Below, piece after piece: positions 1 through 64,000 of a stretch of DNA of 64,000 nucleotides (position 1 is the stretch's first letter; each line of letters opens with the position of its first letter). Made by a program: the position numbers and the translations under genes. This DNA comes from an uncultured SAR86 cluster bacterium (GTDB lineage: Bacteria > Pseudomonadota > Gammaproteobacteria > Magnimaribacterales > D2472), in assembly GCA_902593675.1 (NCBI GenBank), contig CACJJI010000003.1, positions 62,001-126,000 on the forward strand, given 5' to 3'. Below the pieces are notes generated by a model that was given only the letters and a program-made list of their open reading frames with translations, made no database searches and had not been told where the DNA came from.

Positions 1-1458
1 CCTCAACAAGCTGGACCCGTAGAAGTAATACTTGAAGTCTCGGAAAATAAACATTTTTCCTCAATTATTTTTTCAGAGAAATTACAAACTTCTTCTCTGT
101 CAGACTACACAATAAAATATGATTTTTTGGCAAAGCAGTATTGTGATAGTGATAGAGGTTTTTTTTATAGATTCAGAGCAGGAAATGCAATCTCAGAAAT
201 TGGCAAGTCAAAAACATTTTCAGAAAATACAACAGCTGCAAAAATTGGAATTTTCAGTTGCAGTAACTTTCCTGCAGGATATTTCAATGCTTACCAGGCT
301 GCAGCTGAAAGAAATGACTTAGACCTTTGGCTTCACTTAGGGGACTATTTGTATGAATATCCTATGGGAGGTTATGCAACAGATAAGGCAGAAAAATTAA
401 AGAGAGTTCCTGAGCCCTTGCATGAGATGGTTACTCTTTCTGATTACAGACTGAGGCATGCTCAGTATAAAAAAGATCAAGGCTCCAAAGCTCTGCATAA
501 GCATGCACCACTAATTGCTGTCTGGGATGATCATGAGTTTTCAAATGATGCGTGGAAGCATGGAGCAGAAAATCATTCTAAGGATGGGTCAGAAGGAGAT
601 TTCTATGCTCGAAGATCAGCTGCTATCAAGGCTTACTATGAATGGATGCCAATAAGGGAGCAGCAAAATAAAAGAAGAATATTTAGAGAATTTAAGATTG
701 GCAAACTAATACATTTGATAATGCTAGATACCCGACAATTTGGAAGAGATAAGCAAATTCAACCAAAGGACTATTTAACTGAATCTGGATTCAATCAAGC
801 AAAATTTTATAACGATCTAAATTCTGATAATAGAAAACTCCTTGGCACTGAACAACTGGATTGGATTGAGAGTAGAATTCTCAATTCAAGTGCTGTATGG
901 ACTATTTTTGGTCAACAGGTCTTAATGGCAAAATTGAAATTTCCTGATATAAGTAAAATGCTTAAATCAAAAGAAATTCCAAGTTTTCTTAAGCCTTATT
1001 TGAAATTTTTAGGCCTTGGCATTCCTTCGAACCTCGATGCGTGGGATGGGTATCCTGCAGAAAGAAATAAACTTTACAAAGTAATGAGTAATGCTAAAAA
1101 AGGATTCGTTAGTCTTGCTGGAGATACCCATAATAGTTGGGTTTCTGAACTTAAGGATAAGTCAGGCAGTAAAGTGGGTATTGAATTGGGTGCTCCCTCT
1201 GTAACTTCGCCTGGCATTTCAGACGTATTAAATTTAGATGAGATGAAATTTGTTGAAAACATTGTAAAAATTAACAGTGAACTTCAATGGATGGATCCCA
1301 CAAATCGAGGATATTTATCTTTGAATTGTATGGAGGATAAAATCATAGCCTCGTTTAATTACATCAAAGAGTTAGAAGAAATTAATTCTGATATTAGCTC
1401 GTCTAAGTCTTTTGTTCTTCACCGAGAAGGACTTGAGTTAGAGGAAATTAAAGCCTAG
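1..1458 (+). CDS. phoD: PhoD-family alkaline phosphatase / phosphodiesterase, 5' end outside window
   Basis: The frame is open from base 1 with no start, so the N-terminus, including any signal peptide, lies outside the window; 485 residues are visible. The fragment shows the PhoD metallophosphatase blocks in order: FSCSNFPAGY, LHLGDYLYEY, VWDDHEFSNDAW, LDTRQFGRD and SLAGDTHNSW. These carry the Asp, His and Asn residues expected to bind Fe/Ca. The part before them resembles the PhoD N-terminal beta domain (YRFRAG). Family members are usually exported and hydrolyse phosphate mono- and diesters, which gives phosphate scavenging as the likely role. The gene converges on orn with a one-base gap. 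Family assignment is firm; the exact substrate is not known. Confidence 0.88.
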   Translation, partial: PQQAGPVEVILEVSENKHFSSIIFSEKLQTSSLSDYTIKYDFLAKQYCDSDRGFFYRFRAGNAISEIGKSKTFSENTTAAKIGIFSCSNFPAGYFNAYQAAAERNDLDLWLHLGDYLYEYPMGGYATDKAEKLKRVPEPLHEMVTLSDYRLRHAQYKKDQGSKALHKHAPLIAVWDDHEFSNDAWKHGAENHSKDGSEGDFYARRSAAIKAYYEWMPIREQQNKRRIFREFKIGKLIHLIMLDTRQFGRDKQIQPKDYLTESGFNQAKFYNDLNSDNRKLLGTEQLDWIESRILNSSAVWTIFGQQVLMAKLKFPDISKMLKSKEIPSFLKPYLKFLGLGIPSNLDAWDGYPAERNKLYKVMSNAKKGFVSLAGDTHNSWVSELKDKSGSKVGIELGAPSVTSPGISDVLNLDEMKFVENIVKINSELQWMDPTNRGYLSLNCMEDKIIASFNYIKELEEINSDISSSKSFVLHREGLELEEIKA

Positions 1459-1459
1459 C

Positions 1460-2005
1460 TCAATCAAACAGCATTTGTTTATACAACTTTAATTCATTGA
1501 TGGATTCTTTGATGTCATCCTTGGCTCTGTGTGAGCCTTGTTTTTCATATGTCTGAGCATCATTCATCCATCTTGAAATCAGTTCCTTGACTGAAGAAAC
1601 ATCAATATGCCTGTAATGAAAATATGATTCTAAATCAGGCATATATTTTGCTAAAAATCTTCTATCATGAGAAACAGTATTTCCGCACATTGGAGACTTC
1701 TTGTTACCAACATATTTTGAAATAAACTCTAAAGTTTCTATCTCTGCAGCTTGTTCAGAAATACTACTTTCATGAACTGACTTAATGAGACCAGAGTTTC
1801 CATGCTGTTTAGTATTCCATTCATCCATATTTTCAATCAGCTCTTTAGGCTGACTGATAACTAAATTTGGACCTTCTGCAACAATGGTAAGATTACTATC
1901 TGTAATGATAGTAGCAATTTCTATGATTCTCTCTTTGTCTGGATCTAATCCAGTCATCTCAAGATCAATCCAGATTAGGTTTTGATTTGATTTCTGAGCA
2001 GACAT
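1460..2005 (-). CDS. orn: Oligoribonuclease (3'-5' exonuclease for nanoRNA)
   Basis: The protein has 181 residues, the usual length for Orn. It has the DEDDh exonuclease layout: IWIDLEMTGLD near the N-terminus, a middle NTVSHDRRF block, and HRAKDDIKESI near the C-terminus, giving the acidic residues and the His that bind two metal ions. Orn degrades 2-5 nt RNA and pGpG in the cytoplasm, finishing mRNA turnover. I take the ATG at 2005, which gives MSAQKSNQNLIWIDLEMTGL and matches family N-termini. A longer in-frame extension to 2071 would run into the divergent rsgA and has no homologous content. orn and rsgA are divergent with 42 bases between them, a conserved gammaproteobacterial arrangement. 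Confidence 0.95.
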   Translation of the reverse strand: MSAQKSNQNLIWIDLEMTGLDPDKERIIEIATIITDSNLTIVAEGPNLVISQPKELIENMDEWNTKQHGNSGLIKSVHESSISEQAAEIETLEFISKYVGNKKSPMCGNTVSHDRRFLAKYMPDLESYFHYRHIDVSSVKELISRWMNDAQTYEKQGSHRAKDDIKESINELKLYKQMLFD

Positions 2006-2047
2006 ATATGTTGTTAAATTTTTACTATAGTGTATTTTGAGCCCAAG

Positions 2048-2920
2048 ATGATAAAAGTTCAAACCGGTCAAATAGTTGAGTTCTATTCTAACTCCTGTTC
2101 TGTAGTATCAGGGGGCAAAGAATTTAAATGCAAAATCAGAGGAAGAATTAATCTTGTTGTAGGAGATCTGGTTGAAATAGAGGTAGCTTCTAGCAATGAT
2201 AGCCTTGAGGGTATCGTAACAAGACGTTTGGATAGAGCCACAGCTCTTTATAAATCAAAAGATAAAGTAAAAAAGGCAATAGCCGCCAACATTACACATA
2301 TTGGAATTTTGGTAACCAAAAACCCTAAAACAAATCTTGAGTTCATCGATAAATGGATAACAATCTCAATAAATGCTTCGATAAAGCCTTTCGTAATTTT
2401 TAATAAAATAGATTTATTGCCAAATGATGAGTTTAAAGAGATTGAAAAAATCTATGAAGATATAGGAATTAAAACATTTCAAATTTCTGCAAAACTATAT
2501 ACAAACATAGATACATTAAAAAACTACCTACATAAAAAGACTGCAATATTTGTTGGCAACTCTGGTTCTGGAAAATCAACTTTAACTTCAGCCATTACCG
2601 GTAAAAGAATATTATCTAAAGCCCTTTCTAATAACCAAGGTGTTCATACTACCTCATTATCAACGCTTTATAATATTGACGAAATGAAGATCATTGATTC
2701 TCCAGGAGTTAGAGACATCGACATTGATCATTTGAATTTAAAAGATATCATCTTAGGATTTCCAGAAATTTTGAATCATTCTTTAAACTGTGTTTTTCCA
2801 AATTGTTCTCATCAAATTGATGAGGGATGTGCGGTTCAAGCTGCGCTTAAAAATGATGATATTCAAGAAAGTAGATACAATAATTTTATCTTTTTAAGTA
2901 ATCAAGAGAAAAGTAGATGA
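2048..2920 (+). CDS. rsgA: Ribosome small subunit-dependent GTPase A
   Basis: This is a circularly permuted GTPase of 290 residues that helps late 30S subunit maturation. An N-terminal OB-fold (about 1-65) precedes the GTPase domain, where motif order is permuted: G4 NKID at 119-122, G1 GNSGSGKST at 170-178, G3 DSPG at 217-220. A C-terminal zinc knuckle with Cys248, Cys253, His255 and Cys261 follows. All signature residues are present. I chose the ATG at 2048; a GTG at 2030 would add six residues that look non-conserved. The stop overlaps the ubiE start by 4 bases (ATGA), suggesting translational coupling. Confidence 0.95.
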   Translation: MIKVQTGQIVEFYSNSCSVVSGGKEFKCKIRGRINLVVGDLVEIEVASSNDSLEGIVTRRLDRATALYKSKDKVKKAIAANITHIGILVTKNPKTNLEFIDKWITISINASIKPFVIFNKIDLLPNDEFKEIEKIYEDIGIKTFQISAKLYTNIDTLKNYLHKKTAIFVGNSGSGKSTLTSAITGKRILSKALSNNQGVHTTSLSTLYNIDEMKIIDSPGVRDIDIDHLNLKDIILGFPEILNHSLNCVFPNCSHQIDEGCAVQAALKNDDIQESRYNNFIFLSNQEKSR

Positions 2921-3651
2921 ATGAGAAAACACATTTTGGCTTTAAAGAGGTAGATGTTAATAAAAAAGCTGGTCATGTTGGAGAGGTCTTTCATTCCGTT
3001 GCTGAAGAATATGATTTAATGAATGATGCCATGTCTTTTGGCATGCATAGAATTTGGAAAAAAATATTAATTGAGCTCTCTGAGTTGAGTGAAGGCTCAG
3101 TGGTTCTTGATATTGCAAGCGGCACAGCTGATATTCCAAAATTAATTAATAAAAAATTTAAATCTGTATCGGTGCATGTAACAGATATCAATGAATCAAT
3201 GCTTGCTCTCGGCAGAGATCGTGCAATTAATGAAAACTTTTTTCATAACTGTAGTTTTGCTTTAGCCTCTGGAGAAAGCCTACCTTACCAAGATCATACT
3301 TTTGATTTGGTGACTGTTGGGTTTGGGTTGCGCAATTTTACCGATAAGCTTAAGGGGCTGAAAGAAATGAGGAGGGTATTAAGGCCCAATGGTGTCTTGC
3401 TAATCTTGGAATTTTCTAGGCCGACAAATTCTTTTTTTTCTAAAGTTTATGATTGGTATTCATTTAACATCATACCCAGATTAGGCAGTCTTCTGGCTAA
3501 TGACTCTGAAAGCTATCAATACCTGGCTGAGTCAATAAGAATGCATCCAGACCAAGAAACTTTAAGAGGCATGGTTTTTGAGTCAGGTTTCACGGAATGT
3601 AAATTTTACAATCTTGTGAATGGGGTTGTTGCAATTCATAAGGCCAAATAA
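2917..3651 (+). CDS. ubiE: Ubiquinone/menaquinone biosynthesis C-methyltransferase
   Basis: The protein has 244 residues and is a class I SAM-dependent methyltransferase that C-methylates the benzoquinol ring in ubiquinone synthesis. The UbiE N-terminus THFGFKEV is present, followed by VFHSVAEEYDLMNDAMSFG, the SAM-binding block VLDIASGTADI and TVGFGLRNFTD. It is the first of the adjacent ubiE-ubiJ-ubiB genes, three of whose products belong to the ubiquinone pathway, and tatABC follows, an order conserved in many gammaproteobacteria. It overlaps rsgA by 4 bases and is 2 bases from ubiJ. Confidence 0.96.
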   Translation: MNEKTHFGFKEVDVNKKAGHVGEVFHSVAEEYDLMNDAMSFGMHRIWKKILIELSELSEGSVVLDIASGTADIPKLINKKFKSVSVHVTDINESMLALGRDRAINENFFHNCSFALASGESLPYQDHTFDLVTVGFGLRNFTDKLKGLKEMRRVLRPNGVLLILEFSRPTNSFFSKVYDWYSFNIIPRLGSLLANDSESYQYLAESIRMHPDQETLRGMVFESGFTECKFYNLVNGVVAIHKAK

Positions 3652-3653
3652 TA

Positions 3654-4151
3654 ATGCATGTCGCATTAAATAAATTTTTACAAGAACTGGAATCTTTATC
3701 TCCAGGGTTTTTTAAGCAAATTGAGTGCCTGTATCCTCTTAAATTTAATATTGAGGTCTCATCGATGGCAAAGTTTTCTATAACTTTAGATCATGATGCT
3801 GAAACCTTTAATTTTTCTGAGCATCCAAAACCAATTTTTTCCTTGCAGCTAAATATTTTTAGTGCCTTAAATGCATTAAACAATCGAAAGATTCCAACGC
3901 AATCTATTTCAGGCGATGTTGAGACTGCGTTGATTTTATTTGGCGCTTTGGCAAATATTGATATTGATATGGAGCTTTTAGTTTATAAATATTTTGGGGA
4001 TATTCCGGCATTGATGTTAAGAAAAGTTATTGCTAATAACTCACAAAGTCAGGAAGTTTCTGTACAAGAGAATAAAGCGAGTAAGATCCTTAGGTCTTTT
4101 AGAGATATTTCAATCAGGCTTGATAGACTTGAACATGTTTTAATAAATTAA
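3654..4151 (+). CDS. ubiJ: UbiJ, SCP2-domain accessory factor of ubiquinone biosynthesis
   Basis: The protein has 165 residues, somewhat shorter than E. coli UbiJ (about 200). An SCP2-like lipid-binding domain appears to span about residues 10-110, with a short helical C-terminal tail rich in charged residues ending in RDISIRLDRLEHVL. UbiJ is a non-catalytic scaffold that binds ubiquinone intermediates in the soluble Ubi metabolon and forms a complex with UbiK, whose gene is also in this window (28326-28574). Sequence identity to known UbiJ is low by eye. The assignment rests on its place between ubiE and ubiB plus size and tail character. It overlaps ubiB by one base. Confidence 0.85.
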   Translation: MHVALNKFLQELESLSPGFFKQIECLYPLKFNIEVSSMAKFSITLDHDAETFNFSEHPKPIFSLQLNIFSALNALNNRKIPTQSISGDVETALILFGALANIDIDMELLVYKYFGDIPALMLRKVIANNSQSQEVSVQENKASKILRSFRDISIRLDRLEHVLIN

Positions 4152-5719
4152 TGAATATTCTGCTTACAATTTTAGATTGCTTAAAAATTTTGTTTCAAGC
4201 ATTTAGGCATGGCATTGTAAATATACCTGTTGATAATAGTAACTCTGCTGCAATTAAGGCAATAGGCCTATTGAATCCTTTTTTTGTAATTAATCGAAAA
4301 GTCCCCCATGGATTAAGAATTAGAAATTTTTTAGAAAGCTTAGGTCCTATGTTTATAAAATTTGGTCAATTGCTATCAACGAGAACAGATGCCGTATCTA
4401 TTGAAATAAGTTCTCACTTAAAGGGTCTGACTGATCAATGTAATCCATTTCCAGCCCAGCTTGCCAAAGAAATAATTGAAAACAGTCTAAAAATTAAGAT
4501 TGATGATGTTTTTGAAGATTTTCAAGATGTGCCCTTAGCTGCTGCTTCATTGGCTCAAGTTCATAAAGCAAAACTAAAAGGCACATCTGAGAATGTTGTG
4601 ATTAAGGTCCTGAGGCCTAACATTCATAAACAAGTTCACAGGAATGTAAGAGTAATGAAGGCTGGAGGTTTTTTAGTCAACTTATTTTATAAAGAGAGTG
4701 GCAGACTAAAACTAAAAGAGGTTATTCATGATTATGAGAAAACTATTTTTAAAGAGTTAGATTTAAAGGTTGAGGCAGCAAATACTACCGTTACTAAGAA
4801 AAACTTTTCTGATTCAGATCTATTATTTATTCCAAAAGTTTTTTGGGATCACACCACAGTAAATGTCTTAACGCTTGAAGAAATCGATGGATTAGCATGC
4901 ACGGATATTCAAGCTATGGATGAGCTTGGCATAGATAGAAAAATTCTTGCAGAAAATGGAGTAAAGATATTTTTAGATCAGGTATTTAGAGATAATTTTT
5001 TCCATGCAGATATGCATCCTGGAAATATTTTTGTAAGCAAGGTCAATGTAAGTCAGCCCAGCTATATAGCAATTGACTGTGCCATAGTTGGATCACTTAG
5101 CAGAGAGGATCAATACAATTTAGCAAGAATGTTGCAAGCCACATTAAAACAAGATTACTACAAGCTTTCTGAGTTATTTATTGGTGCTGGATGGGTTTCT
5201 AGTCAAACCAATAAAGCTGATTTAGAGCAAGCATTAAGAGCAACATGTGAGCCCATTTTTGAAAAGCCACTTTCAGAAATTGAGTTTGGAAATTTATTGC
5301 TTTATTTATTCGATTCAACGAGGCAATTTGGTTTATCTGTTCAACCCTCTTTGATACTTTTACAAAAAACACTAATACACATAGAGGGTATGGGAAGAGA
5401 GATATATGCTGATCTTGATTTCTGGGGCCTTGCTGAGCCCTATCTTGATCAATGGATTAATAAGCAGTTCAGTCCACTGAAACTCAAAGAGTTTCTAGAG
5501 AATAATCATTATGAAATTTTAGATAAGGCCTCTTCTCTGCCAGGCGAAATTTTTAACTTGCTGGACAACATTAAATTTATAGCAAATGATGGGAAAAAAA
5601 ATATTGATCTCATTAAAAACCTTGAAGCAAGTCTGCAAAATCAGCGAAAATGGCAAAATCGAACTATACTTACACTTATAGGTATTATTATGATTCTTAT
5701 GGGGACAATGTTGACATAG
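4151..5719 (+). CDS. ubiB: UbiB, ABC1/ADCK-family ATPase for ubiquinone synthesis
   Basis: The protein has 522 residues. It is an atypical kinase-like (ABC1/COQ8) protein needed for the O2-dependent ubiquinone steps at the inner membrane. Visible family blocks are the KxGQ motif FIKFGQLLSTR, the substitute nucleotide loop AAASLAQVHKAKLK, VVIKVLRP with the invariant Lys, and FHADMHPGNIFV with the catalytic-loop residues. The C-terminal 20 residues form a transmembrane helix (RTILTLIGIIMILMGT), as in bacterial UbiB. The last metal-binding motif reads IAIDCAIVG where DFG/DxG is normal; Asp is kept. The start overlaps the ubiJ stop by one base. Confidence 0.95.
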   Translation: MNILLTILDCLKILFQAFRHGIVNIPVDNSNSAAIKAIGLLNPFFVINRKVPHGLRIRNFLESLGPMFIKFGQLLSTRTDAVSIEISSHLKGLTDQCNPFPAQLAKEIIENSLKIKIDDVFEDFQDVPLAAASLAQVHKAKLKGTSENVVIKVLRPNIHKQVHRNVRVMKAGGFLVNLFYKESGRLKLKEVIHDYEKTIFKELDLKVEAANTTVTKKNFSDSDLLFIPKVFWDHTTVNVLTLEEIDGLACTDIQAMDELGIDRKILAENGVKIFLDQVFRDNFFHADMHPGNIFVSKVNVSQPSYIAIDCAIVGSLSREDQYNLARMLQATLKQDYYKLSELFIGAGWVSSQTNKADLEQALRATCEPIFEKPLSEIEFGNLLLYLFDSTRQFGLSVQPSLILLQKTLIHIEGMGREIYADLDFWGLAEPYLDQWINKQFSPLKLKEFLENNHYEILDKASSLPGEIFNLLDNIKFIANDGKKNIDLIKNLEASLQNQRKWQNRTILTLIGIIMILMGTMLT

Positions 5720-5735
5720 GGATCAGGAGTTAATT

Positions 5736-5921
5736 ATGGGAATAGGTGGAATAAGCTTTTGGCAGATATTAATCATATTGGTGGTGATACTAATTTTATT
5801 TGGCGGTAAAAAAATTAGGACCATGGGCTCAGATCTAGGAGAGAGCCTTAAAGGATTTAAAAAAGCTATAAAAGATGATGGCTCGGCTAAAGATACTGAG
5901 TCTAAATCAGACGATCAATAA
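5736..5921 (+). CDS. tatA: Sec-independent translocase subunit TatA
   Basis: This small 61-residue protein has one N-terminal membrane helix (ISFWQILIILVVILILFGG), the conserved FGGKK hinge, then an amphipathic helix and an acidic tail. TatA multimerises to form the pore for folded proteins carrying twin-arginine signals. An AGGAG ribosome-binding site lies about 6 bases before the ATG. It is the first gene of tatABC, 16 bases after ubiB, and 3 bases from the tatB start. The order ubiE-ubiJ-ubiB-tatABC is the conserved gammaproteobacterial one. Confidence 0.95.
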   Translation: MGIGGISFWQILIILVVILILFGGKKIRTMGSDLGESLKGFKKAIKDDGSAKDTESKSDDQ

Positions 5922-5924
5922 AAA

Positions 5925-6170
5925 TTGTTACAGATTGGATTTCTTGAGATTCTAATTATCCTGCTGGTTGGGATATTAGTTATTGGTCCTGATCAGCTTC
6001 CAGGATTTATAAAATCTATAATAAAAACTTTTACCAGATTCCAGAACAAATTTTTTGAATTTAGATCTTCTATTGAAAGGGATATTGGCGCTGAAGATTT
6101 GAAGCAAGATATTTTCAATGAACTAAAAATGGAAGAGTTTAAAAAGGATGAAGATGGCCGATCCAAATGA
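5925..6170 (+). CDS. tatB: Sec-independent translocase subunit TatB (TTG start)
   Basis: The protein has 81 residues and a typical TatB N-terminus: IGFLEILIILLVGILVIGPDQLP, a membrane helix followed by the GPxxLP hinge, then amphipathic and acidic helices. TatB with TatC forms the signal-peptide receptor. Alignment to family N-termini puts the start at the TTG at 5925, three bases after the tatA stop. No ATG or GTG lies near, and the family begins two or three residues before IGF. It is about half the length of enterobacterial TatB, which has a long dispensable tail. It overlaps tatC by 17 bases. Confidence 0.9.
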   Translation: MLQIGFLEILIILLVGILVIGPDQLPGFIKSIIKTFTRFQNKFFEFRSSIERDIGAEDLKQDIFNELKMEEFKKDEDGRSK

Positions 6171-6870
6171 CATGACATTCATTGAGCATTTAAAAGAATT
6201 GCGCTCAAGAATAATTAGAATGTTTTTGTTTGCGGGATTAATCCTGGTATGCAGTTTGCCATTTACTAACTACATTTATTCTTTTATCTCGGCGCCATTA
6301 ATGGAGTTGATGCCCTCTGGTAGTAGCATGATTGCAACTGAAGTAGCATCCCCATTTCTCGCACCTTTAAGGGTTACAATTTATTCAGCCTTGATCATAT
6401 CAGTGCCTTATTTTTTTCTAGAGCTGTGGGGGTTTGTTTCTCCTGGTTTATATAAAAAAGAAAAGGCATTTGTAGGTCCTTTAATTCTCTCCTCAATAAT
6501 ACTTTTTTATATAGGCATTGCGTTTGCCTATTTCATTGTAAGTCCTATCATCCTTAGTTTTTTTATGTCCTCTGCTCCAGACTCTATCCAAGTCATGACA
6601 GACATAAATAAATATTTAGATTTTATATTAAAACTTTTTTTTGCTTTTGGTTTTGCATTTGAAATTCCTATAGCAACCTTCTTAGTTATCACTACTGGAT
6701 TGGTTTCAAAAGATCGCATCAAAACTATGAGGCCATATGTAATTATTAGTTTTTTTGTTATTGGAATGTTTTTGACGCCGCCAGATATTTTCTCTCAACT
6801 ATTTTTAGCTATACCTATGTGGCTGCTATTTGAGATGGGGCTTTTAATATCTCGAGATCCAAAAAGTTAG
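6154..6870 (+). CDS. tatC: Sec-independent translocase subunit TatC
   Basis: The 238-residue polytopic protein has six predicted membrane helices. The N-terminal MTFIEHLKELRSRI is the TatC signature that helps recognise twin-arginine signal peptides. Near the C-terminus, IGMFLTPPDIFSQ matches the conserved FLTPPDxxSQ block. I chose the ATG at 6154 over 6148 because the AAAAAGG just upstream then sits about 6 bases from the start. The coding region begins inside tatB and ends in a 4-base tail-to-tail overlap with the convergent LOG-family gene. Confidence 0.95.
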   Translation: MADPNDMTFIEHLKELRSRIIRMFLFAGLILVCSLPFTNYIYSFISAPLMELMPSGSSMIATEVASPFLAPLRVTIYSALIISVPYFFLELWGFVSPGLYKKEKAFVGPLILSSIILFYIGIAFAYFIVSPIILSFFMSSAPDSIQVMTDINKYLDFILKLFFAFGFAFEIPIATFLVITTGLVSKDRIKTMRPYVIISFFVIGMFLTPPDIFSQLFLAIPMWLLFEMGLLISRDPKS

Positions 6871-7469
6871 TCTTTTGGAAAATCTACATTAAGTCTATCT
6901 ATCCAGGTATCTGAAGATGGCATTTGAGCAGATAAAATCATTTCTAATAATTCTTTTGGGTCATCATGAACGAGGATTTGATTTTGGTTTTCAATTGAAA
7001 CAAATTCCTCATCAACGGAATGCTGTAACCAGCTAAGAAAACCGTCGTAGTAACCATTAATATTTAATAAACCAACGGGTTTATTAATGCCTCCCAGTTG
7101 ATTGCTTACCATCACCTCAAGAAGCTCATCCATGGAGCCTACGCCACCAGGCAAAACAATAAAGGCATCGCTCATATCTAAAAATTTCTCTTTTCTTTCA
7201 AAAAGAGAGTGAGTAATGATTGTTTCATTAATATTGGGATTGGTGAGTTCGAATTCATGAAGCGATTTTAATGTAATGCCAGTAGCTTTTCCCCCGTTTT
7301 CAATGGCTGTATCTGCAACGACCTTCATTAAACCAACGTTGCCACCCCCAAAGATAACTTCAAGATCTCTCTCTGCCATCATTTTTCCAATTTGCTGAGC
7401 GGCAATTTTATAATCTTGGGATTTGCCAAGATGGGCGCCACAAAATACTGATATTTTTTTTATTGTCAT
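6867..7469 (-). CDS. LOG-family (TIGR00730) Rossmann-fold nucleotide hydrolase
   Basis: The 200-residue cytoplasmic protein has a lysine-decarboxylase-like Rossmann fold. It shows FGGGNVGLMKVVAD, an N-terminal substrate loop, and PGGVGSMDELLEV, a close form of the LOG signature PGGxGTxxE with the catalytic Glu kept. Family members release the base from nucleoside 5'-monophosphates (cytokinin riboside 5'-monophosphate phosphoribohydrolase; PpnP/YgdH-like activities). The physiological substrate in marine bacteria is unknown. The ATG overlaps the acyl-CoA dehydrogenase stop by 4 bases, so the two are probably co-transcribed. Confidence 0.88.
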   Translation of the reverse strand: MTIKKISVFCGAHLGKSQDYKIAAQQIGKMMAERDLEVIFGGGNVGLMKVVADTAIENGGKATGITLKSLHEFELTNPNINETIITHSLFERKEKFLDMSDAFIVLPGGVGSMDELLEVMVSNQLGGINKPVGLLNINGYYDGFLSWLQHSVDEEFVSIENQNQILVHDDPKELLEMILSAQMPSSDTWIDRLNVDFPKD

Positions 7470-8638
7470 GATGGGAGTCCTAAAATATGTTTTGCAATTA
7501 TGTTCAATTGAACCTCTGAGCTTCCTCCAGCGATAGTATAAGCCTTAGAATAGAAAAAAGACTTAGCAATTTCTTGCTTTACGCCCTTGCTTTTTTCAAC
7601 TAGTTCAAGACCTCCTAGACCAAGACTTGCAACATTAAGCTCCCACCTAGCCTGAGTTTCCTCGGTACTAATGTATTTCAATGTAAGTGCGGCGGGGGAA
7701 AAACCACTCTTTGACTCAATGCCAGTTCTTGCCATTGTTAAATCAATTAGATGATTTCGCATTTCATGTTTAATGATTTTTTTATGCAGCTTGAGTTTTC
7801 CTGGCGCACTTGTTCCATTGTTATTTTTGTAAGTTTTAATAGGTTCAATATCAACAGCTCCTTCGCTACCAAGGTCTGCCATCATAGTCCGCTCAAATTC
7901 GAGGAGTCTCTTTGCAACTTTCCAGCCATCATTTTCATTAGAGATTCTATGAGATTCACTGGCTAAAACATCATCAAAAAAAACTTGGCAAAAGGGGGAT
8001 TGGCCGCTTAAAAGTTTAATTGGCTTTATCTCAATATTAGGTTGCTTTAGGTTTAGTAGAATAAAAGATATGCCAGCTTGCTTCTTTTCCGTTTTGGCTG
8101 TTCTGACCAAACAATACATCCAATCAGCTTTATTGGCCTCTGAAGTCCAAATTTTTGATCCATTTATTATGTACTCATTGCCCTTGAGTTCTGCTGAGGT
8201 TGAGACATTAGCTAAATCTGATCCAGCTCCTGGCTCAGAAAATCCCTGACACCACCAAATTTCACCTTTTGAAATTTTTGGTAAAAATTCTTTTTTTTGA
8301 TCATCGGTGCCAAACTCTAATATCACAGGTCCTAACATCGAAATACCAAAATTAATCTGGGGAGGCCTGCATCCAAAAAATTTTAAGCGACTTCGTAAAA
8401 TCTTTGCTTCCTCAAAAGATAAGCCTCCGCCTCCATATTTTTTAGGCCATTCTGGTGTACACCATCCCTTCGATACCATTGCATCAAACCAAATTTTAGA
8501 ATCAGCTGTTGGGAATTTAATCTCAGAAGAAGCCCATACTTGTTCAGAAACAGGCATTGGGGTTCTCATGGATTTAGGACAATTTTCTTCAATCCAAGCA
8601 TCAACTTCTTTTGCAAAAGCATCTAATTGATTACTCAT
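7466..8638 (-). CDS. Acyl-CoA dehydrogenase family flavoprotein
   Basis: The 390-residue protein has the acyl-CoA dehydrogenase fold: N-terminal helical domain, the central flavin block WWCQGFSEPGAGSDLA, the beta-domain IINGSKIWTSEA, and the C-terminal block TIAGGSSEVQLNIIAKHILGLP, which contributes to flavin binding. These enzymes use FAD to make an alpha-beta double bond in acyl-CoA and pass electrons to ETF. The long N-terminal part and WTSEANKADW context resemble large-substrate ACADs (sterol, branched or dicarboxyl CoA), but substrate cannot be fixed from sequence. It lies 4 bases after dtd and overlaps the LOG gene, in a minus-strand run with the glycolytic genes. Confidence 0.88.
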   Translation of the reverse strand: MSNQLDAFAKEVDAWIEENCPKSMRTPMPVSEQVWASSEIKFPTADSKIWFDAMVSKGWCTPEWPKKYGGGGLSFEEAKILRSRLKFFGCRPPQINFGISMLGPVILEFGTDDQKKEFLPKISKGEIWWCQGFSEPGAGSDLANVSTSAELKGNEYIINGSKIWTSEANKADWMYCLVRTAKTEKKQAGISFILLNLKQPNIEIKPIKLLSGQSPFCQVFFDDVLASESHRISNENDGWKVAKRLLEFERTMMADLGSEGAVDIEPIKTYKNNNGTSAPGKLKLHKKIIKHEMRNHLIDLTMARTGIESKSGFSPAALTLKYISTEETQARWELNVASLGLGGLELVEKSKGVKQEIAKSFFYSKAYTIAGGSSEVQLNIIAKHILGLPS

Positions 8639-8642
8639 AAAC

Positions 8643-9080
8643 TCATATCTTAAACGAAAAAGTTACAGGCCCAGCATTAACTGAATGGATATCCATATCA
8701 GACCCAAAAATCCCTGACTGACAATGAATAGGGCATTCATTTAGCCTGTCTATCAATAAGTCATAAAGATAATTAGCTTTTTCTGTGCTTGCCGCTCTAT
8801 GAAAGCTAGGTTTATTGCCTTTATGCGTTACTGCTGACAAAGTAAATTGACTAACAATCATCAGTTCTCCGCCTATCTCCCTTAAACTTGCAGACATTGA
8901 GCTGCTATCTCCTTGAAAAAAAGAAAAATTAATAATTTTAGACATAAATTTTTCTATAGCCTCTTCGCTATCATCTTTTTCAAAGCAGACGTAAGCTAAG
9001 ACTCCCTTACCGATTGAAGAATAAATCTTAGAGTCAATATATATCTTTGCAGATGATACTCGCTGGGCTAAAGCTTGCAA
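8643..9080 (-). CDS. dtd: D-aminoacyl-tRNA deacylase (TTG start)
   Basis: The enzyme hydrolyses D-aminoacyl-tRNA and glycyl-tRNA(Ala), protecting translation. The active-site blocks are present: IVSQFTL (SQxxL) and NAGPVTF (NxGPVT, the cross-subunit Gly-cisPro). Alignment with family N-termini (xxALxQRV) places the start at the TTG at 9080, giving 145 residues, the exact length of E. coli Dtd. The ATG at 9116 would add 12 residues and overlap fba, whose stop is at 9092. No strong ribosome-binding site is seen, so it may be coupled to fba translation. Confidence 0.92.
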   Translation of the reverse strand: MQALAQRVSSAKIYIDSKIYSSIGKGVLAYVCFEKDDSEEAIEKFMSKIINFSFFQGDSSSMSASLREIGGELMIVSQFTLSAVTHKGNKPSFHRAASTEKANYLYDLLIDRLNECPIHCQSGIFGSDMDIHSVNAGPVTFSFKI

Positions 9081-9091
9081 AAGAGTTAGGC

Positions 9092-10105
9092 TTAGTTTTC
9101 TAGGCCTAAATCCCACGCGCCATTAGCGGCAAGCTTATTCATTAATGCTCTATGAGAAAGAGCATCTTGAGCCAGAGCAATATTTTCTTTCTTGCCAAGC
9201 CAAGCTTTCAAAGATGGTTGTTGTAAAGCTCTTCCGTAGGAGAAACTTAGCTTCCACGGAAAACCACCGATCTTATTCATCGCATCTAAATGAGCAGTAG
9301 CATCAACGTCAGATTGACCGCCTGAAAGAAAAGTTATACCTGGAAGATCTGAAGGAACATTCTCATTAAGACATTTGACAGTCATCTCAGCTACCTCTTG
9401 AACCGATGCTTGGATCTCTGCAGTTGATCCTGAGGTCACCATATTTGGTTTTAAGATAGTGCCAGCGATATTGACTCCTTCTTCCTTTAAACATTCAAAA
9501 AGTGACTTTAAAGATTTGCTAGTTGCCTCATAGCATTGGTCAATTGAATGACTTCCATCCATTAAAACTTCCGGCTCTACCATAGGAACCATATTATTGT
9601 TTTGAACAATCTTGGCGTATTTGGCTAGTGCCTGCATATTTGCTTCAATACATTCATCTGTTGGCAAGCTCTCAGATATCTTAATAACTGCTCTCCACTT
9701 AGTAAATTTTGCTCCTAATGAAACGTATTCTTTACATCTTTCATTAAGCCCATCGAGGCCCTGCGTAACTGTTTCCTCAGGAGAAGATTCTAATGGGGCT
9801 AGACCCTTATCAACTTTAATGCCAGGCAAAGCTCCCTGACTTTTAATTAATTCAACCAATGGCGTACCATCTTCAGCACTTTGTCTAATTGTTTCATCAA
9901 ATAAGATAACTCCGCCTATGTTGTCTTGCATCCCACTAGCTCTGAAAAGCATTTCTCTGTAATCTCGTCTGTTAATTTCTGTAGATTCAACGCCTATAGA
10001 ATCAAAACGCTTGCCACAAGTAGGATTACTTTCATCAGCAGCAAGAATTCCCTTCCCGTCTGAGACAATATAATTAGCTATTTCTTCTAGTGTATTCAAT
10101 GACAT
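9092..10105 (-). CDS. fba: Fructose-bisphosphate aldolase, class I
   Basis: The 337-residue protein is a class I (Schiff-base) aldolase of the eukaryotic-like type, cleaving fructose 1,6-bisphosphate to triose phosphates. It shows GKGILAADES near the N-terminus, the Schiff-base lysine in GTILKPNMV (about residue 219), LSGGQSDVDA and the C-terminal FSYGRALQQPSL. The ATG at 10105 is preceded by AAGGAGA at a good distance; a longer frame into pgk has no support. Gammaproteobacteria usually carry a class II enzyme after pgk, so a class I gene here is a replacement of type. It is 13 bases after pgk. Confidence 0.95.
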   Translation of the reverse strand: MSLNTLEEIANYIVSDGKGILAADESNPTCGKRFDSIGVESTEINRRDYREMLFRASGMQDNIGGVILFDETIRQSAEDGTPLVELIKSQGALPGIKVDKGLAPLESSPEETVTQGLDGLNERCKEYVSLGAKFTKWRAVIKISESLPTDECIEANMQALAKYAKIVQNNNMVPMVEPEVLMDGSHSIDQCYEATSKSLKSLFECLKEEGVNIAGTILKPNMVTSGSTAEIQASVQEVAEMTVKCLNENVPSDLPGITFLSGGQSDVDATAHLDAMNKIGGFPWKLSFSYGRALQQPSLKAWLGKKENIALAQDALSHRALMNKLAANGAWDLGLEN

Positions 10106-10118
10106 AGTTCTCTCCTTT

Positions 10119-11255
10119 TCAAAATTTAAAGCCCAGGGCAGACAATGATGGTAGCTCTTTTCCCTCCATAAATTCAAGAAAAGCACCGCCACCGGTTGAG
10201 CAATACGAGATATTACTCTTGTCTATAAACATCTTAATGGCTAAAAGAGTTTCTCCTCCTCCAGCCAAACTATAAGCATTTGAAGATGCAATTGCTTCAG
10301 CAAGTTGTTGGGTGCCTTTTGAGAAAAGTTCTTGCTCAAATACACCAACAGGCCCATTCCAAATAATTTTTTTTGCCTTAGAAATCTTTTCAAATGCTTT
10401 TGAGTTAAGAATTTGATCAAGTATCATCTCATCATCTTGAATGGCATCAATTCCACATACCCTTGATTCGCTTGAGTCAATACTTTTGCTTACCACCACT
10501 TCTTCAGGCAATAGTATTTTATTAGTTGCAAGTAGATCCGTAGCATGCTCAATCATAGAGTCTTCATAAAGTGAAATACCTATGTTATTTCCACTCGCTT
10601 TTAAAAAAGTATTGGTGATGCCACCTCCAGTCAGCACTTCATTTGAGATATTTAAGAGACTTTTAATAACCTCTAATTTTGAAGACACTTTTGCGCCCCC
10701 CACTATGGATAAGGTAGGGGTTTCTTTAGAGTTCATTGCTTTAATTAATGCATTTGTCTCCTCTTCTAATAAAAGTCCAGCACAAGAAGTTTCAGATGAG
10801 TTGATAGCACCAAAAGTTGAAGCATGAGAACGATGGGATGTTCCAAAAGCATCAAATACATATACATCAGCTAAATTAGAAAGTTGTCTAGATAGATCTG
10901 CATCATTATCAACCTCGCCTGACAAAAATCGAATATTTTCAATCAAAGAAATATCATTATCAAAATTAACATCTTGCAAGGATTTGAATAATGGAACCCT
11001 TGTGTTAAAAATTTCGCCAATTCTTTTAGCCACAGGAAGCAATGAAAATTTTTCTTCAAAAATTCCTGATTCCGGCCTACCAAAATGTGAAATCAAGATA
11101 ATTTTTGATTTTTGTTTTTTAAGATGCTCAATGGTTGAAGTGATTGCAAGAATTCTAGTATCGTCCAGAACTTTGCCATCTTTTACGGGAACATTTAAAT
11201 CTACTCTAAGAGCGACTGTCTTATTGAAGACATCTGTATCGCTCAATTTCCTCAT
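10119..11255 (-). CDS. pgk: Phosphoglycerate kinase
   Basis: The 378-residue two-domain enzyme interconverts 1,3-bisphosphoglycerate + ADP and 3-phosphoglycerate + ATP. Substrate-binding ALRVDLNVPV and ISHFGRP are in the N-domain. The C-domain shows GGAKVSSKLEV, WNGPVGVFE and the final STGGGAFLEFMEG, all standard. It is slightly shorter than the usual 385-395 residues. The start overlaps the tkt stop by 4 bases (ATGA), and fba follows 13 bases later, so tkt-pgk-fba looks like one transcript. Confidence 0.97.
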   Translation of the reverse strand: MRKLSDTDVFNKTVALRVDLNVPVKDGKVLDDTRILAITSTIEHLKKQKSKIILISHFGRPESGIFEEKFSLLPVAKRIGEIFNTRVPLFKSLQDVNFDNDISLIENIRFLSGEVDNDADLSRQLSNLADVYVFDAFGTSHRSHASTFGAINSSETSCAGLLLEEETNALIKAMNSKETPTLSIVGGAKVSSKLEVIKSLLNISNEVLTGGGITNTFLKASGNNIGISLYEDSMIEHATDLLATNKILLPEEVVVSKSIDSSESRVCGIDAIQDDEMILDQILNSKAFEKISKAKKIIWNGPVGVFEQELFSKGTQQLAEAIASSNAYSLAGGGETLLAIKMFIDKSNISYCSTGGGAFLEFMEGKELPSLSALGFKF

Positions 11256-13243
11256 TTTAAAAGTAGTTTTTTTGCTTCTGTAATTATATTGTTTTCTGTA
11301 AAACCAAACTTTGCCATCAACTCGCTTGCTGGAGCACTTTCACCGAAAGTATTCATGCCAATAACTGTATCAGTAAGATTGATCAAACCTTGCCAAGAAT
11401 CAGGATGCAGAGCTTCAACAATGAGTTTAGGCATCGAAGGATCTACAACACTATCTCTATATTTCTTATCCTGCTGGTAAAACTTATCAAGGCATGGCAT
11501 AGAAACAACATTTACCTTAAATCCTTGCTCTCTGATCGATTTAGCAGCTGCGATAATTAACTGAACCTCGCTACCTGATGCTATTAATGTAATGTCAGCA
11601 TTATCCTCATGAGCAAGAAGATAGCCTCCATTTTTTATCTGACCAATCTGATCTTTAACTCTTTGAATATATGGTAAGTTTTGCCTTGATAAGATAAGGC
11701 TATGTGGGGTCTTTGAAGAAGTTATTGCCTCTTTCCATCCCACTGCTGTCTCAATAATATCTGCTGGCCTCCAATTATGTAAGTTTGGAGTTGCTCGCAA
11801 AGTAACAAGGTGCTCAATTGGTTGATGAGTTGGGCCGTCCTCTCCTAATCCAATAGAATCATGGGTATAGACAAAAATATTCGGAATCTCCATAAGTGCA
11901 GCCAATCTAACAGCATTCCTGGCGTAATCCATGAATACTAAAAATGTTCCACCATATGGTTTTATGCCCCCATGTAATAACATTCCATTCATGATGGTCG
12001 TCATTCCAAACTCTCTTACCCCATAAAAAATATGATTTCCTTGAGGATTATCAGGAAGTAGTTCAGAGCTAACTGAAGAAAAAGTATTGTTTGACCCGGT
12101 AAGATCAGCTGACCCTCCTATGAGCTCAGGCAGTTGTTCACAAAAGAAATTCAAACAAACCTCTGAGGCTTTACGGGTTGCCATATCTTTTTGATCGGCG
12201 GCAATTAATCCCTCAATAAAGTCTTCATAATTTTGTTCAAAGTCATTCGGCAAATCATTATTAATTAATCGTTTTAGTTCATTAAAAAGCACTGGATGCT
12301 TTTTAGAGTATTCATTCATTAGTGAATCCCATTCAGAGTTCACTTTAGAGCCATCTTCTATAGCATCCCATTCAGATTTGATGTTCTCTGGAATATCAAA
12401 AGGACCATGCTCCCACTCCAACTGATTTCTTGTTTTTACAATTTCCTCATCGCCTAAAGGAGAGCCATGAACGCCTGACGTTCCTGCTTTATTTGGTGAT
12501 CCAAATCCAATTTCAGTCTTGCAACAAATTAAGGTTGGTCGACTTGATTCTGCTTGTGCATTTTTTATCGCCTCTAAAATTTGTTCTATATTATGACCAT
12601 CTACTTCAAGCACTTGCCAGTCGTAACTTTCAAATCTTTGGGCCGTATTGTCTGTAAACCAGTTCGTTATCTCCCCATCAATAGAGATTCCATTTTGATC
12701 ATAGAAACAAATTAACTTGCCCAATCTATGAGTGCCTGCAAAAGAACATACTTCATGAGAGACTCCCTCCATTAAACAGCCGTCACCGAGAAAGGTATAT
12801 GTATAGTGATCAATTGGCTGGAGTCCATCTGGTTGGTTAAACTTGCTTGCCAGCACCTTCTCAGCCAGGGCCATCCCTACTGCATTTCCAATGCCTTGGC
12901 CCAAAGGACCTGTTGTTGTTTCCACTCCAATTTCTATATCTAGCTCTGGGTGCCCAGGGGTTTTAGAGCCTAGCTGTCTAAAGTTTTTTAAATCTTGAAT
13001 GCTTAAATTATAGCCGGTCAGATGAAGTAGGCTGTATAACAACATTGAACCGTGTCCATTTGACAAAACAAATCTATCTCTGTTGAACCAGTTGGGATTT
13101 TTGGGATTATGTTTTAAGTTATATTTCCATAGTGCCACAGCAATTTCAGCCATCCCCATTGGCATACCAGGATGGCCACAGTTGGCTGCTTGAACAGCAT
13201 CTATTGATAAAAACCTAATAGCGTTAGCGAGTTCTTTGTGCAT
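11252..13243 (-). CDS. tkt: Transketolase
   Basis: The 663-residue protein has the same length as E. coli TktA. The thiamine diphosphate enzyme moves two-carbon units between sugar phosphates in the pentose phosphate pathway. Seen are the N-terminal NCGHPGMPMG, the TPP motif GDGCLMEGVSHE, GFGSPNKAGTSGVHGSPLG, and the transketolase signature GEDGPTHQPIEHL. In many gammaproteobacteria a glyceraldehyde-3-phosphate (or erythrose-4-phosphate) dehydrogenase gene sits between tkt and pgk; here the two genes overlap and it is absent. Ninety-two bases separate tkt from the DUF6580 gene; they hold an AT-rich inverted repeat (13264-13283) but no clear terminator. Confidence 0.97.
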   Translation of the reverse strand: MHKELANAIRFLSIDAVQAANCGHPGMPMGMAEIAVALWKYNLKHNPKNPNWFNRDRFVLSNGHGSMLLYSLLHLTGYNLSIQDLKNFRQLGSKTPGHPELDIEIGVETTTGPLGQGIGNAVGMALAEKVLASKFNQPDGLQPIDHYTYTFLGDGCLMEGVSHEVCSFAGTHRLGKLICFYDQNGISIDGEITNWFTDNTAQRFESYDWQVLEVDGHNIEQILEAIKNAQAESSRPTLICCKTEIGFGSPNKAGTSGVHGSPLGDEEIVKTRNQLEWEHGPFDIPENIKSEWDAIEDGSKVNSEWDSLMNEYSKKHPVLFNELKRLINNDLPNDFEQNYEDFIEGLIAADQKDMATRKASEVCLNFFCEQLPELIGGSADLTGSNNTFSSVSSELLPDNPQGNHIFYGVREFGMTTIMNGMLLHGGIKPYGGTFLVFMDYARNAVRLAALMEIPNIFVYTHDSIGLGEDGPTHQPIEHLVTLRATPNLHNWRPADIIETAVGWKEAITSSKTPHSLILSRQNLPYIQRVKDQIGQIKNGGYLLAHEDNADITLIASGSEVQLIIAAAKSIREQGFKVNVVSMPCLDKFYQQDKKYRDSVVDPSMPKLIVEALHPDSWQGLINLTDTVIGMNTFGESAPASELMAKFGFTENNIITEAKKLLLK

Positions 13244-13335
13244 TTTTTTGCAAATAGTTTAGAACATATCAATCATAATATGTGCCAAGAATTATTTACA
13301 GGAGTATTTAAGATTATTTTGTAAAAGAGTTTTGT

Positions 13336-13824
13336 TTAATTCGTGCGCCTGTCTAATATTTTTATACTAGATTGCGTATAACTCATCCAAAATTTTTCAG
13401 CATAATAAAATAAGCCAACATAAAGACCTGTGCTGACCGCCAATTTTAAATCAAATGGAATAGCGGCGGCGTATGTTTCAATCAAAGAGCCTCCACTTGC
13501 CAACCACACCGATCCATTAACCACAACATGCCAAATCAAAACAGAGCTAATAGTGCCCCAAAATAAACTTTTACTAAATCGACTCACAGTAGGGGTGATG
13601 AGAAAGACTAGAAGCATGGTTATAAGTATTAATGCATTTACCGGCTCTAGGAATAAATTTGTTGCAGCAACTATAGATACAGGCAAAAGATATTGAATGC
13701 GAAGATTATCTGTAAGTCTTGGTATAAATACTGCTAATGCAAGCAAAGGTGAAAAATTTGCTGGGAGACCAATAAACCTACTAACAATTATTAATAAAGT
13801 TATTAAAATTAAGCTTTTAAACAT
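13336..13824 (-). CDS. DUF6580-like membrane protein, putative transport component linked to B12 genes
   Basis: The 162-residue, very hydrophobic protein has about five predicted membrane helices. The N-terminal block with GLPANFSPLLALAVF resembles the DUF6580 (putative transport protein) pattern in which an N-x-S/T-P precedes an Ala-rich helix. The size and shape are those of ECF transporter S-components. The ATG at 13824 follows an AAGGAG at 5 bases; the GTG at 13830 has no such site. It lies 53 bases after cobO and behind the btuB-like receptor, so a role in corrinoid or cobalt movement across the inner membrane is a reasonable inference, not shown by sequence. No ATPase or EcfT gene is nearby. 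Confidence 0.6.
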   Translation of the reverse strand: MFKSLILITLLIIVSRFIGLPANFSPLLALAVFIPRLTDNLRIQYLLPVSIVAATNLFLEPVNALILITMLLVFLITPTVSRFSKSLFWGTISSVLIWHVVVNGSVWLASGGSLIETYAAAIPFDLKLAVSTGLYVGLFYYAEKFWMSYTQSSIKILDRRTN

Positions 13825-13877
13825 TAACACTCCTTGTTAAACCATGTTAAATACAATTCACCAACATTATAGCGGCA

Positions 13878-14498
13878 CTAGAGATCAATGCCTTTTCGAG
13901 CCATAATGCCTTCGTTGTATGCATGCTTTATTTCTTTAATTTCAGATACGGTATCAGCCCATTCAGTTAGAGCCGATCCTCCTCCGCGCCCTGTTACTAC
14001 TACAGATTGCTCAATAGGGCGATTCTGTAGTGAGTTAATTATCCTTCCTTCATCAAGATACTTAAAACTTAACATATAAGTAAGCTCATCTAATACCACC
14101 AAATGATAGCTTTCATCTTGAAGCATAGATTCTGCAATTGCCCAGCTTTTCTCTGCAGCGGCAGTGTCAAAAGTTCTATCTTGAGTTTCCCATGTGAAAC
14201 CAGTATTCATTTGATGAAAGGTTACATCCGGGCATTTATCACGAAGGTAAATTTCTTCTCCAGATAATTGTTGTCCCTTTATAAATTGAACAATCCCAAT
14301 CTTGTAATTGTAGCCCAAAGATCTCATTACCATCCCGAAAGCAGAGGTTGACTTTCCCTTGCCATTACCTGTCAAGAGGACCCCAATACCTCTTTTAATA
14401 TTTGCTGCATCAATTGATGCATCAATATTCTTCTTAAGCTTTTTCATTTTTTTCTTATGAAGATTATCTTTTGTTTGGTTTTGATCTTTTATATTCAT
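13878..14498 (-). CDS. cobO: Corrinoid adenosyltransferase (CobA/CobO/BtuR type)
   Basis: The 206-residue P-loop enzyme transfers the adenosyl group of ATP to reduced corrinoids, forming adenosylcobamide. The P-loop GNGKGKST is at 44-51; then GIVQFIKG, TGFTWETQDR, VLDELTYML, VVVTGRGG and a C-terminal KHAYNEGIMARKGIDL all match BtuR. Compared with E. coli (196 residues) the N-terminus is longer and Lys-rich. An ATG at codon 18 is an alternative start; neither has a clear ribosome-binding site. It sits between the TonB-dependent receptor and the DUF6580 gene. It probably serves salvaged rather than newly made corrinoid, because no other cobalamin synthesis gene is in the window. Confidence 0.93.
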   Translation of the reverse strand: MNIKDQNQTKDNLHKKKMKKLKKNIDASIDAANIKRGIGVLLTGNGKGKSTSAFGMVMRSLGYNYKIGIVQFIKGQQLSGEEIYLRDKCPDVTFHQMNTGFTWETQDRTFDTAAAEKSWAIAESMLQDESYHLVVLDELTYMLSFKYLDEGRIINSLQNRPIEQSVVVTGRGGGSALTEWADTVSEIKEIKHAYNEGIMARKGIDL

Positions 14499-14548
14499 TT
14501 AGCTTATTTCGATATTCACTGTAACAACTAATCTAGGTTTGTTCACTC

Positions 14549-16462
14549 TCATAATCTATATCTGATTCCAAAATGGGCTCCAAAACCAAGCGGTTGATAG
14601 CTATATATTTCTTCATAGCTCTCATCTAATAAATTTTCTAAGCGAAGATAAGCTTCTAATTCTTTGCTGATATTTAAGCTTGCGCTTACATTAAAAAGAA
14701 TGAATTTAGCTAGTTTTACTTTGTTTGGAAAAACAATATCTTCCTGGGCACCATTGTATTGAATATTTGCATTAATATTTAAGGAATCGCTTTGGCGCCA
14801 TGACAAGTTTAAACTTGAAATATGACGAGGTCGTCTTACTTCGTTCTGATATTTTCCATTTGCATCAAGTTCTTTTGAATCAGTGAAAGTATATGAGCTG
14901 CTTAAAGTTACTTTTTCGCTAAGCTGGCCTGATGCGGTAATTTCTATCCCATTTCTTTTGCTAAGTCCCGATTTATTGCCTGCTGTGTATCCAAATGTTA
15001 TTGGATCAAAAACATTTCCATCTATTTCATTTGCTAGTTCAGCACGAAAGATAGTTGCTGATAAATTTAGATTTGCATTAGAAAATTTCTTATCAAAGCC
15101 TAATTCCAAGTTAGTTGACTCCTCTGGCTTCAAAAATGGGTTGCCAATGAAATTAGTATAAAAACCAAATCGCTCTGTAAATGTTGGATTTTTAATTGCT
15201 GTGCCATAGGCGCTTCTTAATCTGGCTTGACTGGTTAAGTCATAGACTGCCTCAAATCTATAGGTATTTGAATTCTTAAATTCAGAATTATCATCCCAAC
15301 GCGTGCTTACCGCTAATGTAATCTTGTCTGAAATATCAGCCCGATATTCAAAGGCACTGCTGTTCGTTTTTTTTCTTTGATCTTGATTGGGATCAAATAC
15401 CCCATAAACTCCGTAGTCATTAATTATACCGCGCTGTCTAAATTTTTCTTTTTCATGCTCTATTAAAACAGAAATCCTTTGAGCTAATTGATCCCAATGC
15501 AATGAGCTTATAAGTCTTATTTGATCTTTGGTAGAAGAAGTTGCAGTACCCAGCAAGCCATCTTTGAAATCCTGATTGTCATTAGTTGATTGTGCGAATG
15601 AAAAGTGATGACGCCATTTTTTGTCTGGATTCAAATAATCCAGTTTGAGACCCACTGTGGTATTTTTGAATTCTGCAACTCTATCTTGATCATCAAGCAA
15701 GCCATCAAAATTTACATCTGAGTCATATTGATTGATTCCATTTGAACGTCTAGCTGAAAAAGATGTTTTAATTTTTTCGTTAATCCTCAAGCCTGATTTA
15801 AATGTTAAATTTTTATTTTCATATCCATCCTTTTCGTTGCCAACTCGAGAAATATTATCGCCATCTGTTTCAAGTTTGCTTAAACCAAGTTGTACATCAA
15901 AGTTATTATTTCTTAAGCCGAAGCTAACTCCATTATTTTTTGTATCAAAACTTCCGTTCTCAGAAAAAATCTTTAAATTTTTTGGCTTGATAGCGTTTTT
16001 AGTAATTATATTAATAACTCCAGACAAAGCATCGCTGCCAAACATTGAGCTTTGCGGACCCCTAATAACTTCTATTCTTTCAATATCTTCCGCAGCAAAG
16101 GTGCCCCAATTTAGCTCATCGTTCTGAGCTGCATTATTAGCCTCAATTCCATCAATTAACACAAGCAAATGATTTGCCTCACTGCCTCTAATTCTAATTT
16201 GAGTCTGAGAACCCTGAACACCGCTTTTACTAACAGCTAATCCTGGGACATTTCGAAGAAGATCACTAATGCTTGATACGGGCCTATTAATGATTTGTTC
16301 ATTGCCAATAATAGTAATGGCATTAGCAGAGCGCTCAGCGCTAATAGGTACCAGTGATGCATAAACTAATACTTCTTCAATGCTATCAACTTGGCTTTCG
16401 GCATTTAGAATTTTTGAAAAAGATAATAAAACAATGTAACAAATGCAAGAAAAGACTCTCAA
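14549..16462 (-). CDS. btuB: TonB-dependent outer membrane receptor, BtuB-like (vitamin B12)
   Basis: The protein has about 637 residues. A signal peptide ends near LNAES; then comes a TonB-box-like EEVLVYAS, a plug domain (SISDLLRNVPGLAV, LVLIDGIEAN, IERIEVIRGPQSSMFG, SGVINIITK) and a 22-strand barrel-type region with many NxTY/RxEN segments. Assignment to cobalamin uptake rests on BtuB-like length and plug plus position between metH (B12-dependent) and cobO. I place the start at the TTG at 16462, because a perfect AAGGAG (16469-16474) lies 6 bases before it. The ATG at 16477 has no ribosome-binding site and would put that AAGGAG inside the gene. It is 67-82 bases after metH. Confidence 0.85.
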   Translation of the reverse strand: MRVFSCICYIVLLSFSKILNAESQVDSIEEVLVYASLVPISAERSANAITIIGNEQIINRPVSSISDLLRNVPGLAVSKSGVQGSQTQIRIRGSEANHLLVLIDGIEANNAAQNDELNWGTFAAEDIERIEVIRGPQSSMFGSDALSGVINIITKNAIKPKNLKIFSENGSFDTKNNGVSFGLRNNNFDVQLGLSKLETDGDNISRVGNEKDGYENKNLTFKSGLRINEKIKTSFSARRSNGINQYDSDVNFDGLLDDQDRVAEFKNTTVGLKLDYLNPDKKWRHHFSFAQSTNDNQDFKDGLLGTATSSTKDQIRLISSLHWDQLAQRISVLIEHEKEKFRQRGIINDYGVYGVFDPNQDQRKKTNSSAFEYRADISDKITLAVSTRWDDNSEFKNSNTYRFEAVYDLTSQARLRSAYGTAIKNPTFTERFGFYTNFIGNPFLKPEESTNLELGFDKKFSNANLNLSATIFRAELANEIDGNVFDPITFGYTAGNKSGLSKRNGIEITASGQLSEKVTLSSSYTFTDSKELDANGKYQNEVRRPRHISSLNLSWRQSDSLNINANIQYNGAQEDIVFPNKVKLAKFILFNVSASLNISKELEAYLRLENLLDESYEEIYSYQPLGFGAHFGIRYRL

Positions 16463-16544
16463 TTTAATCTCCTTCATGCTTAGGCATGTTTAGATAAATC
16501 ATTAAAATGCTGGCTTCGCCAAACTTATTTCCATTTTGGTAGAC

Positions 16545-19500
16545 CTAATAACCAAGAACTGGAGCAAGCCAGATTTCATTTTCATCTATGCTCTCATCTC
16601 TAGAATTTGAATAGTCTTCAACTTGATCTTTATCGATCCTGCCTAATTGGAAATAATGAGATTGAGGATGCGCGAAATATAAACCACTCACACTTGCAGT
16701 AGGCCACATTGCTAAAGATTCAGTAAGAGTTAAATCTATATTTTTTTCAACATCAAGCAGCTCCCAAATATTTAATTTAAGACGATGATCTGGACAAGAT
16801 GGGTAGCCAGGAGCAGGGCGGATACCTTGATATTTTTCTTTAATAAGGTCTTCATTTTTAAGGTTTTCCTCTGCTGAATAACCCCAAAACTCACAACGAA
16901 CTTTTTTATGAGCCCACTCTGCAAAAGCTTCAGCAAAACGATCAGCTAAAGCTTTTAAAATGATTGAGTTATAGTCATCATGCTCAGCCTCAAAACGTTG
17001 AATGTGTTCATCGATGCCATGACCTGCTGTAACAGCAAAAGCCCCTATATAATCATCCTTTTCATCGATGAAGTCTGCCAAAGAGTTTGAGTCTAAGTCT
17101 TCGCGAGATTTCTGTTGACGCAAACAATGCAATAATAATTCTTCATTAGTTCTATCTTCCCTTAATACGGCTATAGCATCACCGATTGATCTTGCGGGGA
17201 ATAAGCCTATGACACCTTTAGGATTTAACCATTTTTCCTTTATAAGCTTCTCAAGCACTAGCTGAGTATCATCCCATAATTTACGAGCCTCTGGCCCTTT
17301 TACAGGATCAGATAGAATGTCAGGAAATCGCCCACTAAATTCCCATGCGTTAAAATATGGCATCCAATCTATAAACTCCTCAAGCTCTTCAAGGCTTGGA
17401 TTAAGCTTAGTTATCCCAAGCTGTAATGGTGCAGTCGGCTTAAAAGACATATCTATAACTGGTTTTCTAGACTGCGCTTCTGGAAACGGTCTAAGTGGTG
17501 ACTGAGCTCTAGAAGCATAAGCTTCTCGCTTATTTGAATGAGCTTTAGCAAGCTCTTTTGCATATTCATCATGATCCCCCACTAATCTTTGTGCCACGCC
17601 AACAGCTCTGGATGCATCTTTTACATAAACTACTGTTCCGCTATATGAAGGATCAATTTTTACTGATGTATGTGCAGGGCTTGTAGTTGCTCCACCAATT
17701 AATAATGGGATTGAGAGGTTTCTTCGCTCCATCTCTTTTGCAACTCCAACCATCTCATCCAGAGAAGGTGTTATCAACCCCGATAATCCGATCAGATCAC
17801 AGTCTTCCTCTTCCGCAACATCTAAAATCTTTTGAGTTGGGACCATCACGCCTAAGTCGATCACTTCAAAATTATTACATTGCAAAACAACGCCGACGAT
17901 GTTTTTACCTATGTCATGAACATCGCCTTTTACTGTAGCAAGAACCATCTTGCCATTGCTTTGCATTTCTTGACCGCCTTTTTCCTCTTCGATAAATGGA
18001 ACTAAATATGCAACTGCTTTCTTCATAACTCGAGCAGATTTTATAACTTGGGGGAGAAACATTTTGCCAGCTCCAAATAAATCTCCAACTTTGTTCATCC
18101 CATCCATTAATGGCCCTTCAATTACTTCAAGCGGTTTTTCTACAGACAATCTAGCCTCTTCAACATCTTCGATCACGAAGGTATCTACACCGGTAACTAA
18201 AGAGTGATTTAATCTCTCATTCACACTGAGATTTCTCCAGTCTTGATTTGAAATGCTCATGGATGCGCTCTCATCACCAGCATATTTAGGAGCTAAATTT
18301 AATAAGCGCTCAGTTGCATCCTCTCTTCGATTTAAAATAACGTCCTCGACTGCCTCTCGAAGCTCCTCTGGCAAGTCATCATAAATAGCTAGTTGTCCAG
18401 CATTAACAATTGCCATTGTTAGGCCATTCTCTATTGAATGGTATAGAAATACAGAGTGCATGGCCTCACGAAGAACATTATTACCCCGAAAGCTAAATGA
18501 CACATTTGAGAGACCACCAGATAAAGATACTCCTGTACAGGTTTTTTTTATTTCGGCACAGGCCTGAATGAAAGATAGACCATATTCATTATGTTCTTCT
18601 ATTCCAGTTGCAACTGCAAAAACATTTGGATCGAAAATAATATCATGAGGATCCATGCCAACCTCTTTAACCAAGATGGTATAAGCACGCTTACAAATAT
18701 CAACTTTCCTGCTAAGGGTGTCTGCTTGACCCTCTTCATCGAATGCCATAACAACAACTGCCGCACCATATTTTTTAACTAGCTTTGCCTGCTCCATAAA
18801 TTGCTTCTCGCCCTCTTTCAAAGAAATTGAATTAACCACCGCTTTACCTTGAATGTGTTTTAGACCTTCTTCTATGATTTCCCATTTGCTTGAATCAATC
18901 ATAATTGGAACTCTTGAAATATCTGGCTCTCCAGCAATAAGATTAAGGAACTTAATCATTGCTGCCTTAGAATCCAACATACCTTCATCCATGTTGATAT
19001 CGATCATTTGAGCTCCATTTTCAACCTGTTGCCTAGCAACCTGAATGGCAGCTTCGTAATCATTAGACTCTATAAGTTTTCTAAAAATAGCCGAACCAGT
19101 AACATTTGTTCGCTCTCCAATATTAATAAAAAGGTTATCTTCCTTAATTTCTAGAGGCTCTAATCCGCTTAAAAGCATTGATTTTGGAGATGCTGGAATT
19201 GCTCTTGGAGTGAAGTCATTAACCAGAGCCTTGATAACTTCAATGTGTTCAGCGGTTGTTCCGCAACAACCACCTACAATATTATATAAACCCTCTTCAC
19301 CAAATTCTTTTAAAATTGTAGCCATCTCTGAAGGAGTTTGATCATACTCGCCAAATTGATTTGGCAATCCTGCATTTGGATGAACGCTGACATAACAATC
19401 GGCAATTTGAGAAAGCTTTTGTAGAAATGGTCTCAACTCGGATGCTCCTAAGGCACAATTCAATCCTATAGATATTGGTTTAGCATGTCTCACAGAATGC

Positions 19501-20207
19501 CAAAATGCAGTGGTTGTTTGCCCAGATAGTGTTCTGCCCGATGCATCTGTAATGGTTCCCGAAATCATAATTGGGATGTCTATTTGGCGTTCTTCAGATA
19601 CTAAATCTATCGCAAACAAAGCAGCTTTTGCATTGAGAGTATCAAAAATTGTTTCGACCATAATAAGATCTGCTCCGCCATCCAATAAAGCCGATGTAGC
19701 CACTTTGAATGTTTCAACTAATTGGTCAAAATTAATATTTCTAAATGAGGGGTCTTCTACGTCTGGGCTTAATGAACATGTTCGATTAGTTGGCCCCAAA
19801 ACCCCAGCAACAAAAACTTCCCTAGAATTTTTTTCTTTGAATGTCTCTACACTTTTTCGAGCAATTTCTGCAGCAGAAAAATTAAGCTCATGGACAAGAT
19901 CTTCCATATCATAGTCAGCCATTGAAGGACCATTAGAGTTGAATGTATTTGTCTCAATAATGTTTGCTCCGGCTTCCAAAAATTCTTTATGAATTTCTTC
20001 TATGATCCTTGGTTGAGTGATGCTTAAAAGGTCATTATTTCCCTTAAGATCTATAGACCAATCAGCAAATCTCTGACCTCTATAGTCATTTTCTTGCAAA
20101 TCATGAGCCTGAATCATAGTGCCCATGGCGCCGTCTAAAATAACTATCTGAGAGTCCAATAAATTAGTTAGCTTTTGTCTTGATAAAGAGTTGAGTTTAT
20201 TAACCAT
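16545..20207 (-). CDS. metH: Cobalamin-dependent methionine synthase
   Basis: The 1220-residue protein has full length and all four modules. The homocysteine domain shows DGAMGTM and the zinc ligands in GGCCGTT. The pterin domain shows [12 protein letters not shown]. The cap and B12 domain show DVHDIGKN with the axial His near 764 and [10 protein letters not shown]. The C-terminal SAM-activation domain shows [12 protein letters not shown]. The enzyme makes methionine from homocysteine using methyl-THF supplied by MetF. A SAM-II-type riboswitch with its own promoter lies upstream (20292-20377). The ATG at 20207 has no close ribosome-binding site, and an AGG sits in a hairpin just before it. 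B12 uptake genes follow downstream. Confidence 0.97.
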
Positions 20208-20210
20208 TAA

Positions 20211-20229
20211 TATTTAGCCAACCTAAATA
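20211..20229 (-). promoter_or_regulatory. Stem-loop directly before the metH start codon
   Basis: On the minus strand, TATTTAG (20229-20223), a five-base loop GTTGG and CTAAATA (20217-20211) form a perfect 7-bp stem ending three bases before the metH ATG. It contains the only AGG near the start, so it could hide the ribosome entry site. It may be part of the output stage of the upstream SAM-II aptamer. This is inference; AT-rich stems also arise by chance. Confidence 0.4.
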
Positions 20230-20291
20230 AGCACTTCGAACATTAAATAAGCTAATGCTTGTAGTGGTTTAGTTAAATCCTGGGAATAATT

Positions 20292-20340
20292 TCCGTTTTA
20301 GCACTTTCTTTACAATCGCGGCAATAGGATCAAATCACGA
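20292..20340 (-). promoter_or_regulatory. SAM-II-type riboswitch aptamer upstream of metH
   Basis: On the minus strand the segment carries the ordered SAM-II core: GTGATTTG, then CC-(N)-TTGC, then GTAAAG, then GCTAAAA, then GG. P1 would be TCGTG (20340-20336) with CGCGA (20320-20316). The pseudoknot pairs TCC (20329-20327) with GGA (20294-20292), as in the H-type SAM-II fold. It resembles the SAM-II aptamer known from Sargasso Sea metX. The predicted transcription start (about 20342) is just ahead of P1, and metH begins 85 bases downstream. Similarity was judged by eye against the remembered consensus. Confidence 0.72.
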
Positions 20341-20349
20341 TTAGCATTC

Positions 20350-20377
20350 ATAATAAAGATATTTAAATTTTTGTAAA
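20350..20377 (-). promoter_or_regulatory. Predicted sigma70 promoter of metH
   Basis: On the minus strand, TTTACA (20377-20372) and TATTAT (20355-20350) are separated by 16 bases. Each matches 5 of 6 consensus positions. Seven bases downstream is about 20342, two bases before the first P1 base of the SAM-II aptamer, so the whole aptamer would be in the leader. Confidence 0.6.
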
Positions 20378-20394
20378 CCCAGCAACTCAAAAAT

Positions 20395-20423
20395 TTGAAT
20401 TTTTTTTCTAAACCAATTATGAT
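20395..20423 (+). promoter_or_regulatory. Predicted sigma70 promoter of metF
   Basis: TTGAAT (20395-20400) and TATGAT (20418-20423) have a 17-base spacer, matching 4 and 5 of 6 consensus positions. The predicted start is near 20430, immediately before the SAM-II aptamer of metF. It is back-to-back with the metH promoter, with 17 bases between the two -35 boxes. Confidence 0.6.
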
Positions 20424-20433
20424 TCGCCCACTT

Positions 20434-20478
20434 AAAGTGATTTGTTCCTGCTTGCATACTTAAACTGCTAAATGGGAC
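20434..20478 (+). promoter_or_regulatory. SAM-II-type riboswitch aptamer upstream of metF
   Basis: The segment shows the SAM-II signature in order: GTGATTTG (20437-20444), TTCC, GCTTGC, TTAAAC, GCTAAA (20467-20472), then GGGAC. P1 is AAGTG (20435-20439) with TACTT (20457-20461). The pseudoknot pairs GTTCC (20444-20448) with GGGAC (20474-20478), 5 bp including one G-T. The aptamer ends just before a hairpin holding the metF ribosome-binding site, fitting SAM-II control of translation initiation. High SAM would be expected to reduce MetF. The match is to a remembered consensus, not a computed one. Confidence 0.8.
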
Positions 20479-20492
20479 ACCTTAACTAGGTG
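20478..20492 (+). promoter_or_regulatory. Ribosome-binding-site hairpin of metF (riboswitch output)
   Basis: CACCT (20478-20482) pairs with AGGTG (20488-20492) around a TAACT loop. AGG is the metF ribosome-binding site, 6 bases before the ATG at 20497, so the hairpin would block ribosome entry. Its first base, C20478, is also the last base of the aptamer pseudoknot. The two elements therefore touch and could stack on or compete with each other. Confidence 0.6.
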
Positions 20493-20496
20493 AAAA

Positions 20497-21327
20497 ATGA
20501 AAATTTCGTATGAATTTTATCCTCCACAGGATTTGGACTATAAAAAAGTTGTTAATGAATTTTCTAGGCTGAATCGCTATAGGCCAGATTTTATTTCTAT
20601 TACTTATGGCGCTATGGGAGGCTCTCAGCATAAAAGCATTGGCCTCATAAAAGCTTTCATGGAAAAAAGCGATATTGATATAGCTGCTCACTTAACTCTT
20701 GTTGGCAAAAGTAAAACTGAAATAAAAAAAATTATTAATCAGTTTATTGCTCTCGGTATTAACAAAATAGTCGCACTGAGAGGTGACAGCCCCAATGGTA
20801 AATTCAAGGCACATCAAAATGGTTTCGATAGCACTGCAGATTTTGTTAAGTTTTTAATTGATTCAAATTTGGAAGTTTTCGTATCTGCGTATCCTGAACC
20901 TCACCCTGAGTCTGAGAGTTTTGATTTTGATCTTCAATTACTAAAAAGTAAAACTCTTGCTGGGTCTAAACAATGCATTTCTCAATTTTGTTTTTCTATG
21001 GATAACTACCAAAAATTAATTGATCAGTTGGTAAAAAAGAATATTAAAAATGAGTTAACAGCTGGTATTATGCCTATTTATAACATTGATAGTCTTTGTA
21101 ATATGGCAAAAAAATGTGGTATCAACATTCCTGCTGGGATTATTAATCAGTTTTCTGATGATAAAGAGCGCAATGAGCAAGCTGCTGTTAGTATTTGCAT
21201 TAATCAAATAAAAGACCTTCAAAATATGGGTGTAGATAATTTTCACTTTTATACCCTTAATAAATCATCGCTTTTGCTAAAAATTTTTGATGAATTATCA
21301 TTTACTAACTATGGAGAAAAATTATGA
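20497..21327 (+). CDS. metF: 5,10-methylenetetrahydrofolate reductase
   Basis: The 276-residue FAD enzyme reduces methylene-THF to methyl-THF, the methyl donor for MetH. Family blocks are the N-terminal SYEFYPPQ (usual SFEFFPP), [29 protein letters not shown], a flavin-contacting [10 protein letters not shown] and TAGIMPIYN. The expected catalytic Glu is in the N-terminal EFYPP. It is slightly shorter than E. coli MetF (296). The ATG follows AGGTG by 4 bases. The stop overlaps the metK start by 4 bases, so metF and metK share the SAM-II-controlled transcript. Confidence 0.95.
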
Positions 21328-22478
21328 GTTATATATTTACATCTGAATCGGTATCTGGCGGCCATCCTGACAAAGTTTGCGATCAAGTTTCTGATGCCAT
21401 TTTGGATGCCTACTTAGCTGAAGACCCAAACAGCAGAGTTGCATGCGAAACAATGATCAAAAATAATATGGTGTATATTGCTGGAGAGATTACGTCCTTA
21501 GGAAGCCCCGACCTCGAACCAATTGTAAGAAAAACAATTAATGATATTGGCTACAACAACGATGAATACGGGTTTAATGGTGATACTTGTGAATTTACTA
21601 ATCTTGTCTTTGAACAGTCTCCTGATATATCTCAAGGAGTCACCGAAGGTGAGGGTGAAAATTTAGAGCAAGGAGCTGGAGACCAAGGGTTAATGTTTGG
21701 GTATGCATGCAAAGAGACAGAATCATTGATGCCCCTTCCTATAGACCTTTCTCACAGATTGGTAAAAAAACAAGCTGATGTGATGAAAAGCGGAGAAATT
21801 AAATGGCTAAGACCTGATGCAAAGAGCCAGGTAAGCGTTATTTACTCTGATGATGGCAAAACAATTGAAGGTCTTTCCGCTGTTGTACTTTCAACCCAGC
21901 ACGATGAAGATGTTACTCAAGAAGAAATCAAAGCCGAGGTTATGGATAAAATTATTAAGCCTGTTGTTCCTGAGGAGTGGATTCTCGATTCTACAAATAT
22001 TTATATAAATCCAACGGGTAAATTTGTTATTGGAGGCCCAGTTGGTGATTGCGGTCTTACAGGAAGAAAAATAATTGTAGATACTTATGGAGGCATGGCC
22101 CGTCATGGTGGTGGTGCTTTTTCTGGAAAAGACCCATCAAAAGTAGATAGATCTGCAGCATACGCTTCAAGGTATGTAGCTAAAAATATTGTGGCTGCAG
22201 GACTTGCAGATTATTGCGAAATTCAAGTTTCATATGCTATTGGTGTGGCAAAACCTACATCTATACATGTTGAAACTTTTAATAGTGAAAAAATATCTAA
22301 AGAAGCTATAGTAAAAATAGTTGAAGAAGAGTTTGATCTAAGGCCAAAAAGTTTAATAAATATGCTTGATCTTAAAAGGCCAATTTATCTTCCAACCGCA
22401 GCATACGGACACTTTGGAAGATCTGATATTGATTTAACATGGGAAAGAACTGATAAAGCAGATCAGATTTCACAGTAA
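21324..22478 (+). CDS. metK: S-adenosylmethionine synthetase
   Basis: The 384-residue protein makes SAM from methionine and ATP. N-terminal [11 protein letters not shown] holds the metal and ATP site, [12 protein letters not shown] is signature 1, and [19 protein letters not shown] is signature 2 with the catalytic loop lysine; all are intact. It overlaps metF by 4 bases. A strong intrinsic terminator follows 17 bases after the stop, then ahcY. Confidence 0.98.
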
Positions 22479-22494
22479 TATTTAATTTACTTAT

Positions 22495-22522
22495 AAAAAG
22501 GGTGCATTTACGCCCTTTTTTT
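22495..22522 (+). terminator. Intrinsic terminator after metK
   Basis: AAAAAGGGTG and CGCCCTTTTT form a 10-bp stem (one T-G pair) around CATTTA, followed by a run of T. It ends the metF-metK transcript 36 bases before the ahcY start. GGTGCATT within it (22501-22508) is also exactly complementary to AATGCACC just downstream (22529-22536), allowing an alternative stem. Confidence 0.85.
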
Positions 22523-22557
22523 ATGTAGAATGCACCTTCTAATAATTGGAGTATAGA

Positions 22558-23952
22558 ATGGAAAATGACTTTAAAGTAGCAGATATGAGCCTTGCAGATT
22601 TTGGCAGAAGAGAAATATCCTTGGCAGAAAATGAAATGCCTGCACTGATGGCTTTAAGAACTAAGTACAAAGATGCTCAACCTCTCAAGGGTGCAAAAAT
22701 TATGGGTTGCATTCACATGACAATCCAAACAGCTGTTTTGATTGAAACGCTGGTAGATCTAGGAGCAGAAGTTCGCTGGTCTGGATGCAATATTTTCTCT
22801 ACACAAGATCATGCTGCTGCTGCAATAGCTGCTGCTGGAATACCAGTTTTTGCTTGGAAAGGCCAAACAGAAGAGGAATTTGATTGGTGTATTGAGCAAA
22901 CAATTATAAAAGATGACAAGCCGTGGGATGCGAATATGATTTTAGATGATGGTGGAGATCTCACCCATATGGTTCACACAAAATTTCCTGACATGCTTGA
23001 AACCATACATGGTATTTCAGAAGAGACTACTACTGGCGTTCATAGACTTAAAGCAATGCTTGAGAGTAATAGCCTAAAAGTACCTGCAATTAATGTAAAT
23101 GATTCAGTAACTAAATCGAAAAATGACAATAAATATGGTTGCAGACACAGTTTAAACGATGCAATAAAAAGAGGCACCGATATGTTTCTCTCTTCGAAGA
23201 AGGCATTGGTTGTTGGATATGGAGATGTTGGCAAGGGATCTGCTCTTAGCCTTGCACAAGAAGGCATGATTGTAAGAGTTGTTGAATCTGATCCTATATG
23301 TGCCATGCAGGCTTGCATGGATGGGTTTGAAGTTGTTTCAACTTACAAAAATGGCGTTGTAACCAGAGATGTAAAAGATATTAACCATAGTCTACTTGAA
23401 GATACCGACCTCATTGTAACGACTACCGGAAATGTAAATGTTTGTGATGAAGCAATGTTAAGAACTGTTAAAAACACTGCTGTAATCTGTAACATTGGCC
23501 ACTTTGATAATGAAATTGATACTCAGTTCATGAGAGATAAGTGGTATTGGGAGGAAATCAAGCCTCAAGTTCATAGAGTATTTAGAGATACTTCTCCAGC
23601 TGAGACTCCAGACCTTCAAAGCAAGGACTATATTATTCTTTTGGCTGAAGGCAGACTTGTTAACCTAGGAAATGCGACTGGTCACCCTAGTAGAATCATG
23701 GATGGATCATTTGCTAACCAAGTTTTAGCTCAAATGTATTTATATGAACAGGGTTTTGCAAATGTTAATGATGCTGACAAACAAAAAGAAATGTTAACAG
23801 TTAAGGTTTTGCCTAAAAAACTAGATGAAGAAGTTGCTGAGCTCATGGTTCAAGGCTTTGGCGGAACAATCACTAAATTAACTGGCGAACAGGCTGAGTA
23901 TATCAATGTTCCTGTCGATGGGCCGTTTAAAGAAGAAGAATACAAATACTAA
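22558..23952 (+). CDS. ahcY: S-adenosylhomocysteine hydrolase
   Basis: The 464-residue protein splits S-adenosylhomocysteine to homocysteine and adenosine, closing the methyl cycle with MetH, MetF and MetK. Blocks seen: [28 protein letters not shown], the NAD loop GYGDVGKG, and the C-terminal PDGPFK-like [14 protein letters not shown] that reaches into the neighbouring subunit. The ATG at 22558 has GGAG 6 bases ahead; the in-frame TTG at 22546 overlaps that site and is not chosen. The AhcY route (rather than Pfs/LuxS) fits the riboswitch-controlled cluster. Confidence 0.97.
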
Positions 23953-23984
23953 TCTAATTAGTTTTTTTTCAATAAATTACTCAT

Positions 23985-24019
23985 AATAGGCGAATGAAAA
24001 TTCGCCTATTTTTCTTTTT
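23985..24019 (+). terminator. Terminator-like hairpin after ahcY that covers the lptM start
   Basis: AATAGGCGAA (23985-23994) and TTCGCCTATT (24001-24010) form a perfect 10-bp stem with a TGAAAA loop, followed by T-rich TTTCTTTTT. It looks like the ahcY terminator. The stem contains the lptM ribosome-binding AGG and the first base of its ATG (23994), and the 3' arm is lptM coding sequence. Read-through RNA would have its lptM and probably lysA entry site masked. Confidence 0.75.
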
Positions 24020-24095
24020 AGCATTGGTTTCTTTGGTTGTGTCGGGTTGCGGTATGAAAGCGCCCATACCATCTGAAATTCTATTTAATATTTAA
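23994..24095 (+). CDS. lptM: LptM (LppL/YifL-type) small lipoprotein
   Basis: This 33-residue gene was found by reading the ahcY-lysA gap. It has a signal peptide KIRLFFFLALVSLVVSGC with lipobox VSGC and Cys19 as the lipidated residue, then a short Pro-containing tail. Size, lipobox and position directly before lysA match LptM/LppL, an outer-membrane lipoprotein that helps LptD mature in the LPS translocon. The tail after Cys is only 14 residues. The AGG ribosome-binding site and start lie in a terminator-like hairpin. It ends 8 bases before lysA. Confidence 0.75.
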   Translation: MKIRLFFFLALVSLVVSGCGMKAPIPSEILFNI

Positions 24096-24103
24096 ATTCC
24101 TTT

Positions 24104-25345
24104 ATGGATCATTTTCATTACAAAGAAGAGGAGCTATATGCTGAAGAGGTTGCATTAAAGAATGTAGCAGATAAATATGGAACACCAGCTTTCATATACA
24201 GTAAAGCGACACTTGAAAGACATGCTCAAGCATACATAAATTCCTTCAAGTCCATGAATGGGCTTGTGTGTTTTTCAGTTAAGGCATTATCAAATATTTC
24301 AATTTTAAAAATCTTAAAAAATTCTGGATGCGGTTTTGATATCGTTTCGGGTGGTGAACTTCATAGGGCACTACTAGCTGGCGCAGATCCAAAAAAAATT
24401 ATTTTTTCAGGGGTGGGAAAGTCAAAGGCTGAGATGGTGGCAGGCATTGAGAGCAATATTCTCTCTTTTAATATTGAGTCCGATCAAGAACTAACTCGAC
24501 TTGATATGGTTGCAGCAGAAATGAAGAAAGTAGCCCCTGTGGCAATAAGGTTTAATCCAAATGTTGATGCCGGAGTTCATGAGTTTACAAAGACAGGACG
24601 AAAATCTGACAAGTTTGGTGTCAGCATTGAGGCTGCAAAAGATCTTGTAAAAAAATGTAGCAATAGTGCCAGTCTTAAACTTGTAGGTTTGACTTGCCAC
24701 ATTGGATCACAAATTATGGAATTAAAAGGTTTTGAGGATGCTGCTAAACAGGCCTTGGAACTTTTAATTGAGATTGATAGGCTAAATATTAATTTAGACT
24801 TTATAGATATGGGCGGTGGCCTAGGTGTTAATTATGTGGGAGAGGAGACCGTTCAGCCATTTGAATTAATAGAAAGTTATGAAAAAATATTTGCAGGTAG
24901 AAATGAAAGGTTAATACTTGAGCCAGGGCGTTCAATTTCGGCCAATGCTGGCATCATGCTAACAAGGGTTGAATACAAAAAAAATGATTTTCTTATTGCA
25001 GATGCTGCAATGAATGATTTACTGCGTCCAGCTCTCTATCATGCCCATCATGATGTTTGGCCTATAAAGAAAACTAATAATACTGCATCCAATGTAAGTC
25101 TTGTTGGGCCTATCTGTGAAACGGGAGATTTTTTAGCAAAAAATTTAAATATTGGAGCGTCAGAGGGAGATCTTTTGGCGGTTAGAACAGTTGGTGCATA
25201 TGGTTTTGTGATGAGCTCTAACTATAATTCCAGACCTAGGGCAGCCGAAATCCTTGTAGATAAAGATAAGTTTCACTTAGTACGAAAAAGAGAAGATTTT
25301 TCTGACCTAACTGTTCTTGAAGAGGGGCTAGATGATCAAATTTAA
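24104..25345 (+). CDS. lysA: Diaminopimelate decarboxylase
   Basis: The 413-residue fold-type III PLP enzyme makes L-lysine from meso-diaminopimelate. Lys60 in FSVKALSN binds PLP. FDIVSGGEL, TCHIGSQI, DMGGGLGVNY, EPGRSI and the substrate Cys block GPICETGDF are all present. It ends in a 14-base overlap with dapF, which makes its substrate. No ribosome-binding site is visible before the ATG, so translation may depend on lptM 8 bases upstream. Confidence 0.97.
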   Translation: MDHFHYKEEELYAEEVALKNVADKYGTPAFIYSKATLERHAQAYINSFKSMNGLVCFSVKALSNISILKILKNSGCGFDIVSGGELHRALLAGADPKKIIFSGVGKSKAEMVAGIESNILSFNIESDQELTRLDMVAAEMKKVAPVAIRFNPNVDAGVHEFTKTGRKSDKFGVSIEAAKDLVKKCSNSASLKLVGLTCHIGSQIMELKGFEDAAKQALELLIEIDRLNINLDFIDMGGGLGVNYVGEETVQPFELIESYEKIFAGRNERLILEPGRSISANAGIMLTRVEYKKNDFLIADAAMNDLLRPALYHAHHDVWPIKKTNNTASNVSLVGPICETGDFLAKNLNIGASEGDLLAVRTVGAYGFVMSSNYNSRPRAAEILVDKDKFHLVRKREDFSDLTVLEEGLDDQI

Positions 25346-26117
25346 AAAAATGCATGGCAATGGAAATGACTTCGTGGTTATTGAGAACCTAACCAAAGAA
25401 AGTTCATTGTCTAAATCTCAAGTAATCAAAATGGGAGATAGAAAAAAAGGCCTTGGATTTGATCAACTAATTACAATCAATCCGCCAAAAAAATCTGAAC
25501 ATGATTTTTATGTAAAATTTTATAATTCTGATGGATCAGAAGCTGATATGTGCATGAATGGAGTGCGATCAGTGGGAGCATTTCTATGGGAAGCTGGCCT
25601 TTCCCCAAAGAAACCTCTATTACTTGGAACCAAATCAAAGCCAGTGCTAGTAAAACCTACTCATTCTAAAAAAGTGAAGGTTGTCTTAGAACTGCCCTCT
25701 CAAGAAGAAATTCCAAAAGCAGAAGCTAAGTTTTTAGAAAAATGCGATCTTAAGAAATATAAATTTATAAATGCTGGTAATCGACATTTGATAATAGAAG
25801 GAAAGAAAATCTCTTCTTATAACCTCGATGAGCTTTCCTCGAAGCTTAGAAAAAGAAAATTTTTTACAGATGTCAATATTTCTCTTTTTACTAAACATTC
25901 AAGTAATCTTGAGCTTAGAACAAATGAAGCAGGAGCTGGTGAAACCTTGTCATGTGGATCTGCTTCTGCAGCAACTGCAAGCTTCAATCTTAGCAATGGA
26001 CTAACTGTGAAAATTATTTCTGCTGGAGGTGAGCTGAGCCTTAGAAAAATAAATGATAAGCTTGAAATGATAGGGCCGGCTGAATTTATCTGTGAGGGAA
26101 TATGGCTAAGAAACTAG
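25332..26117 (+). CDS. dapF: Diaminopimelate epimerase with unusual active-site motifs
   Basis: The 261-residue enzyme epimerises LL- to meso-diaminopimelate for lysine and peptidoglycan. N-terminal KMHGNGNDFVV and NSDGSEADMC match the family. The two catalytic cysteines are kept (Cys74 and about Cys208). Their neighbours differ: CMNGVR replaces the near-invariant CGNGxR, and ETLSCGSASAA replaces ETxACGxGA. The protein is about 10-15 residues shorter than usual. It is probably active, since the reading frame and operon are intact. An AGAGGGG precedes the start inside lysA; it overlaps the DUF484 gene by 16 bases. Confidence 0.93.
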   Translation: MIKFKKMHGNGNDFVVIENLTKESSLSKSQVIKMGDRKKGLGFDQLITINPPKKSEHDFYVKFYNSDGSEADMCMNGVRSVGAFLWEAGLSPKKPLLLGTKSKPVLVKPTHSKKVKVVLELPSQEEIPKAEAKFLEKCDLKKYKFINAGNRHLIIEGKKISSYNLDELSSKLRKRKFFTDVNISLFTKHSSNLELRTNEAGAGETLSCGSASAATASFNLSNGLTVKIISAGGELSLRKINDKLEMIGPAEFICEGIWLRN

Positions 26118-26731
26118 ATGCTAAAGATGTAGAGCTTTACTTACTAGAAAATACTGATTTCTTTCTTTCAAGAGAATCTCTTGTAAGTGAGTTAAGTTTT
26201 AAGCACGATGCAGAAGGAGCAACTTCATTGCTTGAAATGCAAGTAAGAAAGCTGAGAGATGAGCAATCAAGGCTGATGAATATGCTTGCTAGTTTTGTTT
26301 CAACTGGGAAAGAAAATGAAGAGCTGTTCTTTAAGTCTAAAAATTTAACCTTATCATTAATTGCTTCTGAGAATTTCGCTGAGGTAAAGAAAACTGTTGA
26401 ACTTTTCTTTCATGAAAAATTTGCAGTTGATTCATGTATTTTGGAGATTCTCTCAGATTCTGAATTACAAGAACTGGAAACAATAACTGGATTAGATATG
26501 AATAAAGATGCGATTCATATGGGTCCTTTATCTAAAGAAAAAATGGCAGCCTTCTTTTCTAGCGAATCAATTAAATCTGCGGTAATAAGCGTAATGAAAT
26601 TAAAAAAGGGTTTTGGTCTTCTTAAAGTGGGGTCCAATGAGCCTACTAAATACCTTGGAGATGGAGACACAACGTTTATAGAGTATATTCGAGATATTAT
26701 TATCAGAGTCCTTGAATCAAAAGAGGCATGA
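26102..26731 (+). CDS. DUF484 family protein
   Basis: The 209-residue cytoplasmic protein belongs to the DUF484 family, GAF-like proteins almost always encoded between dapF and xerC. An N-terminal helix (DVELYLLENTDFFLSRESLV) and a coiled-coil segment SLLEMQVRKLRDEQSRLMNML precede a GAF-like region about 90-200. The function is unknown in all species as far as I know. It overlaps dapF by 16 and xerC by 4 bases, so the arrangement is tight. Confidence 0.88.
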   Translation: MAKKLDAKDVELYLLENTDFFLSRESLVSELSFKHDAEGATSLLEMQVRKLRDEQSRLMNMLASFVSTGKENEELFFKSKNLTLSLIASENFAEVKKTVELFFHEKFAVDSCILEILSDSELQELETITGLDMNKDAIHMGPLSKEKMAAFFSSESIKSAVISVMKLKKGFGLLKVGSNEPTKYLGDGDTTFIEYIRDIIIRVLESKEA

Positions 26732-27636
26732 ATGATAAAAAGTATTTTCTTTGTTCGCTAATTAATAATTATTTAGATTTTTCAGAAAATATTAAAGGCC
26801 TTAGCAAGAACACAACAAAATCATATCAAAGAGATTTAACAAAGTTTTCAAAATTTTTAGAAGCATCCAGCATTAATGAGCTTGCGGGCATCACAGAAGA
26901 AATGTCCTCAGCATGGGTCGCAGATCTTTTTCAAAATAATGTTAGTGCACGATCCATTCAAAGACATATATCTTCTGCCAAGGGTTTTTTTAATTATCTA
27001 AAGAAAATTAGCTTAGTAACAGATTCACCATTTGAATTAATCAACTCGCCAAAATCTCCAAACCATTTGCCAAATATCTTATCGCCAGAAGAAGTATCTC
27101 AGTTGCTTAATTTCAAACCAAAAAATGCCCAAGAAAAAAGAGATTTGGCAATTATTGAGCTTATTTATTCAAGTGGCTTGCGAGTATCAGAAGCCGTGAA
27201 CTCAAATATAAATGATTTTGAGGATAATAAAAATTTTTTACGGGTCTTGGGTAAAGGCTCTAAGACTCGTCTAGTGCCGGTTGGACGTTATGCGCAAACC
27301 GCTATAAATGATTGGATTATTGAGAGAGATAAACTTTTATCAAAAGACGATGCTTTATTCATCAACCTTAGAGGCAGCAGAATCACCACGAGAAGTGTAC
27401 AAGAAAGAATTAAAAATATTGCTTTAATGCAAGGATTACCGCCTGTAAACCCGCATATGTTGCGACATAGCTTTGCAACTCATTTGCTGGAATCAAGCGG
27501 AGACCTGAGGAGTATTCAAGAATTGCTCGGACATAGTTCTTTATCTACAACTCAAATATATACTAGGCTTGATTATCAACATTTAATTAAGGTGTATGAA
27601 AATTCTCACCCCAGAGCCCATAAAAAAAATGCCTAA
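26728..27636 (+). CDS. xerC: Tyrosine recombinase XerC
   Basis: The 302-residue site-specific recombinase acts with XerD at dif to resolve chromosome dimers. An N-terminal SAM-like core-binding domain precedes the catalytic domain, where the RKHRHY set is visible: Arg in SGLRVSEA, Lys in LGKGSKTRLVP, HMLRHSFATHLL with His and Arg, LGHSSLSTTQIYTRL with His and the nucleophile Tyr. Position after DUF484 and before a HAD hydrolase supports XerC rather than XerD. Confidence 0.95.
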   Translation: MNDKKYFLCSLINNYLDFSENIKGLSKNTTKSYQRDLTKFSKFLEASSINELAGITEEMSSAWVADLFQNNVSARSIQRHISSAKGFFNYLKKISLVTDSPFELINSPKSPNHLPNILSPEEVSQLLNFKPKNAQEKRDLAIIELIYSSGLRVSEAVNSNINDFEDNKNFLRVLGKGSKTRLVPVGRYAQTAINDWIIERDKLLSKDDALFINLRGSRITTRSVQERIKNIALMQGLPPVNPHMLRHSFATHLLESSGDLRSIQELLGHSSLSTTQIYTRLDYQHLIKVYENSHPRAHKKNA

Positions 27637-28336
27637 GATTAAACTTATTACCTTTGATTTAGATGATACTTTTTGGGATATAAGGAGCACCATTATTAAT
27701 GCAGAAATGAATTCTAGAAAATGGTCTGAGGATAAGATTGGGAGAAAAATAGAATGGGGCACATTTGAAGATTTTATGAAAATTAGGAGTCAGCTGGTGA
27801 AAGAAGATCCATCCCTGGAGTATGATTTAGGAATGCTAAGAAAGAAAACAATTGCATATCACGTCAAAAAATTTTTCAAAAATTCAAAAGATTTGAATAA
27901 ATTTATTGAGGATGCTTATAACTTTTTCCTAAGGGAAAGGCACAAAGTAACTTTCTACGATGATGTGATTGAAGTTTTAGAAGAGCTATCTTCTAAATAT
28001 AGGCTAGGTGTTCTGACAAATGGTAATGCTGATGTAAATAAATTAGGAATAGGTCACTTATTTGATTTTTCAATATCTTCGATGGATGTAAAAAGCAATA
28101 AACCAGATCAGGCTCATTTTGTTAAAGCCCGAGAACTTTCTCAAGTAGATTTTAACGAGACTCTTCATGTTGGAGATCATCCGGTGAATGATGTTTTGGG
28201 AGCAAGAGAGCTTGGCATAAATACAATGTGGTTTAATCTAAATAATCTCAATTGGGACATTGACAATAATCCACCGATTCAATTTACTAAATGGTCTCAA
28301 TTTAAAGATTTGGTCGAAAGCAGCTATGGCAAGTAA
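27629..28336 (+). CDS. HAD-superfamily hydrolase (YigB-like)
   Basis: The protein has 235 residues. Motif I is ITFDLDDTFWD, with both Asp; motif II is VLTNGN; motif III Lys in KSNKPDQAHF; motif IV VGDHPVNDVLGA. A helical cap lies between motifs I and II. Family YigB proteins dephosphorylate FMN (riboflavin supply) and other small phosphates, so FMN phosphatase is likely but not certain. The ATG at 27629 gives an 8-base overlap with xerC. An ATG at 27596 would add 11 residues and has a weak AAGG 3 bases upstream; either is possible. Confidence 0.85.
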   Translation: MPKIKLITFDLDDTFWDIRSTIINAEMNSRKWSEDKIGRKIEWGTFEDFMKIRSQLVKEDPSLEYDLGMLRKKTIAYHVKKFFKNSKDLNKFIEDAYNFFLRERHKVTFYDDVIEVLEELSSKYRLGVLTNGNADVNKLGIGHLFDFSISSMDVKSNKPDQAHFVKARELSQVDFNETLHVGDHPVNDVLGARELGINTMWFNLNNLNWDIDNNPPIQFTKWSQFKDLVESSYGK

Positions 28337-28574
28337 AGATTCTTTTGATGCTTTCATTAGCATTCTTCGTGACAAAATTGATGCCTATTCTGAGAATGCA
28401 AGTCAACCGAATGTAAAAATTATACAAAATGAATTAAAAGATAAGTTTGATGATTTAGCTAAATCGCAAGGGTATGTATCAAATGATGAATATGAAGCCC
28501 TTAAAGAGCTAGCCAAAAGACTAGAACAAAGGGTTGCAAGACTAGAAGAGTTATTAGAATCTAAAACTAAATAG
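28326..28574 (+). CDS. ubiK: UbiK, accessory factor of ubiquinone biosynthesis (BMFP domain)
   Basis: The 82-residue helical protein has a C-terminal coiled coil YEALKELAKRLEQRVARLEE, the BMFP/YqiC pattern (VSxxEFxxxxxxLxRxxxxLxxLExRxxxLE). UbiK forms a complex with UbiJ (3654-4151 here) in the aerobic ubiquinone metabolon. The ATG at 28326 was preferred, giving the normal size and an 11-base overlap with the HAD gene. It overlaps the convergent cytochrome c5-like gene by 8 bases. Confidence 0.87.
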   Translation: MASKDSFDAFISILRDKIDAYSENASQPNVKIIQNELKDKFDDLAKSQGYVSNDEYEALKELAKRLEQRVARLEELLESKTK

Positions 28575-28977
28575 TATCGAGCATATACTGAACAGCTATG
28601 CCTATTTCTTCTTTAGTGCAGTCTGCACAAAGCCCTTTAGCAGGCATGCCATTTATTCCATTGTAGGCATTGTTAACAAGCATTTCATAGCCTTTAGCTT
28701 GTCGTGCTTCCCATTGAGCTTTATTGCCCATCATTGGCGCGCCTGCAATACCTGCATCATGACAAGCTGCACACCCACTTGAGTAGATTGATTCAGCAGA
28801 TCTTGAAGCGCCGCCCGCAGCAACATTCATTGCTGTAGCCTGACCACAAGATTGACCTTCTAAACAAACTGCAATAGAGGAGCTCAATCGTGAACTAACT
28901 AATTCATCATATTTTTTACCATTAAAAAATAAAATAACTGCTAGGGTCACAACAAACACTGGAATAAATTTTTTCAT
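28567..28977 (-). CDS. Cytochrome c5-like monoheme protein
   Basis: The 136-residue protein has an N-terminal membrane anchor or signal (IPVFVVTLAVILFFNG), a linker, and a class I cytochrome c domain with heme site CAACH (after YSSG) and likely Met ligand in NGMPAKG. The C-terminal block GLCADCTKEEIGIAVQYML matches c5, which has an extra Cys pair near the end. It would carry electrons in the periplasm, probably between the bc1 complex and the cytochrome oxidase encoded at 43797-48042. It follows dsbA by 17 bases on the same strand. Confidence 0.88.
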   Translation of the reverse strand: MKKFIPVFVVTLAVILFFNGKKYDELVSSRLSSSIAVCLEGQSCGQATAMNVAAGGASRSAESIYSSGCAACHDAGIAGAPMMGNKAQWEARQAKGYEMLVNNAYNGINGMPAKGLCADCTKEEIGIAVQYMLDTI

Positions 28978-28994
28978 AATTTTTAAATTTTGCT

Positions 28995-29612
28995 CTAAGA
29001 AACTGGTTTTTGGATCTTGATCACATGATCAACCACTTTGAGCATTTTTGAGTGGCCTCCTTTGGCCTCTATTCTATACTTTCCATCTACAAAAATCATT
29101 GGGGTTGCGGTAACTTTAAACTGTTTTGATAGCTCTATTGCTCGCTTAACTTTTTGTCTAACAGAAAAAGAGTTCATGTATTTAATAGTCTCGCTTCTAT
29201 CTGTGCCAAGTTTTTCAAGGAAGTCTATAATGACTCCCTCACTGGCTAAAAAATTACCTTCTTTGTGTATAGCAGTAAAAACAGCTGAATGAGCAGTATC
29301 GCCTATGCCCAATGCTTCAATGGTGTAAAAAAGTTTTGCATGCAGCTGATGAACAGGCCCCCATGTAACAGGCATTTTTTGGTAATTAACAGATTCGTCC
29401 TGTTGTTTTGCCCATTTAGCAGTAATGGGCGCCAGATTAAAACAATGCCCACAACCATACCAAAAGACCTCGACAACATCGACTACGCCATCCTCTTTTA
29501 CGGGTAGTGGCCTTGATAGTGATCCATAATCTCTTCCAACCCTATATTCTGAAGCAACCGAAACAGAGAAAACAAGAAGCAAAAAGGAAGATAGGATTAA
29601 GTTTTTTTTCAT
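28995..29612 (-). CDS. dsbA: Thiol:disulfide interchange protein DsbA
   Basis: The 205-residue periplasmic protein has a signal peptide (LILSSFLLLVFSVSVAS), a thioredoxin fold with active site CGHC at 54-57 and a cis-Pro loop VTATPMIFVDG. The dipeptide Gly-His between the cysteines differs from CPHC of E. coli and should alter redox potential. DsbA introduces disulfides in exported proteins and is reoxidised by DsbB (34215-34718). It overlaps the cytochrome c4 gene by 4 bases, as in Pseudomonas, where dsbA lies beside c4. Confidence 0.93.
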   Translation of the reverse strand: MKKNLILSSFLLLVFSVSVASEYRVGRDYGSLSRPLPVKEDGVVDVVEVFWYGCGHCFNLAPITAKWAKQQDESVNYQKMPVTWGPVHQLHAKLFYTIEALGIGDTAHSAVFTAIHKEGNFLASEGVIIDFLEKLGTDRSETIKYMNSFSVRQKVKRAIELSKQFKVTATPMIFVDGKYRIEAKGGHSKMLKVVDHVIKIQKPVS

Positions 29613-30262
29613 TTTTGATATAGTCCATGCATATAGTTAGCTAGAGCTTCTATGTCTGAATCTTTTAAATTTTGAGATGCTGATTGCATGACTAATGCAT
29701 AATCGCCTGCATCCCTTGAAAGATTTCTGTACTCTTTCAGAGTGGTAATTAAGTAACCTTTTTGCTGGCCCGAAACCCTTGGAAAGCCTGCTTGAGCATT
29801 GCCTGCCCCATTTACTGAATGGCATGCCGTGCATGCTGGTATGCCTCTTTCTAGATCTCCTGCTCTGTAAAGACTTTCTCCTAGTTCCAATAGTTCAGCA
29901 TCATCTTTTGCTTGACCCACGGCAGGAGATTGAGAGCTATAAAAAGCTGCTATATCAAGAAGCTGATCGTCTGAGAGAGTTTTAAGATATGGAATAACAG
30001 CCATCATTAAGGCATTTTCTCGATCGCCTTGTTGATAATATTTAAGTTGATCACTTATATATCTTTGATTCTGTCCAGCAAGACTGGGCCAGTCAGAATT
30101 AATGCTTTGGCCTTCAGTTCCATGACATGCTGAGCACGTTGCAACTAATCCTGCTCCCGCTTGAGCATCTCCAGTGGCCAACAAATCAGGCATCTTAACT
30201 TCAGCTGCAAAGATAGCCAAAGAGGTCATGCTTAAGCCAATGATAAAATAAGTTTTTAACAT
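29609..30262 (-). CDS. Diheme cytochrome c4
   Basis: The 217-residue protein has a short signal peptide ending near IFAAE and two tandem cytochrome c domains, each with a heme site: CSACHGTEG and CTACHSVNG. Cytochrome c4 is a periplasmic diheme electron carrier for terminal oxidases. I place the ATG at 30262; the longer frame to 30439 would run into engB and lacks a signal sequence. It is divergent from engB with 64 bases between starts, and overlaps dsbA by 4 bases. Confidence 0.93.
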   Translation of the reverse strand: MLKTYFIIGLSMTSLAIFAAEVKMPDLLATGDAQAGAGLVATCSACHGTEGQSINSDWPSLAGQNQRYISDQLKYYQQGDRENALMMAVIPYLKTLSDDQLLDIAAFYSSQSPAVGQAKDDAELLELGESLYRAGDLERGIPACTACHSVNGAGNAQAGFPRVSGQQKGYLITTLKEYRNLSRDAGDYALVMQSASQNLKDSDIEALANYMHGLYQK

Positions 30263-30265
30263 AAA

Positions 30266-30319
30266 TTGTACGTTGTGGTTAAGAAGGCATATTATATGTC
30301 GTGCGTGGCCTGAGATAAA
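30266..30319. promoter_or_regulatory. Overlapping divergent promoter candidates for engB and cytochrome c4
   Basis: In the 64-base gap, TTGTAC (30266-30271) and TATTAT (30290-30295) with an 18-base spacer read toward engB. TATAAT on the minus strand (30296-30291) with a poor -35 reads toward cytochrome c4. The two -10 boxes overlap, which would make transcription mutually exclusive. Confidence 0.4.
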
Positions 30320-30326
30320 TGATCTT

Positions 30327-30911
30327 ATGAAAAATCCTTTCAAAAATACTGCTTTTTTATTTGGCGTAACAAAGCAAAAAAATCTTCCAGAAGATACTGG
30401 AATAGAGGTTTTATTGTCCGGTCGATCAAATGCGGGCAAATCAAGCGCATTAAATGCTTTAACAGGTAATAAAAAATTAGCAAGAATAAGTAAAACTCCT
30501 GGAAGAACAACTGAGATTAATTTCTTTGAAGTGGAAGATGGATTTAAGCTTCTTGACTTACCTGGCTACGGTTTTGCTAAATCAGGTCACTCAAGAAAAA
30601 AAGATTGGGGACCATTGCTTGGAGAATATTTTAAAAATAGAAAAGCCCTCAAGGCAGTACTAATATTTATGGATATAAGGCATCCACTTAAACCAATTGA
30701 TCTTGAAATGATTGAATTGTGTGAAAGTTTTGATGTTGCTTATGTTCCTGTGCTAACTAAATCGGATAAGGTATCTAAGAATATTTTAATGAAAACAATT
30801 CAGCAAGTGAGCAAAGCAACTAATGCTATAGAAGTTTTGGCAATTTCATCCTCAAAAGAAACTGAGATTGATAAATTAAGGAAGATTCTGATAGGATTCA
30901 GGAATGACTAA
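30327..30911 (+). CDS. engB: Ribosome biogenesis GTPase EngB/YsxC
   Basis: The 194-residue TRAFAC GTPase is needed for 50S maturation. G1 GRSNAGKSS is at 32-40, TPGRTTEINF is the G2/switch region, G3 DLPGYGFAK, G4 TKSD near 137, and a C-terminal AISSSKE supplies G5. The ATG at 30327 begins at a typical distance before G1; upstream frame extension is not supported. It overlaps the Coq4-like gene by 8 bases. Confidence 0.95.
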   Translation: MKNPFKNTAFLFGVTKQKNLPEDTGIEVLLSGRSNAGKSSALNALTGNKKLARISKTPGRTTEINFFEVEDGFKLLDLPGYGFAKSGHSRKKDWGPLLGEYFKNRKALKAVLIFMDIRHPLKPIDLEMIELCESFDVAYVPVLTKSDKVSKNILMKTIQQVSKATNAIEVLAISSSKETEIDKLRKILIGFRND

Positions 30912-31428
30912 TTTATCTTTTCAGTCTCAAGACTGCAAAATCACACTTGCTGAGGGGTTAGAGGAGTATCGAGCCTACTTACAAGCAAATGGCAAAAAAC
31001 AGCTTGTTGATGAGCCTGGTTCAACAATTATTAGAGATCATGATGCAACTCATGTTATTTTTGGCCTAGATACCTCTATAGAACAAGAGTCTATGTTAGA
31101 TTCATGGGTTATAACAGGCACTAGTTGGAAACTTAAAGAATTATTAGCCTACAACAAACTTCCTGAACTCAAACAGCTATATAAAGATTTTTGGCATGAC
31201 CCCGGTTACTTTAAATTAGTCTTAGCGGCTGTGAAGCTTACTCCTATAAAATTTAAGATATGGAAACGCACCAGGCAAATGAATAAGAAATGGCCTTTTG
31301 TATCACCTGACTCCTTAATGAATCAAAGGGTTTGCGATTTACGCGAAGAGTTTGGAATCAAGATACTTACTCCAGAAGAACGATTAGTTAAAAAACCATT
31401 AATTTGGTCTGGAACTATAGCCAGTTAA
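30904..31428 (+). CDS. Coq4-like protein (probable ubiquinone biosynthesis)
   Basis: The 174-residue protein carries a complete Coq4 metal-site signature HDxxHx11E: His46-Asp-Ala-Thr-His50, then Glu62. The rest is helical, with a Coq4-like C-terminal LREEFGIKILTPEER. Mitochondrial Coq4 acts in ubiquinone head-group processing (C1 decarboxylation/hydroxylation), and bacterial homologues are implicated in the same pathway. Here it follows engB with an 8-base overlap, and polA converges 4 bases beyond. ubiE, ubiJ, ubiB and ubiK are elsewhere in the window, so a quinone role is plausible. It could supplement or replace another step. Confidence 0.75.
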   Translation: MTNLSFQSQDCKITLAEGLEEYRAYLQANGKKQLVDEPGSTIIRDHDATHVIFGLDTSIEQESMLDSWVITGTSWKLKELLAYNKLPELKQLYKDFWHDPGYFKLVLAAVKLTPIKFKIWKRTRQMNKKWPFVSPDSLMNQRVCDLREEFGIKILTPEERLVKKPLIWSGTIAS

Positions 31429-31432
31429 ATCA

Positions 31433-34132
31433 TTAATGAGCTTCATTCCAATTTGCTCCTGTGTTTGCATCCACTATTAAAGGGATGTCTAATTTAACTG
31501 AGCCTTCCATAAGACTTATAATATTTTTGAGTGCTTCATCAGCGAAACCTTTTTTTACCTCAAAAATTAGTTCGTCATGAACCTGCATAATCATTTTTAT
31601 ATCTGAGTTGTTTTTTCCTATCCATTGGTCTACATCAATCATTGCTTTTTTAATAATATCTGCTGCAGAGCCCTGTAATGGGGCATTAATAGCGGCTCTT
31701 TCAGCAGCTTGACGTCTTAGTCCATTCGAATCATTAATAGCAGCCACATGGAGCTTTCTTCCTAAAATAGTTTCTACAAAGAGATTTTTCTTAGCAAGTT
31801 CTTTTGTAGTATCCATATACTTTCTAACTCCCGTGTATCTCTCAAAGTATGTATCAAGATAAGCTTGCGCTTCATGCCGTGGAATCCCAAGCTGCCTGGT
31901 TAATCCAAAAGCAGACATGCCATAGATTAATCCAAAGTTAATGGCTTTAGCGCTTCTTCGATGCTCTGGTGTAACCTCTTCAAGGGAAATATTAAATATT
32001 TCTGAAGCGGTTGCTGAATGAACATCTATGTTGTTATTAAATGCATGAGTTAAATTCTTATCTCCAGATAGATGAGCCATAATTCTTAATTCAATTTGCG
32101 AGTAGTCAGCGGAAATCAAAACATTACCTTTCTCAGCTATAAAAGCCTCTCTAATTTTTCTTCCCTCCGCAGTCTTAATGGGAATATTTTGAAGATTGGG
32201 TTCAGTTGAAGATAATCTTCCGGTTGATGTAACAGCCTGTTGATAGGAAGTATGAATCCTTTTTGTAACAGGGTGCTGAATATCAATAAGACTGTCTGTA
32301 TAAGTAGACTTTAATTTTGCTAAACCTCTGTATTCAATAATAATTTTTGGAAGATCATATTCTTCAGCCAGTCTCTGAAGAGTATCCTCATTGGTTGAAG
32401 GTTGGCCCTTGGGAGTTTTTTTCAGAACAGGTAAATCTAATTTGTTATAAAGAATCTCAACGAGTTGCTTTGGAGAATCCATATTAAATTCTTCTCCAGC
32501 CATTTTAAATGCAGCTTTTGATAATTCTTCAATCTTAGTTGCTAGCTCATCTGAGTATTCTGATAGCATCAGCCCATCAATCTTTGCTCCATTGGTTTCA
32601 ACCCTAATAAGAGATTGAAGCATTGGATACTCAATGGATGTAAGAAGCTTGGTAAGCTTGGGTTGGTCTTTAAGCATTCCATTAAGGTGGTTGAATAGCC
32701 TTAAGGTTATATCGGCATCTTCTGCAGCGTAGAATGTTGCAGCTGGAATCTCAACCTGAGCAAAATTAATTTGCTTTGAGGCAGAGCCTACGACCTCCTC
32801 ATACTTCATAGGCTCATAATTTAAATAATATACAGCTAATCTATCTAGTCCGTGTCTAGTGCCAGTACTGTTCAGAACATATGACATCAACATAGTGTCT
32901 CCGAGGAATTCATCGACATTGATGCCATGTCTATTGAGCATAGGTAAATCAAATTTAAGGTTCTGACCAACTAATTTTTTTTGATTCTTTGTGATAGCAG
33001 CACCAAGGATTTTTTGGATTAGATTAAGGGGTATTTGTTTGGGCATCCCATCATAAGAATGTTTGATGGGTACATAACAACCTTCTCCTTCATTGCATGA
33101 CAATGATATACCTATCAAATCTGCGGTCATGGTATCCAAGGAGGAAGTTTCGGTATCAATTGAAAAGGCTTTACATTTATCAATTTTTTTGGCCCAAGCT
33201 TTTAAGTCTTTTTCTGTTAGAACAGTTTGATACTCTTTTCTTGATTTTGGAGCATCTGTGGTTAGGCTACTGGAGCTTGAAGAGGACTTTATCCAAGTTT
33301 TAAATTCTAAAGACGAAAATAATTTATTTAATTCTTCTTGATTCTCTTTGGCTTCAAGCAAACTCTCCAGAGAAACCTTTAAATCAACATCTTTTTTTAG
33401 AGTTACGAGTTCAACATTCCTGTCTAAATTTGGAATTGAATCTCTAAAATTCTGTCCTACAACGCCTGTTAGTGAATCTGCATTGTCAATAATCCCTTTT
33501 AAAGTTTTATATGCAGTTAGCCACTTAACAGCCGTTTTAGGTCCTACTTTGGGCACGCCAGGAATGTTGTCTGAAGTATCTCCAACAAGCGCAAGATAAT
33601 CGATAATTTGCTCAGGATGAACTCCAAATTTCTTTTCAACGCCTGCAACATCATAAATTTGATTGTTCATAGTATTCATCATCTTTACGAGCGGATCCTC
33701 CACCAGTTGCATGAGATCTTTGTCCAAAGAGGATATGATCATGGGTATGCCTTGCTTAGAACCCATCACAGCCAAAGTTGCAATAACATCGTCAGCTTCT
33801 ACTCCTGGGATCTCAATAACCGGCATTCCCATTGCATTACATATTTCTTTTAACGGGGAAAGCTGCTCTCTTAAATCCTCAGGCATTGGAGGACGATTGG
33901 CTTTATAGTCTTTATAAATTTCGTGACGAAAGTTTTTCCCCTTAGCGTCAAAAACCGAAAGATAGAAAGAATCAGGGTTCTCTTTGCGTAAGTTACGCAA
34001 CATGTTAGTGACCCCTTTAACTGCGCCTGTTGGAAGGCCGGTTGAAGTTGTCAAAGGCGGCATAGCATGAAAGGCCCTATATAAATAAGAAGAGCCATCT
34101 ATCAAAAAAATTTTTTTTGCAGGAGTATTCAT
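31433..34132 (-). CDS. polA: DNA polymerase I
   Basis: The full-length protein of 899 residues has a 5' flap nuclease domain (FLIDGSSYLYRAFHA, then VEADDVIAT and GDTSDNIPGVPKVGPKTA), a 3'-5' exonuclease domain with SIDTETSSLD and NLKFDLP, and the family A polymerase domain with SADYSQIELRIMAHLSG (motif A), RRSAKAINFGLIYG (motif B) and MQVHDELIFEV (motif C). All three appear intact. It converges on the Coq4-like gene with only 4 bases between stops, so no terminator fits there. Confidence 0.97.
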   Translation of the reverse strand: MNTPAKKIFLIDGSSYLYRAFHAMPPLTTSTGLPTGAVKGVTNMLRNLRKENPDSFYLSVFDAKGKNFRHEIYKDYKANRPPMPEDLREQLSPLKEICNAMGMPVIEIPGVEADDVIATLAVMGSKQGIPMIISSLDKDLMQLVEDPLVKMMNTMNNQIYDVAGVEKKFGVHPEQIIDYLALVGDTSDNIPGVPKVGPKTAVKWLTAYKTLKGIIDNADSLTGVVGQNFRDSIPNLDRNVELVTLKKDVDLKVSLESLLEAKENQEELNKLFSSLEFKTWIKSSSSSSSLTTDAPKSRKEYQTVLTEKDLKAWAKKIDKCKAFSIDTETSSLDTMTADLIGISLSCNEGEGCYVPIKHSYDGMPKQIPLNLIQKILGAAITKNQKKLVGQNLKFDLPMLNRHGINVDEFLGDTMLMSYVLNSTGTRHGLDRLAVYYLNYEPMKYEEVVGSASKQINFAQVEIPAATFYAAEDADITLRLFNHLNGMLKDQPKLTKLLTSIEYPMLQSLIRVETNGAKIDGLMLSEYSDELATKIEELSKAAFKMAGEEFNMDSPKQLVEILYNKLDLPVLKKTPKGQPSTNEDTLQRLAEEYDLPKIIIEYRGLAKLKSTYTDSLIDIQHPVTKRIHTSYQQAVTSTGRLSSTEPNLQNIPIKTAEGRKIREAFIAEKGNVLISADYSQIELRIMAHLSGDKNLTHAFNNNIDVHSATASEIFNISLEEVTPEHRRSAKAINFGLIYGMSAFGLTRQLGIPRHEAQAYLDTYFERYTGVRKYMDTTKELAKKNLFVETILGRKLHVAAINDSNGLRRQAAERAAINAPLQGSAADIIKKAMIDVDQWIGKNNSDIKMIMQVHDELIFEVKKGFADEALKNIISLMEGSVKLDIPLIVDANTGANWNEAH

Positions 34133-34214
34133 TAAAATTTATTATGTCATTAGGTTTTTATATAAGCCATGGATAATATAAGATCATCATGCATTTAATT
34201 CCGCTTGAAAAAAT

Positions 34215-34718
34215 ATGAATATTCTAAGAAAAATTCTACTTTTACCGCCACTTGTTAACTGCGGACTGGGCATTGGTTTGATAGTTGGAGCGTATATTTT
34301 TGAAGTTTTTGGTTATTACGATCCATGTCCTTTATGTATTCTTCAGCGCTGGTCTTTTGGATTAATAGCTTTATGCGGGTCTCTATTAATAATTCCAGGA
34401 TTATTTTTAGCAGTCAAAAAAGCCCTTTTTTTTCTAGCAAGTTTGTTTTCCATGGGAGGCGTAGTCATTGCTGGTAGGCAAATCTACTTGCAAAATCTTC
34501 CTAGTGATCAGGTTCCAACTTGCGCCCCCCCAATGGACTTTTTAATGGATACCCTTCCAATTTTTGAGGTAGTACAGACTGTTCTTCTTGGGGATGGTAA
34601 TTGCGCTGAATATGAATGGAGATTTATTTTTAATTTTGCTGAGTGGGCATTCATATTCTTTGTTTTCTTGTTTTTCTATAACCTTTACTTTTTATTCAAA
34701 AAGTCAATAAAGATCTAA
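34215..34718 (+). CDS. dsbB: Disulfide bond formation protein DsbB
   Basis: The 167-residue inner membrane protein has four predicted helices. The first periplasmic pair is CPLC in GYYDPCPLCILQRW and the second is formed by TC...NCAE in the second loop (PTCAPPM to GDGNCAE). DsbB oxidises DsbA and passes electrons to ubiquinone. It is divergent from polA (82-base gap) and, unlike dsbA, is not next to it. The 168-base gap to pckA holds only short repeats, such as TGTAGAAT twice near 34855. Confidence 0.93.
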   Translation: MNILRKILLLPPLVNCGLGIGLIVGAYIFEVFGYYDPCPLCILQRWSFGLIALCGSLLIIPGLFLAVKKALFFLASLFSMGGVVIAGRQIYLQNLPSDQVPTCAPPMDFLMDTLPIFEVVQTVLLGDGNCAEYEWRFIFNFAEWAFIFFVFLFFYNLYFLFKKSIKI

Positions 34719-34886
34719 ATTTGTAGTATTGCTACATGCAAAAGTTTGATTTAAAGCCTTAAAAGAGGCATTTGCTAGTTTATTGACAATAATTGCTAAA
34801 TATTTTCAAATCCACTACATCAAATTCTCAAGTTATACTTCTCTCAAAGATGTAGAATATTGTAGAATCTTAAAAGAAATAATTTT

Positions 34887-36428
34887 ATGGAAAGTAACGC
34901 GGTGGCTGAAACATTAGAACTAAATACCGAAGACCTCATCAAAGCTGCTATTGAAAATGGGGAGGGGGTAATTGCAAGCAACGGAGCTCTCTCTTTAGAG
35001 ACAGGAGCTCGAACTGGACGCAGCCCAAACGATAGGTTCATTGTTAAAGAAGATAGCACCTCGCATTTAATAGATTGGGGTGAAATTAACAGGCCATTTG
35101 ATGCGGATAAGTTTTCACTTCTTTGGGATAAAGTTGATGCATATCTAGCAGAAAAAAATCGCTACCTTTCAAATGTTCATGTTGGAGCGCATGAAGATCA
35201 TTACATCCCAGTTCATGTGACTGCTGAAAGTGCCTCTCATAGTATGTTCTCTCAGTTAATATTTATAAGCCCTGATGAATTTAATCCTCAAGCAAAAAAG
35301 GAATGGCAGATAATGAGCGCCCTAAATTACGAGTGCTCCCCTGAGGAAGATGGAACTAATTCCGAAGGATGCGTAATTATCAATTTTGCAGCTAGAAAAG
35401 TCCTACTTGCTGGAATGAAATATGCCGGTGAGATGAAAAAATCAATGTTTTCTGTTCAAAATTTTTTAATGCCAGAAAAAGATGTCCTGCCAATGCATTG
35501 TTCATCCAATGTAAATAAAGATGGAAACGTTTCACTTTTTTTTGGGCTTTCAGGAACGGGAAAAACAACTCTTTCTGCTGATCCAACTTGTTCACTCATT
35601 GGAGATGATGAACATGGCTGGGGTGTAGGCACTGTCTTTAACTTCGAAGGCGGTTGCTATGCAAAAACCATTGATCTTTCAGAAAAAAATGAGCCTGTTA
35701 TTTGGAAGGCCATTAAACATGGCAGCATAATTGAAAATGTATTTTTAGATGAGACTGGCACCCCTGATTATTCAAACACATCTTTATCTGAAAATGGGCG
35801 TTGTTGTTATCCACGCTCACACATTGATGATGCTGTTGAATCTAATTCTGCAGGTGAGCCTGAAACCGTAATATTTTTAACTTGTGACCTAACTGGCGTC
35901 ATCCCTCCTGTTTCTATCCTTTCAAAGGAAGCAGCGGCTTATCATTTCCTGAGCGGGTATACTGCTAAAGTTGGGTCTACTGAAGTTGGGTCTACTGAAT
36001 CAATTGGCACTACGTTTTCTACTTGTTTTGGAGCACCATTTTTCCCCAGACCAGCTGGAGTATATGCAGACCTCTTAATGAAAAGAATTGATGCCTTTAA
36101 CTCAAAAGTGTTCTTAGTCAACACTGGTTGGACTGGAGGCCCACATGGTATTGGCTCAAGGTTTGATATTCCGACCACAAGAAGAATAGTTAATGCCATT
36201 CAAAATGGTGAATTAAATGATGTTGAAACAACTCATATAGACGGTCTTAATTTAGAAGTACCTGTGGCAGTAGATGGGGTTGACCCAAAGGTTTTAACTC
36301 CAAAAGAAACATGGTCAGATCATGCTCAATATGATGAATATCTTAAAAATCTTATTGAGCAATTTCAGGATAACTTTAAAAAATTCTCAGTAAGCGAAGC
36401 AATAGTTGCAGCAGGTCCGTCAATTTAG
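34887..36428 (+). CDS. pckA: Phosphoenolpyruvate carboxykinase (ATP)
   Basis: The 513-residue protein catalyses oxaloacetate + ATP to PEP + CO2 (gluconeogenesis). Blocks seen: [13 protein letters not shown], the kinase-1a P-loop [11 protein letters not shown] (about 220), [10 protein letters not shown], a metal block ENVFLDETG, and [15 protein letters not shown] 15-base perfect tandem repeat at 35970-35999 encodes VGSTE twice in the segment where E. coli has a non-repeated AGTERGITE, adding about one residue. It is 9 bases from gshA, possibly cotranscribed. Confidence 0.97.
35970..35999 (+). repeat. 15-base perfect tandem duplication inside pckA
   Basis: GTTGGGTCTACTGAA occurs twice in tandem (35970-35984 and 35985-35999) and encodes [10 protein letters not shown] in frame. 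Being a multiple of three it keeps the frame. It lies in a surface-like loop before the conserved [11 protein letters not shown]. Confidence 0.85.
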
Positions 36429-36437
36429 TACCAGCGC

Positions 36438-37970
36438 ATGACTTCGGATGCGTTCAAACGCTCTTTAAAAACTCATCAAGAAAAGGGGTTCTTTAAAAAT
36501 CTTAAAATCCTACGCGGAATTGAAAGAGAGTCTTTACGTGTTACTCAAGAAGGGAAAATTTCTCAAAAAAATCATCCCACGAACTTAGGTGCTCCTCTGA
36601 CAAGTAAAGATATAACTACTGACTTTGCAGAAGCACTGGTGGAGCTTGTAACTCCCACATTTGAATCTGCAGAAGAGCTTTTCGGACATCTTAGTCTTCT
36701 GCATAAATTTCTTTATAGTCAGATGGGAGAAGAAATATTATGGAATTTCTCCATGCCGTGTGCATTTCAAAATGAGCAAGAAATAAAAATTGCTGAATAC
36801 GGCAAAACCAATAGCGGATTATTAAAACATATTTACAGAAAAGGTTTGAGGTTAAGGTATGGATCTATCATGCAGTGTGTATCAGGGATTCACTTTAATT
36901 TTTCTTTATCAGAAGATTCTTGGGCACCTCTAACTCGCAGTCCTAATCAGGGCTTTATAAATCAAAAGTACCTTGGAGCAATTAGAAACATAAAAAGAAA
37001 TTTTTGGTTTTTGCTGGAGCGCCTTGGTGCCTCGCCTGTAACTCACGAGTCTTACTTGCTAAATAGAGAGCATTCCCTAACTAAGCATGGAAAAAATGAT
37101 TTGTTTTTACCGCATGCAACATCTTTAAGAATGAGTGATGTTGGTTATCAAAGCAGTATGCAGAATGCTCTAAAAATTAACTACAACAATTTAGATGAAT
37201 TTATAGATGCAATAATCAAGGGAATTAAAACTCCGGTAAAGCACTTTGAAGATATAGGGTTGCTTGATGAGAAAGGTGTGCCACAACAAATATCTACTGG
37301 AATTTTACAAATTGAGAACGAGTTATATGACACAGTTAGACCAAAAAGATCTGGTCCAAGCGGTTCTCGCCCAGCAACTCTTTTAAAAAATGAAGGAATA
37401 GAATATTTAGAATTAAGAGGAATTGACATTAACCCTTTTATTCCTGAGGGCATTGATGAAAATAAAATTAAACTTTTAGACATTTTTATAATACATTCCC
37501 TAATTTCTGAAAGTCCTCAAGTTTCCGACAAAGAGATCGAAGAAATAAGAACCAATCAAAAAATCATGGTGGAAAACGGAAGGTCAGAAGATGTCAAATT
37601 AGAACAAAATGGAGTCTCAACTCCCCTCAAAGAATTAAAAAAGATCTTCCATGATGAGCTAATACACGTTGCAACTGCAATGGATGAATATTGTCCGGGA
37701 TATTCAAATGCTTTAAGGGCTGAAATGAGCATCAATTTGCTGCCAAGCGAAAAGATTATGAATGATATGGAGTCTCAAAATTTATCATTTCAAGAGTATG
37801 GTTTGATCCAAAGCAAGAAAATTGCCATGGAACAAAAATCTTTTACTGATAATAATTTTTTAAAGTTTATTCATAATGCTGATCAATCTCTAAAAGATTT
37901 AAAAAATCTTAGTAAAAATGCGGACATGGACATTAATAAATATGTAGAATTATATAATTCAAAAATTTAG
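36438..37970 (+). CDS. gshA: Glutamate-cysteine ligase
   Basis: The 510-residue protein is of the gammaproteobacterial GshA class. It joins Glu and Cys with ATP in glutathione synthesis. Seen are LRGIERESLRV, TDFAEALVELVTP, a helical region with CVSGIHFNFSL, RPSGPSGSRPATLL-type substrate block, IEYLELRGIDINPF and ATAMDEY. Length is close to E. coli (518). gshB is not in the window. No obvious ribosome-binding site precedes the ATG, so it may be coupled to pckA. Confidence 0.93.
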   Translation: MTSDAFKRSLKTHQEKGFFKNLKILRGIERESLRVTQEGKISQKNHPTNLGAPLTSKDITTDFAEALVELVTPTFESAEELFGHLSLLHKFLYSQMGEEILWNFSMPCAFQNEQEIKIAEYGKTNSGLLKHIYRKGLRLRYGSIMQCVSGIHFNFSLSEDSWAPLTRSPNQGFINQKYLGAIRNIKRNFWFLLERLGASPVTHESYLLNREHSLTKHGKNDLFLPHATSLRMSDVGYQSSMQNALKINYNNLDEFIDAIIKGIKTPVKHFEDIGLLDEKGVPQQISTGILQIENELYDTVRPKRSGPSGSRPATLLKNEGIEYLELRGIDINPFIPEGIDENKIKLLDIFIIHSLISESPQVSDKEIEEIRTNQKIMVENGRSEDVKLEQNGVSTPLKELKKIFHDELIHVATAMDEYCPGYSNALRAEMSINLLPSEKIMNDMESQNLSFQEYGLIQSKKIAMEQKSFTDNNFLKFIHNADQSLKDLKNLSKNADMDINKYVELYNSKI

Positions 37971-37978
37971 GAAATACT

Positions 37979-38977
37979 ATGAAAGCTTTGCAGTGTGTAG
38001 AATTAGCAGGTCCAGAAAAACTAGTCTTTACTGAGGTGGATGACCCGAAACCCGGCAATGGGGAAGTCTTGGTAGAAATTAAAGCTGCGAGTGTAAATTT
38101 TCCAGATGTCCTAATGATTCAGGGGTTATATCAATTCCAACCTCCTATGCCGTTTATTCCAGGAGCGGAGTGCTCAGGAGTAATAGCAGAAATTGGCGAG
38201 GGAGTAGATTCGTGTAGCATAGGTGATCACGTTTTTGTTATGGCGGGAAATGGTTGTTTCGCTGAAAAGCTTGTTGTTGAAGCTGCAAGAGTAAGTCTAA
38301 TCCCAAAAGAAATGGACTTCCCTGTAGCTGCCGCACTGCCAATGACCTACGGAACATCTTTGTATGCTTTAAAACAAAGAGCAAATCTCCAGCCAGGAGA
38401 AACTTTATTGGTGCTTGGAGCAGCTGGTGGCGTAGGCTTAAGTGCTGTAGAACTAGGTAAATCAATGGGTGCAAAAGTAATTGCAGCGGCTTCATCAGAA
38501 GAAAAAATTAAAACATGTTTAGAGCATGGTGCCGACGAAGCTTTTGTATATCCTTCTGGCAATCTTGATCGAGATCAACAGAAAGAGCTTTCTAATAAAA
38601 TCAAAGAACTCACTGGTGGGCTTGGGGCTAATGTAGTTTATGATCCGGTGGGGGGGCCTTTTAGTGAACCGGCTTTAAGGGCAATAGCTTGGGAAGGTAG
38701 ATTTCTTGTTATTGGTTTTGCGGCAGGAGAAATTCCAAAACCACCTCTAAATCTTGCCCTCCTAAAAGGTTGCCAAATAGTTGGCGTTTTTTGGGGTGCT
38801 TGGACAACTATGTTTCCAAATGAAAATATGAAAAATTTTCAAGAGTTATTTGACCTTCATGCTGCGGGTAAAATTAATCCTGAAATTTCTGATAGATTTT
38901 CTCTTGAAGAGTCAGCGGCTGCTATTGCACATTTAAAAGATAGGAAGGCTAAAGGCAAGGTAATAATTGATGTTTAG
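37979..38977 (+). CDS. NADPH:quinone oxidoreductase-like MDR protein (zinc-free)
   Basis: The 332-residue medium-chain dehydrogenase/reductase has a GroES-like N-domain (PGNGEVLVEIKAASVNFPD, FIPGAECSGVI, GDHVFVM) and Rossmann domain with LVLGAAGGVGLSAVE. It lacks the catalytic-zinc ligands, as in QorA. The C-terminal part KGCQIVGVFWGAW is typical of the QOR subgroup near acyl-CoA enzymes. The substrate could be a quinone or an alpha-beta unsaturated carbonyl. It is 8 bases after gshA and overlaps the downstream phosphatase-like gene by 8 bases. Confidence 0.88.
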   Translation: MKALQCVELAGPEKLVFTEVDDPKPGNGEVLVEIKAASVNFPDVLMIQGLYQFQPPMPFIPGAECSGVIAEIGEGVDSCSIGDHVFVMAGNGCFAEKLVVEAARVSLIPKEMDFPVAAALPMTYGTSLYALKQRANLQPGETLLVLGAAGGVGLSAVELGKSMGAKVIAAASSEEKIKTCLEHGADEAFVYPSGNLDRDQQKELSNKIKELTGGLGANVVYDPVGGPFSEPALRAIAWEGRFLVIGFAAGEIPKPPLNLALLKGCQIVGVFWGAWTTMFPNENMKNFQELFDLHAAGKINPEISDRFSLEESAAAIAHLKDRKAKGKVIIDV

Positions 38978-39845
38978 AAAGGCAGGGGTTTTATTCCTTT
39001 GCATAACGCTAACCCAATGCTCAGAAACGATAGACCTAATGGATAGACCTCTTCATAAAAATGATAGCTCTTTACAAAATGAAGAGCATAGACTGCTCCC
39101 AATGGATGGGGCGCATAATACAAGAGAGCTTGGGGGTTATAAAACTACTGATGGCAAGTCCATCAAATGGGGCATGTTATATCGCTCAGATAAGCTAAGC
39201 GATATCTCAAAGACTGATCAAAAATACCTCCAAACCCTTGGCATCAAAAAGATTGTTGATTTCAGGTCAGAGGAAGAGAAAACTGAAGATCCAGACATTA
39301 TCCCAGAGGGAATAGACTATATTGAGATGCCAATTAGTGTTGATGGGGCGATGAGATCAAAGATAGAGGCTGTGTTAAAGGGCGAAACACAGAAAGAAGT
39401 AAAAAGTTTTTTAGTGGATGCAAATAGAGAATTTGTTACCAGCTATACAGATGTATATGAGAATTTTCTAAGGGGTCTTATAGATGAAGACGCCCCAACA
39501 TTATTTCACTGCACTGCTGGCAAGGATAGGGCTGGTTTTGCTGCTGCAATTACACTCATTGCTTTGGGGGTTTCTAGAGAGACTGTAATTAAGGACTACA
39601 TGAAGACCAATGCTTTTACTCAAGAAAGAATTGAGGAAATTTTAGATCAAATAGAATTGATGAGTCTTTATCAAACCGATGCCGAAATTTTGCGTCCCTT
39701 AATAGGCGTTGAACGTATATACATTGAAACAGCTTTTAAAACTGCAGAAGAAAAATATGGCAGTTTAGAAAATTTTATAAGAGTTGGTTTAAATATTTCT
39801 GATAAAGATATTCAAAAGTTGCGAAATAAGTTTCTAGAAAGTTAG
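38970..39845 (+). CDS. Exported tyrosine-phosphatase-like protein (HCx5R)
   Basis: The 291-residue protein belongs to the tyrosine phosphatase family 3 (also called DSP-like). The P-loop HCTAGKDRAG (180-189) carries Cys181 and Arg187; the general acid/RYDVDFR-type block is RSDKLSD and VDFRSEEE. The N-terminus is a signal with a lipobox-like LTQC (14-17); Gln at -1 is unusual, so lipidation is uncertain. Family members include bacterial tyrosine and phosphoinositide phosphatases (LipA/TpbA-like). The ATG at 38970 follows the 3' end of the MDR gene by overlap. Confidence 0.82.
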   Translation: MFRKAGVLFLCITLTQCSETIDLMDRPLHKNDSSLQNEEHRLLPMDGAHNTRELGGYKTTDGKSIKWGMLYRSDKLSDISKTDQKYLQTLGIKKIVDFRSEEEKTEDPDIIPEGIDYIEMPISVDGAMRSKIEAVLKGETQKEVKSFLVDANREFVTSYTDVYENFLRGLIDEDAPTLFHCTAGKDRAGFAAAITLIALGVSRETVIKDYMKTNAFTQERIEEILDQIELMSLYQTDAEILRPLIGVERIYIETAFKTAEEKYGSLENFIRVGLNISDKDIQKLRNKFLES

Positions 39846-40492
39846 CGGGGCGTCACGACCGACTGATAAGTGAGGAGAAACTTCTCCTCATCAAATGGGG
39901 GTCTAAAAAATCCAACATATTGCCCTTCAGGATTAATTAGCAAAATATTATTTGAGTGGTTTTCTAAATGCTCCATGTGATCAGAATGCATATTCTTTGG
40001 AGGCTCAACTACCATTACATTTAATTGTGTTGCCATGCTTAAAAGCATCGGCCTGTCACCCCGGGCTCCGATAAATGATTTGTTAAATGCTTTAGCATAT
40101 TGATCTACAACATTGGGAGTATCATTCTCAGGGTCTATGGTCACAAGAAGCGTCTGCTTATTGTTTAAATTAAAGCCCTTTGAGTCTAATGTTGAGTATA
40201 GATTTTTAATTAAAGACATTGCAACGGGGCACTCTGCAGGACAGCGAGTATATCCAAAGTAAATTAAAGTCCATTTTCCTTTAAAGATATCTTTGTCGAG
40301 CACAACATTGTCAGATGTCAGGATTTGAAAATTAGAAAACTCCTTTGGATTGGGAAATTGATAGTATCCGTTTACCAAAAGCTCAGGTGCAGATAGGTAT
40401 CTTGGAGTGGTTAATTTATTAATAAACAAAGACAAAACTGCAATCATGAATAAAATGATTAAAGCCAATGAAATTTTAATGTTCTTGTTCAT
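39842..40492 (-). CDS. SCO1/SenC-family copper chaperone
   Basis: The 216-residue protein has an N-terminal membrane anchor and a thioredoxin-like domain. The Cu-binding CPAEC (CxxxC, 84-88) and a distal His in the HSNN block are present, as in SCO1, which loads CuA of CoxB. A His-rich MHSDHMEHLENH precedes the conserved His and may bind metal too. It closes the cox-assembly run, 2 bases after ctaB, in the order I remember from Pseudomonas. Confidence 0.92.
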   Translation of the reverse strand: MNKNIKISLALIILFMIAVLSLFINKLTTPRYLSAPELLVNGYYQFPNPKEFSNFQILTSDNVVLDKDIFKGKWTLIYFGYTRCPAECPVAMSLIKNLYSTLDSKGFNLNNKQTLLVTIDPENDTPNVVDQYAKAFNKSFIGARGDRPMLLSMATQLNVMVVEPPKNMHSDHMEHLENHSNNILLINPEGQYVGFFRPPFDEEKFLLTYQSVVTPR

Positions 40493-40494
40493 AT

Positions 40495-41358
40495 TTAGGC
40501 TATGAAGTGATCGATCAGCAAGGCAGCAAAAATTAGAAAAATATAATATATGGAGTAAACAAAAGTTGGAAAGGCTTGAATATTGTCTTCATCAAAATAC
40601 AAACGAACTGTGTAGTATAAAAAAATAATCCCTAAAATTAATGCAGATAGAAAATAAAAAATCCCTGACATCATAACTACAAACGGCAGTAAACTTACTA
40701 GAATTAAAATAATTGTATAGAGAATAATTTGCAGTTTTGTAAATTGGACTCCATGCGTCACTGGAAGCATTGGAATGTTTTCTTTTGCATAATCATCTTT
40801 TCTGTGGATTGCAAGAGCCCAAAAGTGTGGGGGGGTCCAGGCAAAAATGATTAATACCAACAAAAGAGAGTTTGGATCAATCGAATTTGTAACTGCTGTC
40901 CATCCTAGTAATGGGGGAGCTGCGCCCGCCAAACCACCAATCACTATATTTTGTGGTGTTGCTCGCTTTAAGTACACTGTATAAACAAAGGCATATCCTA
41001 TTAAAGAAGCTAAAGTGAGCAACGCAGTTAGGGTATTCACATAGATTACCAAAATAGCTGCTCCAAGCGAGCCTAAAATAAATGCAAATATTGAAGCATT
41101 TACAGGACTAACCTCTCCTTGAGGAATAGGTCTGTTTTCTGTTCTATTCATATTAGCATCTGCCTTTCTGTCAATGATTTGATTTATTGCCGCCGCTGAA
41201 GATGCACATAAGCCAATACCAAGCATTGCTAGTGCAATCAAGGATAACGGGGCGAGGGTTTTGCTAGCCAACAAGGATCCTACCAAGGCCGTAATTAACA
41301 TCATTAGAACTACGTTGGGTTTACATAGTTCATAGTAGTTTTTAATTGTGTTGTTCAT
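40495..41358 (-). CDS. ctaB: Heme O synthase (protoheme IX farnesyltransferase)
   Basis: The 287-residue UbiA-fold polyprenyltransferase has about eight or nine membrane helices. The first Asp-rich site is NQIIDRKADANMNRT, the second DxxxD-type region is HRKDDYAKENIPMLP, with PPHFWALA typical of heme O synthases. It farnesylates heme b for the oxidase. The start overlaps the ctaA stop by 17 bases. Confidence 0.95.
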   Translation of the reverse strand: MNNTIKNYYELCKPNVVLMMLITALVGSLLASKTLAPLSLIALAMLGIGLCASSAAAINQIIDRKADANMNRTENRPIPQGEVSPVNASIFAFILGSLGAAILVIYVNTLTALLTLASLIGYAFVYTVYLKRATPQNIVIGGLAGAAPPLLGWTAVTNSIDPNSLLLVLIIFAWTPPHFWALAIHRKDDYAKENIPMLPVTHGVQFTKLQIILYTIILILVSLLPFVVMMSGIFYFLSALILGIIFLYYTVRLYFDEDNIQAFPTFVYSIYYIFLIFAALLIDHFIA

Positions 41359-42322
41359 CTTTCCAAATCACAAGATTAACCATTAGGGTTGCTAACAGTA
41401 ATAATGCTGCGACTAAATTATGCGCGATAGCGATATACAAAGGAAGCACGTATATAACATTCATAATTCCTAACGAAATCTGAGTAACCAATATTACCCC
41501 TAACGTAGAAGCCAGTGGGGCTGCATTAGAAAACCAAAGCTTAGTAATTAAGACCATGAAAATTAGTGTCAGAATTAATGCGCTGACTCTATGAGAATAA
41601 TGAATTGCAACCCTTGCTTCATTATCCAGCAAGCCATATAAATAATTAGGGCCAACTTCTTGAGACAAGTTAAACCCATCAGAAAAATTCATCTCAGGCA
41701 GATATGTTCCTTGGCATGTTGGGAAATCAACGCAAGCCAATGAGGCATAATTCGTACTCGTCCAAGCCCCTAGGAAAATTTGAATTAAAAGGGCTAATAA
41801 AGCAATACAGCCTAATGTTTTTAAATGGCCAATCTGATGATTTTTAATTCCATCAGTGGTATTTAAAAATAAGTAAAAAAATAAGCTTAAAGTAATAAAG
41901 CCGCCAAACAAATGGCCAGTTACAATTATGGGCAAAAGCTTCAAGCTAACAGTAAGGTAACCAAATAACCCCTGACAACAAATAAAAAACAAAAGAAAAG
42001 ATGCTATGGCTTTTATTCTTGCTGGCAGTTTATGCTTGAATGAAAAAGCAACTAATAATATTGCTATAAATCCGAGAGCAGCTGCAAAGTATCTATGCAC
42101 AACCTCTGGAATTGCTTTATCAATTTCATATGGAAATTGGGGGTATCGTTGCTCAGCTATTAAAATTTCTGCTTCAGTTGTTGGAAATACTACAAAACCA
42201 TAACATCCTGGCCAATCTGGACAGCCAAGACCTGCATCAACAAGCCTTGTCCATGCACCTAATGCAATCACGACAAATGCAAAACATAACCCAAAAAATG
42301 AAAGACCTCTAACTAAACTCAT
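41342..42322 (-). CDS. ctaA: Heme A synthase (CtaA/Cox15)
   Basis: The 326-residue membrane protein has eight helices. Cox15 features: GAWTRLVDAGLGCPDWPGCYGF at the N-terminus, EVVHRYFAA with a heme-ligand His, a second internal half with GAWTSTNYASLACVDFPTC, and HYSHRVSALI and AHNLVAAL with the C-terminal heme ligands. It oxidises the heme O methyl to formyl. It overlaps the 179-residue gene by 4 bases and ctaB by 17. Confidence 0.95.
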   Translation of the reverse strand: MSLVRGLSFFGLCFAFVVIALGAWTRLVDAGLGCPDWPGCYGFVVFPTTEAEILIAEQRYPQFPYEIDKAIPEVVHRYFAAALGFIAILLVAFSFKHKLPARIKAIASFLLFFICCQGLFGYLTVSLKLLPIIVTGHLFGGFITLSLFFYLFLNTTDGIKNHQIGHLKTLGCIALLALLIQIFLGAWTSTNYASLACVDFPTCQGTYLPEMNFSDGFNLSQEVGPNYLYGLLDNEARVAIHYSHRVSALILTLIFMVLITKLWFSNAAPLASTLGVILVTQISLGIMNVIYVLPLYIAIAHNLVAALLLLATLMVNLVIWKDEQHN

Positions 42323-42858
42323 ATTAAAACCTTTAAGTCCTTTAAAATTAATTTAGGATCCATGGAAACTGGAAAAAACATAACCGCCCTACCATATGGA
42401 TCAATTATAAAAATTTTTTGTTCGAGAAAAAAATTTTCATTGCCTGCATCTAATAACTTTTTATATAGTTTTCCTTCAGCATCAATGATGACTTGAGTTC
42501 TTGGGTAATCAGTTAGCTGAACTTCTAGTATTTGCATATCCTGAGAGAAGACTACTCTTTTTAATTTATTAATGTCTCTATTAAGGGCTACATTAAGTTG
42601 TCGCATCAAATAAAGCGCATCCTCAAGCTCTGCACCTTTAAAGGCATAGGTAGCAAATAGCCATTTACCATCTTCAAATTTTAAATTTTCTACACCATCA
42701 ATAAGACTGAGATCGGTTGCATCAAAATATTCATTAAAAAATATCCCATTGTTTTTAGTATATTTTGGTGAATAGCCTGATTGAAAAGATAATGTTGAGA
42801 CCAACAAAACTAAAAGTGGTGTTAATAAAAGAATTGCTAAAAATAACTTGCTTCTCAT
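42319..42858 (-). CDS. Membrane-anchored protein of the cox-assembly cluster, function unknown
   Basis: The 179-residue protein has an N-terminal membrane helix (SKLFLAILLLTPLLVLLVS) and a periplasmic domain rich in beta-like segments. It ends in FIIDPYGRAVMFFPVSMDPKLILKDLK, which resembles the end of SCO or thioredoxin-like domains, without cysteines in the domain. Its place between SURF1 and CtaA matches an uncharacterised gene at the same position in Pseudomonas. The N-terminal residues have SURF1-like topology. I infer an oxidase-assembly role. It overlaps both neighbours by 4 bases. Confidence 0.75.
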   Translation of the reverse strand: MRSKLFLAILLLTPLLVLLVSTLSFQSGYSPKYTKNNGIFFNEYFDATDLSLIDGVENLKFEDGKWLFATYAFKGAELEDALYLMRQLNVALNRDINKLKRVVFSQDMQILEVQLTDYPRTQVIIDAEGKLYKKLLDAGNENFFLEQKIFIIDPYGRAVMFFPVSMDPKLILKDLKVLI

Positions 42859-43559
42859 GATTCTCTCTTAATTGCATACAAAAACATTCCTGCTAAAACC
42901 AGGCTCATGGTAAACCATTGAAGCGCGTAGCCAAAATGTTTAGTTGGGGTTATAACAAAGGGTGATAACGCAACATGCTCATTCATAAAAAGAGAGTCAG
43001 GATCTAAAATTAGCACCATATCAGAAAATTTTTTTTCATAGGCTTCTTGAATTATGCTCGGTGATTTGGTTTGAGAAACTAAAGGCCACTCACTGGTTAA
43101 TAATTCATCACCTGCTAAAACTTCTTTCTCTGGTTTAATCAAACTTCCAATTATGCGCAATTTGGCAGAATTAAAATTTATATTAGGTAGATCATTTCTT
43201 GTTTTACCTTGGGAAATCCAGCCACGATCAACAAATATTGCTTGGTCTTGGTCATAATAAAAAGGGGTGTATATTTTATAACCTACCTTTCCATTATTAA
43301 TTTGGTTGTCTATTAAAACCTGTTGATTGGAATCATAAAATCCTTCTATATATACTCTACCCCATTGCGAGGAAGAACCAGAAATAGGCTGTGGAGCTTT
43401 TGCTTGCTCCAAATTAAATTCATTAATTAGGCTTTCTTTAAATCCAGCTCTTTCTATCTGCCAGAAACCTAACAAAATGAAAACAACAATGAACACACCT
43501 GAAAAAGCGGTTAGTGCTTTATTGTGTTTTAAATGTTCAATTGTTAATAAATCTTTCAT
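42855..43559 (-). CDS. SURF1-family cytochrome oxidase assembly protein
   Basis: The 234-residue protein has two terminal membrane helices enclosing a periplasmic domain, the SURF1 layout. Signature blocks: LGFWQIERAGFK at the N-terminus, QVLIDNQINNGKVGYKIYTPF, IFVDRGWI, and HFGYALQWFTMSLVLAGMFL at the C-terminus. SURF1 helps insert heme A into subunit I. I use the ATG at 43559; a TTG at 43580 would overlap the DUF2909 promoter region. The DUF2909 gene starts 23 bases away on the opposite strand. Confidence 0.92.
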   Translation of the reverse strand: MKDLLTIEHLKHNKALTAFSGVFIVVFILLGFWQIERAGFKESLINEFNLEQAKAPQPISGSSSQWGRVYIEGFYDSNQQVLIDNQINNGKVGYKIYTPFYYDQDQAIFVDRGWISQGKTRNDLPNINFNSAKLRIIGSLIKPEKEVLAGDELLTSEWPLVSQTKSPSIIQEAYEKKFSDMVLILDPDSLFMNEHVALSPFVITPTKHFGYALQWFTMSLVLAGMFLYAIKRES

Positions 43560-43582
43560 TATAAAAGTGTTATAGTTCAAAT

Positions 43583-43795
43583 ATGTGGCTTAAACCTCTT
43601 ATTACAGTTGTTATTATCTTAATCTTTTTGAGTTTATTCAGTAGTCTCTTTTTTCTTTTTAAAGATCAGGGGCGAGGCAAACGTTCTGTATACAGTCTTG
43701 GCTTTAGGGTTAGCCTTGCAGCATTATTACTAATCTTGGTCTCATATGGCCTATATACTGGAGAGCTAGGAAATACTGTTCCTTGGGGCTCTTAA
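43583..43795 (+). CDS. DUF2909-type twin transmembrane protein
   Basis: The 70-residue protein has two membrane helices (LITVVIILIFLSLFSSLFFLF and GFRVSLAALLLILVSYGLYTG) separated by a short positive loop DQGRGKRS. It fits the DUF2909 pattern of small membrane proteins embedded in cox clusters. It is the only plus-strand gene in the minus-strand oxidase block, 1 base before the coxC stop and 23 bases from the SURF1 start. Function is unknown; a role in oxidase assembly or stability is inferred from position. Confidence 0.8.
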   Translation: MWLKPLITVVIILIFLSLFSSLFFLFKDQGRGKRSVYSLGFRVSLAALLLILVSYGLYTGELGNTVPWGS

Positions 43796-43796
43796 T

Positions 43797-44702
43797 TTAA
43801 AGTATATAAACAAAAAGAAACAGCATCACCCAAACCACATCAACAAAGTGCCAATACCAAGAGGCTGCTTCAAATCCAAAATGGCTATGAGGATCAAAGT
43901 GATTGTAGAAAACTGATCTAGATAACATTACAGCAAGCATAAACCCACCCATCATGACATGAAAGCCGTGGAACCCTGTCAACATAAAGAAAGTTGACCC
44001 ATATATTCCAGAGTTAAGAGTTAAACCATAATGAGCATATGCTTCATAGTATTCAGCTGCCTGCAATCCAACAAATATCAATGCAAGGGTAACAGTTACA
44101 CCAAGCCAAATATTAAAACTTTTCTTGTTATCATTTTTAAGCGCAAGGTGGGCAAAATGCACAGTTACGCTCGAGCTAAGGAGTACAATTGTATTCCACA
44201 AGGGCAACCACTTTAAGGCATTGCCCCAACCCGGCCAGCTCATGTTCTTGTCCGCAAGAGCATACGCTGATCCAGCATCTGGAGTAGACATAACAGGCCA
44301 TGAGGCCTCAAAACCTTCCCAAAGCATATTTGCAATGCCTTTCTCGCCGTCACCCCCGAGCCATGGGACAGCAAAATTTCTCACGTAAAATAATGCTCCA
44401 AAAAAAGCAGCAAAGAACATTACCTCAGAAAAAATAAACCAACCCATACCAAAGACAAAAGATTTTTGGAGTTGAGCACTATCTAAGCCTGCAATATGTT
44501 CTCTAATGACTGTTCTAAACCAAAAATATAGAGTTGCCGCAAAAACCGCAAATCCTGAATAAAGAATATATACAGAAATGCTCTCAGGTTTTCCAAGATC
44601 ATTAATTGTGCCAGCGGCACCCATCACTAATAAAAAAAGAGCTATTGCAGCATATATAGGAAATTTACTTTGTTCTGGTACATAGTATTTCTGATAAGTC
44701 AT
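43797..44702 (-). CDS. coxC: Cytochrome c oxidase subunit III
   Basis: The 301-residue membrane protein has seven helices; family blocks include WFSEVMFFAAFFGALFY-type IFSEVMFFAAF, PLWNTIVLLSSSVTVHFAH, GFHGFHVMMGGFML and AASWYWHFVDVVWVMLF. Subunit III stabilises the core and shapes proton uptake. It overlaps cox11 by 4 bases. Confidence 0.96.
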   Translation of the reverse strand: MTYQKYYVPEQSKFPIYAAIALFLLVMGAAGTINDLGKPESISVYILYSGFAVFAATLYFWFRTVIREHIAGLDSAQLQKSFVFGMGWFIFSEVMFFAAFFGALFYVRNFAVPWLGGDGEKGIANMLWEGFEASWPVMSTPDAGSAYALADKNMSWPGWGNALKWLPLWNTIVLLSSSVTVHFAHLALKNDNKKSFNIWLGVTVTLALIFVGLQAAEYYEAYAHYGLTLNSGIYGSTFFMLTGFHGFHVMMGGFMLAVMLSRSVFYNHFDPHSHFGFEAASWYWHFVDVVWVMLFLFVYIL

Positions 44703-45289
44703 ATTGAAGGCTCCATTTCATGACCAGCATGGTGATCGTCATTATGATGTTGGGTAAACTCAACATCGTTATAATCTGTAACATCAAATATTGTATATGA
44801 AAGAACGACGCTATTGATTGAGCTTGGTAGCTCATCATCAAAGATAAGCCTAACTGGCAAAAGAGCTTCTTCGCCCGGTGCAAGCTCTTGTTGTTCAAAA
44901 CAAAAGCATTCTAATTTTTTTAAATGCGCGGCTGCGTTTGATGGAGCAACGCTTGGTATTGCCTGAGCAACCATTTTTTTGTTTGTTGTATTTTTTACAT
45001 AAAAAGTAGCTGTGTGATACTTTCCAGTCTTAATTTGAATGTTGTCTTCAGAAGGTTTAAATGTCCATGGCATTTCTTCATTATTATGAGAAACAAACTG
45101 GACTGAGACATCTCTACCATTATCAATCTCAATATTTTTAACATTGGTAGCTCTAAGCTCAATCTTTCCATTAAGACCAGTTACTTCGCAAAACACATTA
45201 TAAAGAGGGACCAAGGCAAACGAAAACGTAAACATTCCTAGAACAGCAAAGCAAAGAGTTCTTATCGTTTTTTTTGATCCTTCGTTCAT
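44699..45289 (-). CDS. ctaG: Cytochrome c oxidase assembly protein CtaG/Cox11
   Basis: The 196-residue protein has one N-terminal membrane helix, then an Ig-like periplasmic copper chaperone. The copper site KKLECFCFEQQ (CxC) and PVRLIFDDELP are visible, and the family start FALVPLYNVFCEVTG is intact. Unusually, the tail after the last beta-strand is His/Asp-rich (HHNDDHHAGHE), a further metal-binding possibility. It delivers copper to the CuB site of CoxA. It overlaps coxA by 1 base and coxC by 4. Confidence 0.94.
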   Translation of the reverse strand: MNEGSKKTIRTLCFAVLGMFTFSFALVPLYNVFCEVTGLNGKIELRATNVKNIEIDNGRDVSVQFVSHNNEEMPWTFKPSEDNIQIKTGKYHTATFYVKNTTNKKMVAQAIPSVAPSNAAAHLKKLECFCFEQQELAPGEEALLPVRLIFDDELPSSINSVVLSYTIFDVTDYNDVEFTQHHNDDHHAGHEMEPSI

Positions 45290-46875
45290 TAATTAACCTT
45301 CGGCGGTGTTGTGAATGTGTGGTATGGGGCAGGTGACTCGACAGTCCACTCAAGACCTCTTGAACCCTCCCAAACTTCTGGTGTTGCTTTTTTACCGCCC
45401 ATAACAGTTTTGAGCACTATAAATAAAAACAAAATTTGAGAAGCGCCAAATAAAAACGCACCAACAGAAGAAATCATATTCCAATCGGCAAATTGGAGTG
45501 CGTAGTCAGGAATTCTTCTTGGCATTCCAGCTAGACCAATCCAATGTTGAGGGAAGAAAGTTACATTGACACCTATAAAAGAGAGCCAAAAGTGTAATTT
45601 TCCAAGTCTTTCGTCATACATATTTCCTGTCCATTTTGGAATCCAATAATAAACGGCAGCCATAATTGAGAAGATTGAGCCTGGAACAAGAACATAATGA
45701 AAATGCGCCACCACAAAGTATGTATCGTGATATTGAAAATCAGCAGGAGTAATTGCAAGCATCAACCCAGAAAAGCCTCCTATTGTAAACAAAACAACAA
45801 AGGCTATAGCAAAAAGCATTGGGGTTTCGTAAGTAATTGAGCCCTTAAACATTGTGGTCACCCAATTAAAAACTTTTACACCAGTTGGAACAGCAATCAA
45901 CATTGTTGCCCACATAAAGAACAGTTCTGCAGCCAATGGAAGGCCGACCGTAAACATATGATGCGCCCAAACAACAAACGATAAAATTGCAATCGAAGCC
46001 ATCGCCCAGACCATTGACGCGTATCCAAATAACTGCTTTCTTGAGAAAGTTTCAATGATATGAGATGCAATACCAAAAGCTGGAAGGATCATAATATAAA
46101 CTTCGGGATGCCCGAAAAACCAAAAAATATGTTGAAACAAAACAGGGTCTCCACCGCCCGCAGCATTAAAGAAGCTTGTTCCAAAATGAATGTCCATGAG
46201 CATCATTGTTACAGCTCCTGCAAGAACTGGCATAACTGCTATTAGTAGGTATGCTGTAATTAACCATGACCATACAAAAAGTGGCATTTTCATCAAAGTC
46301 ATGCCTGGCGCTCTCATATTCATAATGGTTACGATCACATTGATGGATCCCATGATCGATGATGCTCCCATAATATGGACAGAAAATATAAAAAAGGTAA
46401 CGCTCGGAGGTGCGTATGTTGTAGATAGTGGGGCATAAAATGTCCATCCAAAATTAGGGGCTCCACCCTCCATAAACAAAGATGATAATAAAACTAAAAA
46501 TGCAAATGGGAGTATCCAAAAGCTTAGATTATTCATTCGTGGGAGCGCCATATCTGGAGCGCCCACCATCATTGGTACAAGCCAATTTGCTAAACCTACA
46601 AAAGCTGGCATAACAGCGCCAAAAACCATTATTAGTCCATGCAGTGTAAGCATCTGGTTGTAGAATTCTGGTTCAACAATTTGCATACCGGGCTGAAAAA
46701 GCTCTGCTCTTATAACCAGTGCCATTGCGCCGCCAATTAAGAACATTGCAAAACTAAACCATAAATATAACGATCCTATATCTTTATGGTTTGTGGTGTA
46801 TAGCCACCTAGTCAGTCCTTTGGTAGGACCATGATGATGATCATCATGATTGTGGGATTCAATTACTGCGCTCAT
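45289..46875 (-). CDS. coxA: Cytochrome c oxidase subunit I (aa3-type, A1)
   Basis: The 528-residue heme-copper oxidase catalytic subunit has 12 helices. HLLM-type heme-ligand blocks are seen: LHGLIMVFG for the low-spin heme a, GHPEVYIMILPAFG with the CuB His and the channel Glu (A1-type), VWAHHMFTVGL with the two further CuB His, and HFHYVLVPG for heme a3/a. PQHWIGLAGMPRRIPDY follows. It is 15 bases after coxB. An N-terminal His-rich HNHDDHHHGP precedes the first helix. Confidence 0.97.
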   Translation of the reverse strand: MSAVIESHNHDDHHHGPTKGLTRWLYTTNHKDIGSLYLWFSFAMFLIGGAMALVIRAELFQPGMQIVEPEFYNQMLTLHGLIMVFGAVMPAFVGLANWLVPMMVGAPDMALPRMNNLSFWILPFAFLVLLSSLFMEGGAPNFGWTFYAPLSTTYAPPSVTFFIFSVHIMGASSIMGSINVIVTIMNMRAPGMTLMKMPLFVWSWLITAYLLIAVMPVLAGAVTMMLMDIHFGTSFFNAAGGGDPVLFQHIFWFFGHPEVYIMILPAFGIASHIIETFSRKQLFGYASMVWAMASIAILSFVVWAHHMFTVGLPLAAELFFMWATMLIAVPTGVKVFNWVTTMFKGSITYETPMLFAIAFVVLFTIGGFSGLMLAITPADFQYHDTYFVVAHFHYVLVPGSIFSIMAAVYYWIPKWTGNMYDERLGKLHFWLSFIGVNVTFFPQHWIGLAGMPRRIPDYALQFADWNMISSVGAFLFGASQILFLFIVLKTVMGGKKATPEVWEGSRGLEWTVESPAPYHTFTTPPKVN

Positions 46876-46890
46876 ATTACTTCCTTTTTC

Positions 46891-48042
46891 TTAAACTTTT
46901 GGTTTTTTATATTCAACAATATCTTTGGGAACAACGATTTCTCCATCGCCATTTTCTGCATTACCCCAAGCTTGTCTTGTATAGGTGATCACCGAAGCCA
47001 TATCAACCTCTGAGAGTTGATTTGCAAATGATTGCATGGCTGCTCCCTGAACACCCTCCATTAAAATCTCAATATTTCTAGCTTTATCATTTAGAACAAT
47101 GTCACTGCCAGCAAGTTTTGGAAATATACCTGTGATGCCCTGGCCATTAACTTGATGACATGCAACACAGTTTTTTAAATATATTCCCTCTCCCCTTTCA
47201 GTTAGCTCAGACACGCTCCACTCTTTTTCAGTTAACTCCGCCATTCTAAATGCAGCTTCTTTTTTTTCTTGAACCCATGCATCATATTCATCTTGAGGAA
47301 CAACTTTAACTACTACTGGCATGAATCCATGGTTCTTTCCGCATAACTCTGTACACTTGCCTCTGTATGTTCCTGGCTTATCTACGATAGTCCAAGCAGT
47401 ATTTATGAAGCCCGGAATTGCGTCTTGTTTTATGGCAAAATCTGGCATCCACCAAGAATGGATCACATCATTTGCTGTAATTAAAAATCTTATTTTTTTG
47501 CCTACCGGTATTACTACTGCCTCATCAACTTCTTCGAGATAGAATTCTCCTTTTGGAGTTTTGTTATATATTTCATCCCAATCAGTTGTTAGATTTTGGA
47601 AAAAATCTATGTCATCTTCTAAATATTTATATTGCCACTTCCATTGGTAGCCAACTACCTGAATATTGATATCTCCCTCTGTATCATCGTAAATTTTTGT
47701 AAGAGTATTCGATGCGGGTATTGCCATAAATACCAAGATTAAAAATGGAACTACAGTCCAAGCTAATTCGAGCTTTGTGTTTTCGTGGAATGAAGCAGGG
47801 CTAGGGTTTTTTTTCTTAGTAAATGCAAACATTGAGTAAAACATGATTCCAAATACAACAAGACCTATAACCACACAAATCCAGAAAATTAGCATGTGTA
47901 AATCAAAGACTTCTTTACTTATTGCTGTAACCCCTTCTGTCATATTTAGGTCATTCCAAGCAGCAAACATGTTGCTTGAAAACAAAGTTATCAACCCGGA
48001 AAAAAGTGTTTTGTTGACGCTTGTGGTAGCTTTTCTAAACAT
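46891..48042 (-). CDS. coxB: Cytochrome c oxidase subunit II with C-terminal cytochrome c domain
   Basis: The 383-residue protein has a signal peptide, two membrane helices, a CuA cupredoxin domain (HSWWMPDF, CTELCGKNHGFMPV) and a fused C-terminal class I cytochrome c domain with CVACH at 292-296. The fusion makes a caa3-like subunit II. The ATG at 48042 follows AAGGATT at 8 bases; the TTG at 48046-48048 lacks such a site. It is the first gene of the oxidase operon coxB-coxA-ctaG-coxC. The 156-base upstream gap holds AT-rich inverted repeats (48123-48144, 48170-48180). Confidence 0.96.
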   Translation of the reverse strand: MFRKATTSVNKTLFSGLITLFSSNMFAAWNDLNMTEGVTAISKEVFDLHMLIFWICVVIGLVVFGIMFYSMFAFTKKKNPSPASFHENTKLELAWTVVPFLILVFMAIPASNTLTKIYDDTEGDINIQVVGYQWKWQYKYLEDDIDFFQNLTTDWDEIYNKTPKGEFYLEEVDEAVVIPVGKKIRFLITANDVIHSWWMPDFAIKQDAIPGFINTAWTIVDKPGTYRGKCTELCGKNHGFMPVVVKVVPQDEYDAWVQEKKEAAFRMAELTEKEWSVSELTERGEGIYLKNCVACHQVNGQGITGIFPKLAGSDIVLNDKARNIEILMEGVQGAAMQSFANQLSEVDMASVITYTRQAWGNAENGDGEIVVPKDIVEYKKPKV

Positions 48043-48198
48043 TAGCAATCCTTCGCTTTCTATGAAGCTTTTAAAATAAATAATTGATATATGTAATTAT
48101 AACTATAAATTATGTTTATTAGAAGCTTTTTAACATTAAAGCTTGCAACAAACTGGTTCTTTTTGTGTGGCTATGATAGCTGTAAATTTTATGAAATT

Positions 48199-48411
48199 CT
48201 AGGATTTTTTAGGTCTAAAATCTTTAATATTAAAGACCTTTGGCTCTTTTAGTTTTAGGTCGTTATCTCTGATATCTGTTGGTTTATGCTCCTTAAAATC
48301 ACAGTTAAGGCAATAAATTGTTTGGTCATCAGGAGTTATCGCGATCTTGTCTAATTCTTTGCAGCTTGGGCATACTGCACCAGCAATAAATCGAATAAAA
48401 TTTTTAGTCAT
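48199..48411 (-). CDS. yheV: YheV-family zinc-ribbon protein
   Basis: The 70-residue protein has the RFIAGAVCPSC start, then a second Cys pair CLNCDFKE: a four-Cys zinc ribbon as in YheV, whose function is unknown (often described as DNA-binding by similarity). The C-terminal tail is Lys-rich. It overlaps aroE by 8 bases and ends the minus-strand run purE-tsaC-hemF-aroE-yheV. Confidence 0.88.
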   Translation of the reverse strand: MTKNFIRFIAGAVCPSCKELDKIAITPDDQTIYCLNCDFKEHKPTDIRDNDLKLKEPKVFNIKDFRPKKS

Positions 48412-49210
48412 TAACTTTGGTTAAATCAATATTTGATATGTCAGGAAATGTATCAAACCACAATTGAAATGAAAATGCTGCCTGAGCAATAAGCATACCT
48501 GTTCCATCAAATCTATTTTTTGAAAACTGGCTAGACCAAGAAAAAAATTTTTCCGATGCTTTGCCATAACTTAAGTCATAAAAAATAGTCTCTTTATTAA
48601 GTTGATCTTGAATATCCCAATCAAAGGGGCCTGATAAAGCAGCTGAAGTTGCATTAATTAATAAATCTATAGGCTCATCATTGTGCTCAAAAGGCTTAAG
48701 CTTAAAAGAGGAAAACTTTTCTAATAAGACTGGAATTTTGTTAGGCGATCTATTATCAATCATAAGTTTTGCTGGATTCATCCTTGCGATCGCTGGTATT
48801 ATGCTTTGGCTTGCACCGCCTGCTCCAAGAATTAAAACTCTCTTGTTGCTGATTTCTATATTCTTATCAGAACAATCTCTTATAAACCCAAGTCCATCTG
48901 TAGATGATGCAATGATTTGCTCATCTTGATTTTTACTAAGGGTATTAGCAGCGCCCAGCAGCTCGACCTCACCAGATAAAATATCAGCTGCATGAACACA
49001 ATTTAGCTTATGTGGCAGGGTAATGTTCAATCCATGGCCACCTTCATTAAAAAAATCTTTAATAAATTCTATTAAATCTTTTTGAACAACATGGAAAGGT
49101 TGATAATCGATTTCCATTCCATTCAATGCCCCAAACTTAGAATGTATCAAAGGCGACAATGAATGGTCTATTGGATCCCCTACCACTCCCAGTTTTATTT
49201 TTTTGCTCAC
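48404..49210 (-). CDS. aroE: Shikimate dehydrogenase (GTG start)
   Basis: The 268-residue protein reduces 3-dehydroshikimate with NADPH. Blocks: LGVVGDPIDHSLSP, LNITLPHKLNCV with the catalytic Lys, the Rossmann GAGGASQSI, DLSYGKASEKF and GTGMLIAQAAFSFQLW. The start is GTG, and the gene begins directly at the hemF stop with no gap. It overlaps yheV by 8 bases. The order tsaC-hemF-aroE is conserved in Pseudomonas. Confidence 0.95.
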   Translation of the reverse strand: MSKKIKLGVVGDPIDHSLSPLIHSKFGALNGMEIDYQPFHVVQKDLIEFIKDFFNEGGHGLNITLPHKLNCVHAADILSGEVELLGAANTLSKNQDEQIIASSTDGLGFIRDCSDKNIEISNKRVLILGAGGASQSIIPAIARMNPAKLMIDNRSPNKIPVLLEKFSSFKLKPFEHNDEPIDLLINATSAALSGPFDWDIQDQLNKETIFYDLSYGKASEKFFSWSSQFSKNRFDGTGMLIAQAAFSFQLWFDTFPDISNIDLTKVND

Positions 49211-50137
49211 TTATATTCTCTCTTTCCAGCTCTTATTAAAGTGTAAAACCAAAGATTTATTTTTCCTTTTAATTTCTTTGCTGTTTAAATAAGGCCAACT
49301 CACCAAAGGAGGCAAAGAAGCTAATATAGACTCTGTTCTCCCATTAGACTCAATTCCAAACTTTGTACCCCTATCAAACAAAAGATTAAATTCAACATAT
49401 CTGCCCCTTCGATACAATTGAAAATCTTTGTCATCTTTAGAAAATCTTGCATTTCTGCGGCTCAAAATGATTTTTTCATAGGTATTAATATATGACTCGG
49501 CTGTTTTTTCCAATAAGGATAGGCTTGTCTCAATATCTTTATGCTGAAGCTGGTCAAAAAAAATACCTCCTATGCCTCTTTTCTCATTTCTATGCGGAAG
49601 AACAAAGTATTCATCACAGTTTTTTGCAAATTTTCTATAATATGTCTTATTAAATTCGTCTAATGTTAATTTGGCTTCATTGTGCCAGAGTGATGCATCT
49701 ATATTAGAGATGATATAAGGGGTTAAATCATACCCGCCGCCTATCCACCAATTTTTGATTATAGAGTTCTTGCCTAATTCCAGAAATATCCTTATGTTCA
49801 TATGGCTTGTTGGGCAATATGGATTAAAGGGGTGAGAGATAACAGAAACTCCAATCGCGCGAAATTTAGAAGAGCTATTGGATTTTGATTTTGTTGCCAG
49901 AGAAGAAGCTGGTAACTTACTCCCCGAAATTGAAGAAAAGTTAATGGCAGCCTTTTCTATTACATCACCATTTATAGATATAGATTTTCCTCCTCCACCC
50001 TGTTTGCGATTCCAAATTTCGGCCTTTCGTTGAGATGCTTTTATGTTTAAAGAATTCAACTTTTTATCTATGCTTCTTTGAACAGATCTAAGCCTTAATT
50101 CAATCAATGCAAGATTATTTTTAGTCAGCTTATTCAC
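49211..50137 (-). CDS. hemF: Aerobic coproporphyrinogen III oxidase (GTG start)
   Basis: The 308-residue protein decarboxylates coproporphyrinogen III to protoporphyrinogen IX using O2. Family blocks: GGGGKSISINGDVIEKAAINFS, the SVISHPFNPYCPTSHMNIR block with the catalytic His, WWIGGGYDLTPY, RGIGGIFFD and GRYVEFNLLFDRGTKFG. The start is GTG at 50137 and overlaps tsaC by 8 bases. An O2-dependent heme enzyme fits the aa3 oxidase and Coq/UbiB-type aerobic lifestyle. Confidence 0.96.
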   Translation of the reverse strand: MNKLTKNNLALIELRLRSVQRSIDKKLNSLNIKASQRKAEIWNRKQGGGGKSISINGDVIEKAAINFSSISGSKLPASSLATKSKSNSSSKFRAIGVSVISHPFNPYCPTSHMNIRIFLELGKNSIIKNWWIGGGYDLTPYIISNIDASLWHNEAKLTLDEFNKTYYRKFAKNCDEYFVLPHRNEKRGIGGIFFDQLQHKDIETSLSLLEKTAESYINTYEKIILSRRNARFSKDDKDFQLYRRGRYVEFNLLFDRGTKFGIESNGRTESILASLPPLVSWPYLNSKEIKRKNKSLVLHFNKSWKERI

Positions 50138-50687
50138 GAATATATTTCAAGGTTTTTAGGTCTATTATTGAAGATGGTTTTAAAGCATCTCCATTGTCAT
50201 GAGCATACACTGCAACATATGAATCATCGAAGATTTTTTTTACCTCATCAAGCGAATTGGGGGTTGGAAAATTGCTTATATTTGCAGAAGTAGAAACCAT
50301 CAAATCATTAAATGTATTAAGTAAATTTGTGATAGGTAAGTGATTACTTACTCTGATTGCAATAGTATTATCATCAGCTTTTGTTGATAATGATAAAGAT
50401 TCATTTGCTTGCATAATAACGGTAACGTGACCTGGCCAAATAGACTCTAAAAATTCAATTTTTGATGCTTCTAATTCAGCGGAACAGTCTAATGCAAAGG
50501 ATATTGATGGAGCCAATAAAATGAAGTTTTTATTATCAGATCTTTTTTTTAAGAGAGAGATTTTCTTGCAAGCACTGATATTTGACGCATCACAACCCAG
50601 GCCCCAAACCCCCTCTGTTGGATGGATTAAAATTTTACCTTCTTTTAGCCAATTAGATGCATCGGCAGGAGATGAAAATTCCTTCAA
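50130..50687 (-). CDS. tsaC: Threonylcarbamoyl-AMP synthase TsaC (YrdC)
   Basis: The 185-residue protein has the YrdC fold. Seen: PTEGVWGLGCDA with the substrate Lys/Arg pocket, LLKKRSDNKNFILLA, IWPGHVTVIM, AIRVSNHLP and VSTSANISN. It makes threonylcarbamoyl-AMP for t6A37 in tRNA. The start is TTG at 50687, 5 bases after the purE stop; no ATG is near and the family begins here. Confidence 0.93.
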   Translation of the reverse strand: MKEFSSPADASNWLKEGKILIHPTEGVWGLGCDASNISACKKISLLKKRSDNKNFILLAPSISFALDCSAELEASKIEFLESIWPGHVTVIMQANESLSLSTKADDNTIAIRVSNHLPITNLLNTFNDLMVSTSANISNFPTPNSLDEVKKIFDDSYVAVYAHDNGDALKPSSIIDLKTLKYIRE

Positions 50688-50692
50688 ATTAA

Positions 50693-51187
50693 TTATTGAA
50701 TTGACTCATTTGCGGCCAAAACATCATCGTGCATTTTGGATTTATACTCAACGAGCATAGCTGCAATTTTTTCATCTGAGGTACCTAACATTTGCACCGC
50801 ACACAATGCAGCATTTATTGCCCCAGATTTTCCAATTGCAAAAGTAGCTACTGGCACGCCCTTTGGCATTTGAACAGTGGCTAGCAATGAGTCCATTCCA
50901 TCTAAGTCTCCTCCTCCAAGAGGGATGCCTAAAACCGGTTTGGTTGTTTGAGCTGCAATTGCGCCTGCTAGATGAGCAGCCATACCTGCCGCAGCTATAA
51001 ATACTTTCGCTCCATTTTTTTCAGACTCCTTTACTCTCTTTACAACTTCTTCGGGCGTTCTATGCGCAGAAAGTATAAACATTCGATGAGGCACATTAAA
51101 TTCATTTAGAGTGTCTGATGCAGCTTGAACAACTGGCAAATCTGACTTAGAACCCATAAATATTGAAACTGAGATGTTATCGGACAT
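50693..51187 (-). CDS. purE: N5-carboxyaminoimidazole ribonucleotide mutase
   Basis: The 164-residue octameric class I PurE rearranges N5-CAIR to CAIR. GSKSDLPVVQAA, SAHRTPEE, AAGMAAHLAGAIAAQTTKPVLGIP and DSLLATVQMPKGVPVAT match the family. AAGGAG lies 8 bases ahead of the ATG. purK is not seen. It is divergent from def. Confidence 0.96.
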   Translation of the reverse strand: MSDNISVSIFMGSKSDLPVVQAASDTLNEFNVPHRMFILSAHRTPEEVVKRVKESEKNGAKVFIAAAGMAAHLAGAIAAQTTKPVLGIPLGGGDLDGMDSLLATVQMPKGVPVATFAIGKSGAINAALCAVQMLGTSDEKIAAMLVEYKSKMHDDVLAANESIQ

Positions 51188-51221
51188 AAAATAGCTCCTT
51201 TTGCTACAAATAAAGATGTTG

Positions 51222-51244
51222 ATTATAAAGAATGAACATATAAT
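51222..51244. promoter_or_regulatory. Back-to-back TATAAT boxes between purE and def
   Basis: Two consensus -10 boxes lie in the 63-base gap: TATAAT on the minus strand (51227-51222) for purE and TATAAT on the plus strand (51239-51244) for def. Neither has a good -35. For def, a start about 7 bases downstream would fall at the A of its ATG (51251), so a leaderless transcript is possible. Confidence 0.4.
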
Positions 51245-51250
51245 GTGTAT

Positions 51251-51742
51251 ATGCCTAGATTGAAAGTTTTAACATTTCCTGACCCAAGACTAAGAAAAGT
51301 TGCTGTGCCTGTTACTAAATTCGACAAAAGTCTAGAAATTGTCACCTCTAATATGCTTGAAACTATGTATGCAGAGGAAGGCATAGGTCTTGCAGCAACT
51401 CAGGTTGATATTCACGAGAGAATTATAGTAATGGATCTATCAGAGGAAAGAAATGATCCAAAAATATTTATTAATCCTGAATTTAAGATTTTAAATGACA
51501 AAAGTCTACTTTCTTTTACAGAGGGCTGTCTCTCAGTGCCAGGAATAACAGAAGAGATAACCAGGCCAGATAACATACATTTAGTCTGGCAAGACCTTAA
51601 AGGCGAGAAACATGAAGCAGAGCCATCGGGCTTGCTTACTGTATGTATTCAGCATGAAATCGACCATTTGGAGGGAAAACTGATGGTTGATTATCTCTCT
51701 CCTCTAAAAAGAGACAGAATTAGGAAGAAGGCATCTAAATAG
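51251..51742 (+). CDS. def: Peptide deformylase
   Basis: The 163-residue type 1 PDF has the three motifs GIGLAATQ, EGCLSVPG (the metal Cys) and QHEIDHL with the metal His pair and catalytic Glu. It removes the formyl group from new proteins. The ATG at 51251 has no ribosome-binding site; an in-frame GTG at 51245 would overlap a TATAAT box. It is 37 bases before fmt. The def-fmt pair is conserved. Confidence 0.96.
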   Translation: MPRLKVLTFPDPRLRKVAVPVTKFDKSLEIVTSNMLETMYAEEGIGLAATQVDIHERIIVMDLSEERNDPKIFINPEFKILNDKSLLSFTEGCLSVPGITEEITRPDNIHLVWQDLKGEKHEAEPSGLLTVCIQHEIDHLEGKLMVDYLSPLKRDRIRKKASK

Positions 51743-51779
51743 AAGAAATTTACAGAATTTAATTAAATTTATAAACAAT

Positions 51780-52700
51780 ATGAAGATTTTATTTGCTGGA
51801 TCCCCTGAATCATCCGCAAAGATATTAAACTCCATGGCAAACTCAGGATTTGATGTTGTTGGGGTAATAAGCCAGCCGGATAAAAGATCTAAAAGGGGCA
51901 AAGGTAAAGAAGCATCTTCTGTGGCTGCAGAAGCTTTAAAACTTGGAATCCCAATTTTTAAACCCAATAAACTTGATGTTTTATTCAAACAAGAAATTGC
52001 GCACTTGGACTTTGATTTCTTGGTTGTTTCAGCATATGGAAAAATACTCCCTGAATGGATGCTTGATGCGCCAAATATTGCGCCAATAAATATTCATTTT
52101 TCTTTGTTGCCGAAATATAGGGGGGCCTCTCCAATACAGGCATCGATATTAAATGGTGATAATAAAACTGGGATATCAATTATGAGAATGTCTAAGGGAA
52201 TGGATGAAGGGCCAATTTACAGCTCTTATGAAATTGAAATATTAGAATCAGATAACAGAGTAGATCTTGAAAATAAACTTGTCTCACTGTGTATTAAAAA
52301 TCTTCAAAATGATTTGCATAATATTTTAAATAGTAGGCTAATTCTTATTAAGCAAAATAATAATGATGCTAGCTATTGTTCAAAAATAGATAAATTATCT
52401 GGCAAGATAGATTTCACAAAAGAAAGAACTAAGGAAATATTTCAAAAGTTTAAAGCGTTTGTTGGATGGCCTGGACTCTATTTTGAAAAAAATAATATAG
52501 CAATAAAAATACATGGATTAAAGGAATATAATGGCAATAAAGAAGCTTTAAAAGAAAACAGCTTTAGATTTATAGAAGAAGGAATTGCAGTTAAAACAAG
52601 TGACTCTGTGTTAGTTATTACTCACTTACAGTTTCCAGGAAAGCGTATTATCTCCGCATCAGATGCCGTAAATTCACACGCAAAATTTTTCGAGAATTAA
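51780..52700 (+). CDS. fmt: Methionyl-tRNA formyltransferase
   Basis: The 306-residue protein formylates Met-tRNAi. Seen: LFAGSPESSAKIL, QPDKRSKRGK, NIHFSLLPKYRGASPIQ with the catalytic Asn/His, and GISIMRMSKGMDEGPIY. The C-terminal tRNA-binding domain is present (FKAFVGWPG). It is 52 bases before trkA. In pseudomonads rsmB lies here between fmt and trkA; no such gene is present. Confidence 0.95.
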   Translation: MKILFAGSPESSAKILNSMANSGFDVVGVISQPDKRSKRGKGKEASSVAAEALKLGIPIFKPNKLDVLFKQEIAHLDFDFLVVSAYGKILPEWMLDAPNIAPINIHFSLLPKYRGASPIQASILNGDNKTGISIMRMSKGMDEGPIYSSYEIEILESDNRVDLENKLVSLCIKNLQNDLHNILNSRLILIKQNNNDASYCSKIDKLSGKIDFTKERTKEIFQKFKAFVGWPGLYFEKNNIAIKIHGLKEYNGNKEALKENSFRFIEEGIAVKTSDSVLVITHLQFPGKRIISASDAVNSHAKFFEN

Positions 52701-52752
52701 TTTAATTTCAGCAATTCTTCCAATTCACCAAAAAGAGGTTTAATTTATAACA

Positions 52753-54111
52753 ATGAAAATTTTAATACTTGGCGCTGGAAGAGTTGGAAGCAGTCTTGCG
52801 TCTACTCTTTCAAGACAAGAATATGAAGTAAGTATTGTCGACTTAAATAAAGATAAGCTTTTACGCCTTCAAGAAGATTATGATTTAGCAACAGAAATTG
52901 GTCATGCGTCGCACCCAATAACCTTAGAAAAAGCTGGCGCAGATAAAGAGACGATTGTGTTGGCTGTTACAAATAGCGATGAATGCAATATTACTTCTTG
53001 TCAAATTGCAAAATCTAAGTTCAGTGTTAAAAAAACAATTTGCAGGCTTTCTGATTCGTCCTATCTTGAATCTTTAGAAGCATTTGGGAAAGATAATATT
53101 GATATTGCGATTGGCCCGGAAAACGAAGTTACAGAACATCTTGTTGACCTAATTAAGCACCCAGGTGCTGAACAAATTGAATCATTTGCAAATGGCTCTT
53201 TAAAGGCTGTATCTGTGAAAGCGAAAAAAGATGGCATGTTAGTAAATAGAGAGCTTAAAAGCATAAAAAGTGATATGCCAGAAACAGATACTTTTGTGCC
53301 TGCAATATATAGAAAAGGAAAGCCTTTAATACCTGATGGTAAAACAATTATCAAAGAGAATGATGAAATATACTTTTTGGCTGCAGAAAACGATATTGAT
53401 GCCATAGTTCAAGAGATGAGGCTGCAAGATACCTCTTCATCACGGATAATGATTATTGGTGGCGGCAAAATAGGGTTCGCATTAGCAAAAGCACTGGAAG
53501 ATAACTATAAAATTAAAATAATAGATCCAGGCGCAGATAGATGTGAAATACTTTCAAGGGAATTAAATAGGACAATTGTTCTGAAAGGTGCGGGGTCTGA
53601 TGAAGAGCTCTTAAAGAGTGAAAATATAGAAAATATAGATATTTTTTGTGCTTTAACGAATGATGATGAGACAAATATCATGTCAGCATTTCTTGCCAAA
53701 AAGCTTGGGGCTAAAAAAACAATTATTATTGTCAACAACTACACTTATATAAATATACTTCCCAAAAATTTTGTTGACATAGCTCTCTCACCTCAACGAC
53801 TAACTGTCTCAATGGTTTTGCAGCATCTTGCAAAAGGCGATGTGCCTCAAGAAGTTATTTTTAAAATGCAGAGTGGTGCTGAGGCGATCGAGGGAATAAT
53901 TCATAAGAATAAATTTACAGAAGGGTTTTTTGATAAACCCATTTCTGAACTTCCTCTTCCAGAGAGTTGTGTTATTGCTGCGGTGATAAGAGGGGAAGAG
54001 GTTTATATGCATTCAAAAGATTTGCTCCTTAAGCCTAATGATAAAATTATTATTTTTATTCTCGGGAAAACAGATAAAGAAAAAATAGAGAATCTTTTTT
54101 TAACGAACTAA
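52753..54111 (+). CDS. trkA: Trk potassium uptake regulatory subunit TrkA
   Basis: The 452-residue cytoplasmic protein has two RCK halves. Each has a Rossmann nucleotide site (ILGAGRVGSSLA and IGGGKIGFALA) and a TrkA-C domain. NAD(H)/ATP binding gates the TrkH channel. It overlaps trkH by one base. Confidence 0.96.
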   Translation: MKILILGAGRVGSSLASTLSRQEYEVSIVDLNKDKLLRLQEDYDLATEIGHASHPITLEKAGADKETIVLAVTNSDECNITSCQIAKSKFSVKKTICRLSDSSYLESLEAFGKDNIDIAIGPENEVTEHLVDLIKHPGAEQIESFANGSLKAVSVKAKKDGMLVNRELKSIKSDMPETDTFVPAIYRKGKPLIPDGKTIIKENDEIYFLAAENDIDAIVQEMRLQDTSSSRIMIIGGGKIGFALAKALEDNYKIKIIDPGADRCEILSRELNRTIVLKGAGSDEELLKSENIENIDIFCALTNDDETNIMSAFLAKKLGAKKTIIIVNNYTYINILPKNFVDIALSPQRLTVSMVLQHLAKGDVPQEVIFKMQSGAEAIEGIIHKNKFTEGFFDKPISELPLPESCVIAAVIRGEEVYMHSKDLLLKPNDKIIIFILGKTDKEKIENLFLTN

Positions 54112-55553
54112 TGAATTTCAAATCAATTTTTAATTTGTTAGGCATTTTGCTAGGAATATTTAGTCTTTCATTTATACCGCCTTTGGTGCTTACTTTTGTA
54201 TATAGCGAGTCTGGCACAGAGATATTTTTGTACTCTTTCATATTTTTTTCTATTTTAGGCACATCAATATGGGCAGCCACTCGTCAACAAAATTTACCTC
54301 TGAATATTTCTGATGGTTTTATTATTACTACTTTATTTTGGGTTGTTCTGGCTTGCGCTGGGTCAGTTCCGTTTTACTTTTTTGGTCTTGGCATCAGCGA
54401 TGCAATTTTTGAATCAGTTTCAGGAATTACGACAACTGGCGCTACAACGATTGTCGGTTTAGACAACCTTCCAAAATCAATTCTTTTGTATCGGCAGCTT
54501 CTTCAATGGATAGGTGGAATGGGTTTGATAGTTTTGGCCGTAGCAGTAATGCCAGCTCTAGGAATCGGTGGGGGGCAGCTTTATAAAATGGAGCTTCCAG
54601 GAAGCCATGGCAATCAAAAACTTACACCAAAAATAACAGATAGTGCTAAAGCTTTGTGGAAAATATATGTTGGTCTCACATTATTATGCGCAACATTATA
54701 TTTGCTTTCTGGGATGAGTTTATTTGACTCAGTTGCCCATAGCTTAAGCACTGTTGCGGGGGGCGGATTTTCAACACATGATCAAAGCATTGGATTCTTT
54801 AATAGCGCATTAATAGAAACAGTTTGCATTATTTTTATGTTACTTTCAGCTGCCTCGTTTGCTGTGCATTACGCAGCAATATTTGGAGGAAAGCCCTTGA
54901 AATATTTTTATGATTCTGAGTTTAGGTTTTTTATGTCTGTTGTACTGCTGATAATTCTAGTCTCATTAGCTATTCATGTTATAAGTAACTCATATCCGGA
55001 TGTTTTTTCTGCCATTGGTTCAACTGTTTTTCATACTGTTTCGATAGTTACAACATCAGGTTTTACTACGGAAAACTTCTCTCTTTGGCCAGGTTTTCTA
55101 CCATATCTTTTGCTAGTTGGTGCATTTATGGGAGCATGCTCTCAGTCTGTTGGTGGTGGGATTAAAGCATGGCGAGTATTAATTATGATTAACCAAGCAT
55201 ACAAGGAAATATTAAAGACCATCCACCCAAATGCTGTCCACACCTCTAAGATTGGCACCAAAGTAATTGATGCAAAAATTGCAGAAAAGGTTTGGGGATT
55301 TTTTTCTATCTACGTATTTATATTTATGTTTCTTCTCATGGCAATGCTCGGCACAGGATTAACCTTTGAGACCGCATTTTCTGCAGTTGGTGCGTGCTTG
55401 AATAATTTGGGTCCGGGTCTAGGTGATGTTGCTAGCAACTACACACAAGTAAGCGAACTTGGAAAAATTATTTTGTGTTTTGCTATGATTCTAGGAAGGT
55501 TAGAAATCTTTACACTGCTTGTGCTATTTACGCCTGCTTTTTGGCGCCGCTAG
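54111..55553 (+). CDS. trkH: Trk potassium transporter membrane subunit TrkH
   Basis: The 480-residue protein has ten membrane segments. Four pore-loop repeats are visible as SVSGITTTGATT, SLSTVAGGGFST, HTVSIVTTSGFTT and GACLNNLGPGLG. QWIGGMGLIVLAVAVMP follows the first. It forms the potassium channel with TrkA. The stop overlaps the convergent acyltransferase stop by 4 bases. Confidence 0.96.
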   Translation: MNFKSIFNLLGILLGIFSLSFIPPLVLTFVYSESGTEIFLYSFIFFSILGTSIWAATRQQNLPLNISDGFIITTLFWVVLACAGSVPFYFFGLGISDAIFESVSGITTTGATTIVGLDNLPKSILLYRQLLQWIGGMGLIVLAVAVMPALGIGGGQLYKMELPGSHGNQKLTPKITDSAKALWKIYVGLTLLCATLYLLSGMSLFDSVAHSLSTVAGGGFSTHDQSIGFFNSALIETVCIIFMLLSAASFAVHYAAIFGGKPLKYFYDSEFRFFMSVVLLIILVSLAIHVISNSYPDVFSAIGSTVFHTVSIVTTSGFTTENFSLWPGFLPYLLLVGAFMGACSQSVGGGIKAWRVLIMINQAYKEILKTIHPNAVHTSKIGTKVIDAKIAEKVWGFFSIYVFIFMFLLMAMLGTGLTFETAFSAVGACLNNLGPGLGDVASNYTQVSELGKIILCFAMILGRLEIFTLLVLFTPAFWRR

Positions 55554-56413
55554 ATTTTGTAGATATCTTTAGGCTCTTTTGAGAGCTTTCTAAATTTTTT
55601 ATATTCCCAAGAATATTCTTCTGGAGATTTTTTAATCTCATTTTCCATTTCTAAGTTCATAATATCAACACCATTATTTGTATAGATCTTCTTGTCAGGT
55701 TTTTTGAAATTTATAATATGGCCAAGACCGTTTTCATAGGATAAATATGACATAAGAATTTTTTTGTTAGATTTCCTTGCTAGCTTTGGAGCAAGGGAAA
55801 ACGAATAACACTCGTGGCCAAAAAAAGTTGAATAGACTCCAAGTCCGTCAGCTGGAACTTGATCAGATGCCATACAGGTCATCTGATTTCTTTCTAAAGA
55901 ATGAAGAATAGATTTTACTCCTCCTATTCCGGTTTCAACCATTTTGCAATCTCCTTCTTCTCTAAATTTTTTTACGAACTTATTGATGGGTCTTAATTTA
56001 ATTTTTTTATAAAGGGTTGTGTTTGGTCTTTGAGAGCTAAGCCACCTAAGCAAGAAATCAATGCTTCTATTATGAAGAGCAAAAATTATTAGGCCGCTCT
56101 CCTGATTAGGATTGTGGAATAAAAATCTATTGTTAATTTTTTTTGTTTCATAGATTATTTTTTTGCTGGAACGAGACCAAGTGTATAAAGTTTCATAAAA
56201 ACTTTTTAATGTTTCTTTGTAACTTTCTTTAGCGAGCAAATCTAATTCATGAACCGATAGACTCCTGAAAGCAATAGATAAGTTTTTCTTAGTCACCCTA
56301 AATAAAGGCAGAAATCTTAAGATGAATATGGGTATAACCTTAAATACAGTATCAAAGATGAAGAATGCCAACCTCAGAGGAAAAATGGTAAAAATATAAA
56401 AAATTATTTTCAT
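55550..56413 (-). CDS. LpxL/LpxM-family lysophospholipid/lipid A acyltransferase
   Basis: The 287-residue protein has an N-terminal membrane anchor, then the HX4D site HNRSID (114-119) and the SDQVPADG block typical of lipid A late acyltransferases (HtrB/LpxL). It likely adds a secondary acyl chain to lipid A. In Pseudomonas a homologous gene lies near glyQS in the same region. Family specificity is uncertain. It converges on trkH and diverges from the GlyRS gene. Confidence 0.85.
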   Translation of the reverse strand: MKIIFYIFTIFPLRLAFFIFDTVFKVIPIFILRFLPLFRVTKKNLSIAFRSLSVHELDLLAKESYKETLKSFYETLYTWSRSSKKIIYETKKINNRFLFHNPNQESGLIIFALHNRSIDFLLRWLSSQRPNTTLYKKIKLRPINKFVKKFREEGDCKMVETGIGGVKSILHSLERNQMTCMASDQVPADGLGVYSTFFGHECYSFSLAPKLARKSNKKILMSYLSYENGLGHIINFKKPDKKIYTNNGVDIMNLEMENEIKKSPEEYSWEYKKFRKLSKEPKDIYKI

Positions 56414-56552
56414 GCAAACTTTTCTTTCATTATTATCCTTTAATTAACTATTTTATAGCCTTATCTAAGAAGAGTTGCACAAAATCTATATAGATATGAA
56501 TAAAATAACTGCATAATATAGTCTTCTCGAAAATGAAATATAAAGGTTTATC

Positions 56553-57914
56553 TTGACAGCAAAAACAATGGAAGAACTGGTAGCTCTCTGCAAAAGAAGG
56601 GGATTTATATTTCAGTCAAATGAAATTTATGGTGGCTTACAAGGCCTATATGATTACGGACCATTAGGCGTTGAGCTCAAAAATAACTTGAAGCAGTCAT
56701 GGTGGAGAGAAATGGTTTTTGATAGAGATGATGTAGAGGGCTTAGATGCGTCAATATTAACAAAGCCAAATGTCCTAAAATTCTCAGGGCACGAAGACAC
56801 TTTTACCGACCCACTTGTAGATTGTAGAGACTGTAAATCTAGGTGGCGAGCCGATCAACTAAAGTTAGATAAATGCCCATCCTGTGGATCAAAGAACCTA
56901 ACAGATCCAAGGCCATTTAATCTCATGTTTAAAACATCCGTAGGCCCGGTAGAGGACAAAGATTCTTTTGCTTATTTAAGGCCCGAAACAGCGCAACATA
57001 TTTTTACAAACTTCAAAAACGTTGTAGATTCAACATCTAAGCAACTTCCGTTTGGAATAGCGCAAATAGGCAAAGCTTTTAGAAACGAGATTACTCCAAG
57101 AAATTTTGTATTTAGGGTAAGAGAATTTGAGCAGATGGAGCTTGAGTTTTTTGTCGATCCTGGTACAGATGAGCAATGGCATGAGTCCTGGGTAGAGTCA
57201 AGATTAAGTTGGTGGGATGAGCAAGGGGTGAGTAGAAAAAATCTTGAGCTTTATCACGTCCCTGAAGATGAGCTTGCTCATTATTCAAAAGCGACGGTTG
57301 ATATAATGTATAAATTTCCTCACGGACTAGAAGAGCTCGAGGGTATTGCTAACCGAACAGACTTTGATTTGGGATCACACAGCAAAAATCAGGCTGATTT
57401 GGATATTCAATCTAATGTTTTAGAAAACAATGAATCAAATGCAAGGCTAGCAACACAAGACCAAGAAACAAAAAAATGGACTGTTCCATATGTGATTGAG
57501 CCATCAGCAGGGGTTGATAGGGGTGTTCTTGCTGTGCTCAATGAAGCTTATAAAGTTGAAGAACTTGATGATGGTAAAACTAGAACGGTTCTAAATCTCA
57601 AACCTCACCTTTCGCCAATAAAAGCAGCAGTTATACCGCTTAAAAAAAATCACGAAGGTTTGGTAGATACGGCGTCAAATATAAAAAAAGATCTGCAAAA
57701 ACTTAGGCTCGGCAGGGTCTTGCTTGAAAACTCAGGAAATATTGGCAAAAGCTATAGGCGTCACGATGAAATTGGAACACCATTGTGTATAACCGTAGAT
57801 TTTGAAACCCTCGAGGATGAGTCAGTAACTGTTCGAGATAGGAATACAATGCAACAAACAAGGATAGAGATATCAAAACTCTCAAAGTATTTAGAGGACA
57901 TGATATTAAAGTAG
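56553..57914 (+). CDS. glyS: Glycyl-tRNA synthetase, single-chain (alpha2) type, TTG start
   Basis: The 453-residue class II synthetase is the homodimeric GlyRS form. Blocks seen: [26 protein letters not shown], a zinc-like [12 protein letters not shown]...[52 protein letters not shown] and a C-terminal anticodon-binding domain. The start TTG at 56553 has AAAGG 6 bases upstream; the ATG at 56568 would cut five residues. Most gammaproteobacteria use the two-subunit glyQ/glyS enzyme, and here the single-chain gene sits in that very position. Confidence 0.95.
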
Positions 57915-57974
57915 ACAAAAGTTTATATTTTATAGGTTAAGATAATTAATATAGTTATATTTTATTTTATTTTT

Positions 57975-61647
<3,673 letters not shown>

Positions 61648-61651
61648 TAAC

Positions 61652-62749
61652 CTAAATAAGGAGTGGCATTACGACATATTTAGGGCTATCACTTCCTGGG
61701 GGTGTAAGTAGGCAACTTTTATCTGACCCGAAAAAATTAATATGGCATGTATCAGTTTGCATGTGCGACATTATCTCTTGGAGGTAAGTAACATTGAATG
61801 CAATATCTAATTCTTCACCGCTATATGAAGCTGGAAAAAATTCTTCAGCTTCTTCTTGCTCTGGATTGTTTGCTGAAATTCTCACACCATCGGTAGAAGT
61901 AATTAATCGGATGCCTTTATATTTTTCACTTGATAGAACTGATACTCTGCTTAAGGTTTCTGAAAAATCTTTTACATTAATCTCTAAAACCGAACTTTCG
62001 CCCGAGGGAATTACCTGTTGATAATCTGGAAATTTACCATCTATTAATTTGCTTTTAAAGATTAGACTTCCTACTGTGAGCTCCAATGAAGCCTCATTAA
62101 TTTTTAATTCAGCATCACCATCTTCATCAGATAAAAATTTTGCTATTTCATTAATTGACTTTCTTGGGATAATTCCTGAAAAAGAGTTATCAGATTGGGT
62201 GGGGAGATTTGCAACTGCCAACCTATGAGCATCTGTGGTGACGGCAGTTATTTCTCCTTCTTTAATTGATAAATACAAGCCATTTAAATAATGTCTCCAG
62301 TCCTGATTGCCCATGGCAAAAGATGTATGTTTTATAAGATCTCTTAAATCCTTTGCAGGGATAATGAGTGGGGAGTCTCCAGAGTCAATATCAAAAACAG
62401 GGAAGTCAATACTGGGAAGTGTTGATAGTGAGTACTTACCATATGTAGTTTTAATGTTTAATTTATCCCCGTTTAAATATAGATTTATTTCCTCTCCATC
62501 TGGGATTAATCGGCAGAGTTCATTTAATTTTTTTGCTGAGGTTGTTGTTTTGCCTGGTGATTCTTGATGAGATAAAGGGCCGCTTGTTGTAACTTCAGAC
62601 TCAAGATCAGTTGCTGTTAATTTGAAGGCATTTTCATCCACCTCCAATAGGACATTAGCAAGTATTGGAAGTGTTTGTCTTTTTTCTACTACACCCAAGG
62701 TAGTATTAAGAGCTGAAACGATGTCCTCTTTTTTAACGGTTATTTTCAT
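61652..62749 (-). CDS. dnaN: DNA polymerase III beta sliding clamp
   Basis: The 365-residue protein has three repeated clamp folds: KLNELCRLIPDGEEI, RHYLNGLYLSI, and AYSGEELDIAFNVTYLQEIM; C-terminal KYVVMPLL is the family ending. It begins directly after the dnaA stop without a gap, so dnaA-dnaN-recF-gyrB forms one block. Confidence 0.97.
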   Translation of the reverse strand: MKITVKKEDIVSALNTTLGVVEKRQTLPILANVLLEVDENAFKLTATDLESEVTTSGPLSHQESPGKTTTSAKKLNELCRLIPDGEEINLYLNGDKLNIKTTYGKYSLSTLPSIDFPVFDIDSGDSPLIIPAKDLRDLIKHTSFAMGNQDWRHYLNGLYLSIKEGEITAVTTDAHRLAVANLPTQSDNSFSGIIPRKSINEIAKFLSDEDGDAELKINEASLELTVGSLIFKSKLIDGKFPDYQQVIPSGESSVLEINVKDFSETLSRVSVLSSEKYKGIRLITSTDGVRISANNPEQEEAEEFFPASYSGEELDIAFNVTYLQEIMSHMQTDTCHINFFGSDKSCLLTPPGSDSPKYVVMPLLI

Positions 62750-64000
62750 TTAGTTTGTTAAGGTCCTGTTTAGATTTCTATAATCTTCTTCAAGCGAAGG
62801 AATTTCTTTTCTCAGTTCTTTAATCTTACTACAAGCATGTAAAACAGTTGTATGATCTCTTCCGTTAAATGCTTCTCCAATTTCAGGAAGGCTGTGATTT
62901 GTTAATTCTTTTGTTAAGGCCATAGCCAGTTGTCTTGGTCTTGTTATGGATCTGCTTCTTCGTTTTGATAAAAGATCAGATAATTTAATGTTGTAATATT
63001 CCGCCACGGTTTTTTGTATATTGTCTATACTTACCATTTTTGCAGAAATAACAAAAAGATCTTTTAACGCCTCTTTTACAAATGGGATGTCTATATCTTG
63101 ATTTGCAAATCTTGAGTTTGCAACCACCCTTTTCAACGCCCCTTCTAACTCCCTAATGTTTGATCTAATCCTTTGGGCTATATATATAGCGCAATCATCT
63201 GGTAGGCTAACCCCCATTGAGTTAGCCTTACTTAATAGCACTGCGGCACGCGTTTCAAGCTCTGGCGGCTCAATAATAACAGGCAAACCCCAGCCAAGCC
63301 TTGATTTTAAGCGCTCTTCAAGCCCATCTATTTCTTTGGGATACTTATCACAAGTTAAAATCATTTGATGATTGCGATCAAGAAGCGCGTTGAATGTATG
63401 AAAAAACTCCTCTTGAGACTGCTCTTTTCCAGCAAAAAACTGGATATCATCAATTAGGAGGGCTTCCGCGTTCCTATAAAACTCTTTAAACTCGCTCATA
63501 GCCCCAAGCTGAAGGGCTTTCACCATATCTGCAACAAATTTTTCAGAATGAACATAAACTATCCTTTTTGAGTTATCTGACCTAAGTATTTCGTTGCCCA
63601 CAGCGTGCATTAAGTGTGTTTTTCCAAGGCCCACCCCGCCATAGATAAATAATGGGTTGTAATCTCCTTTAGGGTTAGCCGCAACCTGTTTTGCGGCCGC
63701 TAAAGCCATGTGATTAGATTTTCCTTCTACAAAAGTATTGAAAGTAAAGCTTTGAACGAGCCCAGGTGTGTTTTCCTCTGTGACGTTAAGTTTATCAACA
63801 AATGTTGACTTATCCAGGGTTTTAAATTTTACATTGAGGGATTCATTAGACTTATTTACTAAGCTTTCGATGATTTGGCCTAAGTTTTCTTTTACATATG
63901 TAAGAACAAAATCGTTTGGAGCGCTGATTTCAAGATCATTTTTATTAATATCGGCTCGCAGGGGTTTAATCCAGGTGTTAAACTCTTCTTGTGACAGTTT
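62750..64000 (-). CDS. dnaA: Chromosomal replication initiator DnaA, 5' end outside window
   Basis: The frame is open to base 64000; 416 residues are visible, lacking roughly the first 10-15. Domain I shows [11 protein letters not shown] and [12 protein letters not shown]. Domain III is AAA+ with [13 protein letters not shown] (Walker A) and [12 protein letters not shown] (Walker B), [11 protein letters not shown]-type sensor region [14 protein letters not shown]. Domain IV has the DnaA signature [16 protein letters not shown]. The likely start and oriC lie beyond the right edge. It directly precedes dnaN. Confidence 0.96.

Follow-up and report, generated by a model that had tools for sequence, protein, structure and literature searches.

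Two SAM-II-type elements between metH and metF of a SAR86 bacterium, one of them a compact form before metF, metK and ahcY

What controls two divergent methionine genes, metH and metF, that share a single intergenic stretch of 289 bases? The stretch runs between the metH start codon (ATG at 20207, minus strand) and that of metF (ATG at 20497, plus strand) in the window, by which we mean the whole 64,000 nucleotides analysed. The source genome (1.51 Mb in 20 contigs) belongs to the SAR86 bacteria, which are abundant in the surface ocean and have small genomes. The genes on both sides of the stretch are listed with its features in table 1. The metF product reaches 235.6 bits with the NCBIfam model fadh2, under the cut-off of 293.7. 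metH itself is part of a cluster of B12-use genes (13878–20207, minus strand) between tkt and metF; its neighbours are a cob(I)yrinic acid adenosyltransferase gene and a TonB gene that is nearest to B12 receptors (272 bits, under the cut-off of 599.7).

We think it likely that these genes are controlled by a pair of independent SAM-II-kind riboswitches that sense SAM and stand each behind a promoter of its own: one, of a SAM-II subtype of the SAR86 order that we call type B, for metH, and one of a compact form, type C, for metF–metK–ahcY, with SAM lowering expression from both.

Table 1. Genes, aptamers, promoters and downstream elements of the metH–metF locus (window coordinates; paired segments are joined by 'with').
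Feature	Position	Strand	Basis or detail
metH, B12-dependent methionine synthase	16545..20207	-	NCBIfam PRK09490, 1991 bits (above cut-off 1497)
metF, methylenetetrahydrofolate reductase, divergent from metH	20497..21327	+	Pfam PF02219, E 2.3e-65
metK, SAM synthetase	21324..22478	+	NCBIfam TIGR01034, 568.6 bits
ahcY, adenosylhomocysteinase	22546..23952	+	NCBIfam TIGR00936, 500.4 bits
Type B SAM-II-type aptamer, metH leader	20292..20342	-	RF00521, 28.3 bits; alignment of 36 copies
Type B P1	20342-20337 with 20319-20314	-	
Type B GATTTG box	20336-20331	-	
Type B P2 pseudoknot	20329-20327 with 20294-20292; 20324-20321 with 20302, 20301, 20299, 20298	-	
Type B conserved 3′ box, UUCC and AGGAU; putative strand-swap expression platform	20277..20286	-	Alignment of 36 copies
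Sigma70-like promoter of metH, TTTACA-16-TATTAT	20350..20377	-	10/12 matches; predicted start ~20343, just before P1
Sigma70-like promoter of metF operon, TTGAAT-17-TATGAT	20395..20423	+	Predicted start ~20430, just before P1
Compact SAM-II-like aptamer (type C), metF–metK–ahcY leader, 43 nt	20435..20477	+	RF00521, 16.8 bits; model R1; covariation
Type C P1	20435-20439 with 20457-20461	+	
Type C P2	20446-20448 with 20475-20477; 20452-20455 with 20467, 20468, 20470, 20471	+	
Hairpin CACCU-UAACU-AGGUG, directly after P2	20478..20492	+	Post-P2 stem scan, 30 compact loci

Detection of the pair

How far can the two elements be identified within the window itself? The core pattern GATTTG-N4..8-TTGC-N9..20-GCTAA occurs twice in the 64 kb, both times in the metH/metF interval (within 20208–20496) and on opposite strands. 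In 100 dinucleotide shuffles the mean was 0.04 matches, and a single shuffle attained two. Both elements keep the order GATTTG-CC-TTGC-TAAA-GCTAAA-GG of SAM-II (RF00521) and have in common with it a P1 stem, an H-type P2 pseudoknot and methionine-pathway targets. An earlier, sequence-only reading of the locus had proposed divergent SAM-II-type folds aimed at met genes. This proposal stands: the forms recur in relatives, and the targets (metH on the minus strand, metF and then metK on the plus strand) were confirmed at the relatives' loci.

The same reading had named the Rfam covariance model as a check. RF00521 (SAM_alpha) gives 28.3 bits (E 3.2e-4) for the metH element and 16.8 bits (E 0.44) for the metF element, both below the gathering cut-off of 36, which we treat as a search threshold and not as a biological feature. 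Taken by itself, the Rfam score has modest significance for the metH copy and none for the metF copy; the latter is accepted because it is conserved in relatives, and not by its score. The SAM-II long loop model RF01726 gives 22.1 and 15.1 bits against a cut-off of 44, and within the whole 64-kb window no Rfam family reaches its own gathering score. For the metH copy, which lies under the RF00521 cut-off, we have lowered the claim from SAM-II to 'SAM-II type'.

Does each element have a promoter of its own? Sigma70-like promoters with starts a few bases before each P1 had been predicted, and the hexamers are indeed in place (table 1). Two promoter-like sites in the metH/metF stretch are not above the 1.6 expected by chance; the placement before the compact form, nevertheless, is kept in all 30 of its loci, where a site of at least 7/12 matches ends 13–21 nt before GATTTG in every case and the spacer is 17 nt in 29. 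A site of at least 8/12 is present in 24 of the 30, as against 36% of mononucleotide shuffles. Each transcript would start at its own promoter, a few bases before P1. At high SAM, the ligand would lodge in the pseudoknot and lock P2, and expression would fall; we infer both the binding of SAM and this direction of control for the two elements alike.

The aptamers and what follows them

What sets the metF element apart from SAM-II as it is usually met? Three SAM-II forms, types A, B and C, are visible in relatives. The spacing from UUGC to GCUAA is 11 nt in type C, as against 18 nt in the metH copy, in the usual type A copy and in the Rfam consensus. Given this spacing and the low Rfam score, type C is filed as a variant of SAM-II and not as a plain member. 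It differs from SAM-II also in its target, metF–metK–ahcY, and in its P1, which is short (4–5 bp) and includes an invariant G-U.

Are its helices conserved as helices? In an alignment of 12 distinct type C sequences 97.9% of the cells are paired, and in one of 30 rows (26 distinct sequences) 95.5%; with the partners slid out of register the figure is at most 56.3% in both. Among the 12 distinct sequences P1 changes on both sides from U-A to C-G and from A-U to U-A, and the pseudoknot from U-A to C-G, while one pair of P1 and one of P2 each vary among UA, UG and CG. The covariation score is attained by none of 500 shuffles for the 12 sequences and by five of 500 for the 26. The count of pairs changed on both sides is attained by 171 and 319 of 500, respectively, and the outermost P1 pair is broken in 12 of the 26. 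The boxes GATTTG, TTGC and GCUAAA are invariant in all 30 compact copies except at the final position of GCUAAA, where four of them (L141, L154, L156 and L158) have G.

The metH element was compared with its own kind, in an alignment of 36 type B copies that includes the window's. Here 96.8% of the cells are paired; three pairs, all of them in P1, change on both sides, a count equalled in 3 of 500 shuffles, and the covariation score is attained in none of 500. The pairs of the type B pseudoknot are kept but nearly invariant, with one-sided changes only, which neither proves nor disproves P2. Both aptamers are thus conserved and covary, though the covariation of stem and pseudoknot looked for in relatives is divided: it is found in P1 of both forms and in the pseudoknot of the compact form, not in that of type B. 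Some rows of the type B alignment show single-base departures from GATTTG.

By what means could the compact aptamer reach the ribosome? The 3′ arm of the hairpin that directly follows P2, AGGUG (20488–20492), is the likely Shine–Dalgarno sequence of metF, 4 nt upstream of the start codon. This hairpin is conserved. A scan finds a stem of at least four pairs after P2 in 28 of the 30 compact loci (a poor one in L158) and none in L140 and L156. The arms are CRCC/GGUG in 24 loci, CGUC/GGCG in one and CCCC/GGUG in one, with none by pattern in four. The 5′ arm abuts P2 in 21 loci, overlaps its last base in four and is separated from it by 1 nt in two; in the remaining loci its position is poor (one) or not found (two). 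Because P2 abuts the hairpin without a linker, a SAM-locked P2 would stack on the Shine–Dalgarno hairpin, and the ribosome would be kept out. In plain thermodynamic folding the metF hairpin forms whether or not the aptamer is blocked, and the clearest difference is in its last G (0.44 versus 0.01 unpaired), so that folding lends weak support to control of the hairpin by SAM.

How might the hairpin serve where metK, and not metF, is the first gene? In 14 of the 16 such loci the start codon lies 53–84 nt past the GG of the aptamer, and the hairpin is therefore not at the metK Shine–Dalgarno sequence in those 14. A stretch UUUUCCUC in L143 and L147 is complementary to GAGGAAAA upstream of metK, and the far arm of the hairpin might act there through a relay before metK. 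Three other metK-first leaders (L150, L151 and L157) carry a stretch, GGTGAAAAATTAAAA, that resembles the window's metF start (GGTGAAAAATGAAAA). The old metF start region looks degraded in them, ATG having become ATT, and the hairpin is retained; the likeness suggests that metF has been lost from these three loci.

We would put at about even the chance that the compact form is a SAM-II subtype in its own right, its aptamer some 43 nt long, through which one SAR86 lineage controls the making of SAM, the clearing of SAH and the supply of methyl-folate by a single feedback switch. Its SAM-locked pseudoknot would stack on the adjoining hairpin, whose far arm would be the on-signal, either as the Shine–Dalgarno sequence of metF itself or, in front of metK, within a longer relay. 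Most SAM-II riboswitches are described as transcriptional in the relevant part of PMC6061858. The metX SAM-II of a Sargasso Sea metagenome is likewise of a small, translational type, as outlined in PMC9373788 and PMC6061858. In the metX element, however, the Shine–Dalgarno sequence is sequestered in the pseudoknot, whereas the likely one of metF lies in the 3′ arm of a hairpin distinct from P2 and abutting it. If our reading is correct, the compact form is a naturally shortened SAM-II aptamer of use to structural biology, and it ties the SAM-II kind of riboswitch to SAM synthetase.

What follows the aptamer in the metH leader is of another kind. Type B differs from SAM-II in a conserved UUCC-AGGAU box after P2, and no terminator was found in either leader of the window (20200–20520). 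The UUCC of this box could pair with GGAA, a strand of P2, and its AGGAU with AUCCU of the aptamer loop; across the 36 copies 92.4% of the GGA/UUCC cells and 96.0% of the AUCC/AGGAU cells can pair. One cell is changed on both sides, no excess over shuffles, and thermodynamic folding of the metH leader gave nothing decisive. We suggest, more tentatively than for metF, that the P2 strands AUCC and GGA may swap to the downstream AGGAU and UUCC, that SAM would pick the fold and that control is probably exerted at the level of translation.

In type A, most copies of which stand upstream of metY- or metB-like genes, the aptamer is followed by a stem that resembles a terminator and has a long T run. 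The strand GCUAAAnAGG is complementary, by eye, to CCUGUUUAGC within that stem, and in L011, L020, L037 and others to CCUG(U/C)UUAGC of the stem, which is what an antiterminator/terminator design would lead one to expect.

Targets and rival readings

Which genes do these elements precede? Type C stands before metF in 14 of the 30 loci and directly before metK in 16. metK follows metF in 12 of the 14 metF-first loci within the stretch covered (the exceptions are L133 and L145), and ahcY follows metK in all 16 of the others. Since metF or metK comes next in all 30 loci, the conserved target of type C is the SAM-cycle operon. For type B, the targets of 35 motifs were counted after classification of 111 loci by motif (7 of the 111 had no classified motif): metH in 4, homocysteine methyltransferases of two kinds in 14 and 4, a fatty-acid-desaturase-family gene in 8, single other genes in 2 and unidentified genes in 3.

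Is the back-to-back arrangement a unit in its own right, one that balances the methyl donor and methyl acceptor enzymes? The sequence-only reading had taken the pairing of MetF with MetH as the regulatory unit. The pair is real, but rare. metH with its own type B element lies upstream of type C in 2 of the 30 compact loci, those of the window and of genome G061 (L140, L086), and the contig JADHNV010000021.1 (L197) has the same divergent layout as G061. The divergent gene is, however, tkt in 27 of the 30 and neither of the two in one, and type B precedes metH elsewhere, in L070, L091 and L097; L070 shares a contig with the compact element of that genome, at a distance of some 75 kb. A conserved balancing unit is therefore improbable, and as a general rule the pair is disfavoured; in these two genomes only, it may act as one. 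The layout looks like an accident of gene order that brought metH, together with its switch, next to the metF operon. The portion of PMC9481103 that reviews tandem SAM-II arrays makes no mention of divergent, opposite-strand or bidirectional ones.

Two separate switches remain our preferred reading, but might the compact one have drifted in its ligand, so as to sense SAH, or SAM and SAH alike? A small pseudoknot element before metK recalls the SAM/SAH riboswitch (RF01727) of Rhodobacterales, as treated in sections of PMC4239095 and PMC7367207, and ahcY lies downstream both in the window and in every metK-first locus. The compact element, in contrast to SAM/SAH, keeps the SAM-II core boxes, and RF01727 has no match in 19900–20800 up to E 10. 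The bases that we match to the U:A.U triple of SAM-V and SAM-II, and to the surroundings of the sulfonium, using the contact bases given for SAM-V in PMC6061858, are invariant in all 30 compact copies, which predicts that SAH is rejected. We regard such a drift as quite improbable.

Very unlikely, too, is the reading that these are protein-binding sites at the DNA level, for example operators of the MetJ, MetR or SahR type, and not RNA switches. Primary sequence near the promoters is strongly conserved, as operators would be, and MetJ and MetR control methionine genes in many other Gammaproteobacteria (PMC4239095, in part). Yet the element is asymmetric and lies downstream of the predicted promoter, P1 and P2 show compensatory changes, and where relatives carry a terminator, its base is complementary, by eye, to the GCUAAA-GG strand.

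That the elements are SAM-V (RF01826), a small marine pseudoknot that shares its binding core with SAM-II (PMC6061858, in part) and in metagenomes precedes bhmt, metH and mmum, much like the targets of type B (PMC2704228, in part), is hardly credible and is disfavoured, for RF01826 has no match in 19900–20800 at E up to 10, its best match in the source genome (E 5.4) is on another contig, and GATTTG and GCTAAA are the consensus boxes of SAM_alpha.

Distribution among relatives

How widely are such elements spread? Of 203 genomes searched from the order, 116 have RF00521 matches at E<=0.01 and 14 have one over the cut-off, while none of 14 control genomes has any at E<=0.01. At E<=10 the model matches in all 14 controls, and matches that weak therefore mean nothing. 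If the present reading is true, an order-wide SAM-II regulon controls the methionine and SAM genes of SAR86; as much of it lies below the Rfam cut-off, annotation is liable to miss it.

The two forms were followed with models of their own, R1 (type C, from 10 copies) and R2 (type B, from 36), whose E-values are rough owing to a short calibration. R1 finds type C in 30 of the 203 genomes at E<1e-12, its training rows (the window copy and nine others) being among these by construction, and one further copy that is cut by a contig end. Type C occurs in 21 of the 26 genomes of the window's genus and, within its family, in two more genera (6 of 7 genomes and 2 of 2); the remaining copy is on a contig of G013, from another family. 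R2 finds type B at E<=1e-6 in 63 of the 203, spread over three families of the order. When 369 genomes sampled from the class were searched, R1 had two genomes besides the window's at E<=1e-3, both weak, and R2 one at E<=1e-4; searches of more than 40 genomes used stricter filters, by which weak matches are lost.

Is a gammaproteobacterial host unusual, as the sequence-only reading had supposed? It is not. RF00521 matches at E<=1e-3 in 118 of the 369 genomes of the class sample (the window's included), over cut-off in 30. Twenty class-sample loci were inspected: in 12 the gene that follows is metY- or metB-like, and in eight of those at least six T in a row come soon after; the rest comprise two before an unidentified gene, one spurious match and five that were unclassified. 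The occurrence of SAM-II in this class is not new: Barrick & Breaker (2007; PMC2258182) name alpha- and gamma-Proteobacteria, the latter sporadically, and Bacteroidetes, and Meyer (2009; PMC2704228) Alpha-, Beta- and Gammaproteobacteria, in the passages concerned. The corresponding passage of Leyn (2014; PMC4239095) restricts SAM-II to two of 22 groups, Rhizobiales and Rhodobacterales, its core target being metY. The unusual features here are the compact variant and the operon that it targets, not the host or the pairing; in the portions of the open-licence literature on SAM-II, SAR86, metK and divergent riboswitches that were covered, we recognised no description of the compact form or of the divergent pair.

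The exact compact pattern is present in 29 records among named genomes, 23 of them titled SAR86, in line with the SAR86-type host that the sequence-only reading had presumed. It has no match in viral contigs, and a viral home for the motif was dropped on that ground. On short contigs binned to another family of the order, the compact motif stands with metF (L145, which is G013:C18, and L207), a case of either transfer or misbinning. One contig titled Alphaproteobacteria (L189, JAAXKA010000218.1) also bears the compact motif; its tkt, metK and ahcY are 80, 74 and 81% identical to those of the window, and it is perhaps a misplaced contig.

Some minor observations concern type B and its kin. The source genome has a third SAM-II copy, of type B, outside the window (G000:C3:158931-159020, L003), which scores 69 bits by R2 and only 15.5 bits by RF00521. 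Tandem type B aptamers stand before fatty-acid-desaturase-like genes in L103 (1311–1398 and 1423–1510, 112 nt apart) and in L104 (1238–1325 and 1346–1433, 108 nt apart), and genome G053 has two type B copies with the same spacing as these tandems. SAM-II-type motifs also precede genes without a plain role in methionine metabolism, namely an OmpW gene by Pfam (L108), a peroxiredoxin gene (L128) and a carbonic anhydrase gene (L079); by eye only, L122 and L124 resemble L108, and L074 is TonB-receptor-like.
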